56,463 nucleotides of DNA from a virus. The stretch covers positions 1 to 56,463 of IMG/VR virus record IMGVR_UViG_3300025400_000023. One strand, 5' to 3'. A model generated the notes under the pieces. That model was not told where the DNA came from. It did not search any database and saw nothing but the letters and a program-made list of their open reading frames with translations. Below, in pieces: positions 1 through 56,463 of the stretch (positions are counted from its first letter, which is position 1; the number at the start of each line of letters is the position of its first letter). The translations under genes were made by a program, and so were the position numbers.

Positions 1-29
1 ACCATCTCAATGATTTCTTCTTTAGTCAT
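1..29 (-). CDS. 5' end of a small early gene, cut by the window edge
   Basis: Reading leftward from an ATG at 29, the codons give MTKEEIIEM before the window ends. The ATG overlaps the stop of the upstream gene (ATGA), the junction style used throughout this unit, and GAGG lies just upstream in that gene. The N-terminus resembles that of the 192-413 gene (MTNEEIEEM), so it may be a partial paralogue. If the two window ends were joined directly, this frame would stop after 11 codons. Either the ends are not contiguous or the gene is a remnant. Function unknown. Confidence 0.4.
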
Positions 30-199
30 TTTGCATCCTCCCAAATCCATCCCAACAATTCTGTTGTGTTTTTGATTTGTTCATTAGTAGGTTTTGCATA
101 CATTGCAAATTTTGTTGTATGTCCACCTCCATACAAACACCAATAACCAACTGGTTTAGGTGGTTTATAAATAGTAAATCCTGTTTTTTGTTCAGTCAT
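26..199 (-). CDS. small early protein, 57 aa, function unknown
   Basis: Start chosen at the ATG at 199 because AAGGGGAAATA lies directly upstream as a Shine-Dalgarno. A longer reading from 229 has no such site. The 57-residue product begins MTEQKTGFTIYKPPKP and contains a GYWCLYGGG patch, with no recognisable domain. It overlaps the 192-413 gene by 8 bases and shares ATGA with the partial gene to its left, so it is translated as part of the same leftward message. A small host-takeover protein is the most I would infer. Confidence 0.7.
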   Translation of the reverse strand: MTEQKTGFTIYKPPKPVGYWCLYGGGHTTKFAMYAKPTNEQIKNTTELLGWIWEDAK

Positions 200-413
200 T
201 ATTTCCCCTTGCTCGGATTTTGTCCGCAATGATTTCAGAGTAATTACGCTCTAACCCATCTGCGTATGAGTCAGCAATCTTTGCACATTCCTCACGTTCT
301 TTTTCTGCTACTAGTTTGGCAAAGTAAGTCAGGCAATAAATCAACTCTTCATTTGTTTTATAAAGATAAAGCCCAGACAACTCAGCCATTTCTTCTATTT
401 CTTCATTCGTCAT
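192..413 (-). CDS. small early protein with AEKEREECAKIAD motif, 73 aa
   Basis: ATG at 413 preceded by AAGGAATAACG. The body contains VAEKEREECAKIADSYAD followed by a basic AAxxIRARG-like end (ADKIRARGNND). I recognise this as a very common phage early-protein pattern (ea22-like or similar) that usually sits among tiny genes and has no known biochemical role. It is predicted to be mostly helical. The gene overlaps both neighbours by a few bases in a translationally coupled string. Function unknown. Confidence 0.75.
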   Translation of the reverse strand: MTNEEIEEMAELSGLYLYKTNEELIYCLTYFAKLVAEKEREECAKIADSYADGLERNYSEIIADKIRARGNND

Positions 414-519
414 CGTTATTCCTTATAAAGACTGTGTACCCACATCTCCAACAGACCCAATGCAGCCGAGCCTCAGTCAGCTCCATCTCGCCCAAGAAAC
501 ATACAGGACAGTCATTCAT
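403..519 (-). CDS. 38-aa zinc-ribbon-like protein
   Basis: A short gene read directly from the sequence: ATG at 519, TGA at 403-405. The product carries two CxxC pairs, CPVC at residues 4-7 and CWRC about 18 residues later, the spacing of a small zinc ribbon. The start overlaps the stop of the membrane-protein gene upstream and the end overlaps the next gene, as in the rest of the unit. The ribosome site (GGTGATGG) is weak, so translation may depend on coupling. Nucleic-acid or protein binding is plausible by analogy with other tiny phage zinc ribbons but not shown. Confidence 0.6.
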   Translation of the reverse strand: MNDCPVCFLGEMELTEARLHWVCWRCGYTVFIRNNDDE

Positions 520-625
520 GAGCCATCACCATGTAGCCAATCCAAAAGACCAGAACCGCCAACATAGCCCCTATCGCAGCCGTGATCAGCGCCACCGCAT
601 AAATTACAAAGTCAATGAGCAACAT
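512..625 (-). CDS. 37-aa single-span membrane protein
   Basis: ATG at 625 preceded by GGAGGACAAGC, close to an ideal Shine-Dalgarno. Almost the whole product is hydrophobic (VIYAVALITAAIGAMLAVLV then FWIGYMV), so it is an integral inner-membrane peptide. It overlaps both neighbours. Small early membrane proteins of phages often act in superinfection exclusion or membrane remodelling, but nothing here picks one role. Confidence 0.65.
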   Translation of the reverse strand: MLLIDFVIYAVALITAAIGAMLAVLVFWIGYMVMAHE

Positions 626-788
626 GCTTGTCCTCCAACAAAGGACCTAGCTTCTCCTTCAAGAGCCAGTTGTTACCCAGTAACCTCAGCGAACGAACCC
701 ACTTCCTCTGGTTCGCCCTGTTCTCCCAATACGGTATGTAATCCACATTCCATAACCGCCTGGCCATGCGTAAATAAGTAATATCCAT
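612..788 (-). CDS. first gene of the leftward early unit, 58 aa, basic
   Basis: ATG at 788 directly downstream of AAGGAGGTGCA, the best ribosome site in this unit. The 58-residue product (MDITYLRMARRLWNVDYIPY...) is rich in Arg, Lys and Trp, with a KEKLGPLLEDKHVAH end, and contains no recognised domain. It is the promoter-proximal gene: an extended -10 element sits about 25 bases upstream. Its basic, aromatic composition would suit a nucleic-acid or host-protein binder, which is inference only. Confidence 0.7.
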   Translation of the reverse strand: MDITYLRMARRLWNVDYIPYWENRANQRKWVRSLRLLGNNWLLKEKLGPLLEDKHVAH

Positions 789-811
789 TGCACCTCCTTG
801 TAGTTTGATGC

Positions 812-817
812 ATTATA
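812..817 (-). promoter_or_regulatory. extended -10 promoter for the leftward early unit
   Basis: On the minus strand this reads TGATATAAT: a perfect TATAAT with the TG-n extension. No good -35 lies 16-18 bases upstream, which suits an extended -10 promoter. Transcription would begin near 805, leaving a short leader with the AAGGAGG site before the ATG at 788. The 21-bp palindrome ends about 46 bases upstream, a position compatible with activation or looping. Confidence 0.65.
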
Positions 818-862
818 TCACAGGTTATCGTAAAGTATTGTAGTATTAACGCTATATTTTTT

Positions 863-883
863 ATTCTAGAACGGTTCTAGAAT
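863..883. promoter_or_regulatory. 21-bp palindromic operator, copy 1
   Basis: Arms ATTCTAGAAC and GTTCTAGAAT flank one central base. Each arm contains the self-complementary octamer TTCTAGAA (864-871 and 875-882), with starts 11 bp apart, about one helical turn. The same 21-bp palindrome occurs once more, at 48513-48533. Copy 1 lies in non-coding DNA upstream of the leftward early promoter. Two in-phase dyads suggest cooperative binding of two protein dimers. The likely ligand is the phage's own winged-HTH protein (48220-48441), by inference. Confidence 0.7.
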
Positions 884-1293
884 GGCGGTAATCAAAGATG
901 TATTGGCTCTGAGATTCTTTGCCCTAAGTTTTAATCTCGCAGCTTTTTTCATTAACTACCACTGATGGTGAATGTGGGTGGACAAAGAACTGCCTAGGGA
1001 CGCACTCGGCTTCCCTAGGATTTACCACTGACGGAGCCATGCTACGTCTACGGACTTCAGGTGCTTTCCACTCTCGTGTCTAGCTTGGCCACCTGAACCC
1101 TGAGCGCCACCCGCAGACCGAACCACGGACACCCAGGGCATCACTCCCAATTGCGCTTGCACCTTCTTTGCGCCATACGTCACAGGTAAGAACGTTGTAA
1201 AACTGGTGGACTGCGGACTACGCTTTCGCTTCCTACGCTTCCCTCATGCCAGTCTAAAACCCGATAGACCCTGTAAAGACATTTGTGGAGGCG
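884..1293. other. GC-rich non-coding stretch with many potential RNA stems
   Basis: About 410 bases with no open frame of 60 codons on either strand, and visibly richer in GC than the flanking genes. Read on the minus strand it holds perfect 8-bp stems CCTAGGGA/TCCCTAGG (1020-994) and TTCAGGTG/CACCTGAA (1097-1056), GTCTA/TAGAC (1268-1251), GACTG/CAGTC (1254-1208), and a GC-GAAA-GC tetraloop motif near 1228. No transfer RNA, RNase P or tmRNA signature is visible, and no clear promoter or 3' terminator of its own on the minus strand. It lies just downstream of the small RNA terminator, so it could be the read-through leader of the leftward unit, a separate structured RNA, or an origin or packaging element. 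Confidence 0.5.
906..948 (+). terminator. possible intrinsic terminator, plus strand
   Basis: GAGATT (911-916) can pair with AATCTC (933-938), extended by GCT/AGC across a two-base mismatch. TTTTTT (943-948) follows on the plus strand. No plus-strand gene lies to its left, so it could end a short antisense RNA starting near the palindrome, or simply insulate the region. The stem is imperfect, so confidence is low. Confidence 0.35.
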
Positions 1294-1294
1294 A

Positions 1295-1416
1295 AAAAAA
1301 ACCGCTTAGTGATGTATCCCAGTGGTTGTCTTGCTTAATAACTTTCCAACGTGTTATTAAGTAAGATGGTATACATCTCTAAACGGTCTTTGTACATCAC
1401 CAACCACAGCAATGTA
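1295..1416 (-). ncRNA. ~120-nt structured small RNA with candidate pseudoknot and terminator
   Basis: The transcript starts about 6-7 bases after a perfect extended -10. First comes a hairpin, GTACAT/ATGTAC (1417-1412 with 1397-1392), with a 14-base loop containing GTGGTTG (1407-1401). Then follows a long hairpin: 1387-1367 pairs with 1321-1301 (18 Watson-Crick pairs, one G-U, two mismatches), and an inner 13-position stem, 1365-1353 with 1342-1330, has one mismatch. An asymmetric bulge on the 3' side holds CAACCAC (1328-1322), the exact complement of the first loop's GTGGTTG. Eight T residues (1301-1294) end it, so the long hairpin doubles as an intrinsic terminator. The only overlapping open frame is a poor 72-codon one. 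I match it to no known family. Confidence 0.65.
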
Positions 1417-1421
1417 CGTTC

Positions 1422-1430
1422 ATTATAACA
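1422..1430 (-). promoter_or_regulatory. extended -10 promoter of the small RNA
   Basis: On the minus strand this reads TGTTATAAT: perfect TATAAT (1427-1422) with the TG-n extension. No convincing -35 is present, as expected for this promoter class. Predicted transcription start is near 1415-1416, exactly where the first hairpin of the small RNA begins. Confidence 0.65.
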
Positions 1431-1536
1431 CAGATTTAAGGTATCGGCCCCCATAAAGCAGGGTAGAGGTTGCACAACACTTCTAAGAATTGCCCTCACG
1501 GAGCTAAACCGTTTTGCCGATGAGAAATAGTAGCAC

Positions 1537-1566
1537 AAAAAAAATCCCATCACATAGGATGGGATT
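1537..1566 (-). terminator. intrinsic terminator after the VRR-NUC gene
   Basis: AATCCCATC (1543-1551) pairs perfectly with GATGGGATT (1558-1566) around a six-base loop. Read leftward it is followed by a run of eight T (1544-1537, the first two in the stem). It lies about 43 bases beyond the stop of the VRR-NUC gene, making that gene a single-gene unit and separating it from the small RNA promoter. Confidence 0.8.
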
Positions 1567-1608
1567 AAACCAAACCCTCAAAGGAATGGCAACTGGATTG
1601 GATACATT

Positions 1609-1899
1609 TTACTTACAATTCTTCAGAATGTCAAGGGCTTCCCCTATGCTATTCACAATAGCCAACATTCCACCTTCCCACTCGTCAAAAAATTTCTGCT
1701 CTGCTGGCGTCAGACTTCGGGCAGATGTTGTTTTATCCCCATCTTTTACCTCCATCAGGATAGTGTAACCACGGTATCCCACCAGTAAATCTGGTATCCC
1801 ATTGCCTTGGCTGATGATCCGAACTGTTGCGCCACAGGCCCTCAAAGCCTCAACAATCTCATTTTGATTGGCATCAATTCTGTTTGCGTATCTGGTCAT
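1609..1899 (-). CDS. VRR-NUC-type PD-(D/E)XK nuclease
   Basis: A 96-residue protein from ATG 1899. A GTG at 1926 would add nine residues but sits inside the opposing promoter. The core reads RIDANQNEIVEAL, then GIPDLLVGYRGYTILMEVKD with the PD...E-x-K active-site layout, then LTPAEQKFFDEW. That pattern is typical of stand-alone phage VRR-NUC nucleases, a family related to Holliday-junction resolvases that cut structured or branched DNA. It probably helps resolve replication or recombination intermediates before packaging. It stands alone, divergent from the recombination module and closed by its own terminator. Neither candidate start has a strong ribosome site. Confidence 0.8.
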   Translation of the reverse strand: MTRYANRIDANQNEIVEALRACGATVRIISQGNGIPDLLVGYRGYTILMEVKDGDKTTSARSLTPAEQKFFDEWEGGMLAIVNSIGEALDILKNCK

Positions 1900-1907
1900 A
1901 TAATATG

Positions 1908-1936
1908 TTGACTTTGTTGAATACACCTGTTATATT
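1908..1936 (+). promoter_or_regulatory. sigma70-type promoter of the recombination module
   Basis: TTGACT (1908-1913), a 17-base spacer, then TATATT (1931-1936) preceded by TG-T. This is a near-consensus promoter firing rightward, with transcription expected near 1943 and the first ribosome site at 1955-1960. It overlaps the 5' end of the divergent VRR-NUC gene, so the two genes may be co-regulated. Confidence 0.75.
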
Positions 1937-1964
1937 CCATAACCCAAAACAACTAGGAGAGGCA

Positions 1965-2192
1965 ATGGAAGAAGACGAGCTGATGGCGAGATCAAAAATA
2001 ATCTATGACCTGGCTGACGAGATTATAAGCCAACTGCACAAGCTGGAATATTTAGATACTGAATTGGCGGTGGCAACAGTCTCCGCAGCATATGCAAACA
2101 TAGCATTTAACTGTGATGTTTCTTTGCACGATGCAATAGATTTATTCGTAACTTTCTATAAACAAATGGTCCAAAAAGGAGCAGCACATTGA
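1965..2192 (+). CDS. first gene of the recombination module, 75 aa, function unknown
   Basis: Start placed at ATG 1965 because AGGAGAGGCA precedes it; the open frame upstream crosses the promoter. The product is acidic and helical (MEEDELMARSKIIYDLADEI...) with no recognised domain. The stop overlaps the TTG start of the next gene. Position at the head of a recombination operon suggests an accessory role there, but that is inference only. Confidence 0.75.
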   Translation: MEEDELMARSKIIYDLADEIISQLHKLEYLDTELAVATVSAAYANIAFNCDVSLHDAIDLFVTFYKQMVQKGAAH

Positions 2193-2365
2193 AGAACATA
2201 GAACTCAGGGATTACCTAGCGGCACACGCACCCACAATGCCAGAGGCGTTTGAGCGCAAGCGAGATCAGTTCAGAAACATCTCAGAAACTGGCCTAGAAC
2301 AAATGATCAGATGGCGCTATCACTATGCAGATCTCATGTTAAAGGAAAGAAATGCAACTCACTAA
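2189..2365 (+). CDS. 58-aa small phage protein with TTG start
   Basis: Read from TTG 2189, which overlaps the upstream stop and has AGGAG eight bases before it, to TAA 2363-2365. The product (LRDYLAAHAPTMPEAFERK...RWRYHYADLMLKER) resembles the widespread small phage proteins with an LRDYxA start and a YADxMLKxR end, whose role is unknown. A related pattern is seen at 55963-56160. It overlaps the nuclease gene start at 2352. Confidence 0.65.
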   Translation: MKNIELRDYLAAHAPTMPEAFERKRDQFRNISETGLEQMIRWRYHYADLMLKERNATH

Positions 2366-3224
2366 CAAGTTCAACTTACCTGAAACCATCATCAACGTCA
2401 TCAAGCGCCCGACCTATTCCAAGGGTAAAGCACATATCTCTGTGACCGAACTGATGACTGCACCTCAGATCGTGCTCCTAAAGCGCAAGCATTGGAATGA
2501 GATCGAGCAAGACGCCAGTGAAATGGTTTGGCAGATCTTTGGTTCTGCCATCCACGCAGTACTGGAGCACGGCAAGAGCGACAACCATGTGATCGAGCAG
2601 CGCATCCACGCCAAGGTAGATGGGTGGGACATATCAGGAGCTATTGATCTACAAGAAATCACACCTGACGGAATCATTATTTCTGACTACAAGACCACAG
2701 GCGCTTGGGCGGTCATGAATGAGAAGGACGAATGGCATCAGCAGCTTAATGTCTATGCTTGGCTAGTGGATAACGTCAAGAACGACAAAGTAATCAAGCT
2801 ACAAATCATTGCCATCATCAGGGACTGGTCGGCTAAAGAGGCGCAGATTAAGGAAGGCTATCCCCAGTCTCCCATTGTGACCATAGACATCCCTTTGTGG
2901 AGCATGGAGGAGAGGATTAACTATATCAAGCGTAGGATAAAGATGCATTCAGACGCCCAGTTCAATGCCGATATGGGCGAGGGTTTGCCTGAATGTGGCG
3001 AGAAAGATATGTGGGAAAAGCCTACATCATGGGCATTGATAAAGGAAGGAGGAGTAAGAGCAAAGAGGGTATACGACAACGAGGGAGAGGCAAAGCTGGC
3101 TCTGACCAAGGGCTACATCATAGAACACAGACCTGGCGAGAGAACGAGATGCAAGTCCTACTGTCAGGTTTCCCAGTTCTGTAATCAATATCAAACCTAT
3201 TTAAAGGAACAACAAAATGGCTAG
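2352..3224 (+). CDS. PD-(D/E)XK exonuclease, RecB/Cas4-like, with four-cysteine cluster
   Basis: A 290-residue protein. Active-site features in order: IHAVLEHG near 68-74, SGAIDL with D99, SDYKTTG with D112-x-K114, and QQLNVYAW near 130-137, the usual layout of RecB-family nucleases. Cysteines at 215, 267, 271 and 277 form a cluster like the Fe-S or zinc staple of AddB/Cas4 enzymes. It probably resects double-stranded ends to feed the ERF annealing protein encoded just downstream. ATG 2352 has AAAGGAAAG ahead of it. The gene overlaps both neighbours by a few bases, indicating one operon. Confidence 0.85.
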   Translation: MQLTNKFNLPETIINVIKRPTYSKGKAHISVTELMTAPQIVLLKRKHWNEIEQDASEMVWQIFGSAIHAVLEHGKSDNHVIEQRIHAKVDGWDISGAIDLQEITPDGIIISDYKTTGAWAVMNEKDEWHQQLNVYAWLVDNVKNDKVIKLQIIAIIRDWSAKEAQIKEGYPQSPIVTIDIPLWSMEERINYIKRRIKMHSDAQFNADMGEGLPECGEKDMWEKPTSWALIKEGGVRAKRVYDNEGEAKLALTKGYIIEHRPGERTRCKSYCQVSQFCNQYQTYLKEQQNG

Positions 3225-3474
3225 ACCACCAATCGACTGGAAAAAAAGATGCGTAGAGCTTGAAGGGCAAGTCGCAGCTTTAATGCGTGATAAGGCAAAT
3301 TTAGAGAGAAATTGTTTCGAGCTATCGTTTTCACAATCAAACGCTAAGACCGAGTCAGAAAATCTTAAGGAAAAGAATACAAAGCTTTATGGAATCATTG
3401 AGTATCTAGAAGACCACATCCATACACTTAACTCAACAATAGAAGATTTAAGGAAACCAAATGAGCGTACATAA
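3217..3474 (+). CDS. 85-aa coiled-coil protein
   Basis: Begins MARPPIDWKKRC and continues as one predicted coiled coil (ELEGQVAALMRDKANLE, LKEKNTKLYGIIEYLEDHI). ATG 3217 follows AAAGGAACAACAAA, overlaps the nuclease stop by 8 bases and runs into the ERF start. No enzymatic motif is visible. Its place between the nuclease and the annealing protein suggests a bridging or oligomerising role in the recombination module, by inference only. Confidence 0.75.
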   Translation: MARPPIDWKKRCVELEGQVAALMRDKANLERNCFELSFSQSNAKTESENLKEKNTKLYGIIEYLEDHIHTLNSTIEDLRKPNERT

Positions 3475-4162
3475 AAAACTTATGGCAGTCAGATGCGATC
3501 TGCTGCGAACCAAACTGGAAAAGTCAGGACACAACAAGTTTGCTGGCTACAAGTATTTTGAGCTGGGTGACTTCATGCCAGCCACAATGGATTTGTTCTT
3601 CAAGCACGGCATCTGTGGTGTTGTTACTTATACACACGAGTACGCAACCTTACAGATCACAGACGTAGAAGACGGAACCATGATTGTGATTACCTCACCT
3701 ATGGCTACGGCTGCACTTAAAGGCGCACACGATATTCAGAACCTAGGAGCCGTTGAGAGTTATCAAAGGCGCTACCTTTGGATGACTGCGCTAGAGCTGA
3801 CCGAGAGCGATCCTATAGATTCAGCCGAGCCTATCAAAGATGTTCCAAAGCCAGTTGTAAGAACCCAACAGGATGTGGCTAGGGAAAAGTCTGCGGCCAA
3901 GAGTTCATATGTGCCGATAGAAGATCCATTTGCCATTCACATTTCTGTGGACCCAGAGGGTTGCACGGCTGAAGAGTTGAGCAAGGTTGTTATGGAAGCA
4001 ACAAAGATACAACTGGCCACGGCTAAATCTGTAGACGATGTGATGAAGATTTACCAAGTGAACAAAAAGATGTACGACTTGATAAAGGAAAAAGACGAGA
4101 GACAGCACGTTGCATTGCTAGGTCTTTTCAAAGAAACCAAAGATAGTTTAACCAAGGAGTAA
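3461..4162 (+). CDS. ERF-family single-strand annealing protein
   Basis: A 233-residue protein. Residues about 1-125 match the ERF superfamily: MAVRCDLLRTKLEKSGHNKF, GYKYFELGDFMPATM, then GAVESYQRRYLWMTALEL. ERF proteins coat single-stranded DNA as multimeric rings and anneal complementary strands in RecA-independent recombination and genome circularisation. The C-terminal third (from about 130) is a charged linker and helical tail that may bind partner proteins. It follows the exonuclease and coiled-coil genes directly, the common exonuclease-plus-annealase arrangement. Confidence 0.85.
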   Translation: MSVHKKLMAVRCDLLRTKLEKSGHNKFAGYKYFELGDFMPATMDLFFKHGICGVVTYTHEYATLQITDVEDGTMIVITSPMATAALKGAHDIQNLGAVESYQRRYLWMTALELTESDPIDSAEPIKDVPKPVVRTQQDVAREKSAAKSSYVPIEDPFAIHISVDPEGCTAEELSKVVMEATKIQLATAKSVDDVMKIYQVNKKMYDLIKEKDERQHVALLGLFKETKDSLTKE

Positions 4163-4164
4163 AT

Positions 4165-4428
4165 ATGGAATATCCAAATTCAGGCGCATTGTTTGTTAAC
4201 CAGTACAAGAAATCCGATAAAGCCCCCGATCACAAGGGTACGATTACTTTGGAGCGTTCGCTGCTCAAGAAGTTGTTGGACCTGTCCTCTGAGGATGGCA
4301 TACCAATTAAGCTAAGCGGATGGAACAGACAGGGGAAGAATGGCATGTTCATCAGTCTCAAGTACGATGACTTTGAGATTGCCAAGGTACAGGCCCCACA
4401 GATTGACGAAGGCGAAATTCCCTTCTGA
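4165..4428 (+). CDS. 87-aa protein with SSB-like acidic C-terminal tip
   Basis: Begins MEYPNSGALFVNQYKKSD, then KAPDHKGTITL, and ends IDEGEIPF. The last residues resemble the acidic D/E-x-(I/L)-P-F tip by which single-stranded-DNA-binding proteins recruit partners. The body is short and beta-rich and I do not recognise a canonical OB-fold motif. Adjacency to the ERF gene makes a small ssDNA-binding or recombination-mediator role likely but unproven. An alternative is a DUF736-like protein, which shares the N-terminal style. Confidence 0.6.
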   Translation: MEYPNSGALFVNQYKKSDKAPDHKGTITLERSLLKKLLDLSSEDGIPIKLSGWNRQGKNGMFISLKYDDFEIAKVQAPQIDEGEIPF

Positions 4429-4844
4429 TGAAGTCATCTAACTTCGAGGGCGTAAAAGTCGCTATGAAACAGGATAGATCGGGTTACATACTGACCCTTT
4501 CTATTCACCCTGACGAAGTGCCAGAAGAGATTCTGAGGGATTTTGTAGGCGCTCGATACCAAGTTGTGATGGTTAGGATAGGCGAAGATGAAATGCCATT
4601 CAACCGCAACAACCTTAGAAATCCTGTTCAGCTTGCAGGTATTCTTTGCAAGGACCCTATGTTCTGTAATTTCTTAGTGGAGATGGGGGAAATACAAGAA
4701 GAGTCTGAGGATGTTGTGGTCAAGTGGCTCAGGGCAAAACTAGGTGTTTTATCTAGGTCCGAGCTTAAAGATAACCGAGAAGCAGCTCAACAATTATTTG
4801 AAATCAATGAGGCATTCACAGAATGGAAACACCTAAACGCTTAG
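4428..4844 (+). CDS. conserved phage protein, 138 aa, function unknown
   Basis: ATG overlaps the upstream stop (TGATGA). It contains DRSGYILTLSIHPDEVPEEI followed by DFVGARYQVVMVRI, a pattern I associate with uncharacterised proteins next to phage recombination genes. The N-terminal half is predicted beta, the C-terminal half helical. No catalytic motif is visible. It is coupled to the SSB-like gene and the RHH gene, so it presumably belongs to the same pathway. Confidence 0.7.
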   Translation: MKSSNFEGVKVAMKQDRSGYILTLSIHPDEVPEEILRDFVGARYQVVMVRIGEDEMPFNRNNLRNPVQLAGILCKDPMFCNFLVEMGEIQEESEDVVVKWLRAKLGVLSRSELKDNREAAQQLFEINEAFTEWKHLNA

Positions 4845-5128
4845 TCCCTTACTCTGTCTACCTGACAGAGGAGGTTTACAACAAAGTCAAGGAGGCGGCC
4901 AAGGACAGGAAGGCAGCCAGTATGGTTAGAGATGCCATCAATATGTTTATCGAAGAGAACAAACCTTATACCGCAGGGTACAAGAAAGCTTTGATAGATG
5001 TAAAGGCAATCATTAAGAAACAACCGACCATGATGTCTATCCATGTCAGTGGTAAATCTCTATCCAAGACTGTTTGCGATGAGATTGACAAACTGAAAGG
5101 AGTAAAAGATGCCAAGGAAAAAAGCTGA
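4823..5128 (+). CDS. ribbon-helix-helix DNA-binding protein
   Basis: A 101-residue protein. VPYSVYLTEEVYNKVKEAA then KAASMVRDAINMFI (residues 8-45) fits the beta strand plus two helices of Arc/CopG-type regulators. The C-terminal 55 residues are an extra Lys-rich domain. Such proteins bind palindromic operators as paired dimers, so this is a second candidate, after the winged-HTH protein, for the 21-bp double palindrome. The start overlaps the upstream gene by 22 bases with GAGG ahead of it. Confidence 0.7.
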   Translation: METPKRLVPYSVYLTEEVYNKVKEAAKDRKAASMVRDAINMFIEENKPYTAGYKKALIDVKAIIKKQPTMMSIHVSGKSLSKTVCDEIDKLKGVKDAKEKS

Positions 5129-5306
5129 TGGAGTTGCAGGTTTGGTCGAGGAAGAACACATCGAACTACCTGACATGAAGTTGGTGGATCTGTTTGCATG
5201 TTTTTGCATGATGGGCTCTATAATTGGTGACGATCCTGAGCGTGAGGCTGAATTGGCTTACGACAGGGCTTTTGCCATGATAGATGAAAGAAGGCGCAGA
5301 CTGTGA
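5109..5306 (+). CDS. 65-aa acidic protein, function unknown
   Basis: Begins MPRKKADGVAGLVEEE, has a central helical stretch (LVDLFACFCMMGSIIGDD) and ends AYDRAFAMIDERRRRL, the YDxAxAMxxER end common in small phage proteins. It overlaps the RHH gene and shares its stop with the GTG of the Ref-like gene. No function assigned. Confidence 0.65.
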   Translation: MPRKKADGVAGLVEEEHIELPDMKLVDLFACFCMMGSIIGDDPEREAELAYDRAFAMIDERRRRL

Positions 5307-5593
5307 GCAAAGACCTCAAACGTTATTTGAGTGAAGTTGCAGACTTAGGATGCGTCCTTTGTCTGCACCTTGGATACGGGCACACTCCTCCACATTTACA
5401 TCATCCCAGAAACGCAGCTGGCGGAGGAGAAAAAGCCTCCGATTGGCTGGTCGTTCCACTTTGTCCAGAGCATCACACCGGCAATTCAGGATTGCATGGC
5501 CTTGGCACAAAGGGGTTTTATACACGCTACCGGCTTACCGAATGGAACCTGGTGGCCATGACCATAGAGCATCACTTCAAGGCTAGACAATGA
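5303..5593 (+). CDS. Ref-like (RecA-dependent) HNH-type nuclease
   Basis: A 96-residue protein from GTG 5303. GCVLCLHLGYG, LHHPRNAAGGGEKASDWLVV, PLCPEHHTG and GLHGLGTKGF match the phage P1 Ref / DUF968 family. The CxxC, HH and CPEHH motifs form the metal-binding nuclease core. P1 Ref cuts DNA within RecA-stimulated displacement loops. Here it would work beside the ERF and exonuclease genes in recombination or host-DNA processing. It is shorter than P1 Ref and lacks the basic N-terminal extension. Confidence 0.75.
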   Translation: MSKDLKRYLSEVADLGCVLCLHLGYGHTPPHLHHPRNAAGGGEKASDWLVVPLCPEHHTGNSGLHGLGTKGFYTRYRLTEWNLVAMTIEHHFKARQ

Positions 5594-6408
5594 ACCCTTA
5601 CATCATCAATGAACCAACATGCATATCTTTTAGTGGGGGCAGAACATCTGGCTTTATGCTTTATAAAATCATTGAGGCAAACAACGGGCTGCCTGATGAT
5701 GCTTATGTTTGTTATGCCAATACTGGCAAAGAAGAGGAGGCTACATTAAGATTCATTGATCGATGCTCAAAGGAGTGGGGCGTTAAAATTCATTGGATTG
5801 AATATTTACCCGATGAACCTAAGTTTAAAATTGTTGACTTTGAAACGGCCAGTAGAAATGGAGAACCGTTTAAGGAATTAATCATTAAGCGGCAATATTT
5901 ACCAAATCCAGTAACCAGGTTTTGTACTTCGGAGCTAAAGATTAGGTCAATCAATAAGTACTTAAGATCAATTGGTTGGACGGATCACACGGAAAGTGAG
6001 GATTGGATTGGTATCAGGGCCGATGAGCCTAGACGAGCAGCCAAGATAACTGACAAAAGCAGAATTCCTTTATTTGTAGATGGAATAACTTCGGCAGATG
6101 TACACAAATTTTGGAATAGCCAGCCGTTTAATTTAGAGTTGCCATCTATCAATGGCAAGACTATGCACGGAAATTGCGATTTGTGTTTCCTAAAACCAGC
6201 AGCTCAGATTCTTTCTTTGATTCAAGAAAAACCAGAGCGAGGAGTTTGGTGGGCCAATATGGAGGCATTGGCATTGGCATCTAAGCCAAGCGGAGCAAAC
6301 TTCAGAAACGACAGGCCAAGCTATTCTTCCATGTTGGCATTTAGCACATCCCAAACGGATCTATTTGATCAGAATGAAGAAGGCATAGCTTGTTTCTGTG
6401 GCGATTGA
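5590..6408 (+). CDS. PAPS-reductase-like PP-loop ATPase
   Basis: A 272-residue protein. SGGRTSG at residues 15-21 is the PP-loop of the adenine-nucleotide alpha-hydrolase fold. VCYANTGKEEEATLRFIDRC and RFCTSELKIRSINKYL follow the order of PAPS-reductase and IbrA-type proteins. Two C-terminal pairs (CDLC and CFCGD) could bind metal or a cluster. Phages often carry such genes among DNA-metabolism genes. Sulfur activation, DNA or nucleotide modification, or reduction of host pools are possible, and the sequence does not decide. It ends the module, and its stop abuts the opposing giant gene with no gap. Confidence 0.75.
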   Translation: MNPYIINEPTCISFSGGRTSGFMLYKIIEANNGLPDDAYVCYANTGKEEEATLRFIDRCSKEWGVKIHWIEYLPDEPKFKIVDFETASRNGEPFKELIIKRQYLPNPVTRFCTSELKIRSINKYLRSIGWTDHTESEDWIGIRADEPRRAAKITDKSRIPLFVDGITSADVHKFWNSQPFNLELPSINGKTMHGNCDLCFLKPAAQILSLIQEKPERGVWWANMEALALASKPSGANFRNDRPSYSSMLAFSTSQTDLFDQNEEGIACFCGD

Positions 6409-9400
6409 TTACTTATAACTCTTTCTCAACTCTTCTGCCTGCTGGGCATATCGATTGATTATCTCTTTTAAGCGGTCAATCTCTTCACGCTTTTCAGTAC
6501 CGGTCATCTGTTTGTCTTCAGTTATGACCATGATTTGCTGCCTAGCCTTGGCCATCTTCTTAGCCGTTGCATCGTACATTTTCTGCAGCGCAATCTTATC
6601 GCCCTTCTCTTCTTTAATTTCCGCGACTTTATCGAAGTCACCCAATTCAGCATAGTGGCGCATGTCAGCATAAGCCTGGTTGATCAACTTACTATTCTCA
6701 TAAAAGTCGTTCACATAAGCCGACTGATTACTGGGCAATGACTTGATAAACCCAAGAGAAACAGCATCCAGTTTCTTCATGTCAGGATAAGCGCCATCGT
6801 TAAACGGCATCATGGCATAGTAAGAAATACTCTCAGCCGTTCCACCCATCCATCCAAGGTAAGCCCTGATCAAGTAATCAATCTGAACCGGGGACAACTC
6901 TGTTCCTTCACCAGTTACAGACGCTACGGCATGAGATATTCCACCCAAAGCTTTGGCTATTGGACTTGTGGATTCAGTCATGCGCTCTTGCTTAGACAAT
7001 CTTTCTAGGCCAGCAGTCTCAATCGGAGCGCCAGTAAAGCTATCTTTGTTGGCATAAATGTCAACTAAAGGTTTAGCAAATTGGGGAATAGGATTGAGCG
7101 AGAAGGTATTGGTCAGCATACGGCTGATACTGTCACCAAACTTCTTGCCCTCAACATCCTTATCCACGATCTGCTCAAGCGTTCTCTCAGCCAACGTACC
7201 AAATGCACCGATCTCAAACGGCTTAGGAATACGCAAAGCTGCATCCATTCCAGGTAGCTTGATCCACCAGAAGTTATCCCTATCCCAGTCTTCACGCTTC
7301 TTGAAGTCATCGTCATCTTTGAATGCAAGATAAAGTAACATGGATGCCAACATCACGCTACCCGTAACTACGCTGAACTGAGCCGCCTTTTGTTTATCCG
7401 TAGCTTCAATGGGCTTGCCTGTTACCGTGTTGTAAATCACTCGGCTTGTGGGCAATATGCCATCCCTACCTAGTTTGTACAAACCTTGCAGGCGGGCATT
7501 CAAGAAGGGCACGGTGGTTGTTAGATATCTGAATGCATTAGAAGATCCTTGCATTGAGAAGTCCATCAAGTCACGAGCTTGGAAACTGGCCTCAAGATGC
7601 GACAGGCCCTTGGCTCTTAACTGTTGGTAAAGTGCAGCTCTGTTCGCAGCTTCACTTCTATTTCCCAAATCTTCATACGCATCAAATAACTTTTTCAATC
7701 CATCCTTAATGGAGTCTGAGCCAGTCAATATGGTGGTTCTATTCACGCCTTTGGCAATCAATCTCTTGACCATTGCGGCTTGATCGCCCTCGCCATTTGT
7801 GCCAAAGTTAAAGATCGCACCACCAGCCAACATGGATGCATACGCAGGGTTATCCCTAGAAGATAGTGCCCATCCGTCAATCAAGTTCTTGCCGATGTTT
7901 GTGGACAATCCTGACACGGCAGCAGACTGGATCGAATCTTTGATCAAGTTAGATACCTTGAACGCAGGAGACAGAGTTACGCCAAACCTGATGGCATTCT
8001 TAAACGCTTTGGCTACATCAAGGTAAGCATTGCTCTTACCCAGGAAGGTGATGTTAGAAATGGATTCCAACAACATGGGTTCATGCACATCATAGTAAAC
8101 CAACTCGCCATTCTCTCTGACCTTAACGGCAGTATCCTTTTTGGGTCCAGCGTTTGTGCCCAACCTTGTAACCGCTCCTATTGTTTCAGCATCCTTTAAT
8201 GTCTGAACAGCAGCTTGGTTTTTTGCCGAGGCAGATAGAATATGACTCCAGTTTCTTAGTACATTCTCCATCAAATCACCAAAAGCTTTTTCATTGTTGC
8301 CTTTTAGTTCTTTTGAGAAATACTGGCTAGTCAAAGTTGATGCAGTTTTAATGCTCTCCACATTCCCATCCTCCATCGCACGGTAGAAAGGAACGTAGAA
8401 CATATCATTGCTAAAACGCTTATACGCTTCGTCATCAAGCAATCCCATACTCTTAGCTACATCAAGCACAGACTTGTTCAGCTCTTGCATCTTTTTGCGA
8501 GTTTCCTCATACACCAAAGCGCGAGGCTTACCGTTGATGGTTCCTCTTGTGTACTCAGGCAAGTCGGCCACTAAATCTTTTAAATCATCAGATCTCTTTT
8601 CAGCTGGCAATCTAGCTTCTCTATTTAAAGCCATCCAAATCTGAAAGCGGTCCACCTCTTCACCCAAAGGCTTTAGGATATCAATCAATCCCTTTGTGCC
8701 ATTCTTAATATTCAAAGCACCGCCATCATTGAACACATGGCCATAGAACAACAAGCCTTCCAGGGCGCCATCAATACTCCTGGACATGCGAGCCATCATG
8801 TAACCCAACTGAGGCATAGCTACGCCTGTTTTTTTCTCTATATCTTCGTAAATGCCTTTAATTGATCTGAACTGGTCTACTGTTTTCTGTGCAAGATGCT
8901 TAAAGAAGTTATCCTTTAACCCATCAATGCGATCCAAAATGGTTATGTTGGGCGCATAAAACTTAGGCTGAATACGAGCAACAGCAGCAGCACTCATGCC
9001 TTGGAATGCTTTAGTATTCATCGGAGCACGTTTCTGCAACGCAGCTTGTGCCATTGCCCTGGCCTCTTGCTTGGTCTTGGGCAAATTAATAGCACTCAAT
9101 GTATCTTCAACATTCGAATCGCGTTTATTGAATAGTTCATCCTGAATCGGTGTGGGAGCAGCTTTGGCTTGTTCAGATACCTTGCCGGGCTCAAGCAGCT
9201 TACCTGTTGTTGGGGCATTGCCAGCGCGAGCAGGAACATCCTCTTGGCCATAATATTCCAAATTACCTCGGGCAAACATTTTATTCCCGGTAATCGTCAC
9301 CTCATCCGCATATTTCAACACGCGGCCTAAAGCATCCTGGAACAGATGTGTGCTCTTAGGATTAAATCCCATTTCCACGCCATCAAAACTTGGCTTATCC

Positions 9401-12400
9401 GTGGGTACATATTTACCGTCTGCACTGCCCATAGGCTCTTTATACTGAAGGCCCGCGGCGATTCTCTCCCTAATTGGCTGGCTTACTTTGAAGAAAACAT
9501 TCCTCATCGTAACAACAGGCAAGTATTTAATAACCTCCTTAGACCAATAGCCGGCCGTAGAGCCATGCGGGAACTTGTCAGACTCAGATCCCTTGTGAAT
9601 GGCCAAAACAGGTACGCCTTGGTTTTTAAGAATGTTTAAATCTAAACGCGCACCAATCAAATCACCATGATGCAAGGGAACGTTTTTCTCCATAATCCGA
9701 GCGCCTGTTTTATTTGCGCTGATGGCTTTGTCCGCTTGCTCTTTGGTAACAGGATCAACCTCTTGTGCAGTCCTGGTTTTGTATAAAGGAGACTCTTTTG
9801 CATTGAAGTAAAAGCCCTGCCTACGGGTATCCATTTCATCTGCAAATAGATGTTGAACTCTCTTGGAAAACAAAGATTGTTGCCGTATTCTGCTGCTGGC
9901 AGCAATTTGCTTGGAGCCAAAACTATAACCCTGTTGTTCAATCTCGCGACCAATCTTTCTCACATCTTCTTTGAGAATGATGTCAGTCGTGCGAACCAGT
10001 TTATCCAGAGCTGATTCAAAGTTAGGTGCAACACCTAAAACTCTGCGCACCAAATTCACCACTTGATTAAAGGCGGTCTTAGGTCCAACCATGATGCTAG
10101 ACATAAAGTCTTGCATATCACGGTCAGTAATCGACCAAGTAACCATCTCATCCACAGATTCCAATGCATTGTTTAATCTGTTGATGCGGTCCATGAAATC
10201 AGTCTTGCGACCAGCTCTAATCTCAGAAGTCAAATGTCTGTGAACTTGAACAAACAAAGCGTTTAACTCTTTGACAATTGGATCTGTACTGTTCAAAAGT
10301 TTCAACTGACCACGGGTCGCAACGTGCAGCAACTCATGCAGAATGGTTGTGTAATCCGTACCAGGTGGGTGAGTAGCCTGATTTCTTACAACCGTAGGAC
10401 CGTTGAGCTGAACGCTAACAGAAGTATTCTCTCCTGTCCTACCCCAGATAAAAGATGTTCTACCGTTGGCATTACGCATGACCACAGTTCGGGTGGCGCC
10501 ATCCAATATTTGGAAATCCATTTTCATGCCACGCTGAGCCATGCCCTGTATACGCTTGTTAACAAGATCAGCAAAGTATCTAGCCATCTTGTTAGGCGCA
10601 TTGTCCACAGCCCACTGTGCAACCTCAAGCAACGTCTTGCCCTTCAACTCCTTGGCATTTCTCTCTTGTTCTCTGGTCGTGTTGTGGCCATTGAACGCCC
10701 TGGTCGAATGCATCACATCTTCAGGAACAATCCCGCGCACAGCCATATCTTCAGCCTCACTGGGAGAGGCATGACTCATAACCGTAGGATTGCCGTCATT
10801 GTCTAAAACAACATCAAGAATGTCATCCTGACTTGCAACCGGGAGATTGGCAAAATCCTCATTATCTTCTGCGTAACGCTCTCTATTAGCCTCAAACTTA
10901 TCGGCATAACGCTTGGCCTCTTCAATCGCTTCTTGTGCTTTTAATTGCTTGGCCTTACTCTCCTCTAGCTTTCTCTCTATGCGCGATACCATACTGGCAA
11001 TCCGCTCTGGGCTCATGCCATCTGTATCTATTCCATACTGATTGGCCGCATCGTCAAGCAACTCTTGCTGATATGCCTCATATGCTTTTTCAGCAGACGT
11101 CTTTTGGTCTTCTACATTCTTTTGCTCTTCGCCATTCAATTCATCCTTGATCATCTCCTGGAGCTTACTCACACCACCGTCATACTCCATGTCGCTCTCA
11201 AGCAAATAACCATCCTCATATGCCCGCTGCGCTAGGTCATCAATTCCCAAGCCATCTTTTCTAAAAAATCCAGGCAGCTTTCTGTTTGCGTTGACCTTTC
11301 TTTGCTCGCCAGTCACATCCAAAGATTCTTCAGGCTTTAATCCATTGGAAAGCAAGAACTTCCTAAACGGAGTGGTTTTGGGGGCTTGTTCAATATCTTT
11401 GGGTTCAACATTCAAACCGAGGCGAGCCGATATTTCAGCCTTCTTCGCATCTATCTCTTCTTGCGTTAATGGTTTGTTTTCAACTTCAGAAATGCCTTTG
11501 TAAAGATTTGCCAACTCTTCTTGTCTAGCAATCTTTTCTTCTGGGCTTAAAGCTTTTAGTTGCTCCTTTTCTGCTGGGGTTAAATCTTTATATGTAGCAA
11601 GAATAGCCTTTTCTGCATCTTCTCCAGCTTGAATTCTATTTCTAGCAGCAGTTATGAAAGGATCTGCAACCGCTTCTGCTTTGAGCTGTGCATTCTTAAA
11701 AGTTTGTTCAGCTTCTTGCTGTAACTTAAATTGGTTTTGTCTTGCCGTATCCAATAGCTGCTGATTTTGAGTATTGGGACTAACACCAAATAAAGTTGTT
11801 TGAGCTGTCTTTGTCAGCGGCACACCAACTTTTTCAGCAGCTTTCATGGCCGCATCTAAAGCAGTTCTTTCGTTTTCACTGACTTCATTATGGTCAGGTT
11901 TATCTACAGGCTGAGTCTCATCGGCATGTTCTTGTTCTTTTGTTTTCTGTTCAGCCGCAGACGCCAATCGGGTTCTAACTCCACCCAACGCACCAGGCAT
12001 AACAGACATACCAAACGCAGCACCAGCAGTATCAATGTATTCATTGATCGCATTCTTATCGGTCAACGGTAAGTTAGCACCATAACGCTCGGCTGCTTGT
12101 TGCAATAACTCAGGGGGCACTTCTTTAGCCCCTGTCAAAAGCATATTGGCACCTACATCCAAGAACACATTTTTGGTAGATCCGCTAAGTCCCCTCAATG
12201 AACCCAAGCCAATTCGTTCTGCCGCATAGTCTGCCAATGCATGAGCAGCCGCAGCAGGCCCAACCTTAGACAAATCCATGTCCTCTGGGCGCTTACCCTC
12301 TTCTTCAGCTTGCTCCGCTGCACGACTACCCACTTCACCCACGCCATGATAGACCGCCTCAGCAGCACTACCCGCCATAGATCCATATGCCTTAGCACCA

Positions 12401-13053
12401 GACTTAGCCAAGGTTTTGGCTTCTTCTCCAACAATCTCTTTCTTAGCCTGATTCTCAACGTAGGTCTTAGCCGCCTCTTCACCAGACTCTTTTAGGATCT
12501 TTTCCGCAGCTTCTTTAATGCCCTTCTTGACCATTGACTTGGCCACCAAACCAGCAACACCGCCAGTTATAGTACCTTCAACAGGCAATACGCTACCAAC
12601 CAAAGCACCGCCCACGGCAGTAGCACCAGTCTCCAACATATTGGCAGCACCCGATCCAATCTGATAGGGGAGCCAATCAGTCAGTACAGTTCCTATGCCT
12701 TGGTTCCAAGCATTCGCCAAAGAGTCAGTAGGCTTAGCCATCGCCTCTTGTTTCTCTTGCGCTTCTTTAAGTTTCTCTGCACCGCCTTTAAGTAGGTAAT
12801 CAGAGATGGCGCCCTGGCCCAAAAGCTTTTTAGCACCAGCACCAAGTACGGTTTCTACACCGCCTATGGTTTCTTCTGTTTGTGGGATATAAGATTTAAA
12901 GCCACGAACAAAGTCGCTGGATTCTTCCTTGGGAGCAGGCGCAGCTGGCGGTGGAGTAGAAGCATAAGTATTCGCCCAAGACCAAGCCGTCTTAGGATCT
13001 GGTGCGTCTACTTCATAGGTCTTATCGCCAACATCAACTTGATAGGTAGGCAT
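6409..13053 (-). CDS. giant polyvalent internal virion protein with zincin motif, 2214 aa
   Basis: N-terminus (YQVDVGDKTYEVDAPDPKTA) matches the short beta domain that opens many podovirus internal proteins. Residues about 137-180 are Gly/Ala-rich and hydrophobic, followed by long coiled coils (about 400-800). HELLH at 906-910 is a zinc-metalloprotease motif. A conserved globular block (about 1130-1260, LIGARLDLNILKNQGVPV) precedes an LPD38-like helical region (about 1395-1560). A membrane segment (SVMLASMLLYLAF) lies near 1893-1915. Such 'polyvalent' proteins are injected with the DNA and act in the host envelope and cytoplasm. It is the last gene of the late operon, its stop directly facing the PAPS-like gene. 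Confidence 0.85.
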   Translation of the reverse strand: MPTYQVDVGDKTYEVDAPDPKTAWSWANTYASTPPPAAPAPKEESSDFVRGFKSYIPQTEETIGGVETVLGAGAKKLLGQGAISDYLLKGGAEKLKEAQEKQEAMAKPTDSLANAWNQGIGTVLTDWLPYQIGSGAANMLETGATAVGGALVGSVLPVEGTITGGVAGLVAKSMVKKGIKEAAEKILKESGEEAAKTYVENQAKKEIVGEEAKTLAKSGAKAYGSMAGSAAEAVYHGVGEVGSRAAEQAEEEGKRPEDMDLSKVGPAAAAHALADYAAERIGLGSLRGLSGSTKNVFLDVGANMLLTGAKEVPPELLQQAAERYGANLPLTDKNAINEYIDTAGAAFGMSVMPGALGGVRTRLASAAEQKTKEQEHADETQPVDKPDHNEVSENERTALDAAMKAAEKVGVPLTKTAQTTLFGVSPNTQNQQLLDTARQNQFKLQQEAEQTFKNAQLKAEAVADPFITAARNRIQAGEDAEKAILATYKDLTPAEKEQLKALSPEEKIARQEELANLYKGISEVENKPLTQEEIDAKKAEISARLGLNVEPKDIEQAPKTTPFRKFLLSNGLKPEESLDVTGEQRKVNANRKLPGFFRKDGLGIDDLAQRAYEDGYLLESDMEYDGGVSKLQEMIKDELNGEEQKNVEDQKTSAEKAYEAYQQELLDDAANQYGIDTDGMSPERIASMVSRIERKLEESKAKQLKAQEAIEEAKRYADKFEANRERYAEDNEDFANLPVASQDDILDVVLDNDGNPTVMSHASPSEAEDMAVRGIVPEDVMHSTRAFNGHNTTREQERNAKELKGKTLLEVAQWAVDNAPNKMARYFADLVNKRIQGMAQRGMKMDFQILDGATRTVVMRNANGRTSFIWGRTGENTSVSVQLNGPTVVRNQATHPPGTDYTTILHELLHVATRGQLKLLNSTDPIVKELNALFVQVHRHLTSEIRAGRKTDFMDRINRLNNALESVDEMVTWSITDRDMQDFMSSIMVGPKTAFNQVVNLVRRVLGVAPNFESALDKLVRTTDIILKEDVRKIGREIEQQGYSFGSKQIAASSRIRQQSLFSKRVQHLFADEMDTRRQGFYFNAKESPLYKTRTAQEVDPVTKEQADKAISANKTGARIMEKNVPLHHGDLIGARLDLNILKNQGVPVLAIHKGSESDKFPHGSTAGYWSKEVIKYLPVVTMRNVFFKVSQPIRERIAAGLQYKEPMGSADGKYVPTDKPSFDGVEMGFNPKSTHLFQDALGRVLKYADEVTITGNKMFARGNLEYYGQEDVPARAGNAPTTGKLLEPGKVSEQAKAAPTPIQDELFNKRDSNVEDTLSAINLPKTKQEARAMAQAALQKRAPMNTKAFQGMSAAAVARIQPKFYAPNITILDRIDGLKDNFFKHLAQKTVDQFRSIKGIYEDIEKKTGVAMPQLGYMMARMSRSIDGALEGLLFYGHVFNDGGALNIKNGTKGLIDILKPLGEEVDRFQIWMALNREARLPAEKRSDDLKDLVADLPEYTRGTINGKPRALVYEETRKKMQELNKSVLDVAKSMGLLDDEAYKRFSNDMFYVPFYRAMEDGNVESIKTASTLTSQYFSKELKGNNEKAFGDLMENVLRNWSHILSASAKNQAAVQTLKDAETIGAVTRLGTNAGPKKDTAVKVRENGELVYYDVHEPMLLESISNITFLGKSNAYLDVAKAFKNAIRFGVTLSPAFKVSNLIKDSIQSAAVSGLSTNIGKNLIDGWALSSRDNPAYASMLAGGAIFNFGTNGEGDQAAMVKRLIAKGVNRTTILTGSDSIKDGLKKLFDAYEDLGNRSEAANRAALYQQLRAKGLSHLEASFQARDLMDFSMQGSSNAFRYLTTTVPFLNARLQGLYKLGRDGILPTSRVIYNTVTGKPIEATDKQKAAQFSVVTGSVMLASMLLYLAFKDDDDFKKREDWDRDNFWWIKLPGMDAALRIPKPFEIGAFGTLAERTLEQIVDKDVEGKKFGDSISRMLTNTFSLNPIPQFAKPLVDIYANKDSFTGAPIETAGLERLSKQERMTESTSPIAKALGGISHAVASVTGEGTELSPVQIDYLIRAYLGWMGGTAESISYYAMMPFNDGAYPDMKKLDAVSLGFIKSLPSNQSAYVNDFYENSKLINQAYADMRHYAELGDFDKVAEIKEEKGDKIALQKMYDATAKKMAKARQQIMVITEDKQMTGTEKREEIDRLKEIINRYAQQAEELRKSYK

Positions 13054-15089
13054 TATTTCTTACCTTCGTTCTTAACCTCACGAACTGCATTGGGATTATA
13101 TTGCGGCCCGCCAGTTATACCCGCTTTTAGTTGAGCATCAATTTCTCTAAGCTCTTTCTCAATTTCATCAGCCCTTGCCTTGGATGGTAAAGCTTCTTTT
13201 TCTTTGAGCAAAGATTGTTGTCTGTCTCTGATCGCAGACAAGTCAAGCTTAGATGCATTCATGGCAGAACTGGGATTGCGGAACAAAGCAATGCGAGTCA
13301 ATATCTCTGGGTCTGTGGCTTTGGGATCTGCCGCTTTATAGGCGTCATAGAGTTGCTTGTCGGTAAAGGATTTACCCATCGACATCTCTCTCTCCATCGC
13401 TGCAACCTTTTCACGAGAAGCAATGTCAGCCAAGCGCCATCTTTCATTGGATGCAATCTCCAACGCTTTCTGTTTTTCAGCAGACAGGTTCTGCATGCTT
13501 TCTTTCTGAAGATTAACCGCAGCAGTAGCGGCAGTCTCTTTGTCTTTGCCATAAGAATCAAAGACATTCTTCGCACGGGCAGCAGATTGCTTGAACTGCT
13601 CAGTCTCAATCGGAGTCATCATCTCATGGATCTTCAACATCTGATCCAAGTCAGCTTTGCGTTCATTTTCAACTGCGCTTAGATAACCTGGCCCTGCGCC
13701 CTTCAATCCACCGTAAGACATGGCAGCCAATACTTTCATCAGCCTTTCCATAGGACGCTCAGCAATGGAAGCTTGATATGCTTTGTTGTATTGATCTATG
13801 CGATCCATAGCAGCTTTGCCTATTGGAGAATCTGTTCCATAAGCTTTAGCAATTTTGACCTCATCTTCTATCTTCTGTTTAAGATCAGGACCTTTGGTTG
13901 CTTCTAAAGCTCTCTTTTCCAATTCAGTAGACTCAGGAGTTGGCTTGTTCAGCGAACTCACATCTGTCATTTGGAAAGCCGTTCTAGCTGGTGCAGCCGC
14001 AACAGGTTTAGCCGCTGCCAATGGAGAAGGAGCAGCCAAAGGAGATGGGGGAGGAGGAGTTGTATCCGATGGCGTTGGAACAGGAATAGGCTTTACAGTA
14101 TCACCCGTAGGCATTAACTGACTCAGCAACGGTGCAGCATTTGGATTGGATGCAACGCTTGGGAAGTTTTCAGACTCAGTACTTGATGGATACCTTCTAT
14201 TGTATTCACCTGATGGCATGGTCAGATAATTGATGGCATGACCAGTCGTATCCCCTATTGCATTAGCACCTAGGACACCAACCTTACCCAAGCCCAAAGC
14301 AAAACTACCTAGCGCATTGGCCGCAGGAGAAAGACTGGGATCATGCATCACCCAATCCATAGGCTTGGTTTGTGACGCAGAAAAGTCTGGTGCAACATAA
14401 GGTTGTCTAACCACAGAAGTAGCTGCAGGAGTAGCGGCTGGCGCAACATCTTTACCTGTCACTTTAGCCGTCTGTCTAGCTTTCTCATCGTTGAAGTATT
14501 GTTCGACTTGAGCAGGCGTCATAACTGATGGATCAGCAGGCAAGTTGGGATCAGGAACCAAACTGGGAGCTTCTTTAAATCCTATCACTCCGCCATGCCT
14601 ATAGTTGAACATATGATGTCCAACAGGTAGTTGCATCAATCCACCTCTCGCTGCCATTACTGGTTGAGGAGCTTGTTGTGGCGCTTGCTGAGCAGAGGGC
14701 GCTTGGAGTTGTTGCTGAGGACTTTGTGGAGCTTCTTGGGTAGGTTCAATACCAGGCATTTCATTCATGGGTATAGCATTCAAACCCATGAGTCCTTGCC
14801 TTCTTCCCATTTCTTGTGCGGAAAGAGCTGCGGCTTGCGCTCTGATTCTGTCCATAACAGTCTGAGATTGTGGCTGAGCCTGAGCATTTTGAGCTTGTGC
14901 TTCTGCGCTCGTCTTGGCACTCAACACCACACCTGCCGTAGCGGGCAAGTCAGGGTTTCCTGGAGGCGCAGGCATTTGGGATAACCTAGTCAACGTAGCC
15001 AAACCTTGTGGGGTCGGCGGTATGTTATTCAACATATTCCAAGTCTGGCTTGGACTAGGGTTGGTGATTGGCAAAGGATTTTTAACCAT
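13053..15089 (-). CDS. internal virion protein, Pro/Gln/Ala-rich, 678 aa
   Basis: Start moved to ATG 15089 (MVKNPLPITNPSP) because GGGGACAACTA precedes it; a longer frame from 15125 lacks such a site. The N-terminal third is Pro/Gln/Ala-rich and probably disordered. The motif ARGGLMQLPVGHHMFNYRHG then GGVIGF recurs in shortened form in two upstream proteins. The C-terminal half is charged and helical. Position between the 1101-aa and 2214-aa genes suggests a core or ejection protein. The stop overlaps the ATG of the giant gene. Confidence 0.75.
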   Translation of the reverse strand: MVKNPLPITNPSPSQTWNMLNNIPPTPQGLATLTRLSQMPAPPGNPDLPATAGVVLSAKTSAEAQAQNAQAQPQSQTVMDRIRAQAAALSAQEMGRRQGLMGLNAIPMNEMPGIEPTQEAPQSPQQQLQAPSAQQAPQQAPQPVMAARGGLMQLPVGHHMFNYRHGGVIGFKEAPSLVPDPNLPADPSVMTPAQVEQYFNDEKARQTAKVTGKDVAPAATPAATSVVRQPYVAPDFSASQTKPMDWVMHDPSLSPAANALGSFALGLGKVGVLGANAIGDTTGHAINYLTMPSGEYNRRYPSSTESENFPSVASNPNAAPLLSQLMPTGDTVKPIPVPTPSDTTPPPPSPLAAPSPLAAAKPVAAAPARTAFQMTDVSSLNKPTPESTELEKRALEATKGPDLKQKIEDEVKIAKAYGTDSPIGKAAMDRIDQYNKAYQASIAERPMERLMKVLAAMSYGGLKGAGPGYLSAVENERKADLDQMLKIHEMMTPIETEQFKQSAARAKNVFDSYGKDKETAATAAVNLQKESMQNLSAEKQKALEIASNERWRLADIASREKVAAMEREMSMGKSFTDKQLYDAYKAADPKATDPEILTRIALFRNPSSAMNASKLDLSAIRDRQQSLLKEKEALPSKARADEIEKELREIDAQLKAGITGGPQYNPNAVREVKNEGKK

Positions 15090-18000
15090 TAGTTGTCCCC
15101 GATGAAGATCCGCCTGTAGTTCCACTAGAGTTTAAAACAGGAGATAGTGCATTGTATAGACCTGTCAACCCTCCAATATTACTAGAAAGATTGCTAATCG
15201 TATTGGTGTTGGGCGTAGTATAAGCCGTAGAAATTGGCAAGCCTTGTAACAAGCTTTGCTCAAACTGCAACTGCTGATATGGGTACTGTTGTTGTTTCTG
15301 GAACTCTGCATATGCAGCTTGGTCCGCAGCATTCTGAATGCCTTGTTGTACACCGCCTGCTGTGCCCAGAGCCTGCAAAGTTTGTTGTGCTTGGTTGGCA
15401 CTGAACTGACGTGAAGCTTCGGTATTCTGCTGAGCTTGCAACTGTCTGGCTTGATCTGCATTGAACTGATTCATTGCATTTTGGTAAGCCGTGTTATAGC
15501 CTTGACCAATTATGTTAGCTTGGTTGGTTAACAAATTACCTTCAGCCACACCTTGGGCTACACCTTGACGGCTACCTCCAAATGCGCCTTGCTTGGTCAA
15601 GTTTCCCAATAATGTTTGTTGATTCTGTTGTGCTTCATAGTTCAATGCATCCAATTGTGGTTGCAATGATTGTTGCAAATATGGGTTCATGTACTGTGCC
15701 GCAGGACTATTACCATACATGGAAGGAGCAGCAGCAGCGCCAGTAGTCTGAGTAAAGGGCTGGCCTGAAGCAGCTTGGCTTACCAAAGATGTCTCACTAG
15801 GCGTTGACAAATCAGGCAAAGAACCAATTCCTTGGCTAGACCAGTTTTGTGTCTGATAGTTCATGGGCGTATAGCCTGTCTGAGCCATCTGTGAAAGACC
15901 TGCAAACTGTTGGTTTTGCAAAGCCGATTGCCCAGCAGTCAACGGTCCTTGATAAACAGGCATAGGAGCATTAGCCAAAGCTTGACCTTGCCCCAACATA
16001 TTGGTTACATAACCGCCAACATAAGGTGACAAAGTGTTGGTAGCACTAGCACCCAAGCCTTGTACGCCTGCTGCATTAGTACCTAAGTTTGCACTTCCTA
16101 TTCCAGTAGTATCTCCACCAGTAGCAAAAGCAACTGCACCGCCACTTGCATATCCCACGATACCGCCAGGCATGTACTTATCAGGATTGATTTGTTTGCC
16201 TTGCTTTGGATTACCAGTTCTGGCTTTGCGAATCTTGGCCATCATTTGGTATAGCTTGTCTGCGCCTGCGTCAGAGTTGCCATTACCCAAGTGAGAAACC
16301 ACATCGGCAGGAACCACAAACTCACCGTGGCTCAACTTAGCAGGTTGAATGCCATCTATAGAACTGGGGACCTCATCTGCCATGCCGTCTGTATGACCCT
16401 TTAAATATCGTGGCTGATCATGCGTTTGACCGCCTGCCGCATATTTAAGATCCATCAAACCGCCCTTGGCGCCATATGTTGTATCGCCACCCTGAGCAGC
16501 AGCATAAGCTTGGTTAACAACATCAGCATTCTGAGGACCGACAACTGCAATCACATCGGCGGCGGGTACACCTGCGCTAATCAATTGACTTGCAATGGCC
16601 GTATTGTCCATACCAGAAGCTTGTCCGCTACTGATAATACTACTGATCGTATTTGCGTTTGAAGGAGCTGCGGTAGTGGCAACTGCCGTTCCACCCGATG
16701 TAGCAGGAACTTGGCTTGAAGATATAGCTTGATCGGTTTGCCCACCAACAAGAGGCCCAGTAGCTGCAGTACTAACTCCACTTGGTGTTGATGTACTAGT
16801 AGATGGCAAGCTTGCAACGCCAGTAGGAGGGGTGTATCCAGGTATGTTTACACCTTGAGCAGCATACTGAGACAAATCAACACCAGGGAACATAGACTGA
16901 AGTTGTCCAGCATTTAATCCATTTGCTTGAATCAGAGCATTTAATCCCTGAGTGTTACCAGTATTGGCATTCCACTGTAGCTGCTTTGCTAACGATCCTT
17001 GTGATGGACCAGTTAATACGCCATTTGTAAACTCAGGATTGTTTGTCATCAAAGAGTTGACAACTTTACTACCTGTATTGGCAGCACTTCCTGTGATTGG
17101 GGTATAGCTTGCACCAGGCACGTTGATGCCTTCGCTACCAGCAATGTTCAAGATTTGATTGATGTTGCTTGGAAACATCGTAGCCAACTGGGAAGCAGTT
17201 AACTTGTTGCTACTGATCAAATTGTTTAACGTAGATACGTCTGGATTCACACCGTTGTTGAATGCCGTAGCAAGTTGTTGCGCCAAAGCAGGGCTAGTAG
17301 AAGTAGTTGTACCACTCGTACCGTAATTTAGGTTACTCAGATTTCCTGTGTAGCCTAGATTCTTAGCAACAGTAGCGGCATCCGTAGGATTAAGCTTGTA
17401 CTTGTTAACAATATCTTGAGCAGACAAACCTTGTTGGTTGATCAACTGATTAGCCAATGTATAGTTGCCCGCTTGATAGGCAGCCAATATGGGATCGGTT
17501 GTGGTTGTTGTTTTGGCTTTAGCAGCAGCGGCAGCATCTTGAGCCTTTTGTTGGGCCTGTTGCTGAGCAAGTAACTGTGCTTGTTGTTGAGAAGTTAATT
17601 GAGTGGTATTTGGTTGAGTGAGAGTACTCACCCCTTGTTGCCCAGGACCGCCCGTGGTCATTGCGCCTTGTCCGTAATTACCTAAACCAGTTCCATATAA
17701 AACAGAAGGATTGGCTTGGAAAGAAGATCCAGCAGGTAAAGACGAAATGCCACTGCCATAAGTTTGTCCGCCAGGAATGCCTTGGTATTGCATGGCAAAC
17801 GTGGGAATAGGCGCATTCATCTGGTTCTGTGCAATCGCGGCAGCTTGTGCAGCAATAGCAGCCTGAGCATTGGCTTGTTGACTAGGATCGGTATACAGAG
17901 TATCTGTAAAATATTGTTTGTTGGCTTGACCTGGTATCACTTGATTTGCTCCTGGTACTTGCATTCGTGTTGCAATAAGATTGGGAATGCTACCTTGATA

Positions 18001-18387
18001 GCCACCTGTTTGTGGAGAATTACCACCCAACAAAGAAGCTATACCTGCAGCGCCAGTAGCTAAAGCAGCTGGGTTTTTAGCCAAAGAAGAAAGTAAACTA
18101 GAAAGATTAAAAGAACTATTACCCGTAACTGGTGCAGAAAAATCTGTACCCGAACCAGACGAGGCCAGTTGTCCGTTTGCCGCACTTGTTCCAACGGCAG
18201 TTCCCATAAGAGGTTCGCCTCCATCAGACCCATTCACCAACGGCATACTGCTATTGCTTGTAGTATTAAAAGAGCCAAGGCTTGGGTTGGAAAAGAAAGT
18301 TGTTGTATCTACATTCCCAAGACCAGATAAATCTATCTTGGCATTGTTGTTATTGGAAAAGTCAAAATTACTGGTATCGACTGACAT
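15082..18387 (-). CDS. large internal virion protein, Asn/Gln/Ser/Gly-rich, 1101 aa
   Basis: ATG 18387 follows GAGGAGATAAC. Low-complexity Asn/Gln/Thr stretches surround a conserved island: AKGGLMDLKYAAGG, GHTDGMADEVPSSIDG, LSHGEFVVPADVVSHLG, then KYMPGGIVGYASGG. The C-terminal region (YMNPYLQQ, GAFGGSRQGVAQGVAEGN) is a pattern I know from podovirus core proteins. It is probably an ejected internal protein or core component. The proline-poor, Gln-rich make-up suggests an unfolded form that passes through the portal. Confidence 0.75.
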   Translation of the reverse strand: MSVDTSNFDFSNNNNAKIDLSGLGNVDTTTFFSNPSLGSFNTTSNSSMPLVNGSDGGEPLMGTAVGTSAANGQLASSGSGTDFSAPVTGNSSFNLSSLLSSLAKNPAALATGAAGIASLLGGNSPQTGGYQGSIPNLIATRMQVPGANQVIPGQANKQYFTDTLYTDPSQQANAQAAIAAQAAAIAQNQMNAPIPTFAMQYQGIPGGQTYGSGISSLPAGSSFQANPSVLYGTGLGNYGQGAMTTGGPGQQGVSTLTQPNTTQLTSQQQAQLLAQQQAQQKAQDAAAAAKAKTTTTTDPILAAYQAGNYTLANQLINQQGLSAQDIVNKYKLNPTDAATVAKNLGYTGNLSNLNYGTSGTTTSTSPALAQQLATAFNNGVNPDVSTLNNLISSNKLTASQLATMFPSNINQILNIAGSEGINVPGASYTPITGSAANTGSKVVNSLMTNNPEFTNGVLTGPSQGSLAKQLQWNANTGNTQGLNALIQANGLNAGQLQSMFPGVDLSQYAAQGVNIPGYTPPTGVASLPSTSTSTPSGVSTAATGPLVGGQTDQAISSSQVPATSGGTAVATTAAPSNANTISSIISSGQASGMDNTAIASQLISAGVPAADVIAVVGPQNADVVNQAYAAAQGGDTTYGAKGGLMDLKYAAGGQTHDQPRYLKGHTDGMADEVPSSIDGIQPAKLSHGEFVVPADVVSHLGNGNSDAGADKLYQMMAKIRKARTGNPKQGKQINPDKYMPGGIVGYASGGAVAFATGGDTTGIGSANLGTNAAGVQGLGASATNTLSPYVGGYVTNMLGQGQALANAPMPVYQGPLTAGQSALQNQQFAGLSQMAQTGYTPMNYQTQNWSSQGIGSLPDLSTPSETSLVSQAASGQPFTQTTGAAAAPSMYGNSPAAQYMNPYLQQSLQPQLDALNYEAQQNQQTLLGNLTKQGAFGGSRQGVAQGVAEGNLLTNQANIIGQGYNTAYQNAMNQFNADQARQLQAQQNTEASRQFSANQAQQTLQALGTAGGVQQGIQNAADQAAYAEFQKQQQYPYQQLQFEQSLLQGLPISTAYTTPNTNTISNLSSNIGGLTGLYNALSPVLNSSGTTGGSSSGTTNG

Positions 18388-18388
18388 G

Positions 18389-19504
18389 TTATCTCCTCAT
18401 AAGGGATGGCAGACCCATCAGCCCACCTTTTGCTGCCATTGTAATGCTTTGCTGTTCATTTGTGGTATAAGGATTCTTAATTCCACCAATGTCATAATCC
18501 ACGATTTTACCCACCACAGGTGCTAAAACCTGTACTCCTGTACCACTAGATGAAGTTGAACTTGTAGGCGTTGTAGTTTGTGTAGGAGTATTTGTTGTAC
18601 CAGAGCTTCCTCCCGGTATGCTGACATTACCTGAGCCACTTGCTACATTGCTTGCCGCACTCAACACACCAGCCAAATTGCCTTTAGATGCTGCCGTTAG
18701 ACCGCCCAAAACATTCAGCACAGTCGATGTTCCATCAGGCAACAAACTACCAGCGCCTGTGGCATTAGCTATTGTGCTTGCCAGAGCCAACGGGTTTTTG
18801 CTCTGTACTGCATTGACGCCACTTGCCACTTGTTTGGCCGTGTTCAAATCAGATATGGTGGAAGGATCTAAACCCAACGTACTGCCCAATCCAGTAGCGG
18901 CAGTCAAAGTATTTAGTATCGTCCCTGTGTTTATTTTGCCATTCGCTATGGATTGAGCTGCACTCAATGCCGCAATAAAAGGTGCTGCACCTGGGACAAA
19001 AGATGCCATAGTTAGCAAATCTTGTGTCAAAGGAGAGCCACCTTTGGATGTATCCAAGGTAGAGGTAGGAGTTCCTGTTGCCGTCCAAGAAGGATCAAAC
19101 TTGGCTGAGCCACTTAGCTTTCCATTTGCGCCAGCAGGAAATACAGGATTAGAACCAGAGTATCCAGTTAGATTACCGTTGGCATCATAGTTTGCCGTCA
19201 ACTTTACAGTTGGATCCCACCCACTTGGAGTGGCAATGCTTTGGCTATAAGTTGTATTGCCATTCTCATCTGTGACCTGCTGCACACCCTTTGGCAACTT
19301 TGTAGTGTCAATGACAGTTTGCGTTGTATATTTGGGTGGATAAACAGGAACTTGATTGCCGTTTCCATCATCTTGGGTAACTGGAACTTGTACAGTCTTT
19401 GTAGGCAAACTACTTGTCCCTTGTGTAATAGAAGCAGGCAACCCTGTGAATGCAGAGTAAGTAGCCAAATCATTATTTGCCCATGTGGGTAATGTTGTAC
19501 TCAT
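18389..19504 (-). CDS. virion protein with C-terminal KGGLM motif, 371 aa
   Basis: Thr/Ser/Gly/Asn-rich N-terminal half (for example KYTTQTVIDTTKLPKGVQQV), an Ala-rich mildly hydrophobic middle (TMASFVPGAAPFIAALSAA) and the end AAKGGLMGLPSLMRR. The last motif matches those in the two following proteins. It lies one base upstream of the 1101-aa gene and overlaps the upstream small gene. Internal or neck virion protein is the best guess; no fold recognised. Confidence 0.65.
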   Translation of the reverse strand: MSTTLPTWANNDLATYSAFTGLPASITQGTSSLPTKTVQVPVTQDDGNGNQVPVYPPKYTTQTVIDTTKLPKGVQQVTDENGNTTYSQSIATPSGWDPTVKLTANYDANGNLTGYSGSNPVFPAGANGKLSGSAKFDPSWTATGTPTSTLDTSKGGSPLTQDLLTMASFVPGAAPFIAALSAAQSIANGKINTGTILNTLTAATGLGSTLGLDPSTISDLNTAKQVASGVNAVQSKNPLALASTIANATGAGSLLPDGTSTVLNVLGGLTAASKGNLAGVLSAASNVASGSGNVSIPGGSSGTTNTPTQTTTPTSSTSSSGTGVQVLAPVVGKIVDYDIGGIKNPYTTNEQQSITMAAKGGLMGLPSLMRR

Positions 19505-19851
19505 ACCGCCTCCCCACCACTGATCGTAATCGTCAATCCTGTAGTCGATGCCTTAGCTGAAATAAAAGAACTGGTTGGCAAAACCTGTACGCCTGTATAA
19601 GAGAATGTGGTATTGGCTGCTACGCTCTGAGCATAGAACAAAGCATTCTGAGTTCCTGCACTAAAAGTAGCAAGTACGATGTGCAAGTTAAAAGTAATTG
19701 CGCCGCCTGTTGTATTGCAAACATCTATCTGCTTGAGATATGTTCGAGTAGGAGTCGTAGCATTTGTAGGAACCGTGTAGAGCGTAGCATAGCTGGTCGT
19801 TAAAGCAGCCTGTGCAATCTGTACTGGAGTGACGTTTTGATAATTAGACAT
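19501..19851 (-). CDS. small beta-rich virion protein, 116 aa
   Basis: Start at ATG 19851 (MSNYQNVTPVQIAQAALTTS) after GGGGGTGTA, overlapping the upstream stop as TAATG. The sequence is beta-rich with a YTVPTNATTPTRTYLKQIDV segment and an NTTGGAITFNLHIV segment, the pattern of small phage tail or head surface proteins with an immunoglobulin-like or jelly-roll sandwich. Role probably structural, inferred from position after the tail-hub gene. Confidence 0.7.
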   Translation of the reverse strand: MSNYQNVTPVQIAQAALTTSYATLYTVPTNATTPTRTYLKQIDVCNTTGGAITFNLHIVLATFSAGTQNALFYAQSVAANTTFSYTGVQVLPTSSFISAKASTTGLTITISGGEAV

Positions 19852-20033
19852 TACACCCCCAACCAAATGAGCGTTTGATTAGTCGATACTTGATTACTAA
19901 TCACTTGGTTTACGTTATCGTTACTCGCAAAGTACAAACGTAACACTTTAGTTAATGTTTCAAAGTACTGTTGATCGTACTGCTGAGAAGGCAGTGGCAA
20001 GTTAGGAGATACATTGATCACAGGAATGCTCAT
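19851..20033 (-). CDS. 60-aa small structural-cluster protein
   Basis: MSIPVINVSPNLPLPSQQYD then a helical FETLTKVLRLYF stretch. Its start overlaps the stop of the 635-aa tail protein and its stop forms TAATG with the next gene. No domain recognised. Coupling implies a product needed with its neighbours, perhaps a tail assembly factor or minor component. Confidence 0.7.
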   Translation of the reverse strand: MSIPVINVSPNLPLPSQQYDQQYFETLTKVLRLYFASNDNVNQVISNQVSTNQTLIWLGV

Positions 20034-21937
20034 GTGCTTCCCCTTCTGCCGTCTGGTTTGATCTCAAGCCTAGGTGTTCCCAATTGCCACTGGAGATTCA
20101 ACTGATTGCCTTCAATCTGGAATATCATCTGACGGCCACGCAAGCGCAAAAACACTTGGCCTGTAAACTGTTCAATGGGCGCAGTAGCAGTACGAGTTAC
20201 CGTGGCTATGTTTGTTCCGCCAGTAGCTTGTGGACTGTTGTATCCAGAGCCTGAGTTCTGCATAGGTATCAAAGTCATCGTCACCTGTGGATTACTGGTC
20301 GTAGACTTTCTAAACGTCACATCTGGCAAGATACGGTTTACAAACGAAAACTTATTGCCAAACTGGAGATCAAACTCAGACGATTGGATATAAGAATCCA
20401 TAGCATTATCTGTACCCGTTGTATTGTCATTCAATCCATACTCGTGATAGACAAGCGTATTGTTATACGTTGCGGCAATAGGATAGGTCAGTTCGGTCGA
20501 ATCAATCCAAGCCGTTCTAGCCATTTGTCCATAGTACCAAATGTCATCTTGGTAGTTATAGACTACATAACTATCGACTGTCGTACTGCCTGAAGAGCAA
20601 TAGAACCACCACACCTCATTGAACCCTTCGTTGGTTCCAGAGAATATCTGTTGGCTTTGGGCCAGATTGATGTTGGCAAATATATATTCACGCAAATCAC
20701 AACGAAGAGTAGATGTTGTACCGTTGTATTTGTAGAACTTATCAACGCCCATCCAATAAGTAGTACCAGCTGCGAGCACTGCTGCATTCTGGCTTACGAT
20801 GGATATGTTGTCTCCAACAATGTTCGAACTCCAAACGGCTGGTGTTCCTACATATTGGAAAGAATAAACCGATGTATCTGTCCAAACAATAATCTCCTGT
20901 CTGTTCTGCACGCAACTGATGATCTGAGAACCTCTAGACAAACGGATATCGCCTGCTTGGTTAGTAGCCGCTGGCGTCCATAAGGTTACTGATTCCTGAT
21001 CTGACCAACGAACAAGCATAGGATCCTGAGTACTGGTTCCCAGAGTATTAGTCCCAAATGCAAACACAAAGCGACTAGCATCGGAGACAAACACAAAATT
21101 AGCAATGGTCGGTACATCTGACGCTCCCGACAAAGTAGATATGTTGACTGCTGGACTGGATATACTGGAACTGTACGTCCAATAATAAATACCGCCACCT
21201 CTAGGGCAGAATATCAAATCCTGACCAAAGTTAGACTGACTCCATAACCTTAGACTGATCGTTGTAGAAGAACCTGTTCCCCATGTTCCTGAACCCCAGG
21301 TACTAGCACCCCATCCAGTCAATGGAACTTCGATGGCTGGCCCTACGTTAATCTGGTATGTGGCAGTAACCGTACCGCCACCTGAGCCACTCCCTGTGGC
21401 CGCAGCAGCTGCAGTAATCGTATAGTTGTCTACATCAACAATCGTTTGTACTTGGTACTGGCCATTGATCAATAAGCCATTAACAGTACTAGCGCCAGAG
21501 AAAGTAACAAAATCCCCGACCGTTACGCCATTAGCCGTATCAGTTACTCTAACCGTTGTAGACAAATTGGTGGTCGTAAAGGGATTGGTTAACGTACTGG
21601 TTTTACGAACAGGAGTAATATCATAGTACGCACCGCCTTTACTGATGTAGAACTTTAGGTTAGTTCCTACGCCAATCAAAGGTGTACCGTCTAGTGCCGC
21701 CCAGTTGAACAGAGAACGACAAACTCCCAAATAGGTAATCGTACTGTATGGATACCAGCCGCCCAACTTTTCGGGGAAACCTTGTCTAAATCTAACCAGT
21801 TGTGATTTATACCAACTTCCTACAATAGAAAAACCGGGGGAGTTAGTGCCTACCGTTTCAGAGGCATATTGAGTTTGCTCCCGATTTACACCAGGGCGAA
21901 ACATGATGGGCAGTAGTGCGGTAGGTGTATCGGCCAT
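20030..21937 (-). CDS. tail hub / DNA-stabilisation-like tail protein, 635 aa
   Basis: N-terminus (RPGVNREQTQYASETVG, WYKSQLVRFRQGFPEKLGGW) is characteristic of a family of podovirus tail proteins. These resemble the P22 gp10-type packaged-DNA stabilisation factor or tubular tail protein B. The body is beta-rich with repeating Trp/Tyr strands (WGASTWGSGTWGTG, EGFNEVWWFYCSSGS), as in a beta-propeller. Ends RLRGRQMIFQIEGNQLNLQW. It probably forms the hub beneath the adaptors and carries the fibres. Assignment between the two families is uncertain. Confidence 0.7.
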   Translation of the reverse strand: MADTPTALLPIMFRPGVNREQTQYASETVGTNSPGFSIVGSWYKSQLVRFRQGFPEKLGGWYPYSTITYLGVCRSLFNWAALDGTPLIGVGTNLKFYISKGGAYYDITPVRKTSTLTNPFTTTNLSTTVRVTDTANGVTVGDFVTFSGASTVNGLLINGQYQVQTIVDVDNYTITAAAAATGSGSGGGTVTATYQINVGPAIEVPLTGWGASTWGSGTWGTGSSTTISLRLWSQSNFGQDLIFCPRGGGIYYWTYSSSISSPAVNISTLSGASDVPTIANFVFVSDASRFVFAFGTNTLGTSTQDPMLVRWSDQESVTLWTPAATNQAGDIRLSRGSQIISCVQNRQEIIVWTDTSVYSFQYVGTPAVWSSNIVGDNISIVSQNAAVLAAGTTYWMGVDKFYKYNGTTSTLRCDLREYIFANINLAQSQQIFSGTNEGFNEVWWFYCSSGSTTVDSYVVYNYQDDIWYYGQMARTAWIDSTELTYPIAATYNNTLVYHEYGLNDNTTGTDNAMDSYIQSSEFDLQFGNKFSFVNRILPDVTFRKSTTSNPQVTMTLIPMQNSGSGYNSPQATGGTNIATVTRTATAPIEQFTGQVFLRLRGRQMIFQIEGNQLNLQWQLGTPRLEIKPDGRRGST

Positions 21938-21951
21938 GCTTTATTGTCTCA

Positions 21952-22548
21952 TTAGGCGCTTAAAACGGCAAGGGCTTTAGCCGTCAATTGTATGCGTTCG
22001 TTAAGCCCAAATAGACCGCCATTGATACGCTTACATAGCCCCTCTTCATTACCTGATTCAGCCAGTTGATTGCATCCGTGCGTAGCCCAAAACCACCCCC
22101 CACTCATAGCCGCATACATAGGTGTTTTTACCAAGTCTGGGTTTTTTACAAAATCCTGACCAAGAGCTTGTCCACAATGCCAGTAGTTATCGTGAAAGGT
22201 AAGCTGGATTGTGCCTCTTCCCCTGTACAAATACCCGTCCCCACTTGCTTCATTCCTGTTTCCTCCTCGATTGGCGTAAATTCTGTTGGCAATCTTTTGA
22301 GGTTGATGGGCAAAAAGGGCATACTCTTCTGGCTTAAAGTGAGTATGGAACAAGGCTTGAAGGGTTTCTGCTCTATAGTTAAGATTTTCTTCCAGTGTGC
22401 GGAAGTGGTTGCACTCGTGTGAAAGCTGTCCGATAAAGGCGGCCTGCTCTTTGACGGTAAAAATGCTGAACTTTTGGATGGTGGCATTAAGTGGCTCTAC
22501 CCATTCTGGCCCAATCTGTAGGGCATGAAGTTTCTCTACTGTGATCAT
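21952..22548 (-). CDS. GH19 endolysin
   Basis: A 198-residue protein of glycoside hydrolase family 19 (chitinase-like lysozyme). AAFIGQLSHECNHFRTLEEN holds the two catalytic acids, E45 and E53 or E54. GDGYLYRGRGTIQLTFHDNY is the substrate-cleft signature. It cuts the glycan strands of peptidoglycan at the end of infection. There is no signal peptide, so export depends on the holin encoded nearby. It overlaps the spanin gene by four bases inside the lysis cassette. Confidence 0.88.
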   Translation of the reverse strand: MITVEKLHALQIGPEWVEPLNATIQKFSIFTVKEQAAFIGQLSHECNHFRTLEENLNYRAETLQALFHTHFKPEEYALFAHQPQKIANRIYANRGGNRNEASGDGYLYRGRGTIQLTFHDNYWHCGQALGQDFVKNPDLVKTPMYAAMSGGWFWATHGCNQLAESGNEEGLCKRINGGLFGLNERIQLTAKALAVLSA

Positions 22549-23162
22549 TTCACACCCTCGTTAACTGTCTGCATCACTTCGTTGTATTGACTGATGCAGG
22601 CATTGAGCTTGACGATTGCTTTGTCTCCGTCTGAGGCGATTGCGACAATATCTTTAATAGTCTGTCGGTCAGATTCGGATCCATTGGTTTGATTTCCATT
22701 GGAGGCATCTGAACTGGCTTGTACACCACAGGTGGAGGGGAGGCGCAACTCGCCAGCATCAATGCGAGCATCAATACTAGCTTGCTTGGTCTTAATGTCA
22801 TTTTTAGCCTTCTTCAGTTGGCTGGTGGCTCTTGCGAGCTTGGTGTTGAGTTCGGCTTCTTTAGCCCTAGCTTCACCATTAAGTCGCTCAATTTCTGCTT
22901 TATCTTCTGCAACCCGTCTTTCATAACCTCGGTGATCAGCAACATAATAGCCTCCTATAACAACTAACGATAATCCCACAACCTTCATTACAAGGGCATG
23001 GGGCTTTAACATAGGGAGAAACCCTACAAGATAACTCAGTACATAAGCCGCTGCACCGCCTACCAGCGCAATGATGGCTATCCAATAAAACAGGTCATCT
23101 ACAAACCATGACAACCAACTAAGCATTTGACGCCCTTGCTTGTGCCATTCTCTCACGCTCAT
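22545..23162 (-). CDS. Rz: i-spanin (Rz-like) with two membrane segments
   Basis: A 205-residue protein. Two hydrophobic stretches (YWIAIIALVGGAAAYVLSYL near 26-45, and VMKVVGLSLVVIGGYYV near 58-74) precede a coiled coil (AEDKAEIERLNGEARAKEAE) typical of Rz. It spans the periplasm and partners an outer-membrane lipoprotein. The o-spanin gene is embedded in a second frame, the Rz/Rz1 hallmark. Classical Rz has one membrane span; the second here is unusual and could add holin-like function. The start overlaps the upstream TM protein gene. Confidence 0.8.
   Translation of the reverse strand: MSVREWHKQGRQMLSWLSWFVDDLFYWIAIIALVGGAAAYVLSYLVGFLPMLKPHALVMKVVGLSLVVIGGYYVADHRGYERRVAEDKAEIERLNGEARAKEAELNTKLARATSQLKKAKNDIKTKQASIDARIDAGELRLPSTCGVQASSDASNGNQTNGSESDRQTIKDIVAIASDGDKAIVKLNACISQYNEVMQTVNEGVK
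22574..22801 (-). CDS. Rz1: o-spanin (Rz1-like lipoprotein), embedded in the Rz frame
   Basis: 75 codons lying wholly inside the i-spanin gene in another frame. The signal sequence ends in the lipobox LASC with C19, followed by proline-rich ASPPPVVYKPVQMPP, the standard Rz1 profile. ATG 22801 is preceded by GAAGG with seven bases of spacing. The mature lipoprotein would be anchored in the outer membrane and bind Rz to fuse the membranes during lysis. This pair is strong evidence for a Gram-negative host. Confidence 0.85.
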   Translation of the reverse strand: MTLRPSKLVLMLALMLASCASPPPVVYKPVQMPPMEIKPMDPNLTDRLLKILSQSPQTETKQSSSSMPASVNTTK

Positions 23163-23580
23163 GGTCAGCTTCTAGCGTAGGAGGACTCATGGGTGGAGGA
23201 GGAGGCGTCCAGTTTGGAGCAGTCATGATAATAGGCGCAGGAGGAGGGGGTGGAGGAGCTACATAAGCATCCTTGTTTGCCTTTGCTGCGTTCATCATGT
23301 TAGTGGCTTCATTGGTCAATCCTTTAGTCAAAATACCACCAATACCGCCAACGATAAGTAATACTATATCATTAAGCATCTTGGTGTATGCTTGGTCGAT
23401 GGGCGCCATCGCCTTGATCGGCTGACTAACAAAAGTCACCGAATAAAGCAAAGCCATGACGATGAAAGCTAGGATTAGGGTTACCACTATGATCACAAAT
23501 GACCGTACCCTTATCTCTATTTCATCTGCATTGAGCCGTTCCTTGTTGCTGTTGAGGAGTGCTAGGAGGATTTCCTTCAA
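23119..23580 (-). CDS. holin-like two-span membrane protein with Pro-rich tail
   Basis: TTG start at 23580 after GGAGAAGAAAA. Two transmembrane segments, SFVIIVVTLILAFIVMALLY (about 27-46) and IVLLIVGGIGGIL (about 72-84), are followed by a proline-rich cytoplasmic or periplasmic tail (APPPPPPAP, WTPPPPPMSPP). Placement directly before the spanin and endolysin genes supports a holin role. It overlaps the lipoprotein gene upstream by 59 bases and the i-spanin downstream by 44. The long Pro-rich tail is unusual for a holin. Confidence 0.65.
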   Translation of the reverse strand: MKEILLALLNSNKERLNADEIEIRVRSFVIIVVTLILAFIVMALLYSVTFVSQPIKAMAPIDQAYTKMLNDIVLLIVGGIGGILTKGLTNEATNMMNAAKANKDAYVAPPPPPPAPIIMTAPNWTPPPPPMSPPTLEADHERERMAQARASNA

Positions 23581-23782
23581 TTTTCTTCTCCAAAATAGGG
23601 GCTACCAAATATTCAGGACAATCCTGATTAAACTCACATCGAGGCTTTTGACAGCGCTCTTTACCAAAGTTATCAGGGTCTTGGCAATAATACCTGTAAG
23701 TGTCATTGCAACTTGTAAACAAAAAAGGCAAAAATATACATATCAATATTGACGTGTATAGAAAATTAGGTTTTTTAATCAT
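23522..23782 (-). CDS. Cys-rich lipoprotein of the lysis cluster
   Basis: 86 residues: hydrophobic signal (ILICIFLPFLFTSC, C25 as the likely lipidated Cys, lipobox slightly off-consensus). Then comes a Cys-rich segment, YYCQDPDNFGKERCQKPRC with later FNQDCPEYL, and a Gln-rich end. I recognise the pattern from small lipoproteins of uncertain role near phage lysis genes. ATG overlaps the upstream stop as ATGA. It could be a second outer-membrane lysis factor or a superinfection-exclusion lipoprotein. Confidence 0.7.
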   Translation of the reverse strand: MIKKPNFLYTSILICIFLPFLFTSCNDTYRYYCQDPDNFGKERCQKPRCEFNQDCPEYLVAPILEKKIEGNPPSTPQQQQGTAQCR

Positions 23783-24021
23783 TTGCCTTCAATCCTTGTC
23801 AAAGCTTTGTTGACCCTTAGCTCCATCTGTCTTACATCCACATACATCCAAGCGATCAACGGAATCAACAATAACAAAATAACCAACAGAAGAATAATCA
23901 GTAGGATGGCGAGTGAGTCAGACTTATTATCATCAGCCATATCCACATTAGCATCAGCACTGTAATTGCTGAAGCCACCATTCTTCCCCTGATTAGATCT
24001 GCCTTTTGCCGCCGTTGCCAT
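23779..24021 (-). CDS. single-span membrane protein, 80 aa
   Basis: The strongly hydrophobic stretch LAILLIILLLVILLLLIPLI near residues 37-57 is followed by a short helical tail (DVRQMELRVNKALTRIEGK). The first 124 bases lie inside the 3' end of the upstream gene in another frame, and the stop is coupled to the lipoprotein start. A later ATG at 23940 (MADDNKSD) would shorten the overlap but has a weaker ribosome site. Possible holin or antiholin; uncertain. Confidence 0.6.
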   Translation of the reverse strand: MATAAKGRSNQGKNGGFSNYSADANVDMADDNKSDSLAILLIILLLVILLLLIPLIAWMYVDVRQMELRVNKALTRIEGK

Positions 24022-24617
24022 TTTGCCCTACGCTCCTTCAGCATTTCTTCCCGTCTTGCAAGCGCCTGCACATTGGCAATGTGACCGATTTGCTGATTGA
24101 CCCGAGTATACAAGTCCTTCAATTCATTAGGCACATGGTATATCATGTAATCACTCAGCTCCTGATTCAACTTCTCCATCTGCAAATTGGCAATCGTGAT
24201 CTTGATTGCAGCCTCTTGGCCTTCATCGTTATTTGCATGGAGAGCAAATTCTTCCTGTTCCTTAACGTAATTCTTCAGCGAGTTATACGCTTGGAAGAAC
24301 TTGATGAGAGCATCACTTACCTGTTGGTAAATGAGGTTTTCATCAAATTCTGGCGGTGGCTCTTTTTTCTTTTTGACCTTCTTAACTGGCGCTACATCTG
24401 CAGTCGACTGCAGTTCTTCCTTCTTCCCAAAGACAGCACTCAGGAACCCAAGAAGACCTTTGGCTTTCTTTTGTACTGTCTTAACGTCTTTGACAACTCC
24501 ATCAACTTCATGGGCAATGTCAGTAACAATTTGCCGCCCTTCTTTGTACATCTCGCAAGCATCTTTGCAGAGCTTGAAAGCGCCAGAAGCAAGGGCAACA
24601 AGTGTAAACGGATCAAT
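23898..24617 (-). CDS. helical protein with C-terminal membrane anchor, probable ATT start
   Basis: The first ATG is at 24551 (MYKEGRQIV), but the frame continues upstream as IDPFTLVALASGAFKLCKD, the hydrophobic N-terminus I expect for this family. It stops only at the previous gene's TAA. An ATT codon at 24617 follows GGAGTAACAA, so AUU is the likely start (239 aa instead of 217). The middle is Lys-rich and helical; the end (VLMLMWIWLMIISL) is a membrane anchor. Location suggests a lysis or envelope role. Function unknown. Confidence 0.65.
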   Translation of the reverse strand: MDPFTLVALASGAFKLCKDACEMYKEGRQIVTDIAHEVDGVVKDVKTVQKKAKGLLGFLSAVFGKKEELQSTADVAPVKKVKKKKEPPPEFDENLIYQQVSDALIKFFQAYNSLKNYVKEQEEFALHANNDEGQEAAIKITIANLQMEKLNQELSDYMIYHVPNELKDLYTRVNQQIGHIANVQALARREEMLKERRAKWQRRQKADLIRGRMVASAITVLMLMWIWLMIISLTHSPSY

Positions 24618-24620
24618 TTG

Positions 24621-24761
24621 TTACTCCGCCGCAGGTTGTTGTTGAGCTTGGGCTTCTTTCTGTACAGCCTCAATCAGTTGGAATACTTCTTGGAACGGTC
24701 TGGTTCCCAAGTAAGCCATGATCTGGTTAACGAGTTGTGTGGAGAGGGTGATCTTTTCCAT
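24621..24761 (-). CDS. 46-aa conserved small phage protein
   Basis: Read from ATG 24761 to TAA 24621-24623. The product (STQLVNQIMAYLGTRPFQEV, ending QQQPAAE) matches a widespread tiny phage protein with the LVNQxxxYLGTRPxxEV core, function unknown. It abuts the stop of the 76-aa gene upstream, and its own GGAG-TAA end provides the ribosome site for the next gene. Confidence 0.7.
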   Translation of the reverse strand: MEKITLSTQLVNQIMAYLGTRPFQEVFQLIEAVQKEAQAQQQPAAE

Positions 24762-24992
24762 TTAAGCTACCTTTGCAATTGCTGTGTGAAGGGGTGTCAG
24801 GTCTTGGGTTGTCCAGTAGGTCTTAGCTACCATGATCTCCAAGTGCGCCTTGTTTCTTTGCAGAGTGGCTGTCCATTCTGCGTCTGTTTCGTTCTCAGGC
24901 TTTGTGCCGTTGATGAGGTTCACACTATCGAGGGCAGCCTCATAGTGTTTCTGAATCTCTTCTGCGGTTAAAGTTTCTACGATGTCGGTCAT
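24762..24992 (-). CDS. 76-aa protein between fibre and lysis genes
   Basis: MTDIVETLTAEEIQKHYEAA, then a helical segment with NETDAEWTATLQRNKAHLEI. The size, acidity and position directly after a tail-fibre gene fit a small fibre-assembly chaperone, but no family is certain. It is transcribed with the three S74 fibre genes. Stop and next start are adjacent (TAA then ATG). Confidence 0.65.
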   Translation of the reverse strand: MTDIVETLTAEEIQKHYEAALDSVNLINGTKPENETDAEWTATLQRNKAHLEIMVAKTYWTTQDLTPLHTAIAKVA

Positions 24993-24994
24993 GG

Positions 24995-26542
24995 TTATGC
25001 TCCTTTAAGTGTGGCTACTTCAGCCTTTAGTGATTGAATTTCTGCGTTAAGTTCTTGAATTGCTTTTACAAGAACTGGAATAATTTCTGTATAAGCAATA
25101 CTTAAAGGTAACAATTCACCTTTATCATTTAATTCTTTAGTAGGTACATCAACGACTTCAGGTAATGTTTTTAACACATCTTGAGCAATTAAACCTGTTT
25201 TTACATCTTTTGATTCATCACTTTTCAGCGTGTAAAAAATTGTTCTCCACGGAGAAATAATACTTAATGCGTTTTCTATGTTACCTGTAATGTTTTTAAT
25301 TCTTTCATCTGAACCAGACAACCATGCTGTACTGTTGTAATTTAATTTGACATTAGGGCCCCCATTTGCAGTGCAAGCAACAGCAAAAACATTACCTCCA
25401 GCGCCATAAGGAGATAATCCAATACCCCAATCATATTGAGTACCATTTGCACTTGTTGGACTATTACCTAATGCTGTTGCTCCTGATACAAAATGAATAG
25501 TACATTCTGTATTAGTTCCTGTGTTTGCAGAGCCTAATTGCAAAACTCCATAACTTCCACCATTTGATGTACTTAACCATGCTTCAATTCTGCCATCTGT
25601 AGATGAAGAACCTGATTGTGTTCTTAATGTTGAATCTGCCGCACTTGTAGTTCCAATTAACAATCTACCACTATTATCTAGTGTCATTGCTTGGGTGTAA
25701 CTTATTGTTGTACCAGCAGTACCTGAAGGGGCAATATTGAATCTAAATGTTCCATTAGAAGCATCTAATTTAGAAGATGCCGCTGTATATGGATAAGTCC
25801 AATTACCAGAAGTATTTAAATAAGCGTTACTGCCTAATTCAAGTGTGGTTGCATCATTGCTTCTGCCTTGAATAAAACCACCAGCACCAAGTTGAAATGC
25901 CCTTGAATAAGAATACCAAGTAGCAGGACCAGCTCCTAGCCCTAGGTTACCTGACTGACTAAGTTGCAATAAATCAGAACTACTTGTATTGCATCTAACA
26001 ACTAAATTTGAATTTGATGCACTTGTTACACCTACTTGAATATTGTATGATTCTCCACCAGTTCCGCTATTTGTCAAACGTAATTTAACATTAGAATTAT
26101 CGTTACCATTGATTATAATTCCATCTGATTGATTATTAGATAATACTCTAGAAACTCCTGTAACATCTAATTGATAACTAGGACTACTTGTACCTATACC
26201 TAAATAGCCTGATGTGGTAAGGCGCATATATTCAGTATTATTAGTTCTAAATATCATTGGCGTAGAACTAGAAGAACCAAAAAATGCGCCAGTTGAATCT
26301 GAATAAATTCTTGCTTGACCAGCAGTTGGTCCAAGATTTAATAAACCAGAAGTACCATTTGTTAATGCTAAAGTGTAATTGCCATCAAAACTTAAATTAG
26401 ACCCAGTAGCCAAAGCACTTGTACTAGACGCATACACCACACCATTTGCTGTATACGGGGCTGTTATGTTTGCGGCAGTACTTTGCGTTGTTCCATCAGG
26501 AAACGTGACTGCGGGGGATGAACCGTTAAGAGTAAGTGACAT
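24995..26542 (-). CDS. tail fibre with S74 autochaperone, paralogue 1 (515 aa)
   Basis: Ser/Thr/Asn/Gly-rich beta shaft with the recurring ALDNSGRLLIGTTS-type turn motif. The C-terminal ~110 residues form a Peptidase_S74 intramolecular chaperone: GSDERIKNITGNIENAL, KTGLIAQDVLKTLPEVV, then a coiled coil (IQELNAEIQSLKAEVATLKG). The Ser of SDERIK is the expected self-cleavage site. The chaperone trimerises the fibre and is released. Host-receptor binding is the likely role. Two further S74 fibre genes precede it. Confidence 0.85.
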   Translation of the reverse strand: MSLTLNGSSPAVTFPDGTTQSTAANITAPYTANGVVYASSTSALATGSNLSFDGNYTLALTNGTSGLLNLGPTAGQARIYSDSTGAFFGSSSSTPMIFRTNNTEYMRLTTSGYLGIGTSSPSYQLDVTGVSRVLSNNQSDGIIINGNDNSNVKLRLTNSGTGGESYNIQVGVTSASNSNLVVRCNTSSSDLLQLSQSGNLGLGAGPATWYSYSRAFQLGAGGFIQGRSNDATTLELGSNAYLNTSGNWTYPYTAASSKLDASNGTFRFNIAPSGTAGTTISYTQAMTLDNSGRLLIGTTSAADSTLRTQSGSSSTDGRIEAWLSTSNGGSYGVLQLGSANTGTNTECTIHFVSGATALGNSPTSANGTQYDWGIGLSPYGAGGNVFAVACTANGGPNVKLNYNSTAWLSGSDERIKNITGNIENALSIISPWRTIFYTLKSDESKDVKTGLIAQDVLKTLPEVVDVPTKELNDKGELLPLSIAYTEIIPVLVKAIQELNAEIQSLKAEVATLKGA

Positions 26543-26543
26543 A

Positions 26544-27704
26544 TTAGATTCCTACCTTTGCTTTTAATGCCGTGATTTCTGCGGCTTGAGCGGTTACTAG
26601 GGTGTTAAGTTCTTGGATGGCTTTGATGAGCATGGGGACAAACACGCTGTATTTAACTGACTTTGTTGTTGTCCCCAAATCGTTCCCATCTTTGTCTTTG
26701 TCTGGTGATTCATCAATCATTGATGGGAAGACTTGCTCTAGCTCTTGTGCAATGACACCAATTTGTTTGTGATTTTCATAATCACCTTTAAGGTTGTAAT
26801 TGCGAACTTGTACTTTTAATAAGTCAGCAAGTTTTGGAGTTGCATCAACAATGTTTTCTTTTAGTTTGGCATCGGAAATAGAACCATAACTATTGTTGGT
26901 GTTTTGAACATTACCGTTTCCATATACCCTAAATTGCAAAGAAGATGAACCTGCATAACCTTCTATCAATCTGAATGTTGTTCCAGCAGATGTGGACGAA
27001 TCTAAAATTAAAACAGCATCTGTGTATGAAGATGTATCTGCTCTTAAATACCCAACCCTACTATTCGTTGTCGATTTAACAACTGATAAAGGATAAACAT
27101 AACTTGTAGTCCCCACTAACAAGTTACCACTAGAGTCTATACGCATTCGTTCTGAATATGATGAACCTGTGTATTGTGAAAAAGCTAAACCTGTCGATCC
27201 AGATGTAGTACCAAGAACAGATAAACGTTGTTCTTGAAATACTGTGCTACCACCCAAGTAGGTATTAGTACCGCCAAGAGAAGAATCACCACGAACATCA
27301 AGCGGTGTTGCTGGGCTTGTTGTACCAATTCCCAACCTACCATTATTATCTAGTGTCATTGCTTGGGTAAAAGTTTGTCCATATTTGGTTGTGCTTGTAC
27401 CAGTTTCAAAAATCAACTGACGAGTTGAACTTTCACGTAAACGCCAAGCCAAACGATTACTACCACCGTCACTTCTGTCAAGCCAAACAAATGGGTCATC
27501 ACTAGATTGTCCAATTGCAATAGAAGCATTGGCATTTGCGGTAATGTCTAAAGGATAAGCAGGGCTACTTGTGCCTATACCAACATATTGACTTGTATTG
27601 ATCGTAACCGCAGTTGTTCCTGCTGTTTGGAGTGCAAGGCTTCCTGATGTGTCACTTGTGACCACCACGCCCGCTGTGGTTGATGCGTTTATGCTTGCGG
27701 TCAT
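26544..27704 (-). CDS. tail fibre with S74 autochaperone, paralogue 2 (386 aa)
   Basis: Shorter shaft with the same MTLDNNGRLGIGTTSPATPL motif as paralogue 1, so the two share a recent origin. The C-terminal S74 domain starts at SISDAKLKENI, continues HKQIGVIAQELEQVFPSMI and ends in a coiled coil (ELNTLVTAQAAEITALKAKV). Self-cleavage is expected before SD. One base separates it from the next gene. Possibly a second receptor-binding specificity or an alternative tip. Confidence 0.85.
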   Translation of the reverse strand: MTASINASTTAGVVVTSDTSGSLALQTAGTTAVTINTSQYVGIGTSSPAYPLDITANANASIAIGQSSDDPFVWLDRSDGGSNRLAWRLRESSTRQLIFETGTSTTKYGQTFTQAMTLDNNGRLGIGTTSPATPLDVRGDSSLGGTNTYLGGSTVFQEQRLSVLGTTSGSTGLAFSQYTGSSYSERMRIDSSGNLLVGTTSYVYPLSVVKSTTNSRVGYLRADTSSYTDAVLILDSSTSAGTTFRLIEGYAGSSSLQFRVYGNGNVQNTNNSYGSISDAKLKENIVDATPKLADLLKVQVRNYNLKGDYENHKQIGVIAQELEQVFPSMIDESPDKDKDGNDLGTTTKSVKYSVFVPMLIKAIQELNTLVTAQAAEITALKAKVGI

Positions 27705-27705
27705 G

Positions 27706-29442
27706 TTATGCTCCTACTTTCGCTTTAAGTGCGTTGAGTTCTGCCGAGAGTTCTTTTACTGCGTTGATCAATGGGGTAATAAACATTTCTCTTGAAATAC
27801 CTTGAATACCATCAGGGCCTTCTTCCCAGCCATTAAAACTTGTAATACCTTGTGCATCCATTACAGCTTTAACTTCTTGAGCAATAAGACCATGCATTAC
27901 AAGATTTGTATCAAGATTGTTTTCTTGTCTATATCTTGGATGATTTTTTGGCAGTTCGTTTTGTGCAATCCAAGTATATGTTTTTGGTTGTAAAGCAGTA
28001 ATAAACGCTAAACCAATTGTGTCATTTTGAATGTTTGTTTTTAATGATTGATCTGATGTTTGAGTCCATGTACCTGTACTTGTGTAATTTAAATGTACAT
28101 TACCACCACTACTTCCAATTGTTACTGTATTTGAACCATTGCCTCCTACGCTAGATCCAATAACAATTTCATATGTGTTGTTGTTGGCACTTCCACCGCA
28201 GTTATATCCAATATAGGTATTATTAGAACCAGTTGTTAAAGCGGGGCTTAAAGTTCCAGCATAAGTACCCAAACACACATTTTGTGCGCCTGATGTTACG
28301 TTATACCCAGCTTGAAAGCCTAATGCTGTATTGTTAGCGCCTGAAGTAATTGCTTGAATGGCTTGGGAACCCAAAGCAGTATTACCTGTTCCTGTTACAC
28401 CACCACCATTACCACCTAAAGCAGTATATCCAATACCAGTATTGTCATTAACAGTTGACCAATACCCAGCATAAGAACCTAAAAATGTTGACCTAGTTCC
28501 TGTGGTATTGCTATACCCTGCTTGATAACCTACTGCAGTGTTGTAAGAGGCTGTGGTGTTTAGACCAAGAGCACACATACCCAAAGCCGTATTAGCAACA
28601 CCTGTTGTATTTGAATTTAAGGTTGGATAATAAGAAGAACTATTTCCACCACCAACACCTACGTTGTTGCTACCTGTAGTATTACTTTGTAATACTTGAT
28701 ATCCAATTGCAGTATTAAAAGATGCTGTTGTATTGCTAAACAATGCAGAATCGCCAACTGCAACGTTTCCTGCACCAGATGTATTTTGATAACTAGCCAA
28801 CCTACCAACGGCCGTATTGCTGTCACCTGTTGTTTTTGCAAGAGCAGCATATCCAATTGCAGTTATGTTATTTATTGCTCCAGTTGATCCACCTAATGCG
28901 CCACCAGTACCATAACCAACACCTACGTTACTTGTACCTGTTGTGTTGTTGTAAAAAGATTGATAACCAATTGCTGTATTGTTAGATGCTGTGGTGTTGG
29001 AGTAGAGAGCTTGAGTACCAACTGCAGAATTATAGCTTCCAGTAGTATTTGCTTGTAATGAATAATTTCCAAAAGCTACATTATTTGCACCACTAGTATT
29101 TGAGCCTAAAGTTGTTCTTCCAAAAGCATCATTTACAGAGCCAGAAGTTAATGAATTTAAAGCAAATCTGCCAAAAGCATTATTGGTGTTCCCAGAATAG
29201 GAACTAGACATTGCGCTATAACCAACAACAGTTGAATAAATATCAGAACCACCACCCAATCCAACAGTCAATCCATGAATGGTCGAATCAGCAGTAGTCG
29301 TAATCGAAGTGAACGATGGAGATGTACCCGATACTGCAATCGTACCTGATGTGCTGGGTGTGGTTAATGTTACCGTTACCGCATCGGTAGGTTGAATGGT
29401 TGTAGAACCTGACGTATTTCCGTTTAGAACAATGGCGCCCAT
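27706..29442 (-). CDS. tail fibre with YadA-type repeats and S74 domain, paralogue 3 (578 aa)
   Basis: Residues about 71-425 hold some 18 repeats of mostly 17 residues of the form N-x-A-x-G-x-x-x-L-x-x-N-T-T-G. This is the left-handed beta-roll seen in trimeric adhesin heads. The S74 chaperone starts near 462 (TSDQSLKTNIQND) and includes VMHGLIAQEVKAVMDAQ and a final coiled coil. Such a head would bind glycans or outer-membrane proteins. The repeat DNA suggests growth by slippage or recombination. Confidence 0.85.
   Translation of the reverse strand: MGAIVLNGNTSGSTTIQPTDAVTVTLTTPSTSGTIAVSGTSPSFTSITTTADSTIHGLTVGLGGGSDIYSTVVGYSAMSSSYSGNTNNAFGRFALNSLTSGSVNDAFGRTTLGSNTSGANNVAFGNYSLQANTTGSYNSAVGTQALYSNTTASNNTAIGYQSFYNNTTGTSNVGVGYGTGGALGGSTGAINNITAIGYAALAKTTGDSNTAVGRLASYQNTSGAGNVAVGDSALFSNTTASFNTAIGYQVLQSNTTGSNNVGVGGGNSSSYYPTLNSNTTGVANTALGMCALGLNTTASYNTAVGYQAGYSNTTGTRSTFLGSYAGYWSTVNDNTGIGYTALGGNGGGVTGTGNTALGSQAIQAITSGANNTALGFQAGYNVTSGAQNVCLGTYAGTLSPALTTGSNNTYIGYNCGGSANNNTYEIVIGSSVGGNGSNTVTIGSSGGNVHLNYTSTGTWTQTSDQSLKTNIQNDTIGLAFITALQPKTYTWIAQNELPKNHPRYRQENNLDTNLVMHGLIAQEVKAVMDAQGITSFNGWEEGPDGIQGISREMFITPLINAVKELSAELNALKAKVGA
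28168..29232 (-). repeat. ~51-bp coding repeats of the YadA-like beta-roll
   Basis: About 18 units, most of 17 codons, for example NTAVGRLASYQNTSGAG, NVAVGDSALFSNTTASF and NTAIGYQVLQSNTTGSN in succession. A few units carry insertions, such as near the GGALGGSTGA segment. The DNA is diverged enough to remain stable. Confidence 0.8.
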
Positions 29443-29457
29443 GTTAATCCTTTAGTA

Positions 29458-30252
29458 TTAGAGTACGACCCACCTAGAGCCGCTAGGAATTGTAATGACC
29501 ACACCCGAGTTGATCGTGATCGGCCCTGTACTCTCTCCGCTTGTACCGCTTTGGAAAGTATAGCTCGAAGTGATGGTTTGGTTGTTGACATAAATACAGC
29601 CAGATGCGTTAGCTCCACCAATACCGCCCCAGATCGACCCGTTGTACCCCTCAAATTGATTGAGCGTGGTATTGAATCGGATCATGCCTGTAGCTGGACT
29701 ACCGGGTTCCTGCGCTGTTGTTCCCGATGGAACTGTGATCGCACCTGTACCACCAAATGTCACCGTACCTGTGCCGTCCGTACTCAGCGTAGAAAACGTG
29801 GCAGAACTAACCGTGATGGTCGGTGTATACGTTACCGCAGAAACATAGTCTGTACCGTTGAACACGACCAGCGTATTCTTACCCGATGGAACCGTTACCC
29901 CTGTCTGACCTGATGCCTTGACTGTAACCGTATAAGATGAACCATTGATTACATAGTATGTCTTACTGGATGTGGGAGCCGTGATCGTGACGTTAGCCGT
30001 TAAGCTTGTAACGTCCAAAATAGCATACTGGGCCGTAGTCGTTGTGATCCCTGTGGATGAACTACTTCCTGCCGTATTCGCCAAAGTCAAAGCATTGGCC
30101 GTGAAATTAGCTTGTGTTAAGGCAAGACTACCCGCAATCGCAATATCCAAATACTGCGTTAAGCCATTGTTTACGTCATTACCCCAAGTACCAGATTCAG
30201 TACCTGTCGTGATAATCGGTAAACTTAATAGTGACGTTGGTGTGATTGCCAT
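29458..30252 (-). CDS. tail fibre / structural protein, 264 aa
   Basis: Begins ITPTSLLSLPIITTGTESGT followed by WGNDVNNGLTQYLDIAIAGS, a fibre N-terminus common in podophages. The middle is a Thr/Val beta region, and the end (QTITSSYTFQSGTSGESTGP then ITIPSGSRWVVL) is nearly shared with the 31156-31971 protein. It lacks an S74 domain, so it probably attaches fibres to the tail or forms a short fibre. The shared RWVV ending may be a trimerisation or assembly motif. Confidence 0.75.
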   Translation of the reverse strand: MAITPTSLLSLPIITTGTESGTWGNDVNNGLTQYLDIAIAGSLALTQANFTANALTLANTAGSSSSTGITTTTAQYAILDVTSLTANVTITAPTSSKTYYVINGSSYTVTVKASGQTGVTVPSGKNTLVVFNGTDYVSAVTYTPTITVSSATFSTLSTDGTGTVTFGGTGAITVPSGTTAQEPGSPATGMIRFNTTLNQFEGYNGSIWGGIGGANASGCIYVNNQTITSSYTFQSGTSGESTGPITINSGVVITIPSGSRWVVL

Positions 30253-30259
30253 GTTGTCC

Positions 30260-31156
30260 TCATTGCGTTGGTACTATAACCCAATTGGGGGAATCTGAAT
30301 CATTGATTACCGACCAACCGGGTGTCTGCCCATCCCCTATATTTTGCCACGAAGGGTTCTGGCTGTCATTAATTAAAAACCATCCAATCACAGTATTTCC
30401 ATCTGCCATTGTGACTGATTCTGTCAAGCTAACATTGGCTCCAAACTGGATGGCTTCTATATCCTTTAAGGTAGTGGTTTCTACCAAACTAACGATAAAT
30501 CCTTGATTTGCCGTTGGCGTATCTGCTACCCCAAAATTCTCAGTTACCGAGAACAAATAGATGGTACTGATACCCTCTACCTCAGCTACCCCAATGTTTT
30601 CTGTAATGGCAAAGTAGTAAGTATCCGCCTCAGAATTGTTATCCAGCATTGTCAAAGATTCGGCAATGGTCTGGGCAAACTGGGCCAGAATAGTTGGGTT
30701 ATCCGCTAAAGTAGTACCCTCGGTCAATGACTCCAAGAACGCAGATGTTTGAGTACTTGAATCAGCCAATCCTGAATTCTCTGTGCGGCTAACGCTAAAC
30801 TGCGCTGACATAGAGAGCACATCTGCTATACCTGAATTCTCCGTATCAGATGCCGCAAACTGTGCGTTAATCGTATCTACATCGGCAACGGTTATATTTT
30901 CAGTATCTGTGAAATAGAACGCTGAAGTCTGGGTGCTAGAGTCAGAATTACTCAATCCCTCAACTATAGTCTCATAAAACACATCTTGTTCTGAATCCGT
31001 GTTGTTGGATGTAAGCGCCTCGGTAATAGAGTAAAAAAACGCAAATACTTGAGTACTAGAATCCGCTATCGCTATGTTTTCGGTTAACGACAAAACATAA
31101 GAATTACTGCCCGTTGATGCAAACGGTGATTGGGCAAAAGCGGATAAGCCAAACAT
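30260..31156 (-). CDS. tail fibre with strict 20-residue repeats, 298 aa
   Basis: Start at ATG 31156 (MFGLSAFAQSPFAS), overlapping the upstream TGA as TGATG with GGTGGTGG ahead of it; a frame from 31171 is less likely. From residue 26, eleven full 20-residue units plus a partial twelfth follow the pattern (T)-E-x3-[hydrophobic]-x-D. Examples are ENITVADVDTINAQFAASDT and ENSGIADVLSMSAQFSVSRT. The tip is Trp/Asn-rich (SQNPSWQNIGDGQTPGW, SPNWVIVPTQ). Exact periodicity implies a solenoid or stacked-strand shaft. Confidence 0.75.
   Translation of the reverse strand: MFGLSAFAQSPFASTGSNSYVLSLTENIAIADSSTQVFAFFYSITEALTSNNTDSEQDVFYETIVEGLSNSDSSTQTSAFYFTDTENITVADVDTINAQFAASDTENSGIADVLSMSAQFSVSRTENSGLADSSTQTSAFLESLTEGTTLADNPTILAQFAQTIAESLTMLDNNSEADTYYFAITENIGVAEVEGISTIYLFSVTENFGVADTPTANQGFIVSLVETTTLKDIEAIQFGANVSLTESVTMADGNTVIGWFLINDSQNPSWQNIGDGQTPGWSVINDSDSPNWVIVPTQ
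30365..31081 (-). repeat. twelve 60-bp coding repeats in the fibre shaft
   Basis: Units of exactly 20 codons without a single length change, conserved mainly at the T-E start and the A-D positions while the DNA sequence has diverged. No insertion or deletion in twelve copies indicates strong structural constraint on repeat length. Confidence 0.75.
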
Positions 31157-31971
31157 CAGGCCACCACCCATCTAGATCCACTAGGAACCGTAATGCTCAC
31201 ACCGCTTGATAGCGTAATCGGGCCAACTGAATGGGCTGCATACCCACTTGGAATTGAGTAAGACGTGCTGATGGTCTGGTTGTTTACAAACAAACCGTTA
31301 CCTACAATTGACTGTCCATTGGTTTTGAAGTTTGCAGACGTATCCAGCTGAGCACTTTGTGACCCATTGGTATAAAACGACAAAGGCAAATATGTACCTG
31401 TACCGTTGATTCCTGAAACCAACTGAACATCGGTCGTGCCATTGGTTGCAATCAGAATCTTACTGGCGTTTGTAGGATCGCTATTGTTCGTAGCTTGCCA
31501 AGATGCCGCAGTAGATGTTCCATTGGGCAGCGCATAAATACCCGTTGTACTGTTTGTTGTACTGGTCTGGAACGCAAATCTACTGTTGAACGTGGCGTTG
31601 GTGAAGTCCGCTTGGAATCTTTGTGCTGTGTATCCAGCAAATACAACATTGTTGCTTGGGTCTAAATTAACAGACTTTTCAGCAGGGTAAGTGATAAAGA
31701 TATTAACCGTACCACTAAATGATGCCGCTGCCCCCGAGTTATTAGAGGACAGAATGGTTGTTCTAGATAAAGAAGGAGTTACAGAGCTATACGTTCCATA
31801 ACCCACTTCCCAGTTGCCAGATACATCCGTTGCGGCGTAGTAAGTCGTATTACCGCTGGTCAAAGCGGTAAAGTTCTGAAACCCAGTTACAGGAGTCGTA
31901 CCAAGAGTAAAGCTACCCGTTGTATACGAGGTGCTCTGTACCTGAACTCTATCGGCAACTTGCAGGGCCAT
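31156..31971 (-). CDS. tail structural protein, 271 aa
   Basis: The N-terminus (DRVQVQSTSYTTGSFTLGTT then VTGFQNFTALTSGNTTYYAA) and YPAEKSVNLDPSNNVVF match a family of podophage tail-fibre anchor or neck proteins. The C-terminus (SYSIPSGYAAHSVGPITLSS then SGSRWVVA) is shared with the 29458-30252 protein. All-beta composition. It likely connects fibres to the tail hub. Confidence 0.7.
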   Translation of the reverse strand: MALQVADRVQVQSTSYTTGSFTLGTTPVTGFQNFTALTSGNTTYYAATDVSGNWEVGYGTYSSVTPSLSRTTILSSNNSGAAASFSGTVNIFITYPAEKSVNLDPSNNVVFAGYTAQRFQADFTNATFNSRFAFQTSTTNSTTGIYALPNGTSTAASWQATNNSDPTNASKILIATNGTTDVQLVSGINGTGTYLPLSFYTNGSQSAQLDTSANFKTNGQSIVGNGLFVNNQTISTSYSIPSGYAAHSVGPITLSSGVSITVPSGSRWVVA

Positions 31972-31983
31972 TTAAAGCCCCAA

Positions 31984-32589
31984 TCAAGATGTAGCAGTTG
32001 TGCTATATGTAACTGATACGGTATCGCCCGCAGTCGTAGTCTTGGCCGTACCAAAGTTACCCTCTGAGTACAAAACACCAGCAGTAGAACTTTGTGTGCT
32101 AACAGCACCTGTACCAGTCACCAAGAAACAACCGTAAATTGTACCGCCTGATCCTGTGATCGTGTAAGTAATCGCTGTAGCAGTACTTGATGTCACATTA
32201 GAAGGAGTAGAGCCTGTGGATGTAGATGAAGCAAAAACAGCCGTACCACGCACCGCAGAACCACCAACTGTATAAGCAGTAAATTCTTTACCGCCACCAA
32301 CCAATGTGGTCATGGTGTCAGTAGCAGCAGGTGTCAAGCTGGCATTGGTCAAACCCAAATATGGTCCAACAACTGTGTAAGAGCTACCTTTAAGTAGCGT
32401 ATCAAGCATCAATTGCTTACCTACAGCTACCACCAAATTAGGAAAATTCTCTTCCCATTTCAAATTGCCGTTTGCGTCATGGCAAACAACGTGATACCAA
32501 CCTTCAATACCCATGCCTTCAGGCACTTTGGCATTGGCATTAAGTGTAGCTACTGCGTAGTCTCCACATCCTTGAGTTTCGTTTGTCAT
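31984..32589 (-). CDS. structural protein, 201 aa
   Basis: Charged N-terminal 60 residues (EGWYHVVCHDANGNLKWEEN, NLVVAVGKQLMLDTLL) then a Thr/Ser/Gly-rich beta region. The N-terminal pattern recurs in podophage virion proteins located near the adaptor genes. Probably a tail or head-tail surface protein. Nine bases separate it from its upstream neighbour. Confidence 0.65.
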   Translation of the reverse strand: MTNETQGCGDYAVATLNANAKVPEGMGIEGWYHVVCHDANGNLKWEENFPNLVVAVGKQLMLDTLLKGSSYTVVGPYLGLTNASLTPAATDTMTTLVGGGKEFTAYTVGGSAVRGTAVFASSTSTGSTPSNVTSSTATAITYTITGSGGTIYGCFLVTGTGAVSTQSSTAGVLYSEGNFGTAKTTTAGDTVSVTYSTTATS

Positions 32590-32597
32590 GTTTGCTC

Positions 32598-33014
32598 CTA
32601 GTTTGAACTACGAATTAATGCCGTTGTTGCAGAGTTAACTGGCATTGTAATGGTGAAATTAACTTGAGATTTGTCTGCCCCAAAATCTAAAACAACAATA
32701 GATTTGTTGCCCTTGCTTACGTTATAAAGCAAAGCGCACCGAGCAGTAATGTTTGAATTGGGCCACACCACATTGTTGAAATTAACATATGCCGTGTAAC
32801 CATAAACATTGACTGTTGCCCCTGTTACCAACTGCCCACCAGCCGTATACCCAGTAGCAACAACTTCATTGGTCGATGAATAAACAGTCGTAGAAGCATT
32901 GATGCTTGCATTACCCGTGTACAAAGCAAAGTAAAGCGTATCCGTCAAAAGGTTATGAACCCCCTGATACAACTCAGCTTTGAACGATGTGGTTTGCGTT
33001 TGGACTATGCTCAT
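32598..33014 (-). CDS. structural protein, 138 aa
   Basis: Starts QTQTTSFKAELYQGVHNL and contains DTLYFALYTGNASINASTTV and NEVVATGYTAGGQL, an arrangement I associate with small beta-sandwich tail proteins near the adaptor. Start overlaps the adaptor stop by four bases. The role could be tail completion or a decoration; uncertain. Confidence 0.68.
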   Translation of the reverse strand: MSIVQTQTTSFKAELYQGVHNLLTDTLYFALYTGNASINASTTVYSSTNEVVATGYTAGGQLVTGATVNVYGYTAYVNFNNVVWPNSNITARCALLYNVSKGNKSIVVLDFGADKSQVNFTITMPVNSATTALIRSSN

Positions 33015-33934
33015 ACAACAGGTTGCCTAACTTGACCGTCACGATAAGCATCCATACGGAGCTTTCCATCTCCCAAGTTCTTGAGTGATGCCATCGCCAA
33101 ATCATATCTACTTTTGTACAAAGCAACCATGTCAGCATCACCCTTGACATATGTAATCGCCTCGAACAACGTGCCATTCAACAATGCAGAGTCAAAATTA
33201 TCACCAACCCAAGTCTCACCATTGACATTGTTGATAGACGTTACCTGCGCCTGGAAACCTATTCCACCACCTATGGATGCAGTCAACGTATCACCAACAA
33301 CATAATAACAACCTGAGCTGATCAAATTGACAGATGTGACAACACCACCGCTAACAACAATAGTAGCAGTAGCGCTATTGCCAGTCCCGCCAGTAAGAGA
33401 AACATTGTAATAAGTGCCATTTGTATATCCCGATCCAGCCTGATATATAGACAACCCACTTATGGCCGCTTGGATGATAGACGTTGGATAGTAGTAATAA
33501 TGCAACTCTGCACTGTACGTTATGTTGGGAGTTGGCCCAATGATGAACGTCAGCTCTGCTTCATTACTAGACTGAGGACCAAAGATAGCATAATGCTTTG
33601 GCTGACCCGTTACCGATGGATCTGGATAAGCCTCTCTGATAAAGTTCACATCTTTGTTCAACAAATACAAATAACTGTTCGATGAACCTGGCACTGCAGG
33701 ATATCCAGTCGTTGGATAAACGGCCAAAGAATAAACAGATAGAAAATCGTTGGGACAAGATAAGTACTGATTACCAGAGGTAATAGTACCAGTTACATTC
33801 TTCCGCAAAGAAGGCAACTGCACCGTGTTATAGATGCGTTGCTCCGTCTGCTCAATCATACGATTGAGGTCAACCGTAGGGAAATTATTCTCTACATAGT
33901 CATTAACGGCAGTAACCAGTTCACTGTAATACAT
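33011..33934 (-). CDS. head-tail adaptor with inserted beta domain, 307 aa
   Basis: N-terminal helical part (MYYSELVTAVNDYVENNFPT, LNRMIEQTEQRIYNTVQLPS) and C-terminal helices (FEAITYVKGDADMVALYKSR) fit the podophage adaptor/gatekeeper fold that docks under the portal. Residues about 157-234 (YQAGSGYTNGTYY, VSGGVVTSVNLISSGCYYVV) form a separate Gly-rich beta unit inserted between YYYYPTS and GETWVGD. It looks like a surface-exposed decoration. Coupled to both neighbours. Confidence 0.75.
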   Translation of the reverse strand: MYYSELVTAVNDYVENNFPTVDLNRMIEQTEQRIYNTVQLPSLRKNVTGTITSGNQYLSCPNDFLSVYSLAVYPTTGYPAVPGSSNSYLYLLNKDVNFIREAYPDPSVTGQPKHYAIFGPQSSNEAELTFIIGPTPNITYSAELHYYYYPTSIIQAAISGLSIYQAGSGYTNGTYYNVSLTGGTGNSATATIVVSGGVVTSVNLISSGCYYVVGDTLTASIGGGIGFQAQVTSINNVNGETWVGDNFDSALLNGTLFEAITYVKGDADMVALYKSRYDLAMASLKNLGDGKLRMDAYRDGQVRQPVV

Positions 33935-34254
33935 TATGCCATCGGTCCTCTAGCAATTCTTCCACGCTCAGCAGCGCCATTACCCCTAGTCTCTTCACCA
34001 GTGGTCTTGATATCGTCCATGTGACCAATAGAAACCCCACCATTCAATGGAGTCCAATTGTGACGAGTAGGCATCTTCACCGCCATGCCAATATCAGGAT
34101 GATCAGGATTTTGCTCAATCGCCTCTGCACCAAACTTCTTATCATTCATGTGATGAGGAGGTGCATACTCAGAAGCCGTGCCATTATAAACACGCTTTGG
34201 CTTGACAATAGCTGGGCTATTCTTGGTTGTGGGTTTCATTTGTGTAGGCATCAT
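33934..34254 (-). CDS. small basic structural-cluster protein, 106 aa
   Basis: MMPTQMKPTTKNSPAIVKPK then MNDKKFGAEAIEQNPDHPDI and a Gly/Arg tail. No domain recognised; disordered and basic overall. The double ATG (34254 and 34251) overlaps the stop of the upstream gene. Part of a string of small basic proteins between the capsid and adaptor genes. Confidence 0.65.
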   Translation of the reverse strand: MMPTQMKPTTKNSPAIVKPKRVYNGTASEYAPPHHMNDKKFGAEAIEQNPDHPDIGMAVKMPTRHNWTPLNGGVSIGHMDDIKTTGEETRGNGAAERGRIARGPMA

Positions 34255-34454
34255 CCACCTCTTCCACGTTGGTTCATAGCACGAGCCATGTTGCGTCCAA
34301 CTGCTTTCATGGATTCACCTGATACACCAGCCAAACCACCCTTCTTCAACTTAGAAAGATTGGTGTGCTTGCCAGTATGCTCTTGCTTATCGTGCATAGC
34401 AAAAGCCTTTTTGATCAGCTTCTTGTCTTCTTTAATGTCATCGTGCTTAGCCAT
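34251..34454 (-). CDS. small basic KKGG-motif protein, 67 aa
   Basis: Begins MAKHDDIKEDKKLIKKAFAM, then HDKQEHTGKHTNLSKLKKGG and an Arg/Gly end (RNMARAMNQRGRGG). The N-terminal block followed by SKLKKGG is a pattern I have seen in aquatic podophages. Strongly basic, so it could contact DNA inside the capsid. Function unknown. Confidence 0.68.
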   Translation of the reverse strand: MAKHDDIKEDKKLIKKAFAMHDKQEHTGKHTNLSKLKKGGLAGVSGESMKAVGRNMARAMNQRGRGG

Positions 34455-34456
34455 GT

Positions 34457-34846
34457 TTAACTCCCTGTAATTGTTACCGTACCTACCGATGTCGTTGCTA
34501 CCAAATAGTTTGGCGTTAATCCCGCATCATTGGCAGAAGCCCCACCAACTGGATTCCATCCCCATTGAATATCTCTCGATCCCCCAGAAGGAAAACCTAA
34601 AATATCCAAACCAGAAGCGTCATAACTCAAATCAGGTCTTGGCTGCCTTACACCCTGTGGATCATCAACTGGATACATACCCAATTGAAGTTGAGGATGA
34701 TCTGGATCCCAACACTCAGGACAAACTTTCAGTTGATATAGTTTAGTCTTAATGACCTCAAACTTCAACTGTTTTAATTTGTACCTCTGCCCGCACCGAT
34801 CACACTCGGCAATCGAGTATTTACCTGATGCAAACCTGTTACCCAT
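34457..34846 (-). CDS. zinc-binding neck/structural protein, 129 aa
   Basis: MGNRFASGKYSIAECDRCGQ then KVCPECWDPDHPQLQLGMYP: two Cys pairs (CDRC and CPEC about 27 residues apart) form a zinc ribbon. Next comes a conserved QLGMYPVDDPQGVRQPRPD segment and a Gly-rich tail. This family occurs next to adaptor genes in podophages and is probably part of the neck. One base overlaps the upstream adaptor gene. Confidence 0.72.
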   Translation of the reverse strand: MGNRFASGKYSIAECDRCGQRYKLKQLKFEVIKTKLYQLKVCPECWDPDHPQLQLGMYPVDDPQGVRQPRPDLSYDASGLDILGFPSGGSRDIQWGWNPVGGASANDAGLTPNYLVATTSVGTVTITGS

Positions 34847-35796
34847 TACGGAGTACTTCCACCAATAAACATTTGTCTAGGCACAAAACGAATAGCAGCT
34901 TTTTCACGATCCTCGCCCGCGGCAAGGTTGAACTGCTCATCGTACTGGCCCTTCAACATCTCAATCCTGTTCACCAACTCAGGCACTTTGGTGGCTATGT
35001 GATAAGCCAACCCAGCTGCAGCAGCAGGCAAAAACCTGTAGTTCATATCCTGAGTCTGAATACCTGAGCCAGTATCCTGAACTCTCCTCATTCTCCAATA
35101 CACAAAAGTATATGTAGTAGAACCATCTGGAGTCGGCCAAACCGTTATGGCTGGCAACTGAGGTACATAAATCTTTGCAGTAGCCGAATGAACTGCTGCA
35201 GTCGTATTGTTCTGCCCACGAACACAGTTGTACAAAACATTACCAGATATATACTGGTAATAAATCGTTTCCGAATCAATCTGAATATAGCCCTGAGCAG
35301 CTAGATTGACCGTACTGGAAATTGTGATTGTGGTATCTGTCGTACCTATACTAGAAGATAAAGTAACGGCAGTATTGGTCTGATCATACAAAGGGTTAGT
35401 CTCACCCGAAAGCCTCTGTACCCATACTTGAATTGGCCTTGCCTGAGTCAACTTGTTTGGGATCGTAGCGTAAGTAGAAACGCTAATACGAGTGATGTTT
35501 AAGTCAGCCTGATTGTTGGTCTGATTTGCATTTGTACGAATCACATGATCCAACAAATCAATCGTATCCGATGGCAAAGCATATGTATTCAAACCTTGAG
35601 TCAGGACAATACTGCCCTGCTCAATGGTCCACATATTGATGCCACGATTCTGCCACTCTATCGTCATCAGGTTCATTGACCTGCGAGCAGTACGCAAGTC
35701 ATAACCTGAGCGCAGTTCACGCCCAGCACGCTCCCACGCTTCCTCGGCTAAATCCGTGAAGTCAAGGTCAAATGAGGTTGTGCCAGAAGTGCTCAT
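34846..35796 (-). CDS. head-tail connector / tubular-tail-like protein, 316 aa
   Basis: FDLDFTDLAEEAWERAGREL, RTARRSMNLMTIEWQNRGIN and MWTIEQGSIVLTQGLNTYAL form the N-terminal signature of podophage connector proteins. The central region is beta-rich. The end (YHIATKVPELVNRIEMLKGQ, AAGEDREKAAIRFVP) is helical. It likely forms the ring joining portal and tail hub, together with the 307-aa adaptor. Overlaps the upstream gene by four bases. Confidence 0.75.
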   Translation of the reverse strand: MSTSGTTSFDLDFTDLAEEAWERAGRELRSGYDLRTARRSMNLMTIEWQNRGINMWTIEQGSIVLTQGLNTYALPSDTIDLLDHVIRTNANQTNNQADLNITRISVSTYATIPNKLTQARPIQVWVQRLSGETNPLYDQTNTAVTLSSSIGTTDTTITISSTVNLAAQGYIQIDSETIYYQYISGNVLYNCVRGQNNTTAAVHSATAKIYVPQLPAITVWPTPDGSTTYTFVYWRMRRVQDTGSGIQTQDMNYRFLPAAAAGLAYHIATKVPELVNRIEMLKGQYDEQFNLAAGEDREKAAIRFVPRQMFIGGSTP

Positions 35797-36107
35797 TCTG
35801 CCGCAGGTGTTTCAGCTACTGGTGTATCCACCACAGGAGCATCAGGTACAGAATCAACAACAGGAGCAGCATCTTCACTTACTTCTTCCGCAGGTGCATC
35901 AGTAGCAGTATCAGGCAAAGAAATAGTGTCAACAGATGGAGCATCCTCAGAGGATGAATTATCATCAACATGATTCTCCAATGTTTCTATGATTGCTTTT
36001 AAACGATCATCGTGATCACCGTATGCACTGTTGTGCGATGCAGCCAATCTTTTCAGTTCGCTCAGCAAATACTCAGCCTGTTCTTCAAGGTGTGATAGTA
36101 AGCTCAT
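35793..36107 (-). CDS. helix plus acidic-tail protein, 104 aa
   Basis: Amphipathic N-terminal helix (LLSHLEEQAEYLLSELKRLA) followed by about 55 residues rich in Asp, Glu, Ala, Pro and Val (PSVDTISLPDTATDAPAEEV, VPDAPVVDTPVAETPAAE). The acidic tail could mimic nucleic acid, or neutralise its basic neighbours during assembly. Its stop overlaps the start of the connector gene. Function unknown. Confidence 0.65.
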   Translation of the reverse strand: MSLLSHLEEQAEYLLSELKRLAASHNSAYGDHDDRLKAIIETLENHVDDNSSSEDAPSVDTISLPDTATDAPAEEVSEDAAPVVDSVPDAPVVDTPVAETPAAE

Positions 36108-36352
36108 TTTGATGCCCTCATGTTATCAATCAAATTAGGATAAGGTCTGCCCGCCGCTTTAGCCATAGCCTTTGCTTTTGCCTTTTTAGCAGAGCTAAGC
36201 TTTTTATGCTTCTTGGCAGGATTGGGGGTGTCCCAAACTTCCCCCCCCTTTTTATAAAGCGATACATCTTGGGGTTTATCCTTGCGATGTATCACCTTTT
36301 TACCAGGCATTTTTGACGGGTTAATGTCACCCATACCACGGCTTGCTAACAT
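36104..36352 (-). CDS. small basic protein with MGDINPSKMP and KKGG motifs, 82 aa
   Basis: MLASRGMGDINPSKMPGKKV, VSLYKKGGEVWDTPNPAKKH, then Lys/Ala-rich SSAKKAKAKAMAKAAGRPYP. The MGDINPxKMP block is a recognisable small phage family of unknown role, found next to GG-motif proteins. The histone-like Lys/Ala stretch suggests DNA contact. Overlaps the acidic-tail gene downstream by four bases. Confidence 0.7.
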   Translation of the reverse strand: MLASRGMGDINPSKMPGKKVIHRKDKPQDVSLYKKGGEVWDTPNPAKKHKKLSSAKKAKAKAMAKAAGRPYPNLIDNMRASK

Positions 36353-36358
36353 GTTAGC

Positions 36359-36598
36359 TCACTTGTGCTTGTGATGAACATGACCACCATGAGCCATGTG
36401 TTTTTGATGCTTATGCAAATGCTCTACCACTTCGTGGTGAACCTCATGCCCAGCAGCATGCTCACTATAGTGATGGTGATGATGAACGTGACCACCAGCT
36501 TCATGTTCTTTCATGTGATGAACATGGTGCTTGTGCTCATGGGGGTGCTCATGGCCGTGAGGATGTGCGGGTACTTCGTGATGTGATTTCATGTTCAT
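36359..36598 (-). CDS. histidine-rich protein, 79 aa (about 40% His)
   Basis: I count 32 histidines in 79 residues, in runs such as HPHGHEHPHEHKHHVHH and GGHVHHHHHYSEH, with Glu and Lys between them and a GGHVHHKHK end. That composition predicts binding of Ni, Zn, Cu or Co ions. It sits among the basic GG-motif genes and shares the GG element. It may buffer metal in the capsid, supply zinc to the zincin domain of the giant protein, or bind DNA with pH dependence; none is shown. ATG 36598 is four bases from the next stop. Confidence 0.75.
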   Translation of the reverse strand: MNMKSHHEVPAHPHGHEHPHEHKHHVHHMKEHEAGGHVHHHHHYSEHAAGHEVHHEVVEHLHKHQKHMAHGGHVHHKHK

Positions 36599-36601
36599 TC
36601 C

Positions 36602-37258
36602 TTAGCAAATTTTGCCGCCACGTTTTTTGGCATTAATGATTGGTCCTGTACCAATGTCATTGCCCTTCATCTTAGGCATCATGGCACGAGTGTGACCCTT
36701 CTCTTGAATAGCATGTTCGCCATGAGGACGGTTACCTTTTCTCAAGTCTCCGCCTTTTTCCATGTGGCTTGGCTCCATGCGAACGTCACCGCCCTTGGCA
36801 TAGTGGTGCTTAGTAGCTTTACCACCGTGCTTGAGCATCTTCTCGCCCATCTCTTTAGAGTGTGGCTCGCCCTTTTCCATAGTCTTGCCACCAGCTTTCA
36901 TCGCCATCTTGAGATGGTGGTGAGCCATCTTCATGTGATGATGATGATCTTCAGCCTTACCGCCATGCTTCATGCCAGGCATAGCAGGAGCAGCAGCAGG
37001 AGCAGCCATAGGTGCTTTGCGGGGCATCGCTCTGGCCATCATAGCGGCAGCACGGGGATTCATTCCCATACCACCCATAGCCATTTTCTTCTCATGTTTC
37101 TCGTGTTTCATAGTTCCACCTTCTTTAAATTTTTTGCCTTTATCGGCATTTACAAAATCTTCACCTACCTTTTGGGGTATGTGAACCTTCTTTGCAAACG
37201 CCTTGTTGTGAGCGATTGCTTCCATAAAATCATGCTGCTTCTTGCTATGAGATGGCAT
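36602..37258 (-). CDS. His/Met/Lys-rich GG-repeat protein, 218 aa
   Basis: Start set at ATG 37258 (MPSHSKKQHDFMEAIAHNKA), seven bases after GGAG, rather than the ATG two codons earlier. Residues 1-45 (KQHDFMEAIAHNKAFAKKV, IPQKVGEDFVNADKGKKFKE) are a conserved phage domain. The rest repeats [KHRA]GG[KD] (KHGGKAED, KAGGKTMEKG, KHGGKATKHH, AKGGDVRME, EKGGDLRKG, KRGGKIC). It also has KGHTRAMMPK, related to the C-terminal tag of three other proteins. Met- and His-rich, perhaps metal-binding. Confidence 0.72.
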   Translation of the reverse strand: MPSHSKKQHDFMEAIAHNKAFAKKVHIPQKVGEDFVNADKGKKFKEGGTMKHEKHEKKMAMGGMGMNPRAAAMMARAMPRKAPMAAPAAAPAMPGMKHGGKAEDHHHHMKMAHHHLKMAMKAGGKTMEKGEPHSKEMGEKMLKHGGKATKHHYAKGGDVRMEPSHMEKGGDLRKGNRPHGEHAIQEKGHTRAMMPKMKGNDIGTGPIINAKKRGGKIC

Positions 37259-37490
37259 GGGCATTCTCCATTAGTCGATCAATTTTGCTTTCCAGTCTGT
37301 CCAACCGATCCAACACTCTGTTGATATCTGCATGGACTTCTGCTTTTGTCACATACTCTTTTGCCATCTCTTCCCGTGTCCGATTGAGCAAAATAGTAAT
37401 GCGTTGCAATTCTGCTGATTTCTCTCTCAACACCCATCCTAAAATAGCGACAAGCAAGGATAGAACTGCATTCCACATCGTTGTGTCCAT
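37245..37490 (-). CDS. membrane-anchored coiled-coil protein, 81 aa
   Basis: N-terminal hydrophobic helix (WNAVLSLLVAILGWVL, residues 6-21) followed by a continuous coiled coil (AELQRITILLNRTREEMAKE, VHADINRVLDRLDRLESKID). The arrangement resembles small phage proteins that sit near holins or tails, anchored in the inner membrane. Here it lies among structural genes. It overlaps both neighbours. Function unknown. Confidence 0.7.
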   Translation of the reverse strand: MDTTMWNAVLSLLVAILGWVLREKSAELQRITILLNRTREEMAKEYVTKAEVHADINRVLDRLDRLESKIDRLMENAHAIS

Positions 37491-37915
37491 TATAGGTATC
37501 TACCTTTTGTATGTCCACGTTTTGCAATCCCATCTGCACGTTTAGATGCATGACCAAATACCACAGTAATGCTTTTATCACCCCTCTTGTCTGCCGCTTT
37601 TACTGCCGCTTCAGCACTGGGGTAATGTCTGATTTTCCCACCCTTTTTCTTGCCCTCAATCTGTGGCTGCTCTATCGAGTCAGGCAAAGGCTGTTGGTCA
37701 GGATTAAATACTTTCTGTCTTGCAGACTCAGCAGCATCAGCGTCTTCTGGTCTTGGTTTAAAACCCATGCCAGCGCCTCTGCCACCAGTTACATACTGTT
37801 GCAAACGGCTTTGATAGTCAGCTTCTTTTTTAGCATTCTGCTTGGCAGCATTGTTGATGATATTCAACTGCTCTTGCATCTGCTCAGGTGGGGAATTAAT
37901 GTTCATGCCGCCCAT
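37490..37915 (-). CDS. basic protein with ADGIA...KGHTKGR C-terminal tag, 141 aa
   Basis: Gln/Asn-rich helical N-terminus (PPEQMQEQLNIINNAAKQNA), a KKKGGKIRHYPSAEAAVKAA segment, and the end SKRADGIAKRGHTKGRYL. The last 18 residues closely match those of the next two genes upstream. The AEAAVKAADKRGDKSITVV stretch may form a small alpha/beta unit. ATG 37915 has AAGGATG upstream, within the preceding gene. Virion location is inferred from context. Confidence 0.7.
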   Translation of the reverse strand: MGGMNINSPPEQMQEQLNIINNAAKQNAKKEADYQSRLQQYVTGGRGAGMGFKPRPEDADAAESARQKVFNPDQQPLPDSIEQPQIEGKKKGGKIRHYPSAEAAVKAADKRGDKSITVVFGHASKRADGIAKRGHTKGRYL

Positions 37916-37916
37916 A

Positions 37917-38528
37917 TTAAATCATCCTTCCTTTAGTATGACCCTTTTGAGCAATACCGTCAGCACGTTTAGATGGTGATGATCTGGTTACTCCACCTTT
38001 TGCATGATGCTTAACTTTGCCACCACGCTTCATCAAGTCACCGCCTGGCTCTTTAGGAGCGCCAATATCATCCCTAATGCCTGGCCCATAATCTTTTTCT
38101 TCCTTCATCATGGGTGCAGGCTCGGCAGAAATCGTTGTTTTAGAAACAGATCTCTTCACTGGCTTCTTATCCAGTGCGCCTTTTTCAATTCTCTCTTGTG
38201 CATCTTTAGTCAGAGTAACTCTATCGCCTGATGTGGCAGCATCTGCAGCCATGTCACCAAGACCAGATGCATCAACTAATGTTTTACCAATACCTGTTGC
38301 ATTGTCAATCAAACGACCTGCAGTGTATCCAGCTCCAAGAACACCAAGCGCCAATTTACCACGGCCACCCAAACGACTAGCCGCACGACTAGCAGCTTCT
38401 TCAACAGAATCAACGGCAGCACCACGCAAACCATTTGTGCTTTTAAGTGCTTTCTTGATGTCTTCACCAACACCTTTGACCACATCTTCTTCACGAATGT
38501 TAGGAACTCTATCCCATTTTGTTGCCAT
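37917..38528 (-). CDS. basic protein with ADGIA...KGHTKGR tag, 203 aa
   Basis: Ala/Gly-rich helical middle (AASRAASRLGGRGKLALGVL) that could associate with membranes. KRGGKVKHHAKGG follows, and the end is PSKRADGIAQKGHTKGRMI. It shares both the GG element and the terminal tag with its neighbours. One base separates it from each neighbouring gene. No known domain. Confidence 0.7.
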   Translation of the reverse strand: MATKWDRVPNIREEDVVKGVGEDIKKALKSTNGLRGAAVDSVEEAASRAASRLGGRGKLALGVLGAGYTAGRLIDNATGIGKTLVDASGLGDMAADAATSGDRVTLTKDAQERIEKGALDKKPVKRSVSKTTISAEPAPMMKEEKDYGPGIRDDIGAPKEPGGDLMKRGGKVKHHAKGGVTRSSPSKRADGIAQKGHTKGRMI

Positions 38529-38529
38529 G

Positions 38530-38817
38530 TTAAACCATCCTTCCTTTGGTCAGCCCCTTAACGGCACATCCATCAGCACATTTCCATACACGCAAACTCT
38601 TGTTGATCCTGCTATTTGGATCGTTGGCGGTTTTGGATGAAGTCAGCTTTTTCTTCATCCCTTCCATCCGAGCGCAAAAACTTTTCTTCCTTGATCCGCC
38701 CTCGGGTTGGGGAGCTTTTAAATTCATCCCCTCCCTCTTTGCTGAGGCTCGACCCTTGGCGTTTAGACCGCCATTCGGATTCTTCCCTTCTTTGCGTTGC
38801 CATGCGGGGGTGCTCAT
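38530..38817 (-). CDS. DUF6321-like basic protein with terminal tag, 95 aa
   Basis: WQRKEGKNPNGGLNAKGRAS, KSFCARMEGMKKKLTSSKTA and NDPNSRINKSLRVWKC form a highly conserved basic core that I recognise as a widespread phage family (DUF6321-like). The end is CADGCAVKGLTKGRMV, a variant of the tag on the two preceding proteins. Very high Lys/Arg/Asn content points to nucleic-acid contact. Start overlaps the upstream stop by one base. Confidence 0.78.
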   Translation of the reverse strand: MSTPAWQRKEGKNPNGGLNAKGRASAKREGMNLKAPQPEGGSRKKSFCARMEGMKKKLTSSKTANDPNSRINKSLRVWKCADGCAVKGLTKGRMV

Positions 38818-39596
38818 TATGTGCTTCCAGCATCAGCATTGTTCTTAATCAAATAACCTTCTTGCGAAACCGTTAAGGCCGCAGTGCCAGTGCTGGCTTT
38901 TGCCTGCAATTGGATATCTGTTTTTTCCGCCACTGCTCTAGGCATAACCCTTTGCGTATGGTAGTTGTTTGTAAACGGAGCAATGATTGTAACAGTGGAT
39001 ACACCAGTGCTAGTTGTTTGATAGTTTTGATACGTTGCGTAACCAGCAGGGTTAGCGTTCAAGCTTGTATTAATGTCAATACGGCTTAAATAAAACGTAT
39101 ACCCCGCAGGTACGGTATAGATGCCCATCAAAGTGCGGCCATTGCCAGCTAAAATTTCTGCATACAACGTAGTGTCAGTTGTATCTTTTAGCGTGATGTT
39201 TCCTGTAGGTGCACCGGCCGTTACTGCCATGCTGTTGATACGGAAATAATATTTCACTGTAGTTACAGCGGTTGTACCATTCAACTTCAATGTTTCAGAA
39301 ATTTGGTTGTAGTTTGCATCCAAACCATTTATGGTCACTGAAGAAGTTGTATCTGCTCCGGTATTAACCGAGCTAGCAAGATGCATTTGAATTGCAGACG
39401 ATGGAAAAGTATAGGCGGTATTACCTTCCCATACAGGTACAAAAGATGTACCTACCGCTGCTTGGTAGCCATAAATGTTTAGGACACTGTGCCCATAAAC
39501 CTGACCACGAGCAACTTGCAAATCAAATGGCTCAGTTTTACTCTGGCGAGTAATTGAATTCAAAACGTTGTTTGTTGCTGGTACATTTGTAGCCAT
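38817..39596 (-). CDS. structural beta-rich virion protein, 259 aa
   Basis: FDLQVARGQVYGHSVLNIYG then VGTSFVPVWEGNTAYTFPSS is a pattern found in virion proteins of aquatic podophages. The body is all beta (TSSVTINGLDANYNQISETL), with a Pro-Arg segment (HTQRVMPRAVAEKTDIQLQA). It may be a decoration, neck or head-fibre protein. AAGGAGATTATTC precedes ATG 39596. Confidence 0.7.
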   Translation of the reverse strand: MATNVPATNNVLNSITRQSKTEPFDLQVARGQVYGHSVLNIYGYQAAVGTSFVPVWEGNTAYTFPSSAIQMHLASSVNTGADTTSSVTINGLDANYNQISETLKLNGTTAVTTVKYYFRINSMAVTAGAPTGNITLKDTTDTTLYAEILAGNGRTLMGIYTVPAGYTFYLSRIDINTSLNANPAGYATYQNYQTTSTGVSTVTIIAPFTNNYHTQRVMPRAVAEKTDIQLQAKASTGTAALTVSQEGYLIKNNADAGST

Positions 39597-39622
39597 GAAT
39601 AATCTCCTTAAAGTTTAAAGAT

Positions 39623-39638
39623 GGGGGCCTAAGCCCCC
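39623..39638 (-). other. GC hairpin between two structural genes
   Basis: GGGGGC and GCCCCC pair around the four-base loop CTAA, seven bases beyond the stop of the 230-aa gene. Only a short T stretch (ATCTTT) follows on the minus strand, so it is at best a partial terminator or an RNA-processing or mRNA-stabilising element adjusting expression between the two genes. Confidence 0.5.
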
Positions 39639-39644
39639 AGAAGA

Positions 39645-40337
39645 TTAATCAAAGTTACCGTAGGGGTAAGTTGTAGAGTTACCAATGTTCATGTCAAGTT
39701 GAGTATAACGAATTGTTACTTCAATCTGACCTGATGTTGGAGTTGCCAAACTTGTATTGGTAATCTTCAAAGTCACAACAACTTGAGAGAACCATGTTGG
39801 CTGAGTTCCAACTTGTGGGTTTTGTACGTCTTGCAATGTTGCTGCCAATTGTGAACCAACAAATGTTGCCGTACCACGAGTAGCAGAAGTAATCGCGGCC
39901 ATCGTAGCGTAAACACCAGTGCTAGTAGCAAAGTTGTTAGACACATAAGGTTGGATGGAGTTAGCAGTTACGCTACCGTCTGTGGGTAATGTGCCAACGT
40001 CAACGATCACATCAGTGATGTTTGATGCATAAGGCAAATAGAAAACCACGCCACGATAAACCGTACCAGATGTATCAGCAGTAGGTGCTGAAGCTTTGGT
40101 AGGTCCTGTACTACTGAATACACCAGCTTGTGGTGTGTAAATAACACCTGTGCTATTAGGAATGTTGTTTGAAGAAACAAACACTCCAGAGCCACCGCCA
40201 TAGTTGGCTGTGTTAGGTGTTGTTACTGAAAAGTCCAACAATGCTGTTTGAACTAAATCTGCATATCCGACATCACGGATTGGACCAAAGCGGTTATCGC
40301 CAGATAAAATTGGTCCTTCAAAGGTGCTGCGTCCCAT
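39645..40337 (-). CDS. structural protein, 230 aa, first gene after the capsid terminator
   Basis: Begins STFEGPILSGDNRFGPIRDV followed by a beta-rich, Thr/Ser/Gly-rich body, ending RYTQLDMNIGNSTTYPYG. The opening (GRSTFEGPILSGDNR) occurs in virion proteins next to capsid genes in related podophages. Probably a head surface or decoration protein. It is the first gene read from the internal promoter at 40426-40453, with AAGGAATTATT ahead of its ATG. Confidence 0.7.
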   Translation of the reverse strand: MGRSTFEGPILSGDNRFGPIRDVGYADLVQTALLDFSVTTPNTANYGGGSGVFVSSNNIPNSTGVIYTPQAGVFSSTGPTKASAPTADTSGTVYRGVVFYLPYASNITDVIVDVGTLPTDGSVTANSIQPYVSNNFATSTGVYATMAAITSATRGTATFVGSQLAATLQDVQNPQVGTQPTWFSQVVVTLKITNTSLATPTSGQIEVTIRYTQLDMNIGNSTTYPYGNFD

Positions 40338-40425
40338 AATAATTCCTTATGCAAAAGCCTCTTGTTAATCGTTGCATCGTCTGCTGGGCCAGTGGCAACA
40401 AGAGAAAAAATCCCAGACAGCCCTC

Positions 40426-40453
40426 AATATACACGAAATAAAAAAAGTGTCAA
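40426..40453 (-). promoter_or_regulatory. internal late promoter downstream of the capsid gene
   Basis: On the minus strand TTGACA (40453-40448), a 16-base spacer, then TATATT (40431-40426). Transcription is expected near 40419. The ~80-base leader can fold by pairing CTCTTGTT with AACAAGAG, and GTTGC with GCAAC inside. The -35 begins directly after the T-run of the preceding terminator, so the two elements form one compact switch separating capsid expression from the rest. Confidence 0.75.
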
Positions 40454-40454
40454 C

Positions 40455-40486
40455 AAAAAAAGGGCCCTTTTTGGGGGCCCCTTTTT
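40455..40486 (-). terminator. intrinsic terminator after the major capsid gene
   Basis: Leftward reading gives AAAAAGGG-G-CCC, a seven-base loop, then GGGCCCTTTTT: eleven pairs with one bulged G, ending in seven T (40461-40455). It begins four bases past the capsid stop. The plus strand also ends in five T after the stem, so it may work in both directions. Confidence 0.78.
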
Positions 40487-40489
40487 CGA

Positions 40490-41392
40490 TCAATAAGAAC
40501 CGTAGATTCCCAATGGATCGGACCAGCCGAAGCTATAACGCTCACGAGCTTTATAGCGAACGTTGCCTGTGTCAAAATCTCCGTCCATGCTATTTTGTAG
40601 CGGTGTACGGACAAAATGCTTCAAGCCATTAGGCACATCGGTAGTCAAGAACCAAGCATTAGTAGCTGTCAAGAAGTGATTGATTGTGTATCCTTCTGGG
40701 ATAGAACCATTGTTCTCGATAGCGTTAATGTCATTGTTGTTTGTACCAACACGCAATTTAGTGTCGAGCAAACGTGTTGCAACGAACTGGAGTGCGGGAG
40801 GAACAATCAACTTCTTGGGCTTGGCAGCGATCAAAAGGCCACGCTCGTCTGTCCATGCGGCGATTTGAATGATAGCGTTCTCAAGAGAAGTCTCATTCAA
40901 GTCAGCAGCAGTAGCAGGAGTGTTGGCATTCGTACCACCGTTCACCAATGGGTGAGCAGAGTTCAACAAAGATACACCGTCACCGCCTACATAAGCAGAA
41001 GAGAAAGCGTTGTTCAAAACAGCCGCTGCCTTTACTTGCTTGGTGTAAGCCATAGCACGAGCCAAACCTTTGGTGTAACGAGCTGACAAAGAGTCATACA
41101 AGTTATCTTCAATCGCCTCTTCAGTGATTGAGAAACCCAAAGCAATGGTTTCGTGGTTGTAACGAGTAGTCCATGCCTCTTGTGCATTGTCATAAGCGAT
41201 GGCAGTGCCCTCGCCTTTAACTGGTGCAGCAGAGAAGCCAGACAGTTTTGTTTCCTCTTCGAATGAACGCTCAGAGGTTTCAGTCTCATAAATCTCTTTA
41301 TGTTCTTCACCGTAACGAGCGTATTCCAAACCGAACAATGCGTTCAAGCCTGGGAGGAGTTCTTTCAATAGTTGTGCGCGTGAAATAGCCAT
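40490..41392 (-). CDS. major capsid protein (Mu gpT-like, HK97 fold)
   Basis: A 300-residue protein. ISRAQLLKELLPGLNALFGL, YETETSERSFEEETKLSGFS, TTRYNHETIALGFSITEEAI and GVSLLNSAHPLVNGGTNANT match the Mu gpT-type major head subunit, an HK97-fold family. It forms the hexamers and pentamers of the shell on the scaffold encoded upstream. There is no obvious long delta domain, in keeping with a separate scaffold. Followed immediately by a terminator, which should enrich capsid mRNA. Confidence 0.85.
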   Translation of the reverse strand: MAISRAQLLKELLPGLNALFGLEYARYGEEHKEIYETETSERSFEEETKLSGFSAAPVKGEGTAIAYDNAQEAWTTRYNHETIALGFSITEEAIEDNLYDSLSARYTKGLARAMAYTKQVKAAAVLNNAFSSAYVGGDGVSLLNSAHPLVNGGTNANTPATAADLNETSLENAIIQIAAWTDERGLLIAAKPKKLIVPPALQFVATRLLDTKLRVGTNNNDINAIENNGSIPEGYTINHFLTATNAWFLTTDVPNGLKHFVRTPLQNSMDGDFDTGNVRYKARERYSFGWSDPLGIYGSY

Positions 41393-41405
41393 TTTAAGTT
41401 ACTCC

Positions 41406-42239
41406 TTATCTAGCTGTTGCGTCATAGTACTCATGGATACCAAAGTTCAATTTAACAAGAACTTCAGGGTATTGTGTGAATACTAGGGTTGATGAAGAGG
41501 CAAATGCAGTAATAGGAGCTGCGTTCAACACAACAGTAGTTGCGCCTGCAGAAGCTGCTGTAGCTACATAAGAACCTGACTGAATGATTTGACCGTTAGG
41601 TGCAATAGATGCCACATCTGTTCCTACGGGGAGAGCAAATGGAATACCTGATGCAGTAGTAACAGTAGCAGTACTGATGCTGGTATAACCAACAGTTCCC
41701 AAAGATTGGGCAGTATCACCAACCAAACCAACCACACGAGCTACATAAGCAGAGCTTGTAGTAGCAGCGGGGATGATCAAACCATTTGAGCTATCACCTG
41801 TGTTAACGTTACCAGCCAAGTCAGAACCTTGAAGGTTTTGACCAACCATAGCAACGGCAGCAGAAGTAACAGTTGTTGAACCAGAAGAAGCCACGATAGC
41901 TGCTTTGAAAACAGTATCAGGATCATCTGTAACATAGGCTTGAATATCACCAGCCAATGTATTGGCAGGATAGTATTGGCTAAAGCGTTTCTGTTTGGTA
42001 ACTGGATCTGTATAAGTACAGCCCAAGAAAATACCAACCATACCAGATGCGCCGCCACCAGTGGTGACAGCCAAACGGTTTACCAAGCCACGGGTCAGGT
42101 TAACAAAGTCACCATAAAAGATGTTTGTACCGTAGTTGTATTGGATAGGAAGTAAACGAGTAGAACCCGAAAACACCTGTCCGCCAAGCAAATTGATTGG
42201 CTTTAGCCCGTATGGGGCAGAGACAATTGGATAAGCCAT
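41406..42239 (-). CDS. capsid-associated structural protein, 277 aa
   Basis: YPIVSAPYGLKPINLLGGQV, STRLLPIQYNYGTNIFYGDF and GMVGIFLGCTYTDPVTKQKR mark a conserved virion family encoded beside podophage capsid genes. All-beta with Ala/Thr/Ser-rich stretches. The end (YPEVLVKLNFGIHEYYDAT) is well ordered. It could be a head decoration or a minor capsid protein expressed at similar levels to the capsid. Confidence 0.72.
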   Translation of the reverse strand: MAYPIVSAPYGLKPINLLGGQVFSGSTRLLPIQYNYGTNIFYGDFVNLTRGLVNRLAVTTGGGASGMVGIFLGCTYTDPVTKQKRFSQYYPANTLAGDIQAYVTDDPDTVFKAAIVASSGSTTVTSAAVAMVGQNLQGSDLAGNVNTGDSSNGLIIPAATTSSAYVARVVGLVGDTAQSLGTVGYTSISTATVTTASGIPFALPVGTDVASIAPNGQIIQSGSYVATAASAGATTVVLNAAPITAFASSSTLVFTQYPEVLVKLNFGIHEYYDATAR

Positions 42240-42258
42240 TTAAGGACTCCTAAAAAAA

Positions 42259-42702
42259 TTAACGACCGATTTGAACCTCGGAACGCCTGTCTTTGAACAA
42301 AGGCATACGAGGATCGCTGTTTCTCATAAACGTGTTGTCAACGGATTCCATCTGCGCTCTGTTTTGATTGTCGTAATATGCATTACGCTGCTCAATGAAC
42401 TCAGCTGGAATACGACACAACAACAAACCGCCAACTTCAATATTGCCTTTGAATCGGCCTTCTTGAGTGGCATGCATCATCATCTCAGGATATTCTTCCG
42501 CTTTCACAGGTTCATATCCCTCTCTGAACTTAGAAGAAATATTAGCAGGATCAGATGTACCTGTCATACTAATACGAACCCATCTATGAGTCCAACCGGG
42601 TCTTGGATTAGGTTCAGGAAGAACTTCTGGCGGCCTCCATGATTCTGGACGCTGCATAAATTCTCTTGACTCTGTTTCTCTTGGCTTACGATTTTCACTC
42701 AT
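42259..42702 (-). CDS. conserved capsid-region protein, 147 aa
   Basis: Start set at ATG 42702 (MSENRKPRETES) after GAGGAAGTTAAT; the frame extends further but without a site. RWVRISMTGTSDPANISSKF, GNIEVGGLLLCRIPAEFIEQ and NTFMRNSDPRMPLF are conserved blocks found next to scaffold and capsid genes in many podophages. Role unknown; an assembly factor or minor head protein fits the context. Confidence 0.72.
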   Translation of the reverse strand: MSENRKPRETESREFMQRPESWRPPEVLPEPNPRPGWTHRWVRISMTGTSDPANISSKFREGYEPVKAEEYPEMMMHATQEGRFKGNIEVGGLLLCRIPAEFIEQRNAYYDNQNRAQMESVDNTFMRNSDPRMPLFKDRRSEVQIGR

Positions 42703-42703
42703 A

Positions 42704-43630
42704 TTAACTTCCTCTTCTTTGTTCTGCCGCAACCTGTTTAGCGTAGAGTTCCAATGGAACACCAAGCTTCTTGGCGATTTGTACCTGTGTCTGAGTAAGC
42801 ACGATCTTTTTGGCCGCTGTGCTTCTGGTAGCAGGTGCTACGTTTGATTTTTTAGCAGAAGGTGTCGCATCCTGCCGTTTTTCAGATTCAAACTTATCTG
42901 GAAATCTTTCCCGCATTTCAGCGTCAATTCTCTGCCAGTACTCGTCACTTGAAGGATTGATGCGCTCTTCAACTGTGAGTTCCTCGTGTAAACCCAGTGC
43001 ATAACTCGTCATGCGCCTGTCTTTACCCCACCAAGAATTCTTTTCCCTCCAGGCTTCCGCCCTTGGGTCAACCTGCTGAATTTGCGGTTGTTGTATTTGT
43101 ACCGCATTTCTTGGCTCCTGTAAAGGGGTAGGCTTAAAGTTTTCAATCTTGTCAGCCCTGATCTTTACATTAGTCAATTGTTCTTGCGCTAATAGCAACG
43201 CATCCGCATCTCCCGATTCGTATGCCTGCTTGTATGCACGTTTGGCATTGTCTAATTCTTGAGCCAAGCCTTGTTTGGCCTGATCAACAATCAGTCTTTG
43301 TCCCTCTGTCAACGAACCCTTGAGTTTTTTGTTCTCCTCAATGATCGAATTGGCAAAGTTAATAGCCTCTTCACGCTCACGCAATGCAGCTTCTTTCGCC
43401 CTACGCTCCTCGTGATAACCTTTGGAGAAATGCTTAATACGATGCTTTACGCTTTCATCGTACTTATTCAGTTCGTCATCGGTTAAATCTGATGGAGGTT
43501 CTTCCATAGGGCGTCTGTTTCTGTCTTCCGCAGGAGTATCGTCAACAATTTCAATCTCTGTATTCTCTACTTCAACTGAAACATTTTCTACTTCGTCTGG
43601 GAATTTAAAGTCATCATTTGATGTAGCCAT
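42704..43630 (-). CDS. scaffolding protein
   Basis: A 308-residue, charged and largely helical protein. The N-terminus is acidic (EVENVSVEVENTEIEIVDDT). Long coiled coils follow (HEERRAKEAALREREEAINF, FANSIIEENKKLKGSLTEGQ), and the C-terminus is basic (TAAKKIVLTQTQVQIAKKLG). This is the standard profile of a capsid scaffold, whose basic tail binds the capsid protein. It sits between portal and capsid genes, as in P22-like and related podophages. Confidence 0.78.
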   Translation of the reverse strand: MATSNDDFKFPDEVENVSVEVENTEIEIVDDTPAEDRNRRPMEEPPSDLTDDELNKYDESVKHRIKHFSKGYHEERRAKEAALREREEAINFANSIIEENKKLKGSLTEGQRLIVDQAKQGLAQELDNAKRAYKQAYESGDADALLLAQEQLTNVKIRADKIENFKPTPLQEPRNAVQIQQPQIQQVDPRAEAWREKNSWWGKDRRMTSYALGLHEELTVEERINPSSDEYWQRIDAEMRERFPDKFESEKRQDATPSAKKSNVAPATRSTAAKKIVLTQTQVQIAKKLGVPLELYAKQVAAEQRRGS

Positions 43631-43639
43631 GCAAACTCC

Positions 43640-44047
43640 TTACGCTGCGCGGGTAATGCCGCGGGGATCTTGCACAACCGCTTCGACTGAATCATCATTG
43701 ATTAGTCTGAACTCTTTGCCATGAATCTTAAGTCGTGTACCTGTATTGGGACGCACGATTACAAAATCACCTACCTTACAAGAAGGGCCAGACGGAAATC
43801 TAGTCGCATCTTTATAAGCATCAGGCCCAAGTTTAACTACAAATAGAACAGGGGAGAGCACCTCTTCATAATGCATACTTGTTGCCGCTTTAGCAATTCC
43901 ACTTTCATACTCTTCTTCAATCTCAGGTAATACCGTCAATATCTGAAATCTCACAGGATCAGGGAGTTGCCGCGCCTTTTCCTCTGGACTTTGGGGTAAC
44001 GTTGTCGCAGTCTCCCCGTCTTGACTAATCAATAGTTCACTCATCAT
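43640..44047 (-). CDS. GroES-like (Cpn10) co-chaperonin
   Basis: A 135-residue protein. LPEIEEEYESGIAKA, VLFVVKLGPDAYKD, CKVGDFVIVRPNTGTRLKIH and GKEFRLINDDSVEAVV follow the Cpn10 fold order, including the mobile-loop region and the final beta turn. Phage versions such as T4 gp31 cap host GroEL to fold the capsid protein. Position between portal and scaffold supports the same job. It carries an extra N-terminal 30 residues compared with bacterial GroES. A double ATG (44047/44044) follows AAGGAAGACG. Confidence 0.78.
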   Translation of the reverse strand: MMSELLISQDGETATTLPQSPEEKARQLPDPVRFQILTVLPEIEEEYESGIAKAATSMHYEEVLSPVLFVVKLGPDAYKDATRFPSGPSCKVGDFVIVRPNTGTRLKIHGKEFRLINDDSVEAVVQDPRGITRAA

Positions 44048-44237
44048 CGTCTTCCTTATATCTTCGCACGAGGTCTTCTATCTCTTGTTGGCAGGTGGCT
44101 AGACCTCGGATCACCCCCACCAATTCACGATAGGCAGCATAGTCGGCTACGCTACCATTCGCTAACGCTTCGATAAGATCGTCTTGACGCAAACGAATTT
44201 TCTTACCGAGATGTTCTAAAACTTGTTGTGACATCAT
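44037..44237 (-). CDS. small helical protein, 66 aa
   Basis: MMSQQVLEHLGKKIRLRQDD then YRELVGVIRGLATCQQEIED and the acidic end YKEDDDE. I recognise the GLxxCQxEIxDLxxR pattern from short proteins next to podophage portal genes. A double ATG overlaps the portal stop (AAATGATG). Possibly a portal or scaffold cofactor; unproven. Confidence 0.7.
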   Translation of the reverse strand: MMSQQVLEHLGKKIRLRQDDLIEALANGSVADYAAYRELVGVIRGLATCQQEIEDLVRRYKEDDDE

Positions 44238-46729
44238 TTATTCCCCCCATTCTGTTGACCACTCTTGGCCACATTTAGAAGTGCATTGATCGCCGCTTCA
44301 TGTTCGGCTTGTCTCATCTTCTGAGCGTGGGCTTGCTCATTCATTGCCAGTTCTTGTCTGTGCGATTGAACCGATTGTTGCAATTCCAACTGGTGAGCTT
44401 GCGCTGCTTGCTGCATCTGCTGAGCTTTTGCTTGCGCTTCCATTACTGGATTCTTACCCTGAGACTGCTGACTCTTCAATTGCAACTCTGCCTGTCTGAT
44501 TTGCAAATCGCCCTGCACTTTCATCTGTGCAATCTGATTTTTCTGCGCCTCAAGTTGCAGCTCTTGCTGCTGCATCTGAATGAGAGGATCTTGTGCTTGC
44601 TGCTGAGCCTGTTGTTGTGCTGCTTGTGACTTGCTTTGTTGCAGAACTTGCTGAGATGCCTGCGCCACAAGTCTAGACAATTGCAATTCCATCTCTGGCG
44701 GCATGTCCTGATCGGGAGCTGGCAACTGAGCACCGTACGCATCCTCGATTTTTTTCCTGTAAGCAAACGCCAAATGCTCTGCAATGTGGCTCTGAATAGC
44801 CGCTTGCATGGTCTGGGCCTGTGGATTTTGACCAATTTGTGCCGCCATTAATGGGTCTTGCAACAATGCAGTATGCACCGCAATATGTGCATCATGGTCC
44901 TGATAAATGAACGCTTTTGTCGGTTTTCCGTTCAAAAACGCCATATTTTCGCTCACAGGATCCCTTGGATGCTGATCATCTTCGGTCGGAACCAGCTTAT
45001 CTGCGTTCTTTATCCCCAAAACTTCGATCATTTGGCGGTGTAATTGGGGCAAATTGTAGATCTGAGGGGCCTGCTGAGACAGTTGAATCACCGCCTGATA
45101 CTGCATAATCCTCTGTGCCATCGTAGAACTGTTAGGATCGCTAACAGGAATCACCTCTACAATGTCGTAATCCTCTTTTTTCGCCTTTCTCTCCCCACCA
45201 TCAGGTACATATTCGTACTCTTTGGGGCTGAAATCCCGAATAATGTCCTTCAATAATTTGAATTCCTGCTTCATTGAGTAATGAACACGGGCTTGCACCG
45301 CACTCATCGTCTTCAACTGGCGCTCTAACAACGCTAAAGTTGTGCCAACAGGACTGTTTGCGCTCATATCAGACACGTTCATGTCCGCAATAGAGCCTAA
45401 TCTTCTACCTTCTTCAGTAATCTTATCCAATAAACCAGATAATACTTGGCTCGGCTCCTTATAAGGAAGCGTCATAATATTATCTTTAATCGAGCCAGAC
45501 GGAACATCTACGTCCCTGAACTCTCCCGGTGCAATAGGAGTATCGTCTCCTTTGACCCTCAACCCCCTAGACTTTAATCCACCAGGTAAATTACTTAAAG
45601 TACCAGCATCAATAAGCTGTCTAATGAGGGAAGTACCCGCACGAGCATACCCACCAATAAGATGTATGTACCCAAAACCGTAAGCACCAAAACCAGGTAT
45701 GTAATCGTACTGAACAAAATGCTGCCTCTTTAAACGTTTCTTGTCTGTCTTCTTCCAATTCCTATAAATAGATAAAACCTTATTGGTCCCCCTATCTATA
45801 GTAATAATATAAGGCAAAGCTATGCCATCCTCATCTTCAAATCCCGGCAAGTCATAGTCTACCTGAATTTCAAACATCTGATAACGGTCATCGTCCGTTA
45901 CCGAATACCCCTGATCCTCGGCCTTCTTCTTCTCCACATCCGTATGGATCTGTACAGGCTCTCCCAAATCCACATCTACATAAAAGCCCGCAACCTGTAA
46001 CTTCTTGATCTCGTTCTTTGTCTTCCTCATAATATGAGTGACACGCTCAGAAGTCCTAGCCCCACTCGATCCATAAGGAATGATCACATCCTCAGCAGGA
46101 ACAAATATAGCCGTCTGTCTTCCTAAACTAGGATCGTAATAAACCTTCTTAAATGCAGAGCCAGCAAGACCTAAATTAAACAACATCCTCTCATGCTCTG
46201 GCCTGTACTCATGCATTACATCAGTCAACTGGTAATTCATGTCCTGCCTGACTCTCTCCGCCGCATCTTCCTTTAACTTATTAATAGCACCCATGATCTC
46301 AGTCTTCACAGGCCCAGCCGCAGGAAAAGTCTCTAATATTGTCTCACTCTGAAACCTCACCGCCGCTTCAGTCAAAATTGTGCTAAATACACCACACGCA
46401 CCATTCCACGGCTCAGTTCTCTCCTCATATTTCATGCCAAGAACCTCTAGTCCCCGCACAAACATCTCTACCCAATCCTTCCTAGAATTAATGTCGCTCT
46501 CAACCTCACTCACCAAATCATAGCCAATACTAGCCAATGTGCCATCATCAATGTGCTCAGCTAAATTAGAGTCAAATTCATCATCCTTTTCCTCACTCTG
46601 CCTAGGGTCCAAATCAATCGTCACCCCATCACTAGGATCTTCCTTCTCCTCCTCAATCTCAATCTCTACATTCTCATCAGGCAAGGAACCCAGTCCCTGT
46701 GGTGCTTGGTATAGTGCGCTATCAATCAT
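44234..46729 (-). CDS. portal protein, 831 aa
   Basis: Large podovirus portal: WNGACGVFSTILTEAAVRFQ, IMGAINKLKEDAAERVRQDM, PEHERMLFNLGLAGSAFKKV and VQYDYIPGFGAYGFGYIHLI are conserved portal segments. The C-terminal 150 residues are Gln/Ala-rich (QQQAQQQAQDPLIQMQQQEL) and form the barrel-like helix. The acidic N-terminus is probably flexible. It makes the twelve-subunit ring for packaging and ejection. Preceded by the terminase large subunit as in other tailed phages. Confidence 0.85.
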   Translation of the reverse strand: MIDSALYQAPQGLGSLPDENVEIEIEEEKEDPSDGVTIDLDPRQSEEKDDEFDSNLAEHIDDGTLASIGYDLVSEVESDINSRKDWVEMFVRGLEVLGMKYEERTEPWNGACGVFSTILTEAAVRFQSETILETFPAAGPVKTEIMGAINKLKEDAAERVRQDMNYQLTDVMHEYRPEHERMLFNLGLAGSAFKKVYYDPSLGRQTAIFVPAEDVIIPYGSSGARTSERVTHIMRKTKNEIKKLQVAGFYVDVDLGEPVQIHTDVEKKKAEDQGYSVTDDDRYQMFEIQVDYDLPGFEDEDGIALPYIITIDRGTNKVLSIYRNWKKTDKKRLKRQHFVQYDYIPGFGAYGFGYIHLIGGYARAGTSLIRQLIDAGTLSNLPGGLKSRGLRVKGDDTPIAPGEFRDVDVPSGSIKDNIMTLPYKEPSQVLSGLLDKITEEGRRLGSIADMNVSDMSANSPVGTTLALLERQLKTMSAVQARVHYSMKQEFKLLKDIIRDFSPKEYEYVPDGGERKAKKEDYDIVEVIPVSDPNSSTMAQRIMQYQAVIQLSQQAPQIYNLPQLHRQMIEVLGIKNADKLVPTEDDQHPRDPVSENMAFLNGKPTKAFIYQDHDAHIAVHTALLQDPLMAAQIGQNPQAQTMQAAIQSHIAEHLAFAYRKKIEDAYGAQLPAPDQDMPPEMELQLSRLVAQASQQVLQQSKSQAAQQQAQQQAQDPLIQMQQQELQLEAQKNQIAQMKVQGDLQIRQAELQLKSQQSQGKNPVMEAQAKAQQMQQAAQAHQLELQQSVQSHRQELAMNEQAHAQKMRQAEHEAAINALLNVAKSGQQNGGNK

Positions 46730-46738
46730 TTAATCACC

Positions 46739-48223
46739 TTAATAGTAAACGTGCTTCTTACGGAAATACACCTCTTCATCCGCTTCATCAGATTCCAATC
46801 GTATAAATCCACCTTGCCTAAATCGAATAAGCGCCTGAACAGAACTGTCCACCAAGTCATCGTGGTCCCCGTTCGGAAACGATGCCATCTCCTCAACCAC
46901 TTCAGCCGCCCATCTCGTGTCTGGACACCATACTTTACCTGACTTGAACAAATCCGTCACGCTATTCAATCGAACAAATTTGTCATTACCCCGACTCGGA
47001 GTATATTCGCTCACCACAATCCCCATCTGTCTTAACTCATAAATCAACGGACTACCCGCCGCTTTCGCCTCAATCACAAACGCATCAGGACTCCATTCCT
47101 TATACATCTCAAATGCCATCTGCTTCAACTCTGGAAACTCCATCCTCTTCTTAAACGCATCCAACAAAACAATATTTACATTCTTCGGATCCTCGTTCAA
47201 GTGAAACACCCCCCATGTCGTACACGCAGAATAGTCACTCCTCTCATTCTTCGTAAACGCAGTATCCCAACTCTGAATAATAAACTCACACGGAGGCGGC
47301 CTGTCATTCTCCCACACTTGCCACCACTCCCTCTTCACCAACGCACCCTCTTCCCCCGTAGGCGTCTGCTGATACTGAGCATTCCACTTCGCTGGCGGCA
47401 ACTCCTCCCTCAACGCCTCCAACTCCCTCAAACTCCAAAACTCTGGCCACAACGGATTACCACTCGGCATGATCGCAGGCAACTCAATCACCTCCCACTC
47501 CTCCGTCTTATCCCTCTGCGCCGCATCCCGAATAATCCTACCCGTTAAATCCCTATCCCCCCACCTCGTCATCACAATCACAATACTTCCACCCGGCTGC
47601 AAACGCTGCCTAGGCCCAGACGTATACCACTCATACACCCTATCAAATACACTCGGGTCCCCCAGTGCCGCCTCCTGCTCACTATGCGGATCATCAATAA
47701 TAAGTAAATCCGCACCCTTACCCGTTACCGTACCACCCACACCAATCGCAAAATATTCCCCATTCTTATTAGTAGACCAACGTCCCGCCGCCTTACTATC
47801 CTGCCTCAAGCTCACCTCTGGAAACACCGTCTTATAGTGCTCACTTCCCACCAAGTTCCTAACCTTCCTACCAAAACCCACCGCCAGCTCAGCAGTATTC
47901 GAACACTGAATCACCTTCTTATTCGGAAACTTACCCAAAAACCAACTCGGCAACAAGTAACTCGCAAACTCCGACTTCGTATGCCTAGGCGCCATATTGA
48001 TAATCAACCTCTTACTCTCACCCCTAGCAATCGCCTCAAACTTCTTCGCCATCACACTATGATGCCTACCCGCCACAAACCCAGGCCACATCATCTTCAC
48101 ATAATCCATAAACCCCTCTTGCGCCTTCTCCCTCTCCACACTCGCCCTCAACCCCACAACCTTCTCCATAAAGGCCGCATATTCCCCCTCATCCAAACTC
48201 CCCAACAATTCCTCTAGCGTCAT
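46739..48223 (-). CDS. terL: terminase large subunit
   Basis: A 494-residue packaging motor. Adenylate or P-loop region INMAPRHTKSEFASY (residues 75-89, the deviant Walker A of terminases), Walker B LLIIDDPHSE (173-182), coupling motif VMTR (217-220). The RNase-H-like nuclease has D320 (QSWDTAFTK), E385 (VIEAKAAG) and a final acidic patch near 455 (PNGDHDDLVDS). It translocates DNA into the prohead and makes the cuts. ATG overlaps the stop of the winged-HTH gene (ATGA), an unusual neighbour. Confidence 0.9.
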   Translation of the reverse strand: MTLEELLGSLDEGEYAAFMEKVVGLRASVEREKAQEGFMDYVKMMWPGFVAGRHHSVMAKKFEAIARGESKRLIINMAPRHTKSEFASYLLPSWFLGKFPNKKVIQCSNTAELAVGFGRKVRNLVGSEHYKTVFPEVSLRQDSKAAGRWSTNKNGEYFAIGVGGTVTGKGADLLIIDDPHSEQEAALGDPSVFDRVYEWYTSGPRQRLQPGGSIVIVMTRWGDRDLTGRIIRDAAQRDKTEEWEVIELPAIMPSGNPLWPEFWSLRELEALREELPPAKWNAQYQQTPTGEEGALVKREWWQVWENDRPPPCEFIIQSWDTAFTKNERSDYSACTTWGVFHLNEDPKNVNIVLLDAFKKRMEFPELKQMAFEMYKEWSPDAFVIEAKAAGSPLIYELRQMGIVVSEYTPSRGNDKFVRLNSVTDLFKSGKVWCPDTRWAAEVVEEMASFPNGDHDDLVDSSVQALIRFRQGGFIRLESDEADEEVYFRKKHVYY

Positions 48224-48441
48224 TTGTAATTCCTAAACTTAATATATACAGGCCGAACAGATCTCTTCCCATCTATCCTCTTTACAACCCCCAACTTCAC
48301 CAACCTATCAATCATCTTCTTAACCCCCGCTAACCCACTCACACCCCTCATCTGTGCTATCTCCCGATACGAAGGACTAAACCCAAACTTCCTCCAATAC
48401 TCCTCAATAATCTCATAAACCTCACTCTGCTTCTCAGTCAT
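48220..48441 (-). CDS. LexA-type winged-helix DNA-binding protein without protease domain
   Basis: Start at ATG 48441 (MTEKQSEVYEIIEEYWRKFG), with GGAG about ten bases upstream. The 73 residues follow the LexA N-terminal fold: TEKQSEVYEII (helix 1), SPSYREIAQMRGVSG (helix-turn-helix), MIDRLVKLGVVKRIDGK (helix 3 and wing). No S24 peptidase part follows, so it cannot self-cleave in the LexA manner. The 21-bp palindrome lies about 72 bases upstream, inside terS. I infer autoregulation and control of the early-left promoter region at copy 1. Coupled to terL. Confidence 0.75.
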   Translation of the reverse strand: MTEKQSEVYEIIEEYWRKFGFSPSYREIAQMRGVSGLAGVKKMIDRLVKLGVVKRIDGKRSVRPVYIKFRNYK

Positions 48442-48486
48442 TTCCCATCTCCATATATATATACCCCCTATGGGACCCAAACACTT

Positions 48487-49185
48487 TTATAAGGGGGGGC
48501 CTTCCGTAGGGTATTCTAGAACCGTTCTAGAATGCAAATTTTCTGGTGGTTGTTTGTGTGGAATACTATGCGGAAAATTTTGGGACTCCTGCTGCGCATC
48601 TTGGGGGGTGCCGCCCGGGTGGGGGTCGCCCGTGAGCTCGTCCAGCAGCGAACGCGCCTGCACGTCAACGATATCCGAATCAACCTTCACACCCATCAAC
48701 TTGCGTATTTCATCCAATATCTGATCGCGCGCGACCTTAGAACTAACCGGCTTACTCGATTCCGTTATTGGTTTAAATAAATCTACGCCAGCAATCTCGC
48801 CGATTACCTTTGACGCCTGGATCCGGTCGCTGTGGCGCGCATCGTCATCGAGTAATACGCGGGTTAACGAATCCACCACTAAGGCCCTTAAGTGTCCAGC
48901 GGAACGATATTCCGCAGCTTCCATTGCCGCCTTTACTCTTTCTATTTCAAGGGCAACCACAGGCTTAGCTGCAAGCCTGGCAGCATCAGCACCCACAGCA
49001 CGCGGGTTTGCCTTTGTGTTATACGCTTTCCGGTATGCATTAGACTTAGTTTCCCCTTTGATTACATGCTCAGTGACGAAACGCTTTTGCTTAGGTGTTA
49101 GCTCTTTAGCTCTTCCCTTATTCAGTACTGCTTTAATTGGCAGCTGTTCCAGGCCTTCTTTTATCTGTTCCCGGGTTAACTTCAT
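48487..49185 (-). CDS. terS: terminase small subunit
   Basis: A 232-residue protein with LTPKQKRFVTEHVIKGETKS, NAYRKAYNTKANPRAVGADA and ARLAAKPVVALEIERVKAAM, the Terminase_2 HTH and oligomerisation signature. It recognises the packaging start and feeds TerL. The C-terminal ~50 residues are Pro/Gln-rich and probably disordered; codons HSRTVLEY lie over the second copy of the 21-bp palindrome. First gene of the late operon. GGAG lies about eight bases upstream of the start. Confidence 0.82.
   Translation of the reverse strand: MKLTREQIKEGLEQLPIKAVLNKGRAKELTPKQKRFVTEHVIKGETKSNAYRKAYNTKANPRAVGADAARLAAKPVVALEIERVKAAMEAAEYRSAGHLRALVVDSLTRVLLDDDARHSDRIQASKVIGEIAGVDLFKPITESSKPVSSKVARDQILDEIRKLMGVKVDSDIVDVQARSLLDELTGDPHPGGTPQDAQQESQNFPHSIPHKQPPENLHSRTVLEYPTEGPPL
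48513..48533. promoter_or_regulatory. 21-bp palindromic operator, copy 2, inside terS
   Basis: Same arms ATTCTAGAAC / GTTCTAGAAT as copy 1, with the central base reversed, so the two copies are identical on opposite strands. It lies in the last part of terS and upstream of the winged-HTH gene. It may be an operator for that gene, a packaging (pac) recognition site, since such sites often lie in terS, or both. No third copy seen. Confidence 0.65.
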
Positions 49186-49220
49186 TTTGACTGCTCCGCT
49201 TCGCTGTTATCCTGGGCCCG

Positions 49221-49250
49221 ATTATAGGTGAACAAAAAGAGAAACTGCAA
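49221..49250 (-). promoter_or_regulatory. late operon promoter upstream of terS
   Basis: Leftward: TTGCAG (49250-49245), an 18-base spacer, then TATAAT (49226-49221). Start near 49214, with a short leader before the GGAG and ATG of terS at 49185. It is divergent from the rightward early promoter, with about 85 bases between the -35 elements, so one factor could control both. Confidence 0.75.
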
Positions 49251-49334
49251 CACTTAGCCCGCATTTATCCATTATTACTTAGATGAAGAATGCAATATTA
49301 GGGTTTTCCCCTAGAAAATAATTAAAAATAAGTG

Positions 49335-49363
49335 TTGACAAGTGTAAAACGATGCAATACTAT
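49335..49363 (+). promoter_or_regulatory. rightward early promoter
   Basis: Consensus TTGACA (49335-49340), a 17-base spacer, then TACTAT (49358-49363). Expected to be one of the strongest promoters in the window, starting near 49370. It drives the small-gene block 49409-52767. Confidence 0.82.
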
Positions 49364-49386
49364 GCACTCACTTGCAAATAATTGCA
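49343..49386. promoter_or_regulatory. helically phased TGCA operator array over the early promoter
   Basis: TGCA occurs at 49353, 49363, 49373 and 49383, each exactly 10 bp after the last, with a TGTA variant at 49343. TGCA is self-complementary. The array covers the spacer, the -10, the start site and the first transcribed bases. The last two copies also form the inverted repeat TGCAA-ATAA-TTGCA (49373-49386). It looks like a binding surface on one face of the helix. Confidence 0.55.
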
Positions 49387-49408
49387 GGCAACTACAAAGG
49401 ATAACAAA

Positions 49409-49594
49409 ATGAATATTTCAATGATGAAAGACGAACAAATTAAAAACATACCCTTTGGAACTCGAGTAACAACGGGTAATGACACTTATGGGATTTTCCT
49501 GGGTGTTAATTCGAAAGGCGTCCAAGTTATTGCATATGAGGATAAATTAACTGAAGAGTATTTAACCGGGTTAATTGAATATTCTAAAAAGTAA
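49409..49594 (+). CDS. first gene of the rightward early block, 61 aa
   Basis: ATG 49409 (MNISMMKDEQIKNIPFGTRV) follows AAAGGATAACAAA; the frame reaches further back but has no site. A short beta-rich protein (TTGNDTYGIFLGVNSKGVQV, IAYEDKLTEEYLTGLIEYSK), with KOW- or SH3-like spacing of strands. It is the promoter-proximal product and would be among the first made. Function unknown; a host-polymerase or ribosome modulator is speculation. Confidence 0.7.
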   Translation: MNISMMKDEQIKNIPFGTRVTTGNDTYGIFLGVNSKGVQVIAYEDKLTEEYLTGLIEYSKK

Positions 49595-49807
49595 AAGGAC
49601 CTAACCATGAATCAATCACAGAAAAGAGAAATTATCAAACTCCACGCCATGCATACACTTGGAATGAATGACACCATTGCGCGCAGCTTATCCGCTTTAA
49701 TCCGTTCCGCCATGACAAAAAAGCAAATAACAGAATTGATGCAATACGCCGCCGCCTTTAACGTAACCACTCACCCCGACTTCATTATCTAAGGACCTAA
49801 CCATGAA
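49595..49807 (+). repeat. duplicated 17-bp translation-start cassette
   Basis: The 17 bases AAGGACCTAACCATGAA occur at 49595-49611 and again at 49791-49807, each containing the ribosome site and start codon of a gene. The exact copy suggests duplication or convergent shaping of a strong start signal. Confidence 0.7.
49607..49792 (+). CDS. 61-aa early protein, function unknown
   Basis: MNQSQKREIIKLHAMHTLGM then TIARSLSALIRSAMTKKQIT, all predicted helix. Starts in the duplicated cassette. No recognised family, although the pattern (short helical protein with SLSALIRSAM) is common in early phage regions. Stop and next cassette are adjacent. Confidence 0.68.
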   Translation: MNQSQKREIIKLHAMHTLGMNDTIARSLSALIRSAMTKKQITELMQYAAAFNVTTHPDFII

Positions 49808-50063
49808 CGATTTAACAATTGACACAATCAGCAGCATCGCAGCGTTTATGCATCATGAAAACCTCAAATCAAAGTATATAGCCTTAGCCACAAAACAGCT
49901 TAAGCCTGGCAAGTATTACAAAATCGACAAATCGTTAATCATTGACGCCGCCAGTGTAAAAACAACCGAGCAGCTGCAGGAATCGATTAACCGAATCAAG
50001 GCCGCCCAGCAAGTAACCCAGCAGGAAATTAACCAGCACTCACAGTTTAAGCCGCTTAAGTGA
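49803..50063 (+). CDS. 86-aa early protein, function unknown
   Basis: MNDLTIDTISSIAAFMHHEN followed by helix (SKYIALATKQLKPGKYYKID) and a Gln-rich coiled end (ESINRIKAAQQVTQQEINQH). Starts in the second copy of the 17-bp cassette. No domain recognised. Followed by a perfect hairpin in the gap before the next gene. Confidence 0.65.
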   Translation: MNDLTIDTISSIAAFMHHENLKSKYIALATKQLKPGKYYKIDKSLIIDAASVKTTEQLQESINRIKAAQQVTQQEINQHSQFKPLK

Positions 50064-50068
50064 ATTCT

Positions 50069-50091
50069 ATAAGCCCATGCTGTGGGCTTAT
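50069..50091 (+). other. perfect 9-bp hairpin in the early message
   Basis: ATAAGCCCA pairs with TGGGCTTAT around a five-base loop, five bases after the stop of the 86-aa gene. GGGGC, not a T-run, follows, so it is unlikely to terminate. It may be a processing or stability element that separates the first three genes from the rest. Confidence 0.55.
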
Positions 50092-50136
50092 GGGGCAACA
50101 CTTCGCCCGGCAACTAACCAAAAAGGATAACTAATC

Positions 50137-50610
50137 ATGGGATGGACCTCTTACACAATTGGGCGAAACCAAAAAACCGCGGACGTGCTGCAGCGCGAAT
50201 TGACCCAGGACAGCGCCCAGGGCACGCGCTGGGAAGTAATCGACCACAGCATGGCCGGCAACACTTACTATGCAATCATTAAACGCACCGAAACCACCGG
50301 CGCCACTATGTACTATGGAATGGTGGTCCTAACTGAACGCCGCGCCAGCTATTCGCGCGACACCGTAGAATTTTATTTCAAAGACATGACCGAGGACATG
50401 GGACCACACTATTATGACATGCCCGCGCGCATGCTCAATAAGCTGGACCAGCTTTCCCCCAATCCCACCGGATACGCCAAAACTTGGCGCGAAAGCTGCC
50501 GCGAACACTTGGCCAGGAAATCACAAAAGGCCGCACAACGCCGCCAAATCAAAAAGCAGCAGCTGGAGCGCCTGGCCGCTTTAATCCCCCAGTACTTCAA
50601 GGCCGCATAA
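50137..50610 (+). CDS. DUF6927-like conserved phage protein, 157 aa
   Basis: MGWTSYTIGRNQKTADVLQR then GTRWEVIDHSMAGNTYYAII and TMYYGMVVLTERRASYSRDT. The MGWTSY start with the M(A/V)GxTYYA block marks a widespread phage family without known role. The C-terminus is Lys/Arg/Gln-rich (RKSQKAAQRRQIKKQQLERL), suggesting RNA or DNA contact. Preceded by AAAAAGGATAACTAATC. Confidence 0.75.
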   Translation: MGWTSYTIGRNQKTADVLQRELTQDSAQGTRWEVIDHSMAGNTYYAIIKRTETTGATMYYGMVVLTERRASYSRDTVEFYFKDMTEDMGPHYYDMPARMLNKLDQLSPNPTGYAKTWRESCREHLARKSQKAAQRRQIKKQQLERLAALIPQYFKAA

Positions 50611-50611
50611 C

Positions 50612-50797
50612 ATGAAAACAATTCAAATCCAAATCCGCGAACAATACGGGCAACTAGTCGCACACCCAGCATGCGAGCAGGCAAAAATTTTTGCTGCTAT
50701 TGCCAAAACCAAAACCCTAACCCGCGAAACCCTCACACAAATCCAGGCCTTGGGCTATACGATCCAGGAAACCAATCCCCTCACAATGAAAGCTTAA
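50612..50797 (+). CDS. 61-aa early protein, function unknown
   Basis: MKTIQIQIREQYGQLVAHPA then FAAIAKTKTLTRETLTQIQA and LGYTIQETNPL. An alternating pattern of strand, helix, strand suggests a small compact fold. One base after the upstream stop; ribosome site weak (AAGG at distance). No family recognised. Confidence 0.65.
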   Translation: MKTIQIQIREQYGQLVAHPACEQAKIFAAIAKTKTLTRETLTQIQALGYTIQETNPLTMKA

Positions 50798-50800
50798 ACA

Positions 50801-50947
50801 ATGGATATCTTAATTTTAATTTTCTCTTTTCTTTTAACCGCCTTATCCGGTTATTTGATTTTTATCGGCTTATCAATTCCCGCACTGTTCCCACTGGCCG
50901 CCGCCATTATGGGATTTTGCATTGTCCATCAAGGTGAAAACACATGA
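50801..50947 (+). CDS. 48-aa two-span membrane protein
   Basis: ATG 50801 to TGA 50945-50947. Two hydrophobic segments (ILILIFSFLLTALSGYLIFI and PALFPLAAAIMGFCIV) with a short polar end HQGENT. The stop overlaps the next ATG (ATGA). No clear ribosome site precedes the start. A small inner-membrane protein, perhaps acting on the host envelope early in infection. Confidence 0.6.
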   Translation: MDILILIFSFLLTALSGYLIFIGLSIPALFPLAAAIMGFCIVHQGENT

Positions 50948-51621
50948 AATACCATTACATTAACAAATCAGAAAACCGTAAAACCGGACCAATCCCAACC
51001 ACCTACAGCGAACGCGGCACATGCCCGCCCAGCTGCCCGCATTACTTGGCCGATTGTTATGGTGAAGACTATTTTACCCGGCTTAATTGGAACAAGGTCC
51101 CAAGCCGCGGCGTAGATATCCAGGCACTTATCAAACAAATTGAAAACATGAAACCGGGCCAGCTGTGGCGCCACAATGTTGCCGGTGACTTACCCGGCGC
51201 CGGTGAAACTGTGGACCCGGCCGCCCTGGGTGAAATTGTCCGCGCGAACATTGGCCGCCGCGGGTTTACATACACCCATAAAAAAACACCCGAGGCATTG
51301 AAGTGGATTACTTACGCCAACTTATGGGGCTTTACTATTAACCTATCCGCGGATGATGCTGGAGAGGCCGACACCCTGGCCGCAACCGGCCTGCCAACTG
51401 TGTGCATTGTGCCCAGCGACACGCCACAGCACACCACCACACCCCAGGGCCGCTCAATTACTGTATGCCCGGCCCAGGTTAAAGAGTACATGACCTGCGC
51501 AGTGTGCCAGCTGTGCCAAAAGGCCGACCGAAAAACGATAATTGGATTCAGAGCACACGGGACCCGTGCAAAATTAACCGACCAACGCGCCCGCCGCGTT
51601 ATCCCAATCGTGAAAGGGTAA
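50944..51621 (+). CDS. DUF7227-like Cys-rich protein, 225 aa
   Basis: KTGPIPTTYSERGTCPPSCP then LADCYGEDYFTRLNWNKV, GQLWRHNVAGDLPGAGETVD, GRRGFTYTHKKTPEALKW and CAVCQLCQKADRKTIIGFRA. Seven or more Cys in CxxxC and CxxCxxC groups suggest zinc or an Fe-S cluster, and the order matches a conserved phage family (DUF7227-like). Fe-S chemistry would allow a radical or redox enzyme, but no catalytic motif such as CxxxCxxC is evident. Function unknown. Confidence 0.75.
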   Translation: MKYHYINKSENRKTGPIPTTYSERGTCPPSCPHYLADCYGEDYFTRLNWNKVPSRGVDIQALIKQIENMKPGQLWRHNVAGDLPGAGETVDPAALGEIVRANIGRRGFTYTHKKTPEALKWITYANLWGFTINLSADDAGEADTLAATGLPTVCIVPSDTPQHTTTPQGRSITVCPAQVKEYMTCAVCQLCQKADRKTIIGFRAHGTRAKLTDQRARRVIPIVKG

Positions 51622-51624
51622 ACC

Positions 51625-51846
51625 ATGATTAAAACAATGCGCGCAAAATACCCCGGCCGCTGCAGCAAAACCGGCGCCGCTTTCCAGGCCGGGGCCGCCA
51701 TCAATTACGACACCAAAACCCGCCGGGCTTTCCTGGCGCCGCCTGGATTAGTCATAACGTACAACGAAGGCCGCCCCCAGTACTTTATACGCAACACCCG
51801 CGGCCGCTGTATCGATGCGCCCTGCTGTGGATGCTGCACAATTTAA
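51625..51846 (+). CDS. small Cys-rich beta protein, 73 aa
   Basis: TMRAKYPGRCSKTGAAFQAG, AAINYDTKTRRAFLAPPG, then IDAPCCGCCTI. The AKYPGxCxxTGxxxxAG start is a recognisable small-protein pattern in phages and plasmids. The CCGCC end with the earlier Cys could bind metal. Three bases after the DUF7227-like gene. Confidence 0.7.
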   Translation: MIKTMRAKYPGRCSKTGAAFQAGAAINYDTKTRRAFLAPPGLVITYNEGRPQYFIRNTRGRCIDAPCCGCCTI

Positions 51847-51860
51847 AAGGATTTAAAACA

Positions 51861-52067
51861 ATGGATTACTCAAACGATTCCGACCTATTAACACACGCCT
51901 TGGAACAAACCGCACGCCGGGCCGCCCAGGCCCTTAAACGCGGCCAATGCTCACACGGGTGGATTAAAACGGAAAACTATTCCCGGATTGTGTGCCTGGA
52001 TTGTGGCCAAGTATTCAAAAGCAGCGCCGAGCACGAGCAGGCCCGCGCCGATGTATTGGACCTATAA
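51861..52067 (+). CDS. 68-aa protein with small zinc-finger motif
   Basis: Start at ATG 51861 after AAAAGGATTTAAAACA; a longer frame begins inside the upstream gene. Helical first half (LLTHALEQTARRAAQALKRG) then QCSHGWIKTENYSRIVCLDC: Cys/His pair plus CxxC about 17 residues later, a possible zinc site. Ends in an acidic helix. Function unknown. Confidence 0.68.
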   Translation: MDYSNDSDLLTHALEQTARRAAQALKRGQCSHGWIKTENYSRIVCLDCGQVFKSSAEHEQARADVLDL

Positions 52068-52076
52068 GGGGAAAAC

Positions 52077-52253
52077 ATGTTAGAAAAAAAACTTTACTTT
52101 GTTTCAGTTAGCTGTTTCGTCACAAAAGAAGTGCACATTCACGCAACTTCAGAAGAGGAAGCCGCAAGCTTAGCAATTGCAAACTTTACGCCAGAATCGG
52201 ACGAAGACACGATTGACTACAGCGAAAGAATAAATTTTATCGAAGAACTTTAA
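52077..52253 (+). CDS. 58-aa early protein, function unknown
   Basis: Read from ATG 52077 (after AAGGGGAAAAC) to TAA 52251-52253. The product (KLYFVSVSCFVTKEVHIHAT then SEEEAASLAIANF) has a strand-strand-helix layout seen in small phage proteins with the xATSEEEAxxLA pattern. Acidic C-terminus. No known role. Confidence 0.7.
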   Translation: MLEKKLYFVSVSCFVTKEVHIHATSEEEAASLAIANFTPESDEDTIDYSERINFIEEL

Positions 52254-52264
52254 AAGGAAAAACC

Positions 52265-52648
52265 ATGGGATTCACAAGTAAAACATGCGCCAAAACACAC
52301 AAGCCGATAGTAAATATTTACAAAGGATTTCCGGCGCTGCACACCATAGCAGCACTCACACCGGACGGGAAAATTTTAACCGGCCCATACGATGGATATG
52401 GCCGCGTTAATGATGAAGATATCCTGGACTGGACCAAGGCCAGCGCCCGCGACTGGGATAAAATTAAATTCGTTTTATTGTCAAATTATGCCGGTGAAAA
52501 GTACCAGGACCTAGGACCAAGCAAAACCGAACTAGGCCAAGGTTATTTTATGAGCAATCAATTTTTAATATTTTGCATGCAGCGCGAAAGCTTTAAAAAT
52601 TACGCCGAATATAAAAAATATTTCAAAAAGCTGGCCGGGTGGTTATGA
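52265..52648 (+). CDS. conserved early protein, 127 aa
   Basis: MGFTSKTCAKTHKPIVNIYK, ALTPDGKILTGPYDGYGRVN and DWDKIKFVLLSNYAGEKYQD, then an aromatic helical end. The DGYGRV block is conserved in uncharacterised phage early proteins. The CAKTHKP element suggests a single metal-binding loop. Stop overlaps the last gene of the block. Confidence 0.7.
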   Translation: MGFTSKTCAKTHKPIVNIYKGFPALHTIAALTPDGKILTGPYDGYGRVNDEDILDWTKASARDWDKIKFVLLSNYAGEKYQDLGPSKTELGQGYFMSNQFLIFCMQRESFKNYAEYKKYFKKLAGWL

Positions 52649-52767
52649 GGACCCAGGCCCAACGCGAACAACAAGCAGCAGCCGGGGCCCGATTTATCGC
52701 AGCCCTGGCCGCCTGGCTTATTTTCTATGCTTTAATATCAGCGGCGCGAGCCCTTGCGATAACCTAA
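52645..52767 (+). CDS. 40-aa single-span membrane protein, overlapping the opposing primase gene
   Basis: ATG 52645 forms ATGA with the upstream stop; TAA at 52765-52767. Polar N-terminus (RTQAQREQQAAAGAR), then a membrane helix (FIAALAAWLIFYALI). The last 50 bases overlap the 3' end of the primase-like gene on the other strand, so the two transcripts are complementary there. No terminator separates them. Confidence 0.6.
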   Translation: MRTQAQREQQAAAGARFIAALAAWLIFYALISAARALAIT

Positions 52768-53548
52768 AAAGCCCCATGGTTAGGTGGTAGTCGTTACCGT
52801 CCTGCCCCAGGGTATCGCTTATCCAATACGGGAGCCCGGATTCACGGGCTATCCGCTCACCCGTACCACTTTTATCGTTATCGGCCACCACAACGCCGGA
52901 CCCGATAGATTTTGAAATTTTCAATAAATTGTGGGCCGAAAAGCATACATGTATTGTGTATTTTATTTTCCTATTTTTAAGAGCAAGCCTCACGCTCAGT
53001 GCTGTAGCGTAACCCTCACAATATATATGCTCTCCGCCATTATCAAATATAAACTCAGCCATGCTGGACCGCTGCCCGTATAGGAACTTTTTAGACCCAT
53101 GCTTATCGATCAGCTGGCATCCAACAAGCTGCTTTCCTACGCGCATTGGGATTACAAGCATATCACCCTCAGGACCGCGCCAGACATACCCGGATTCCTC
53201 CGGGAAACCCTTAAGCCTTAAATAATCATGCTTGGCCAATTGTGATTCACGCAAAATTGCGGCCGCGCGTTGTGCAGCCTCATGGTTTAACTTTGCCTGT
53301 TTCAGAGCCTCGTGCTTGGCCATATCCCTGAATCGCTCCCGCTCCACCCATTCGATTGACTCAGGCTTCCATGTTGCGACCTTCTCATCTAACGCATGAT
53401 TTTGCACAAACGCATGAGTACCCATGTACTTTACAGCGCCATTCCTGGATCTGGGATGATCGTCCGTTGGATACCTTTTCCAAACGCCAATCGGCGGCAT
53501 GGCATCTATGAGAATGCCTTGCGCTCGACAAAAACTAATCAAATCCAT
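52718..53548 (-). CDS. TOPRIM-domain primase-like protein, 276 aa
   Basis: HIYCEGYATALSVRLAL with E178 and VVVADNDKSGTGERIA with D223 and D225 are the glutamate and DxD motifs of the TOPRIM fold; DTLGQDGNDYH follows. The N-terminal 170 residues include a primase-type region (YLRLKGFPEESGYVWRGPEG) but no Cys4 zinc finger. It probably makes primers for the phage fork, beside the SF2 helicase whose stop it overlaps. No separate replicative DNA polymerase is seen in the window. Confidence 0.8.
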   Translation of the reverse strand: MDLISFCRAQGILIDAMPPIGVWKRYPTDDHPRSRNGAVKYMGTHAFVQNHALDEKVATWKPESIEWVERERFRDMAKHEALKQAKLNHEAAQRAAAILRESQLAKHDYLRLKGFPEESGYVWRGPEGDMLVIPMRVGKQLVGCQLIDKHGSKKFLYGQRSSMAEFIFDNGGEHIYCEGYATALSVRLALKNRKIKYTIHVCFSAHNLLKISKSIGSGVVVADNDKSGTGERIARESGLPYWISDTLGQDGNDYHLTMGLFRLSQGLAPLILKHRK

Positions 53549-55026
53549 TACCGCATTCTCCTCATTTGACGGATATATTTCCTGATACCCGCATCAATAA
53601 ACTGCTGCACCTTGGTGTCTGGCATGATCGCCTCGTCACTCAATCCCCTGGGCCAAACGCCAAACTTATCCTTGTAAGTATGCGCTGCCCGACCCTTGGA
53701 CCAACCCTGATTATCAATATACCAATTCAACATAGACCAAAACCGTTGCTTGTCTTCCCTGGTCACAATATTTCCCTGCAGCTCTTCTAATTCCCCCGGA
53801 ACAGAATCAATGTTGCTAAGCTTCTCCCTTACATGACCACAATTAGGACACGCATCCATATAACGAGGGAAATAAGCCTCACACTTTGGACACTTGGATT
53901 CAGTCTTCTCTTTTTCTGTAGGCTCAGGCTTTGGTTTCTCTGCGCCATCGTCCAACTCGTGAACGCCATTCTGATAAACCTCTTCCCATTCCTGCCGAAA
54001 CCTCAAATAATTACCTGAATGATCAAGCCAAAGCGCAAATTCCTTGCCCTCGCAGCCACGCATCACCCTCCCCATTTGCTGGATATGGGAGGACAAAGAC
54101 TTGGAAAAAGGCCTGGCCGACACGCCGATCATTACATCAGGAACATCAAACCCTTTGGTTAAGATATCCGTTGCAATAAGACCCACGATGTCTGTTTGTG
54201 GTTTACTGAATTCCGCAATAACTTCTTTTTTGTAGTCATCGTCATCGCGATAACTGATTGAAATAAAGTTAAAACCAGCCTCATTGAACTGCCGAGCCAG
54301 GTCAATGCCATGCTCAACACCAGAACAAAAGACTATCGTTTTTTTGGGTTCACCAAAAATATCGTGGGTTTTTTTGGTCCACTCTCTAACAATGTCCCCA
54401 GTGATCTGCTTTCCGCGCTTTGTAGTCTCAGCTGCCGACCATTCCCCCGCAATCTTTTTTGCTCCCTTCATGTCAATCTCTTTTGCAATAAAGACTTTAA
54501 GAGGGACCAATACTTCCTGGTTAACTAGCTGCTGGGTTGTTACCGTTGAAATGATATTCTGATAAATGTTTGCCAGACCTTTGGTGAAAGGAGTAGCCGT
54601 CAATCCAATCACTCGAACATCAGGATTGGCTTTGATAAACTCAACGGTCTGCTCTCGCGTTTGATGACATTCATCGACAATCAATAGATTTAATCCAGGA
54701 AATTGTTTTCTTTTTTCTAGCGTTTGTGCAGAACATATTTGAATATTCTCATAAGGCCTGTTACGCCAGTGCCCAGACTGCAAAACTCCATGATCAATGT
54801 CATAGTTATCTAACCTGGCACTGGTCTGGTCGCAAAGAACAACGCGGTCCAAAATCATCGCCGCTCTGTTGCCCTTTTTCCGAGTGGCCTCTAATAATGC
54901 AATGGCCATCTCTGTTTTACCCGCCCCCGTAGGGGCGTAGAGGACTTGCGTTCTATTGCCTTTTGCAAATCCTTTTCGTAAAGCATCAAGAGTTTCCTCC
55001 TGGTATGGTCTTAATTTTAGAGTCAT
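53548..55026 (-). CDS. SF2 DEAD/DEAH-box helicase with zinc ribbon, 492 aa
   Basis: Walker A APTGAGKT (31-38), Walker B VDECHQ (near 127), motif III LTATPF, motif V DILTKGFDVPD, motif VI QQMGRVMRG. A C-terminal zinc ribbon (CPKCEAYFPRYMDACPNCGH) follows a charged linker. It resembles phage D10/SSL2-type helicases that unwind branched DNA or load at origins. It is the second gene after the ParB-like protein and directly before the primase, the usual core of a replication unit. Confidence 0.88.
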   Translation of the reverse strand: MTLKLRPYQEETLDALRKGFAKGNRTQVLYAPTGAGKTEMAIALLEATRKKGNRAAMILDRVVLCDQTSARLDNYDIDHGVLQSGHWRNRPYENIQICSAQTLEKRKQFPGLNLLIVDECHQTREQTVEFIKANPDVRVIGLTATPFTKGLANIYQNIISTVTTQQLVNQEVLVPLKVFIAKEIDMKGAKKIAGEWSAAETTKRGKQITGDIVREWTKKTHDIFGEPKKTIVFCSGVEHGIDLARQFNEAGFNFISISYRDDDDYKKEVIAEFSKPQTDIVGLIATDILTKGFDVPDVMIGVSARPFSKSLSSHIQQMGRVMRGCEGKEFALWLDHSGNYLRFRQEWEEVYQNGVHELDDGAEKPKPEPTEKEKTESKCPKCEAYFPRYMDACPNCGHVREKLSNIDSVPGELEELQGNIVTREDKQRFWSMLNWYIDNQGWSKGRAAHTYKDKFGVWPRGLSDEAIMPDTKVQQFIDAGIRKYIRQMRRMR

Positions 55027-55835
55027 TGCTTCTTGATCTGTCTCTCAAGCATGGCAACTTGCTTTCTCAACTGCGATGCCTCACGCTGATATTTATCCAT
55101 ACCCGCCTTGAGCGCACGATTGTCAATCTGCAACAAACGAATCTCCTCTTTCAAACTATCAATCAACTGCTGAGCTTTTGCCTTGTCATCCTCATCACCC
55201 TCCATAAAAGCCAACGCAACTTTTTCTTTCAACTTCTCGTTCTCTTTTGTCAGGTAATCTATCGCAGCAAAGTTCTCGTCTTCCTTCGTATGCTCAAACT
55301 CTACAGGAATGATTTCTTTGGTTTCAACTTTAGGCTCTTCTTCTTTCTTAGGCTTCTTGGTAGTGGCCTTGCGAGTAAATGTCTTACCGTTACGCTTTAC
55401 TTCAATCGTGTCACCCTTCTTACCCTTGCGATGCTCGTTCACAAACCTCTGACTAACACGCAGTCTCTTGGCAATTTCAGTATCACTCAACAACTCAATC
55501 TCAAACTGCTCTAACCACAGAGCAAGAATCCTTCTCTTGTCTGCATTCGTAAAAGGCATTCCGTGATTGTTTGATTCACCAATGTAAAACAAATAATCAA
55601 CGTAAGTACCGTTACGAATGTCCTCGTCAATTCTAAATTTGTTTAGCTTCTTGTGAGCATAGTATCTGTGCCATCCGTCAGCCAGTAACAACTCCCCATC
55701 CACTCTGAATAAAACCACTGGAGCAAATACATCACCACGCTCCATGTCCTCCGCATACTGATCAACCTTGCTCTCAACAATATGTTCTCGTCCCTGAATA
55801 CTCTTTGCAATATTAATTTGATTTAGATTGATCAT
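55023..55835 (-). CDS. ParB/Srx-fold nuclease-domain protein with HTH and coiled coil
   Basis: Residues 1-90 hold the ParB N-terminal fold (SIQGREHIVESKVDQYAEDM, ELLLADGWHRYYAHKKLNKF). Residues about 105-135 form a helix-turn-helix (LSDTEIAKRLRVSQRFVNEH), followed by a basic linker and a coiled coil (EEIRLLQIDNRALKAGMDKY). Phage ParB-like proteins act as nucleases, CTP-dependent clamps or transcription factors. This one likely binds DNA near the replication unit. TAA/ATG overlap links it to the small gene upstream. Confidence 0.82.
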   Translation of the reverse strand: MINLNQINIAKSIQGREHIVESKVDQYAEDMERGDVFAPVVLFRVDGELLLADGWHRYYAHKKLNKFRIDEDIRNGTYVDYLFYIGESNNHGMPFTNADKRRILALWLEQFEIELLSDTEIAKRLRVSQRFVNEHRKGKKGDTIEVKRNGKTFTRKATTKKPKKEEEPKVETKEIIPVEFEHTKEDENFAAIDYLTKENEKLKEKVALAFMEGDEDDKAKAQQLIDSLKEEIRLLQIDNRALKAGMDKYQREASQLRKQVAMLERQIKKQ

Positions 55836-55988
55836 TTACTTTCCTTGATTCATGGTCCAACCCAAAAGGAAATAACTCCACTTTGTATTGATGTTTGTGT
55901 TTGTATATTTATTACCGTTCCAAAGTTCAGAGATATCTCTTCCTTTCGTGGCCATGTAATTCTCAAATGCTGCTCTTGCTTGTTTCAT
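55836..55988 (-). CDS. 50-aa small phage protein
   Basis: ATG 55988 (after AAAGGAAAAAAA) to TAA 55836-55838. The product (MKQARAAFENYMATKGRDIS...WSYFLLGWTMNQGK) resembles the very common short phage proteins that begin RxAFExW and end in a Trp-rich helix. Role unknown. It directly precedes the ParB-like gene. Confidence 0.68.
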   Translation of the reverse strand: MKQARAAFENYMATKGRDISELWNGNKYTNTNINTKWSYFLLGWTMNQGK

Positions 55989-56160
55989 TTTTTTTCCTTT
56001 CTTTCATCATTGCGTCTGCAAACTGATATGCCGCTTTTGCCGCATCCATTGGATATGCTCTGTTGTCGGGCATTATTACTGGTAAAGCAAGACCAGCAAA
56101 CCAGTCTCGCAAATCCATGCCGTGCTCTTGCGTATTGTGCGGATCTGCAAATGCTTTCAT
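55963..56160 (-). CDS. small phage protein with LRDWFAGLAL motif, 65 aa
   Basis: DLRDWFAGLALPVIMPDNRA then AAKAAYQFADAMMKERKKNE. LRDWFAGxAL with a YxxADAMxxER end is a widespread small phage family of unknown role, related in style to the 2189-2365 product. It overlaps both neighbours. The ribosome site is weak (GAAGAA), so coupling is likely. Confidence 0.72.
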   Translation of the reverse strand: MKAFADPHNTQEHGMDLRDWFAGLALPVIMPDNRAYPMDAAKAAYQFADAMMKERKKNETSKSSI

Positions 56161-56396
56161 TTCTTCATTCCCCTTACAAATGCTGCGAACGATTGTGACG
56201 TATCACCAAAATTCTTTAACTTATCAAACTCTTGTGCCACCTCTTCAAGTACTTGGTTGCGCTTGAAGTTGTCGTAAGCAAGGTCAAAATATTTATTGGC
56301 CAGTCTCATCTCATCCCGCAAAGCCTCTTGTGTTTCAATGATTCTCTTTTGCTCACGCTCAATTCTCTCGAACTCTTCGTCTTCAGGTGTTTTCAT
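56157..56396 (-). CDS. 79-aa coiled-coil protein
   Basis: EDEEFERIEREQKRIIETQE then ALRDEMRLANKYFDLAYDNF: one long charged helix. ATG 56396 is preceded by GGGAGAGAAAG. It overlaps the tiny membrane-protein gene upstream and the LRDWFAG gene downstream. No function recognised. Confidence 0.7.
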   Translation of the reverse strand: MKTPEDEEFERIEREQKRIIETQEALRDEMRLANKYFDLAYDNFKRNQVLEEVAQEFDKLKNFGDTSQSFAAFVRGMKK

Positions 56397-56460
56397 CTTT
56401 CTCTCCCATAACTCTTAATCCCAAAAATAAAAAAAATGCAAACCAGTAGTGATCATTCAT
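56383..56460 (-). CDS. 25-aa membrane peptide at the window edge
   Basis: ATG 56460 to TGA 56383-56385: MNDHYWFAFFLFLGLRVMGE with a short polar end. One membrane-length hydrophobic stretch. It overlaps the next gene by 14 bases. Its ribosome site would lie outside the window. If the genome is circular, GAG from positions 16-18 of the minus strand would fall about 20 bases upstream and help less than usual. Tentative. Confidence 0.4.
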   Translation of the reverse strand: MNDHYWFAFFLFLGLRVMGEKDENT

Positions 56461-56463
56461 AAT

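Follow-up and report, generated by a model that had tools for sequence, protein, structure and literature searches.

A phage RNA predicted to join a covarying loop-to-bulge pseudoknot to an intrinsic terminator ahead of a conserved noncoding element

The H-type pseudoknot of the T2/T4 gene 32 mRNA consists of a short stem, a one-base first loop and a 7-bp second stem that abuts the first, and H-type pseudoknots formed in cis usually combine a single loop base, 7 bp and no base at the junction. The lambda 6S RNA, or tR' leader, is a short terminated phage transcript lying between a promoter and the downstream region, and Betaproteobacteria-1 is a small RNA (sRNA) family. No U-tract is known to follow stem II directly in a put RNA. 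In the phi29 packaging RNA and the bicoid 3' UTR, pairing takes place between molecules. HK022 putL and putR are promoter-proximal phage RNAs of about 70 nt, with two stem-loops and a triplex in stem I, that act on their own polymerase (PMC9378689), and loop-bulge dimerization of RNA is also known (PMC7357161).

Here, we describe an RNA encoded on the minus strand of a virus record of 56,463 bases, referred to as the window. The RNA occupies noncoding sequence flanked by a small nuclease gene, presumably VRR-NUC-like, and a set of leftward small ORFs (Table 1). All the elements named in the original prediction, which were an extended -10, the loop GTGGTTG, the bulge CAACCAC and eight T, were found on the minus strand where it had placed them, and loop and bulge are exact complements. 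Its 6-bp hairpin with a 14-base loop had to be redrawn, since comparison with relatives shows that the first hairpin (H1) has 9 bp, including two G-U pairs, and an 8-nt loop (U plus GUGGUUG). A longer hairpin (H2) follows, whose 7-nt bulge on the 3' side has every base engaged in the loop-bulge helix, and the RNA, with its own promoter and terminator, has a predicted length of about 120 nt, with the transcript start predicted within the first bases of H1. The window RNA folds at -48.2 kcal/mol, compared with -24.2 +/- 3.5 for shuffled sequences (z = -7.0; 0/200). In the main types, the loop reads pyrimidine-G-U-N5, leaving one base before the loop-bulge helix and none after it, suggesting an H-type pseudoknot with H1 as its first stem. 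This geometry is shared with the T2/T4 gene 32 pseudoknot (short stem, one-base loop, 7-bp abutting stem); that pseudoknot regulates translation of its own mRNA, whereas here the third loop holds a terminator hairpin.

Table 1. Coordinates and properties of the features in the window and in selected related loci (C, conserved noncoding element; B, second structured element).
Feature	Locus	Position	Strand	Remarks
Extended -10 promoter element	window	1432-1421	minus	TGTGTTATAATG; TG 1430-1429, TATAAT 1427-1422
H1, 5' hairpin	window	1417-1392	minus	GTACATTGC (1417-1409) / GTGATGTAC (1400-1392), 8-nt loop
Pseudoknot loop strand	window	1407-1401	minus	GTGGTTG; covaries with 1328-1322
Lower H2, 5' arm	window	1389-1367	minus	23 nt, about two helical turns; folding and alignment
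Upper H2 hairpin	window	1366-1329	minus	sequence and length variable among relatives
Pseudoknot bulge strand	window	1328-1322	minus	CAACCAC; Watson-Crick in 119/119 cells, 17 sequences
Lower H2, 3' arm	window	1321-1302	minus	folding and alignment
U-tract of predicted intrinsic terminator	window	1301-1294	minus	8 T; predicted RNA 3' end
Element C	window	1290-950 (approximate)	minus	conserved noncoding region directly downstream; 80-87% identity in nearest relatives
Element B	window	1522-1442	minus	
Element B	L086	4605-4709		
Element B, two copies	L205	2985-3076 and 3245-3349		
Small nuclease gene	window	1609-1926	minus	PHROG endonuclease match
ERF protein gene	window	3461-4162		Pfam ERF match
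Loop/bulge pair	L115			GTAGTGGA/TCCACTAC
Loop/bulge pair	L083			GTGGAAG/CTTCCAC
Loop/bulge pair	L086			GTAGTGA/TCACTAC
Loop/bulge pair	L108			GTAGGAA/TTCCTAC

Related loci were gathered through the ERF protein and the nuclease. In all, about 95 related loci have the same architecture; this count, like member counts here in general, includes near-identical contigs. Many relatives carry, between the nuclease gene and the conserved downstream region, a different sequence with the same layout: a hairpin at the 5' end is followed by a long one, bulged by about 7 nt on the 3' side, and then by a U-tract. With few exceptions, the bulge of these relatives is the complement of the first hairpin's loop (examples in Table 1). 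The lower stem has about 20 to 23 bp in most types, and its arm a length of about 20 to 23 in most members. In a MAFFT alignment of 17 members built without structure, every cell of the loop-bulge helix was Watson-Crick and none was G-U. Double changes occurred at five of its seven pairs, giving 43 compensatory cells, and the remaining two (G-C and U-A) were invariant. When the partners were slid against each other, pairing fell from 97% to 31 to 44%. On four of five measures for the whole structure, no shuffle out of 500 attained the level of the real alignment (on the fifth, 10 of 500 did). A covariance model built leaving out the loop-bulge helix was then used to align 86 distinct rows, 63 of which had all seven pairs, with 17 different words; rows selected for seven of seven pairs say nothing about a lack of G-U, a question for which the 17-sequence set is suitable. 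By eye, G-U pairs are apparently present in two more distant loci (L326 and L341).

Two further sets were gathered independently of loop and bulge. With a pattern describing the lower stem only, loop and bulge matched in the contigs holding both. With a pattern on element C alone, a bulged terminator-like hairpin was found upstream in 42 of 72 loci; among its 29 distinct hairpins, 26 had a complement of at least 6 nt, versus 8% for swapped partners, and the mean match was 7.2 for own and 4.2 for swapped partners. The original prediction had held that a seven-base match was unlikely by chance, and we estimate that a given 8-nt loop and 7-nt bulge would share a perfect 7-mer match with an a priori probability of about 1e-4. 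An ordinary terminator hairpin with a fortuitous loop-bulge match could be imagined, as terminators are common and a descriptor scan, which recovered more than 30 members, also gave a few weak chance matches; however, covariation in three separately gathered sets refutes this explanation, to which we assign practically no probability. Change of loop or bulge without covariation in relatives had been proposed as the observation that would speak against the pseudoknot, and complementarity was instead maintained. The loop-bulge structure is thus, judging from covariation, almost certainly real.

Between loci with 80 to 85% identity elsewhere, differences affect 57% of the variable pseudoknot pairs, compared with 28% of the pairs in H1 and 19% of those in lower H2; at higher identity, pseudoknot and H1 turn over alike. 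Either diversifying selection or a mere lack of terminator constraints may account for the faster turnover. Words that remain complementary while changing in this way would also be expected if the helix formed between two molecules, yielding dimers or rings like those of phi29 packaging RNA, which pairs through 4 bp, or bicoid mRNA, with the changing words giving each phage self-specificity. Loop-bulge dimerization has a precedent (PMC7357161), and a coarse rigid A-form helix model requires about four open stem pairs for cis pairing in the sub-type represented by L034. Against this, the same model finds the cis helix feasible in the window with three A-U pairs at the stem base (with the U-tract) open, and in the main type with one pair open. 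In addition, the one loop base, 7 bp and absent junction base are those usual for a cis pseudoknot, and the large terminase is related to those of many ordinary phages, which are not known to require a packaging RNA. We regard pairing between molecules as very unlikely. A first, stricter rigid-helix optimization, which gave no solution or longer distances, had indicated that cis pairing was impossible, a result overturned once contacts were relaxed and a few terminal pairs were allowed to open. Because cis pairing is then feasible, the modeling is not taken as evidence for multimers; as a hint, it leaves room for some tension between pseudoknot and terminator and for intermolecular pairing. 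The suggested competition between the pairing and the terminator stem has weak support: the helix draws on the bulge and can coexist with the stem as drawn, whereas the coarse model needs about three stem-base pairs open in the window.

Both ends of the RNA are accompanied by conserved signals. Upstream of H1, the promoter score of 74 distinct members averaged 10.1, compared with 6.8 for random stretches, and reached at least 9 in 81% versus 3%. In most members the -10 element ends 4 to 7 nt ahead of H1, which, for a sigma-70-type promoter, gives the appearance of a self-contained transcript. A -35 of the form TTGACA is frequent among relatives; in the window no matching -35 was found upstream of the -10, which fits an extended -10. 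The U-tract of relatives has on average 7.6 T of 9. The proposal that this is a small RNA unit of its own, with a pseudoknot between loop and bulge, is thus well borne out by covariation and by the conserved promoter and U-tract. Its further statement that the RNA resembles no known family also holds: using Rfam 15 with gathering and relaxed thresholds, no family matched it in the window, and none fell on it in relatives. We read it as a new, unnamed phage RNA family. It adds a well-supported case in which the sequence of a pseudoknot built into a terminator turns over while its pairing is kept.

The RNA is followed by element C in 94 of 98 loci; in most, C starts soon after the U-tract, and element B may intervene. 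A promoter score of at least 9 was found at the RNA/C junction in 0 of 88 cases and upstream of H1 in 76%. Since the RNA lies between a promoter and a promoterless C, its most likely role is that of a promoter-proximal terminator RNA limiting read-through into C, to which we give a probability of roughly 0.45. Transcription would start at H1 from the sigma-70 promoter, and the H1 loop would pair with the bulge on the 3' side of H2 in a 7-bp helix, forming an H-type pseudoknot with H1. Lower H2 and the U-tract would then act as an intrinsic terminator, probably releasing a short, stable RNA, about 120 nt long and structured at its two ends, so that only read-through transcripts would pass and C and the following early operon would be kept low; the pseudoknot may stabilize the short RNA and tune termination. 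The steps from promoter to terminator are suggested by conservation and covariation. The system offers a testable case of the effect of a nascent pseudoknot on termination. With the lambda 6S RNA it shares a short terminated transcript between promoter and downstream sequence; lambda, however, has no such pseudoknot, and no antiterminator protein or site was identified here. Against the gating role, a plain terminator needs no pseudoknot, no conserved antiterminator pairing was found, and C also occurs without the RNA.

The absence of such pairing concerns H1 with the lower 3' arm, where own partners gave -9.5 and swapped ones -8.8 kcal/mol, so that the alternative folds expected of an attenuator were not seen. 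Similarly, the rest of the phage loci showed no enrichment of the pseudoknot words (0.076 per kb versus 0.095 for swapped words), and the search thus gave no target for the loop in the phage. The complementarity to a site of the same phage that marks antisense immunity RNAs of the c4/CI type was absent both near and far. Since the words vary and match no nearby site, it appears that shape rather than sequence is kept. This would suit a free, trans-acting small RNA that binds a host or phage protein, such as an RNA chaperone or RNA polymerase, with C as a mere passenger. Its own promoter and terminator and its two structured ends agree with such a function, but the tight linkage to C, retained also beside other genes (L197 and L206), does not, and we consider this reading possible if rather unlikely.

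A role like that of put, in which the nascent two-hairpin RNA would act in cis on RNA polymerase and alter its response to later pauses or terminators, was also considered. As in HK022 putL (PMC9378689), two stem-loops lie close downstream of a promoter, whose early status we infer, and a P22 Cro match precedes the module in one group. The put RNAs are, however, about 70 nt long, whereas this RNA is about 120 nt with a U-tract after H2 in the measured members. Its own U-tract would release the transcript, and no shared sequence was seen, which makes a put-like action highly doubtful. In L283, L288, L289, L291 and similar loci, the P22 Cro match (nearly also one to YdaS) lies directly upstream of C or of the RNA and C together. 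The RNA and C may together make up a module for early control that is based on RNA and sits behind a cro-like gene or opens an early unit, positions at which nut or put sites and terminators are found in lambdoid phages. The changing loop-bulge word would then render the RNA of each phage self-specific, through terminator strain in cis or through intermolecular pairing; we deem this extended version decidedly improbable.

Element C, or a part of it, matched the Rfam family Betaproteobacteria-1 (RF02932) in seven related viral loci. The match lies downstream of the pseudoknot RNA on the same strand, directly in L009, L012, L013, L016, L034 and L080, and after an inserted ORF in L010. The C of the window itself fell below a match to the model and is joined to these loci through chains of blastn matches. 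The pseudoknot RNA itself is not a member of the family: the model leaves it uncovered, the matches fall in the C of relatives, and Betaproteobacteria-1 also occurs without it. None of the papers searched mentions Betaproteobacteria-1 RNA or RF02932, and the promoter-terminator RNA directly upstream provides a first context for this unexplained RNA. Folded alone on both strands, C showed no unusual stability. C was present without the pseudoknot RNA in Achromobacter, Thauera, Paraburkholderia and Ottowia genomes (two with little upstream sequence) and behind a P22-Cro-like gene in viral loci. Of the 72 C loci, up to 30 lacked it, a figure raised by members that the descriptor misses, such as L317; C therefore does not need the pseudoknot RNA. 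The inserted ORF of L010 (about 2950-3360, minus strand) appears by eye to encode an HNH-like endonuclease.

Carriers of the RNA are mostly uncultured phages. A blastn search against isolate phages and plasmids gave nothing useful except a match of 43 bases, within C, to MW202426.1. This phage, which comes from a Manatee Spring sample, turned out to carry the pseudoknot RNA (L197) and is the only named phage that does. A covariance search of 399 genomes of the order Burkholderiales gave 0 matches, which shows little given strict filters and a set without a positive control. Searching viral contigs for TATAAT, GTGGTTG and CAACCAC together gave 35 matches, apparently mostly chance. Two of the pattern-search contigs (L167, 157-262, and L176, 6364-6481, both plus strand) resemble the RNA in their loop-to-bulge layout, with GTGGTTG/CAACCAC ahead of a start codon but no U-tract, which may be chance.

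Several variants were recognized by eye. In L083, L003, L004, L088, L093 and L107, the RNA is branched, with the bulge strand after two small hairpins. In L009, L010 and L012, H1 is absent and the 5' end of the RNA apparently finds its complement in the apical loop of the terminator hairpin, and L265 and L268 have a longer pseudoknot of 10 bp (GTGACTGATA with TATCAGTCAC). Element B, which had no Rfam match, is a conserved structured element with a hairpin CGGGTTAGCGCCG followed by a hairpin CACTGCTTYATGTG within a variable outer stem. It lies before or after the pseudoknot RNA, is present in two copies in some loci, and is sometimes found just ahead of a start codon. Finally, a second TGTGATATAATG element in the window (822-811, minus strand) resembles the promoter of the pseudoknot RNA and precedes the leftward small ORFs.
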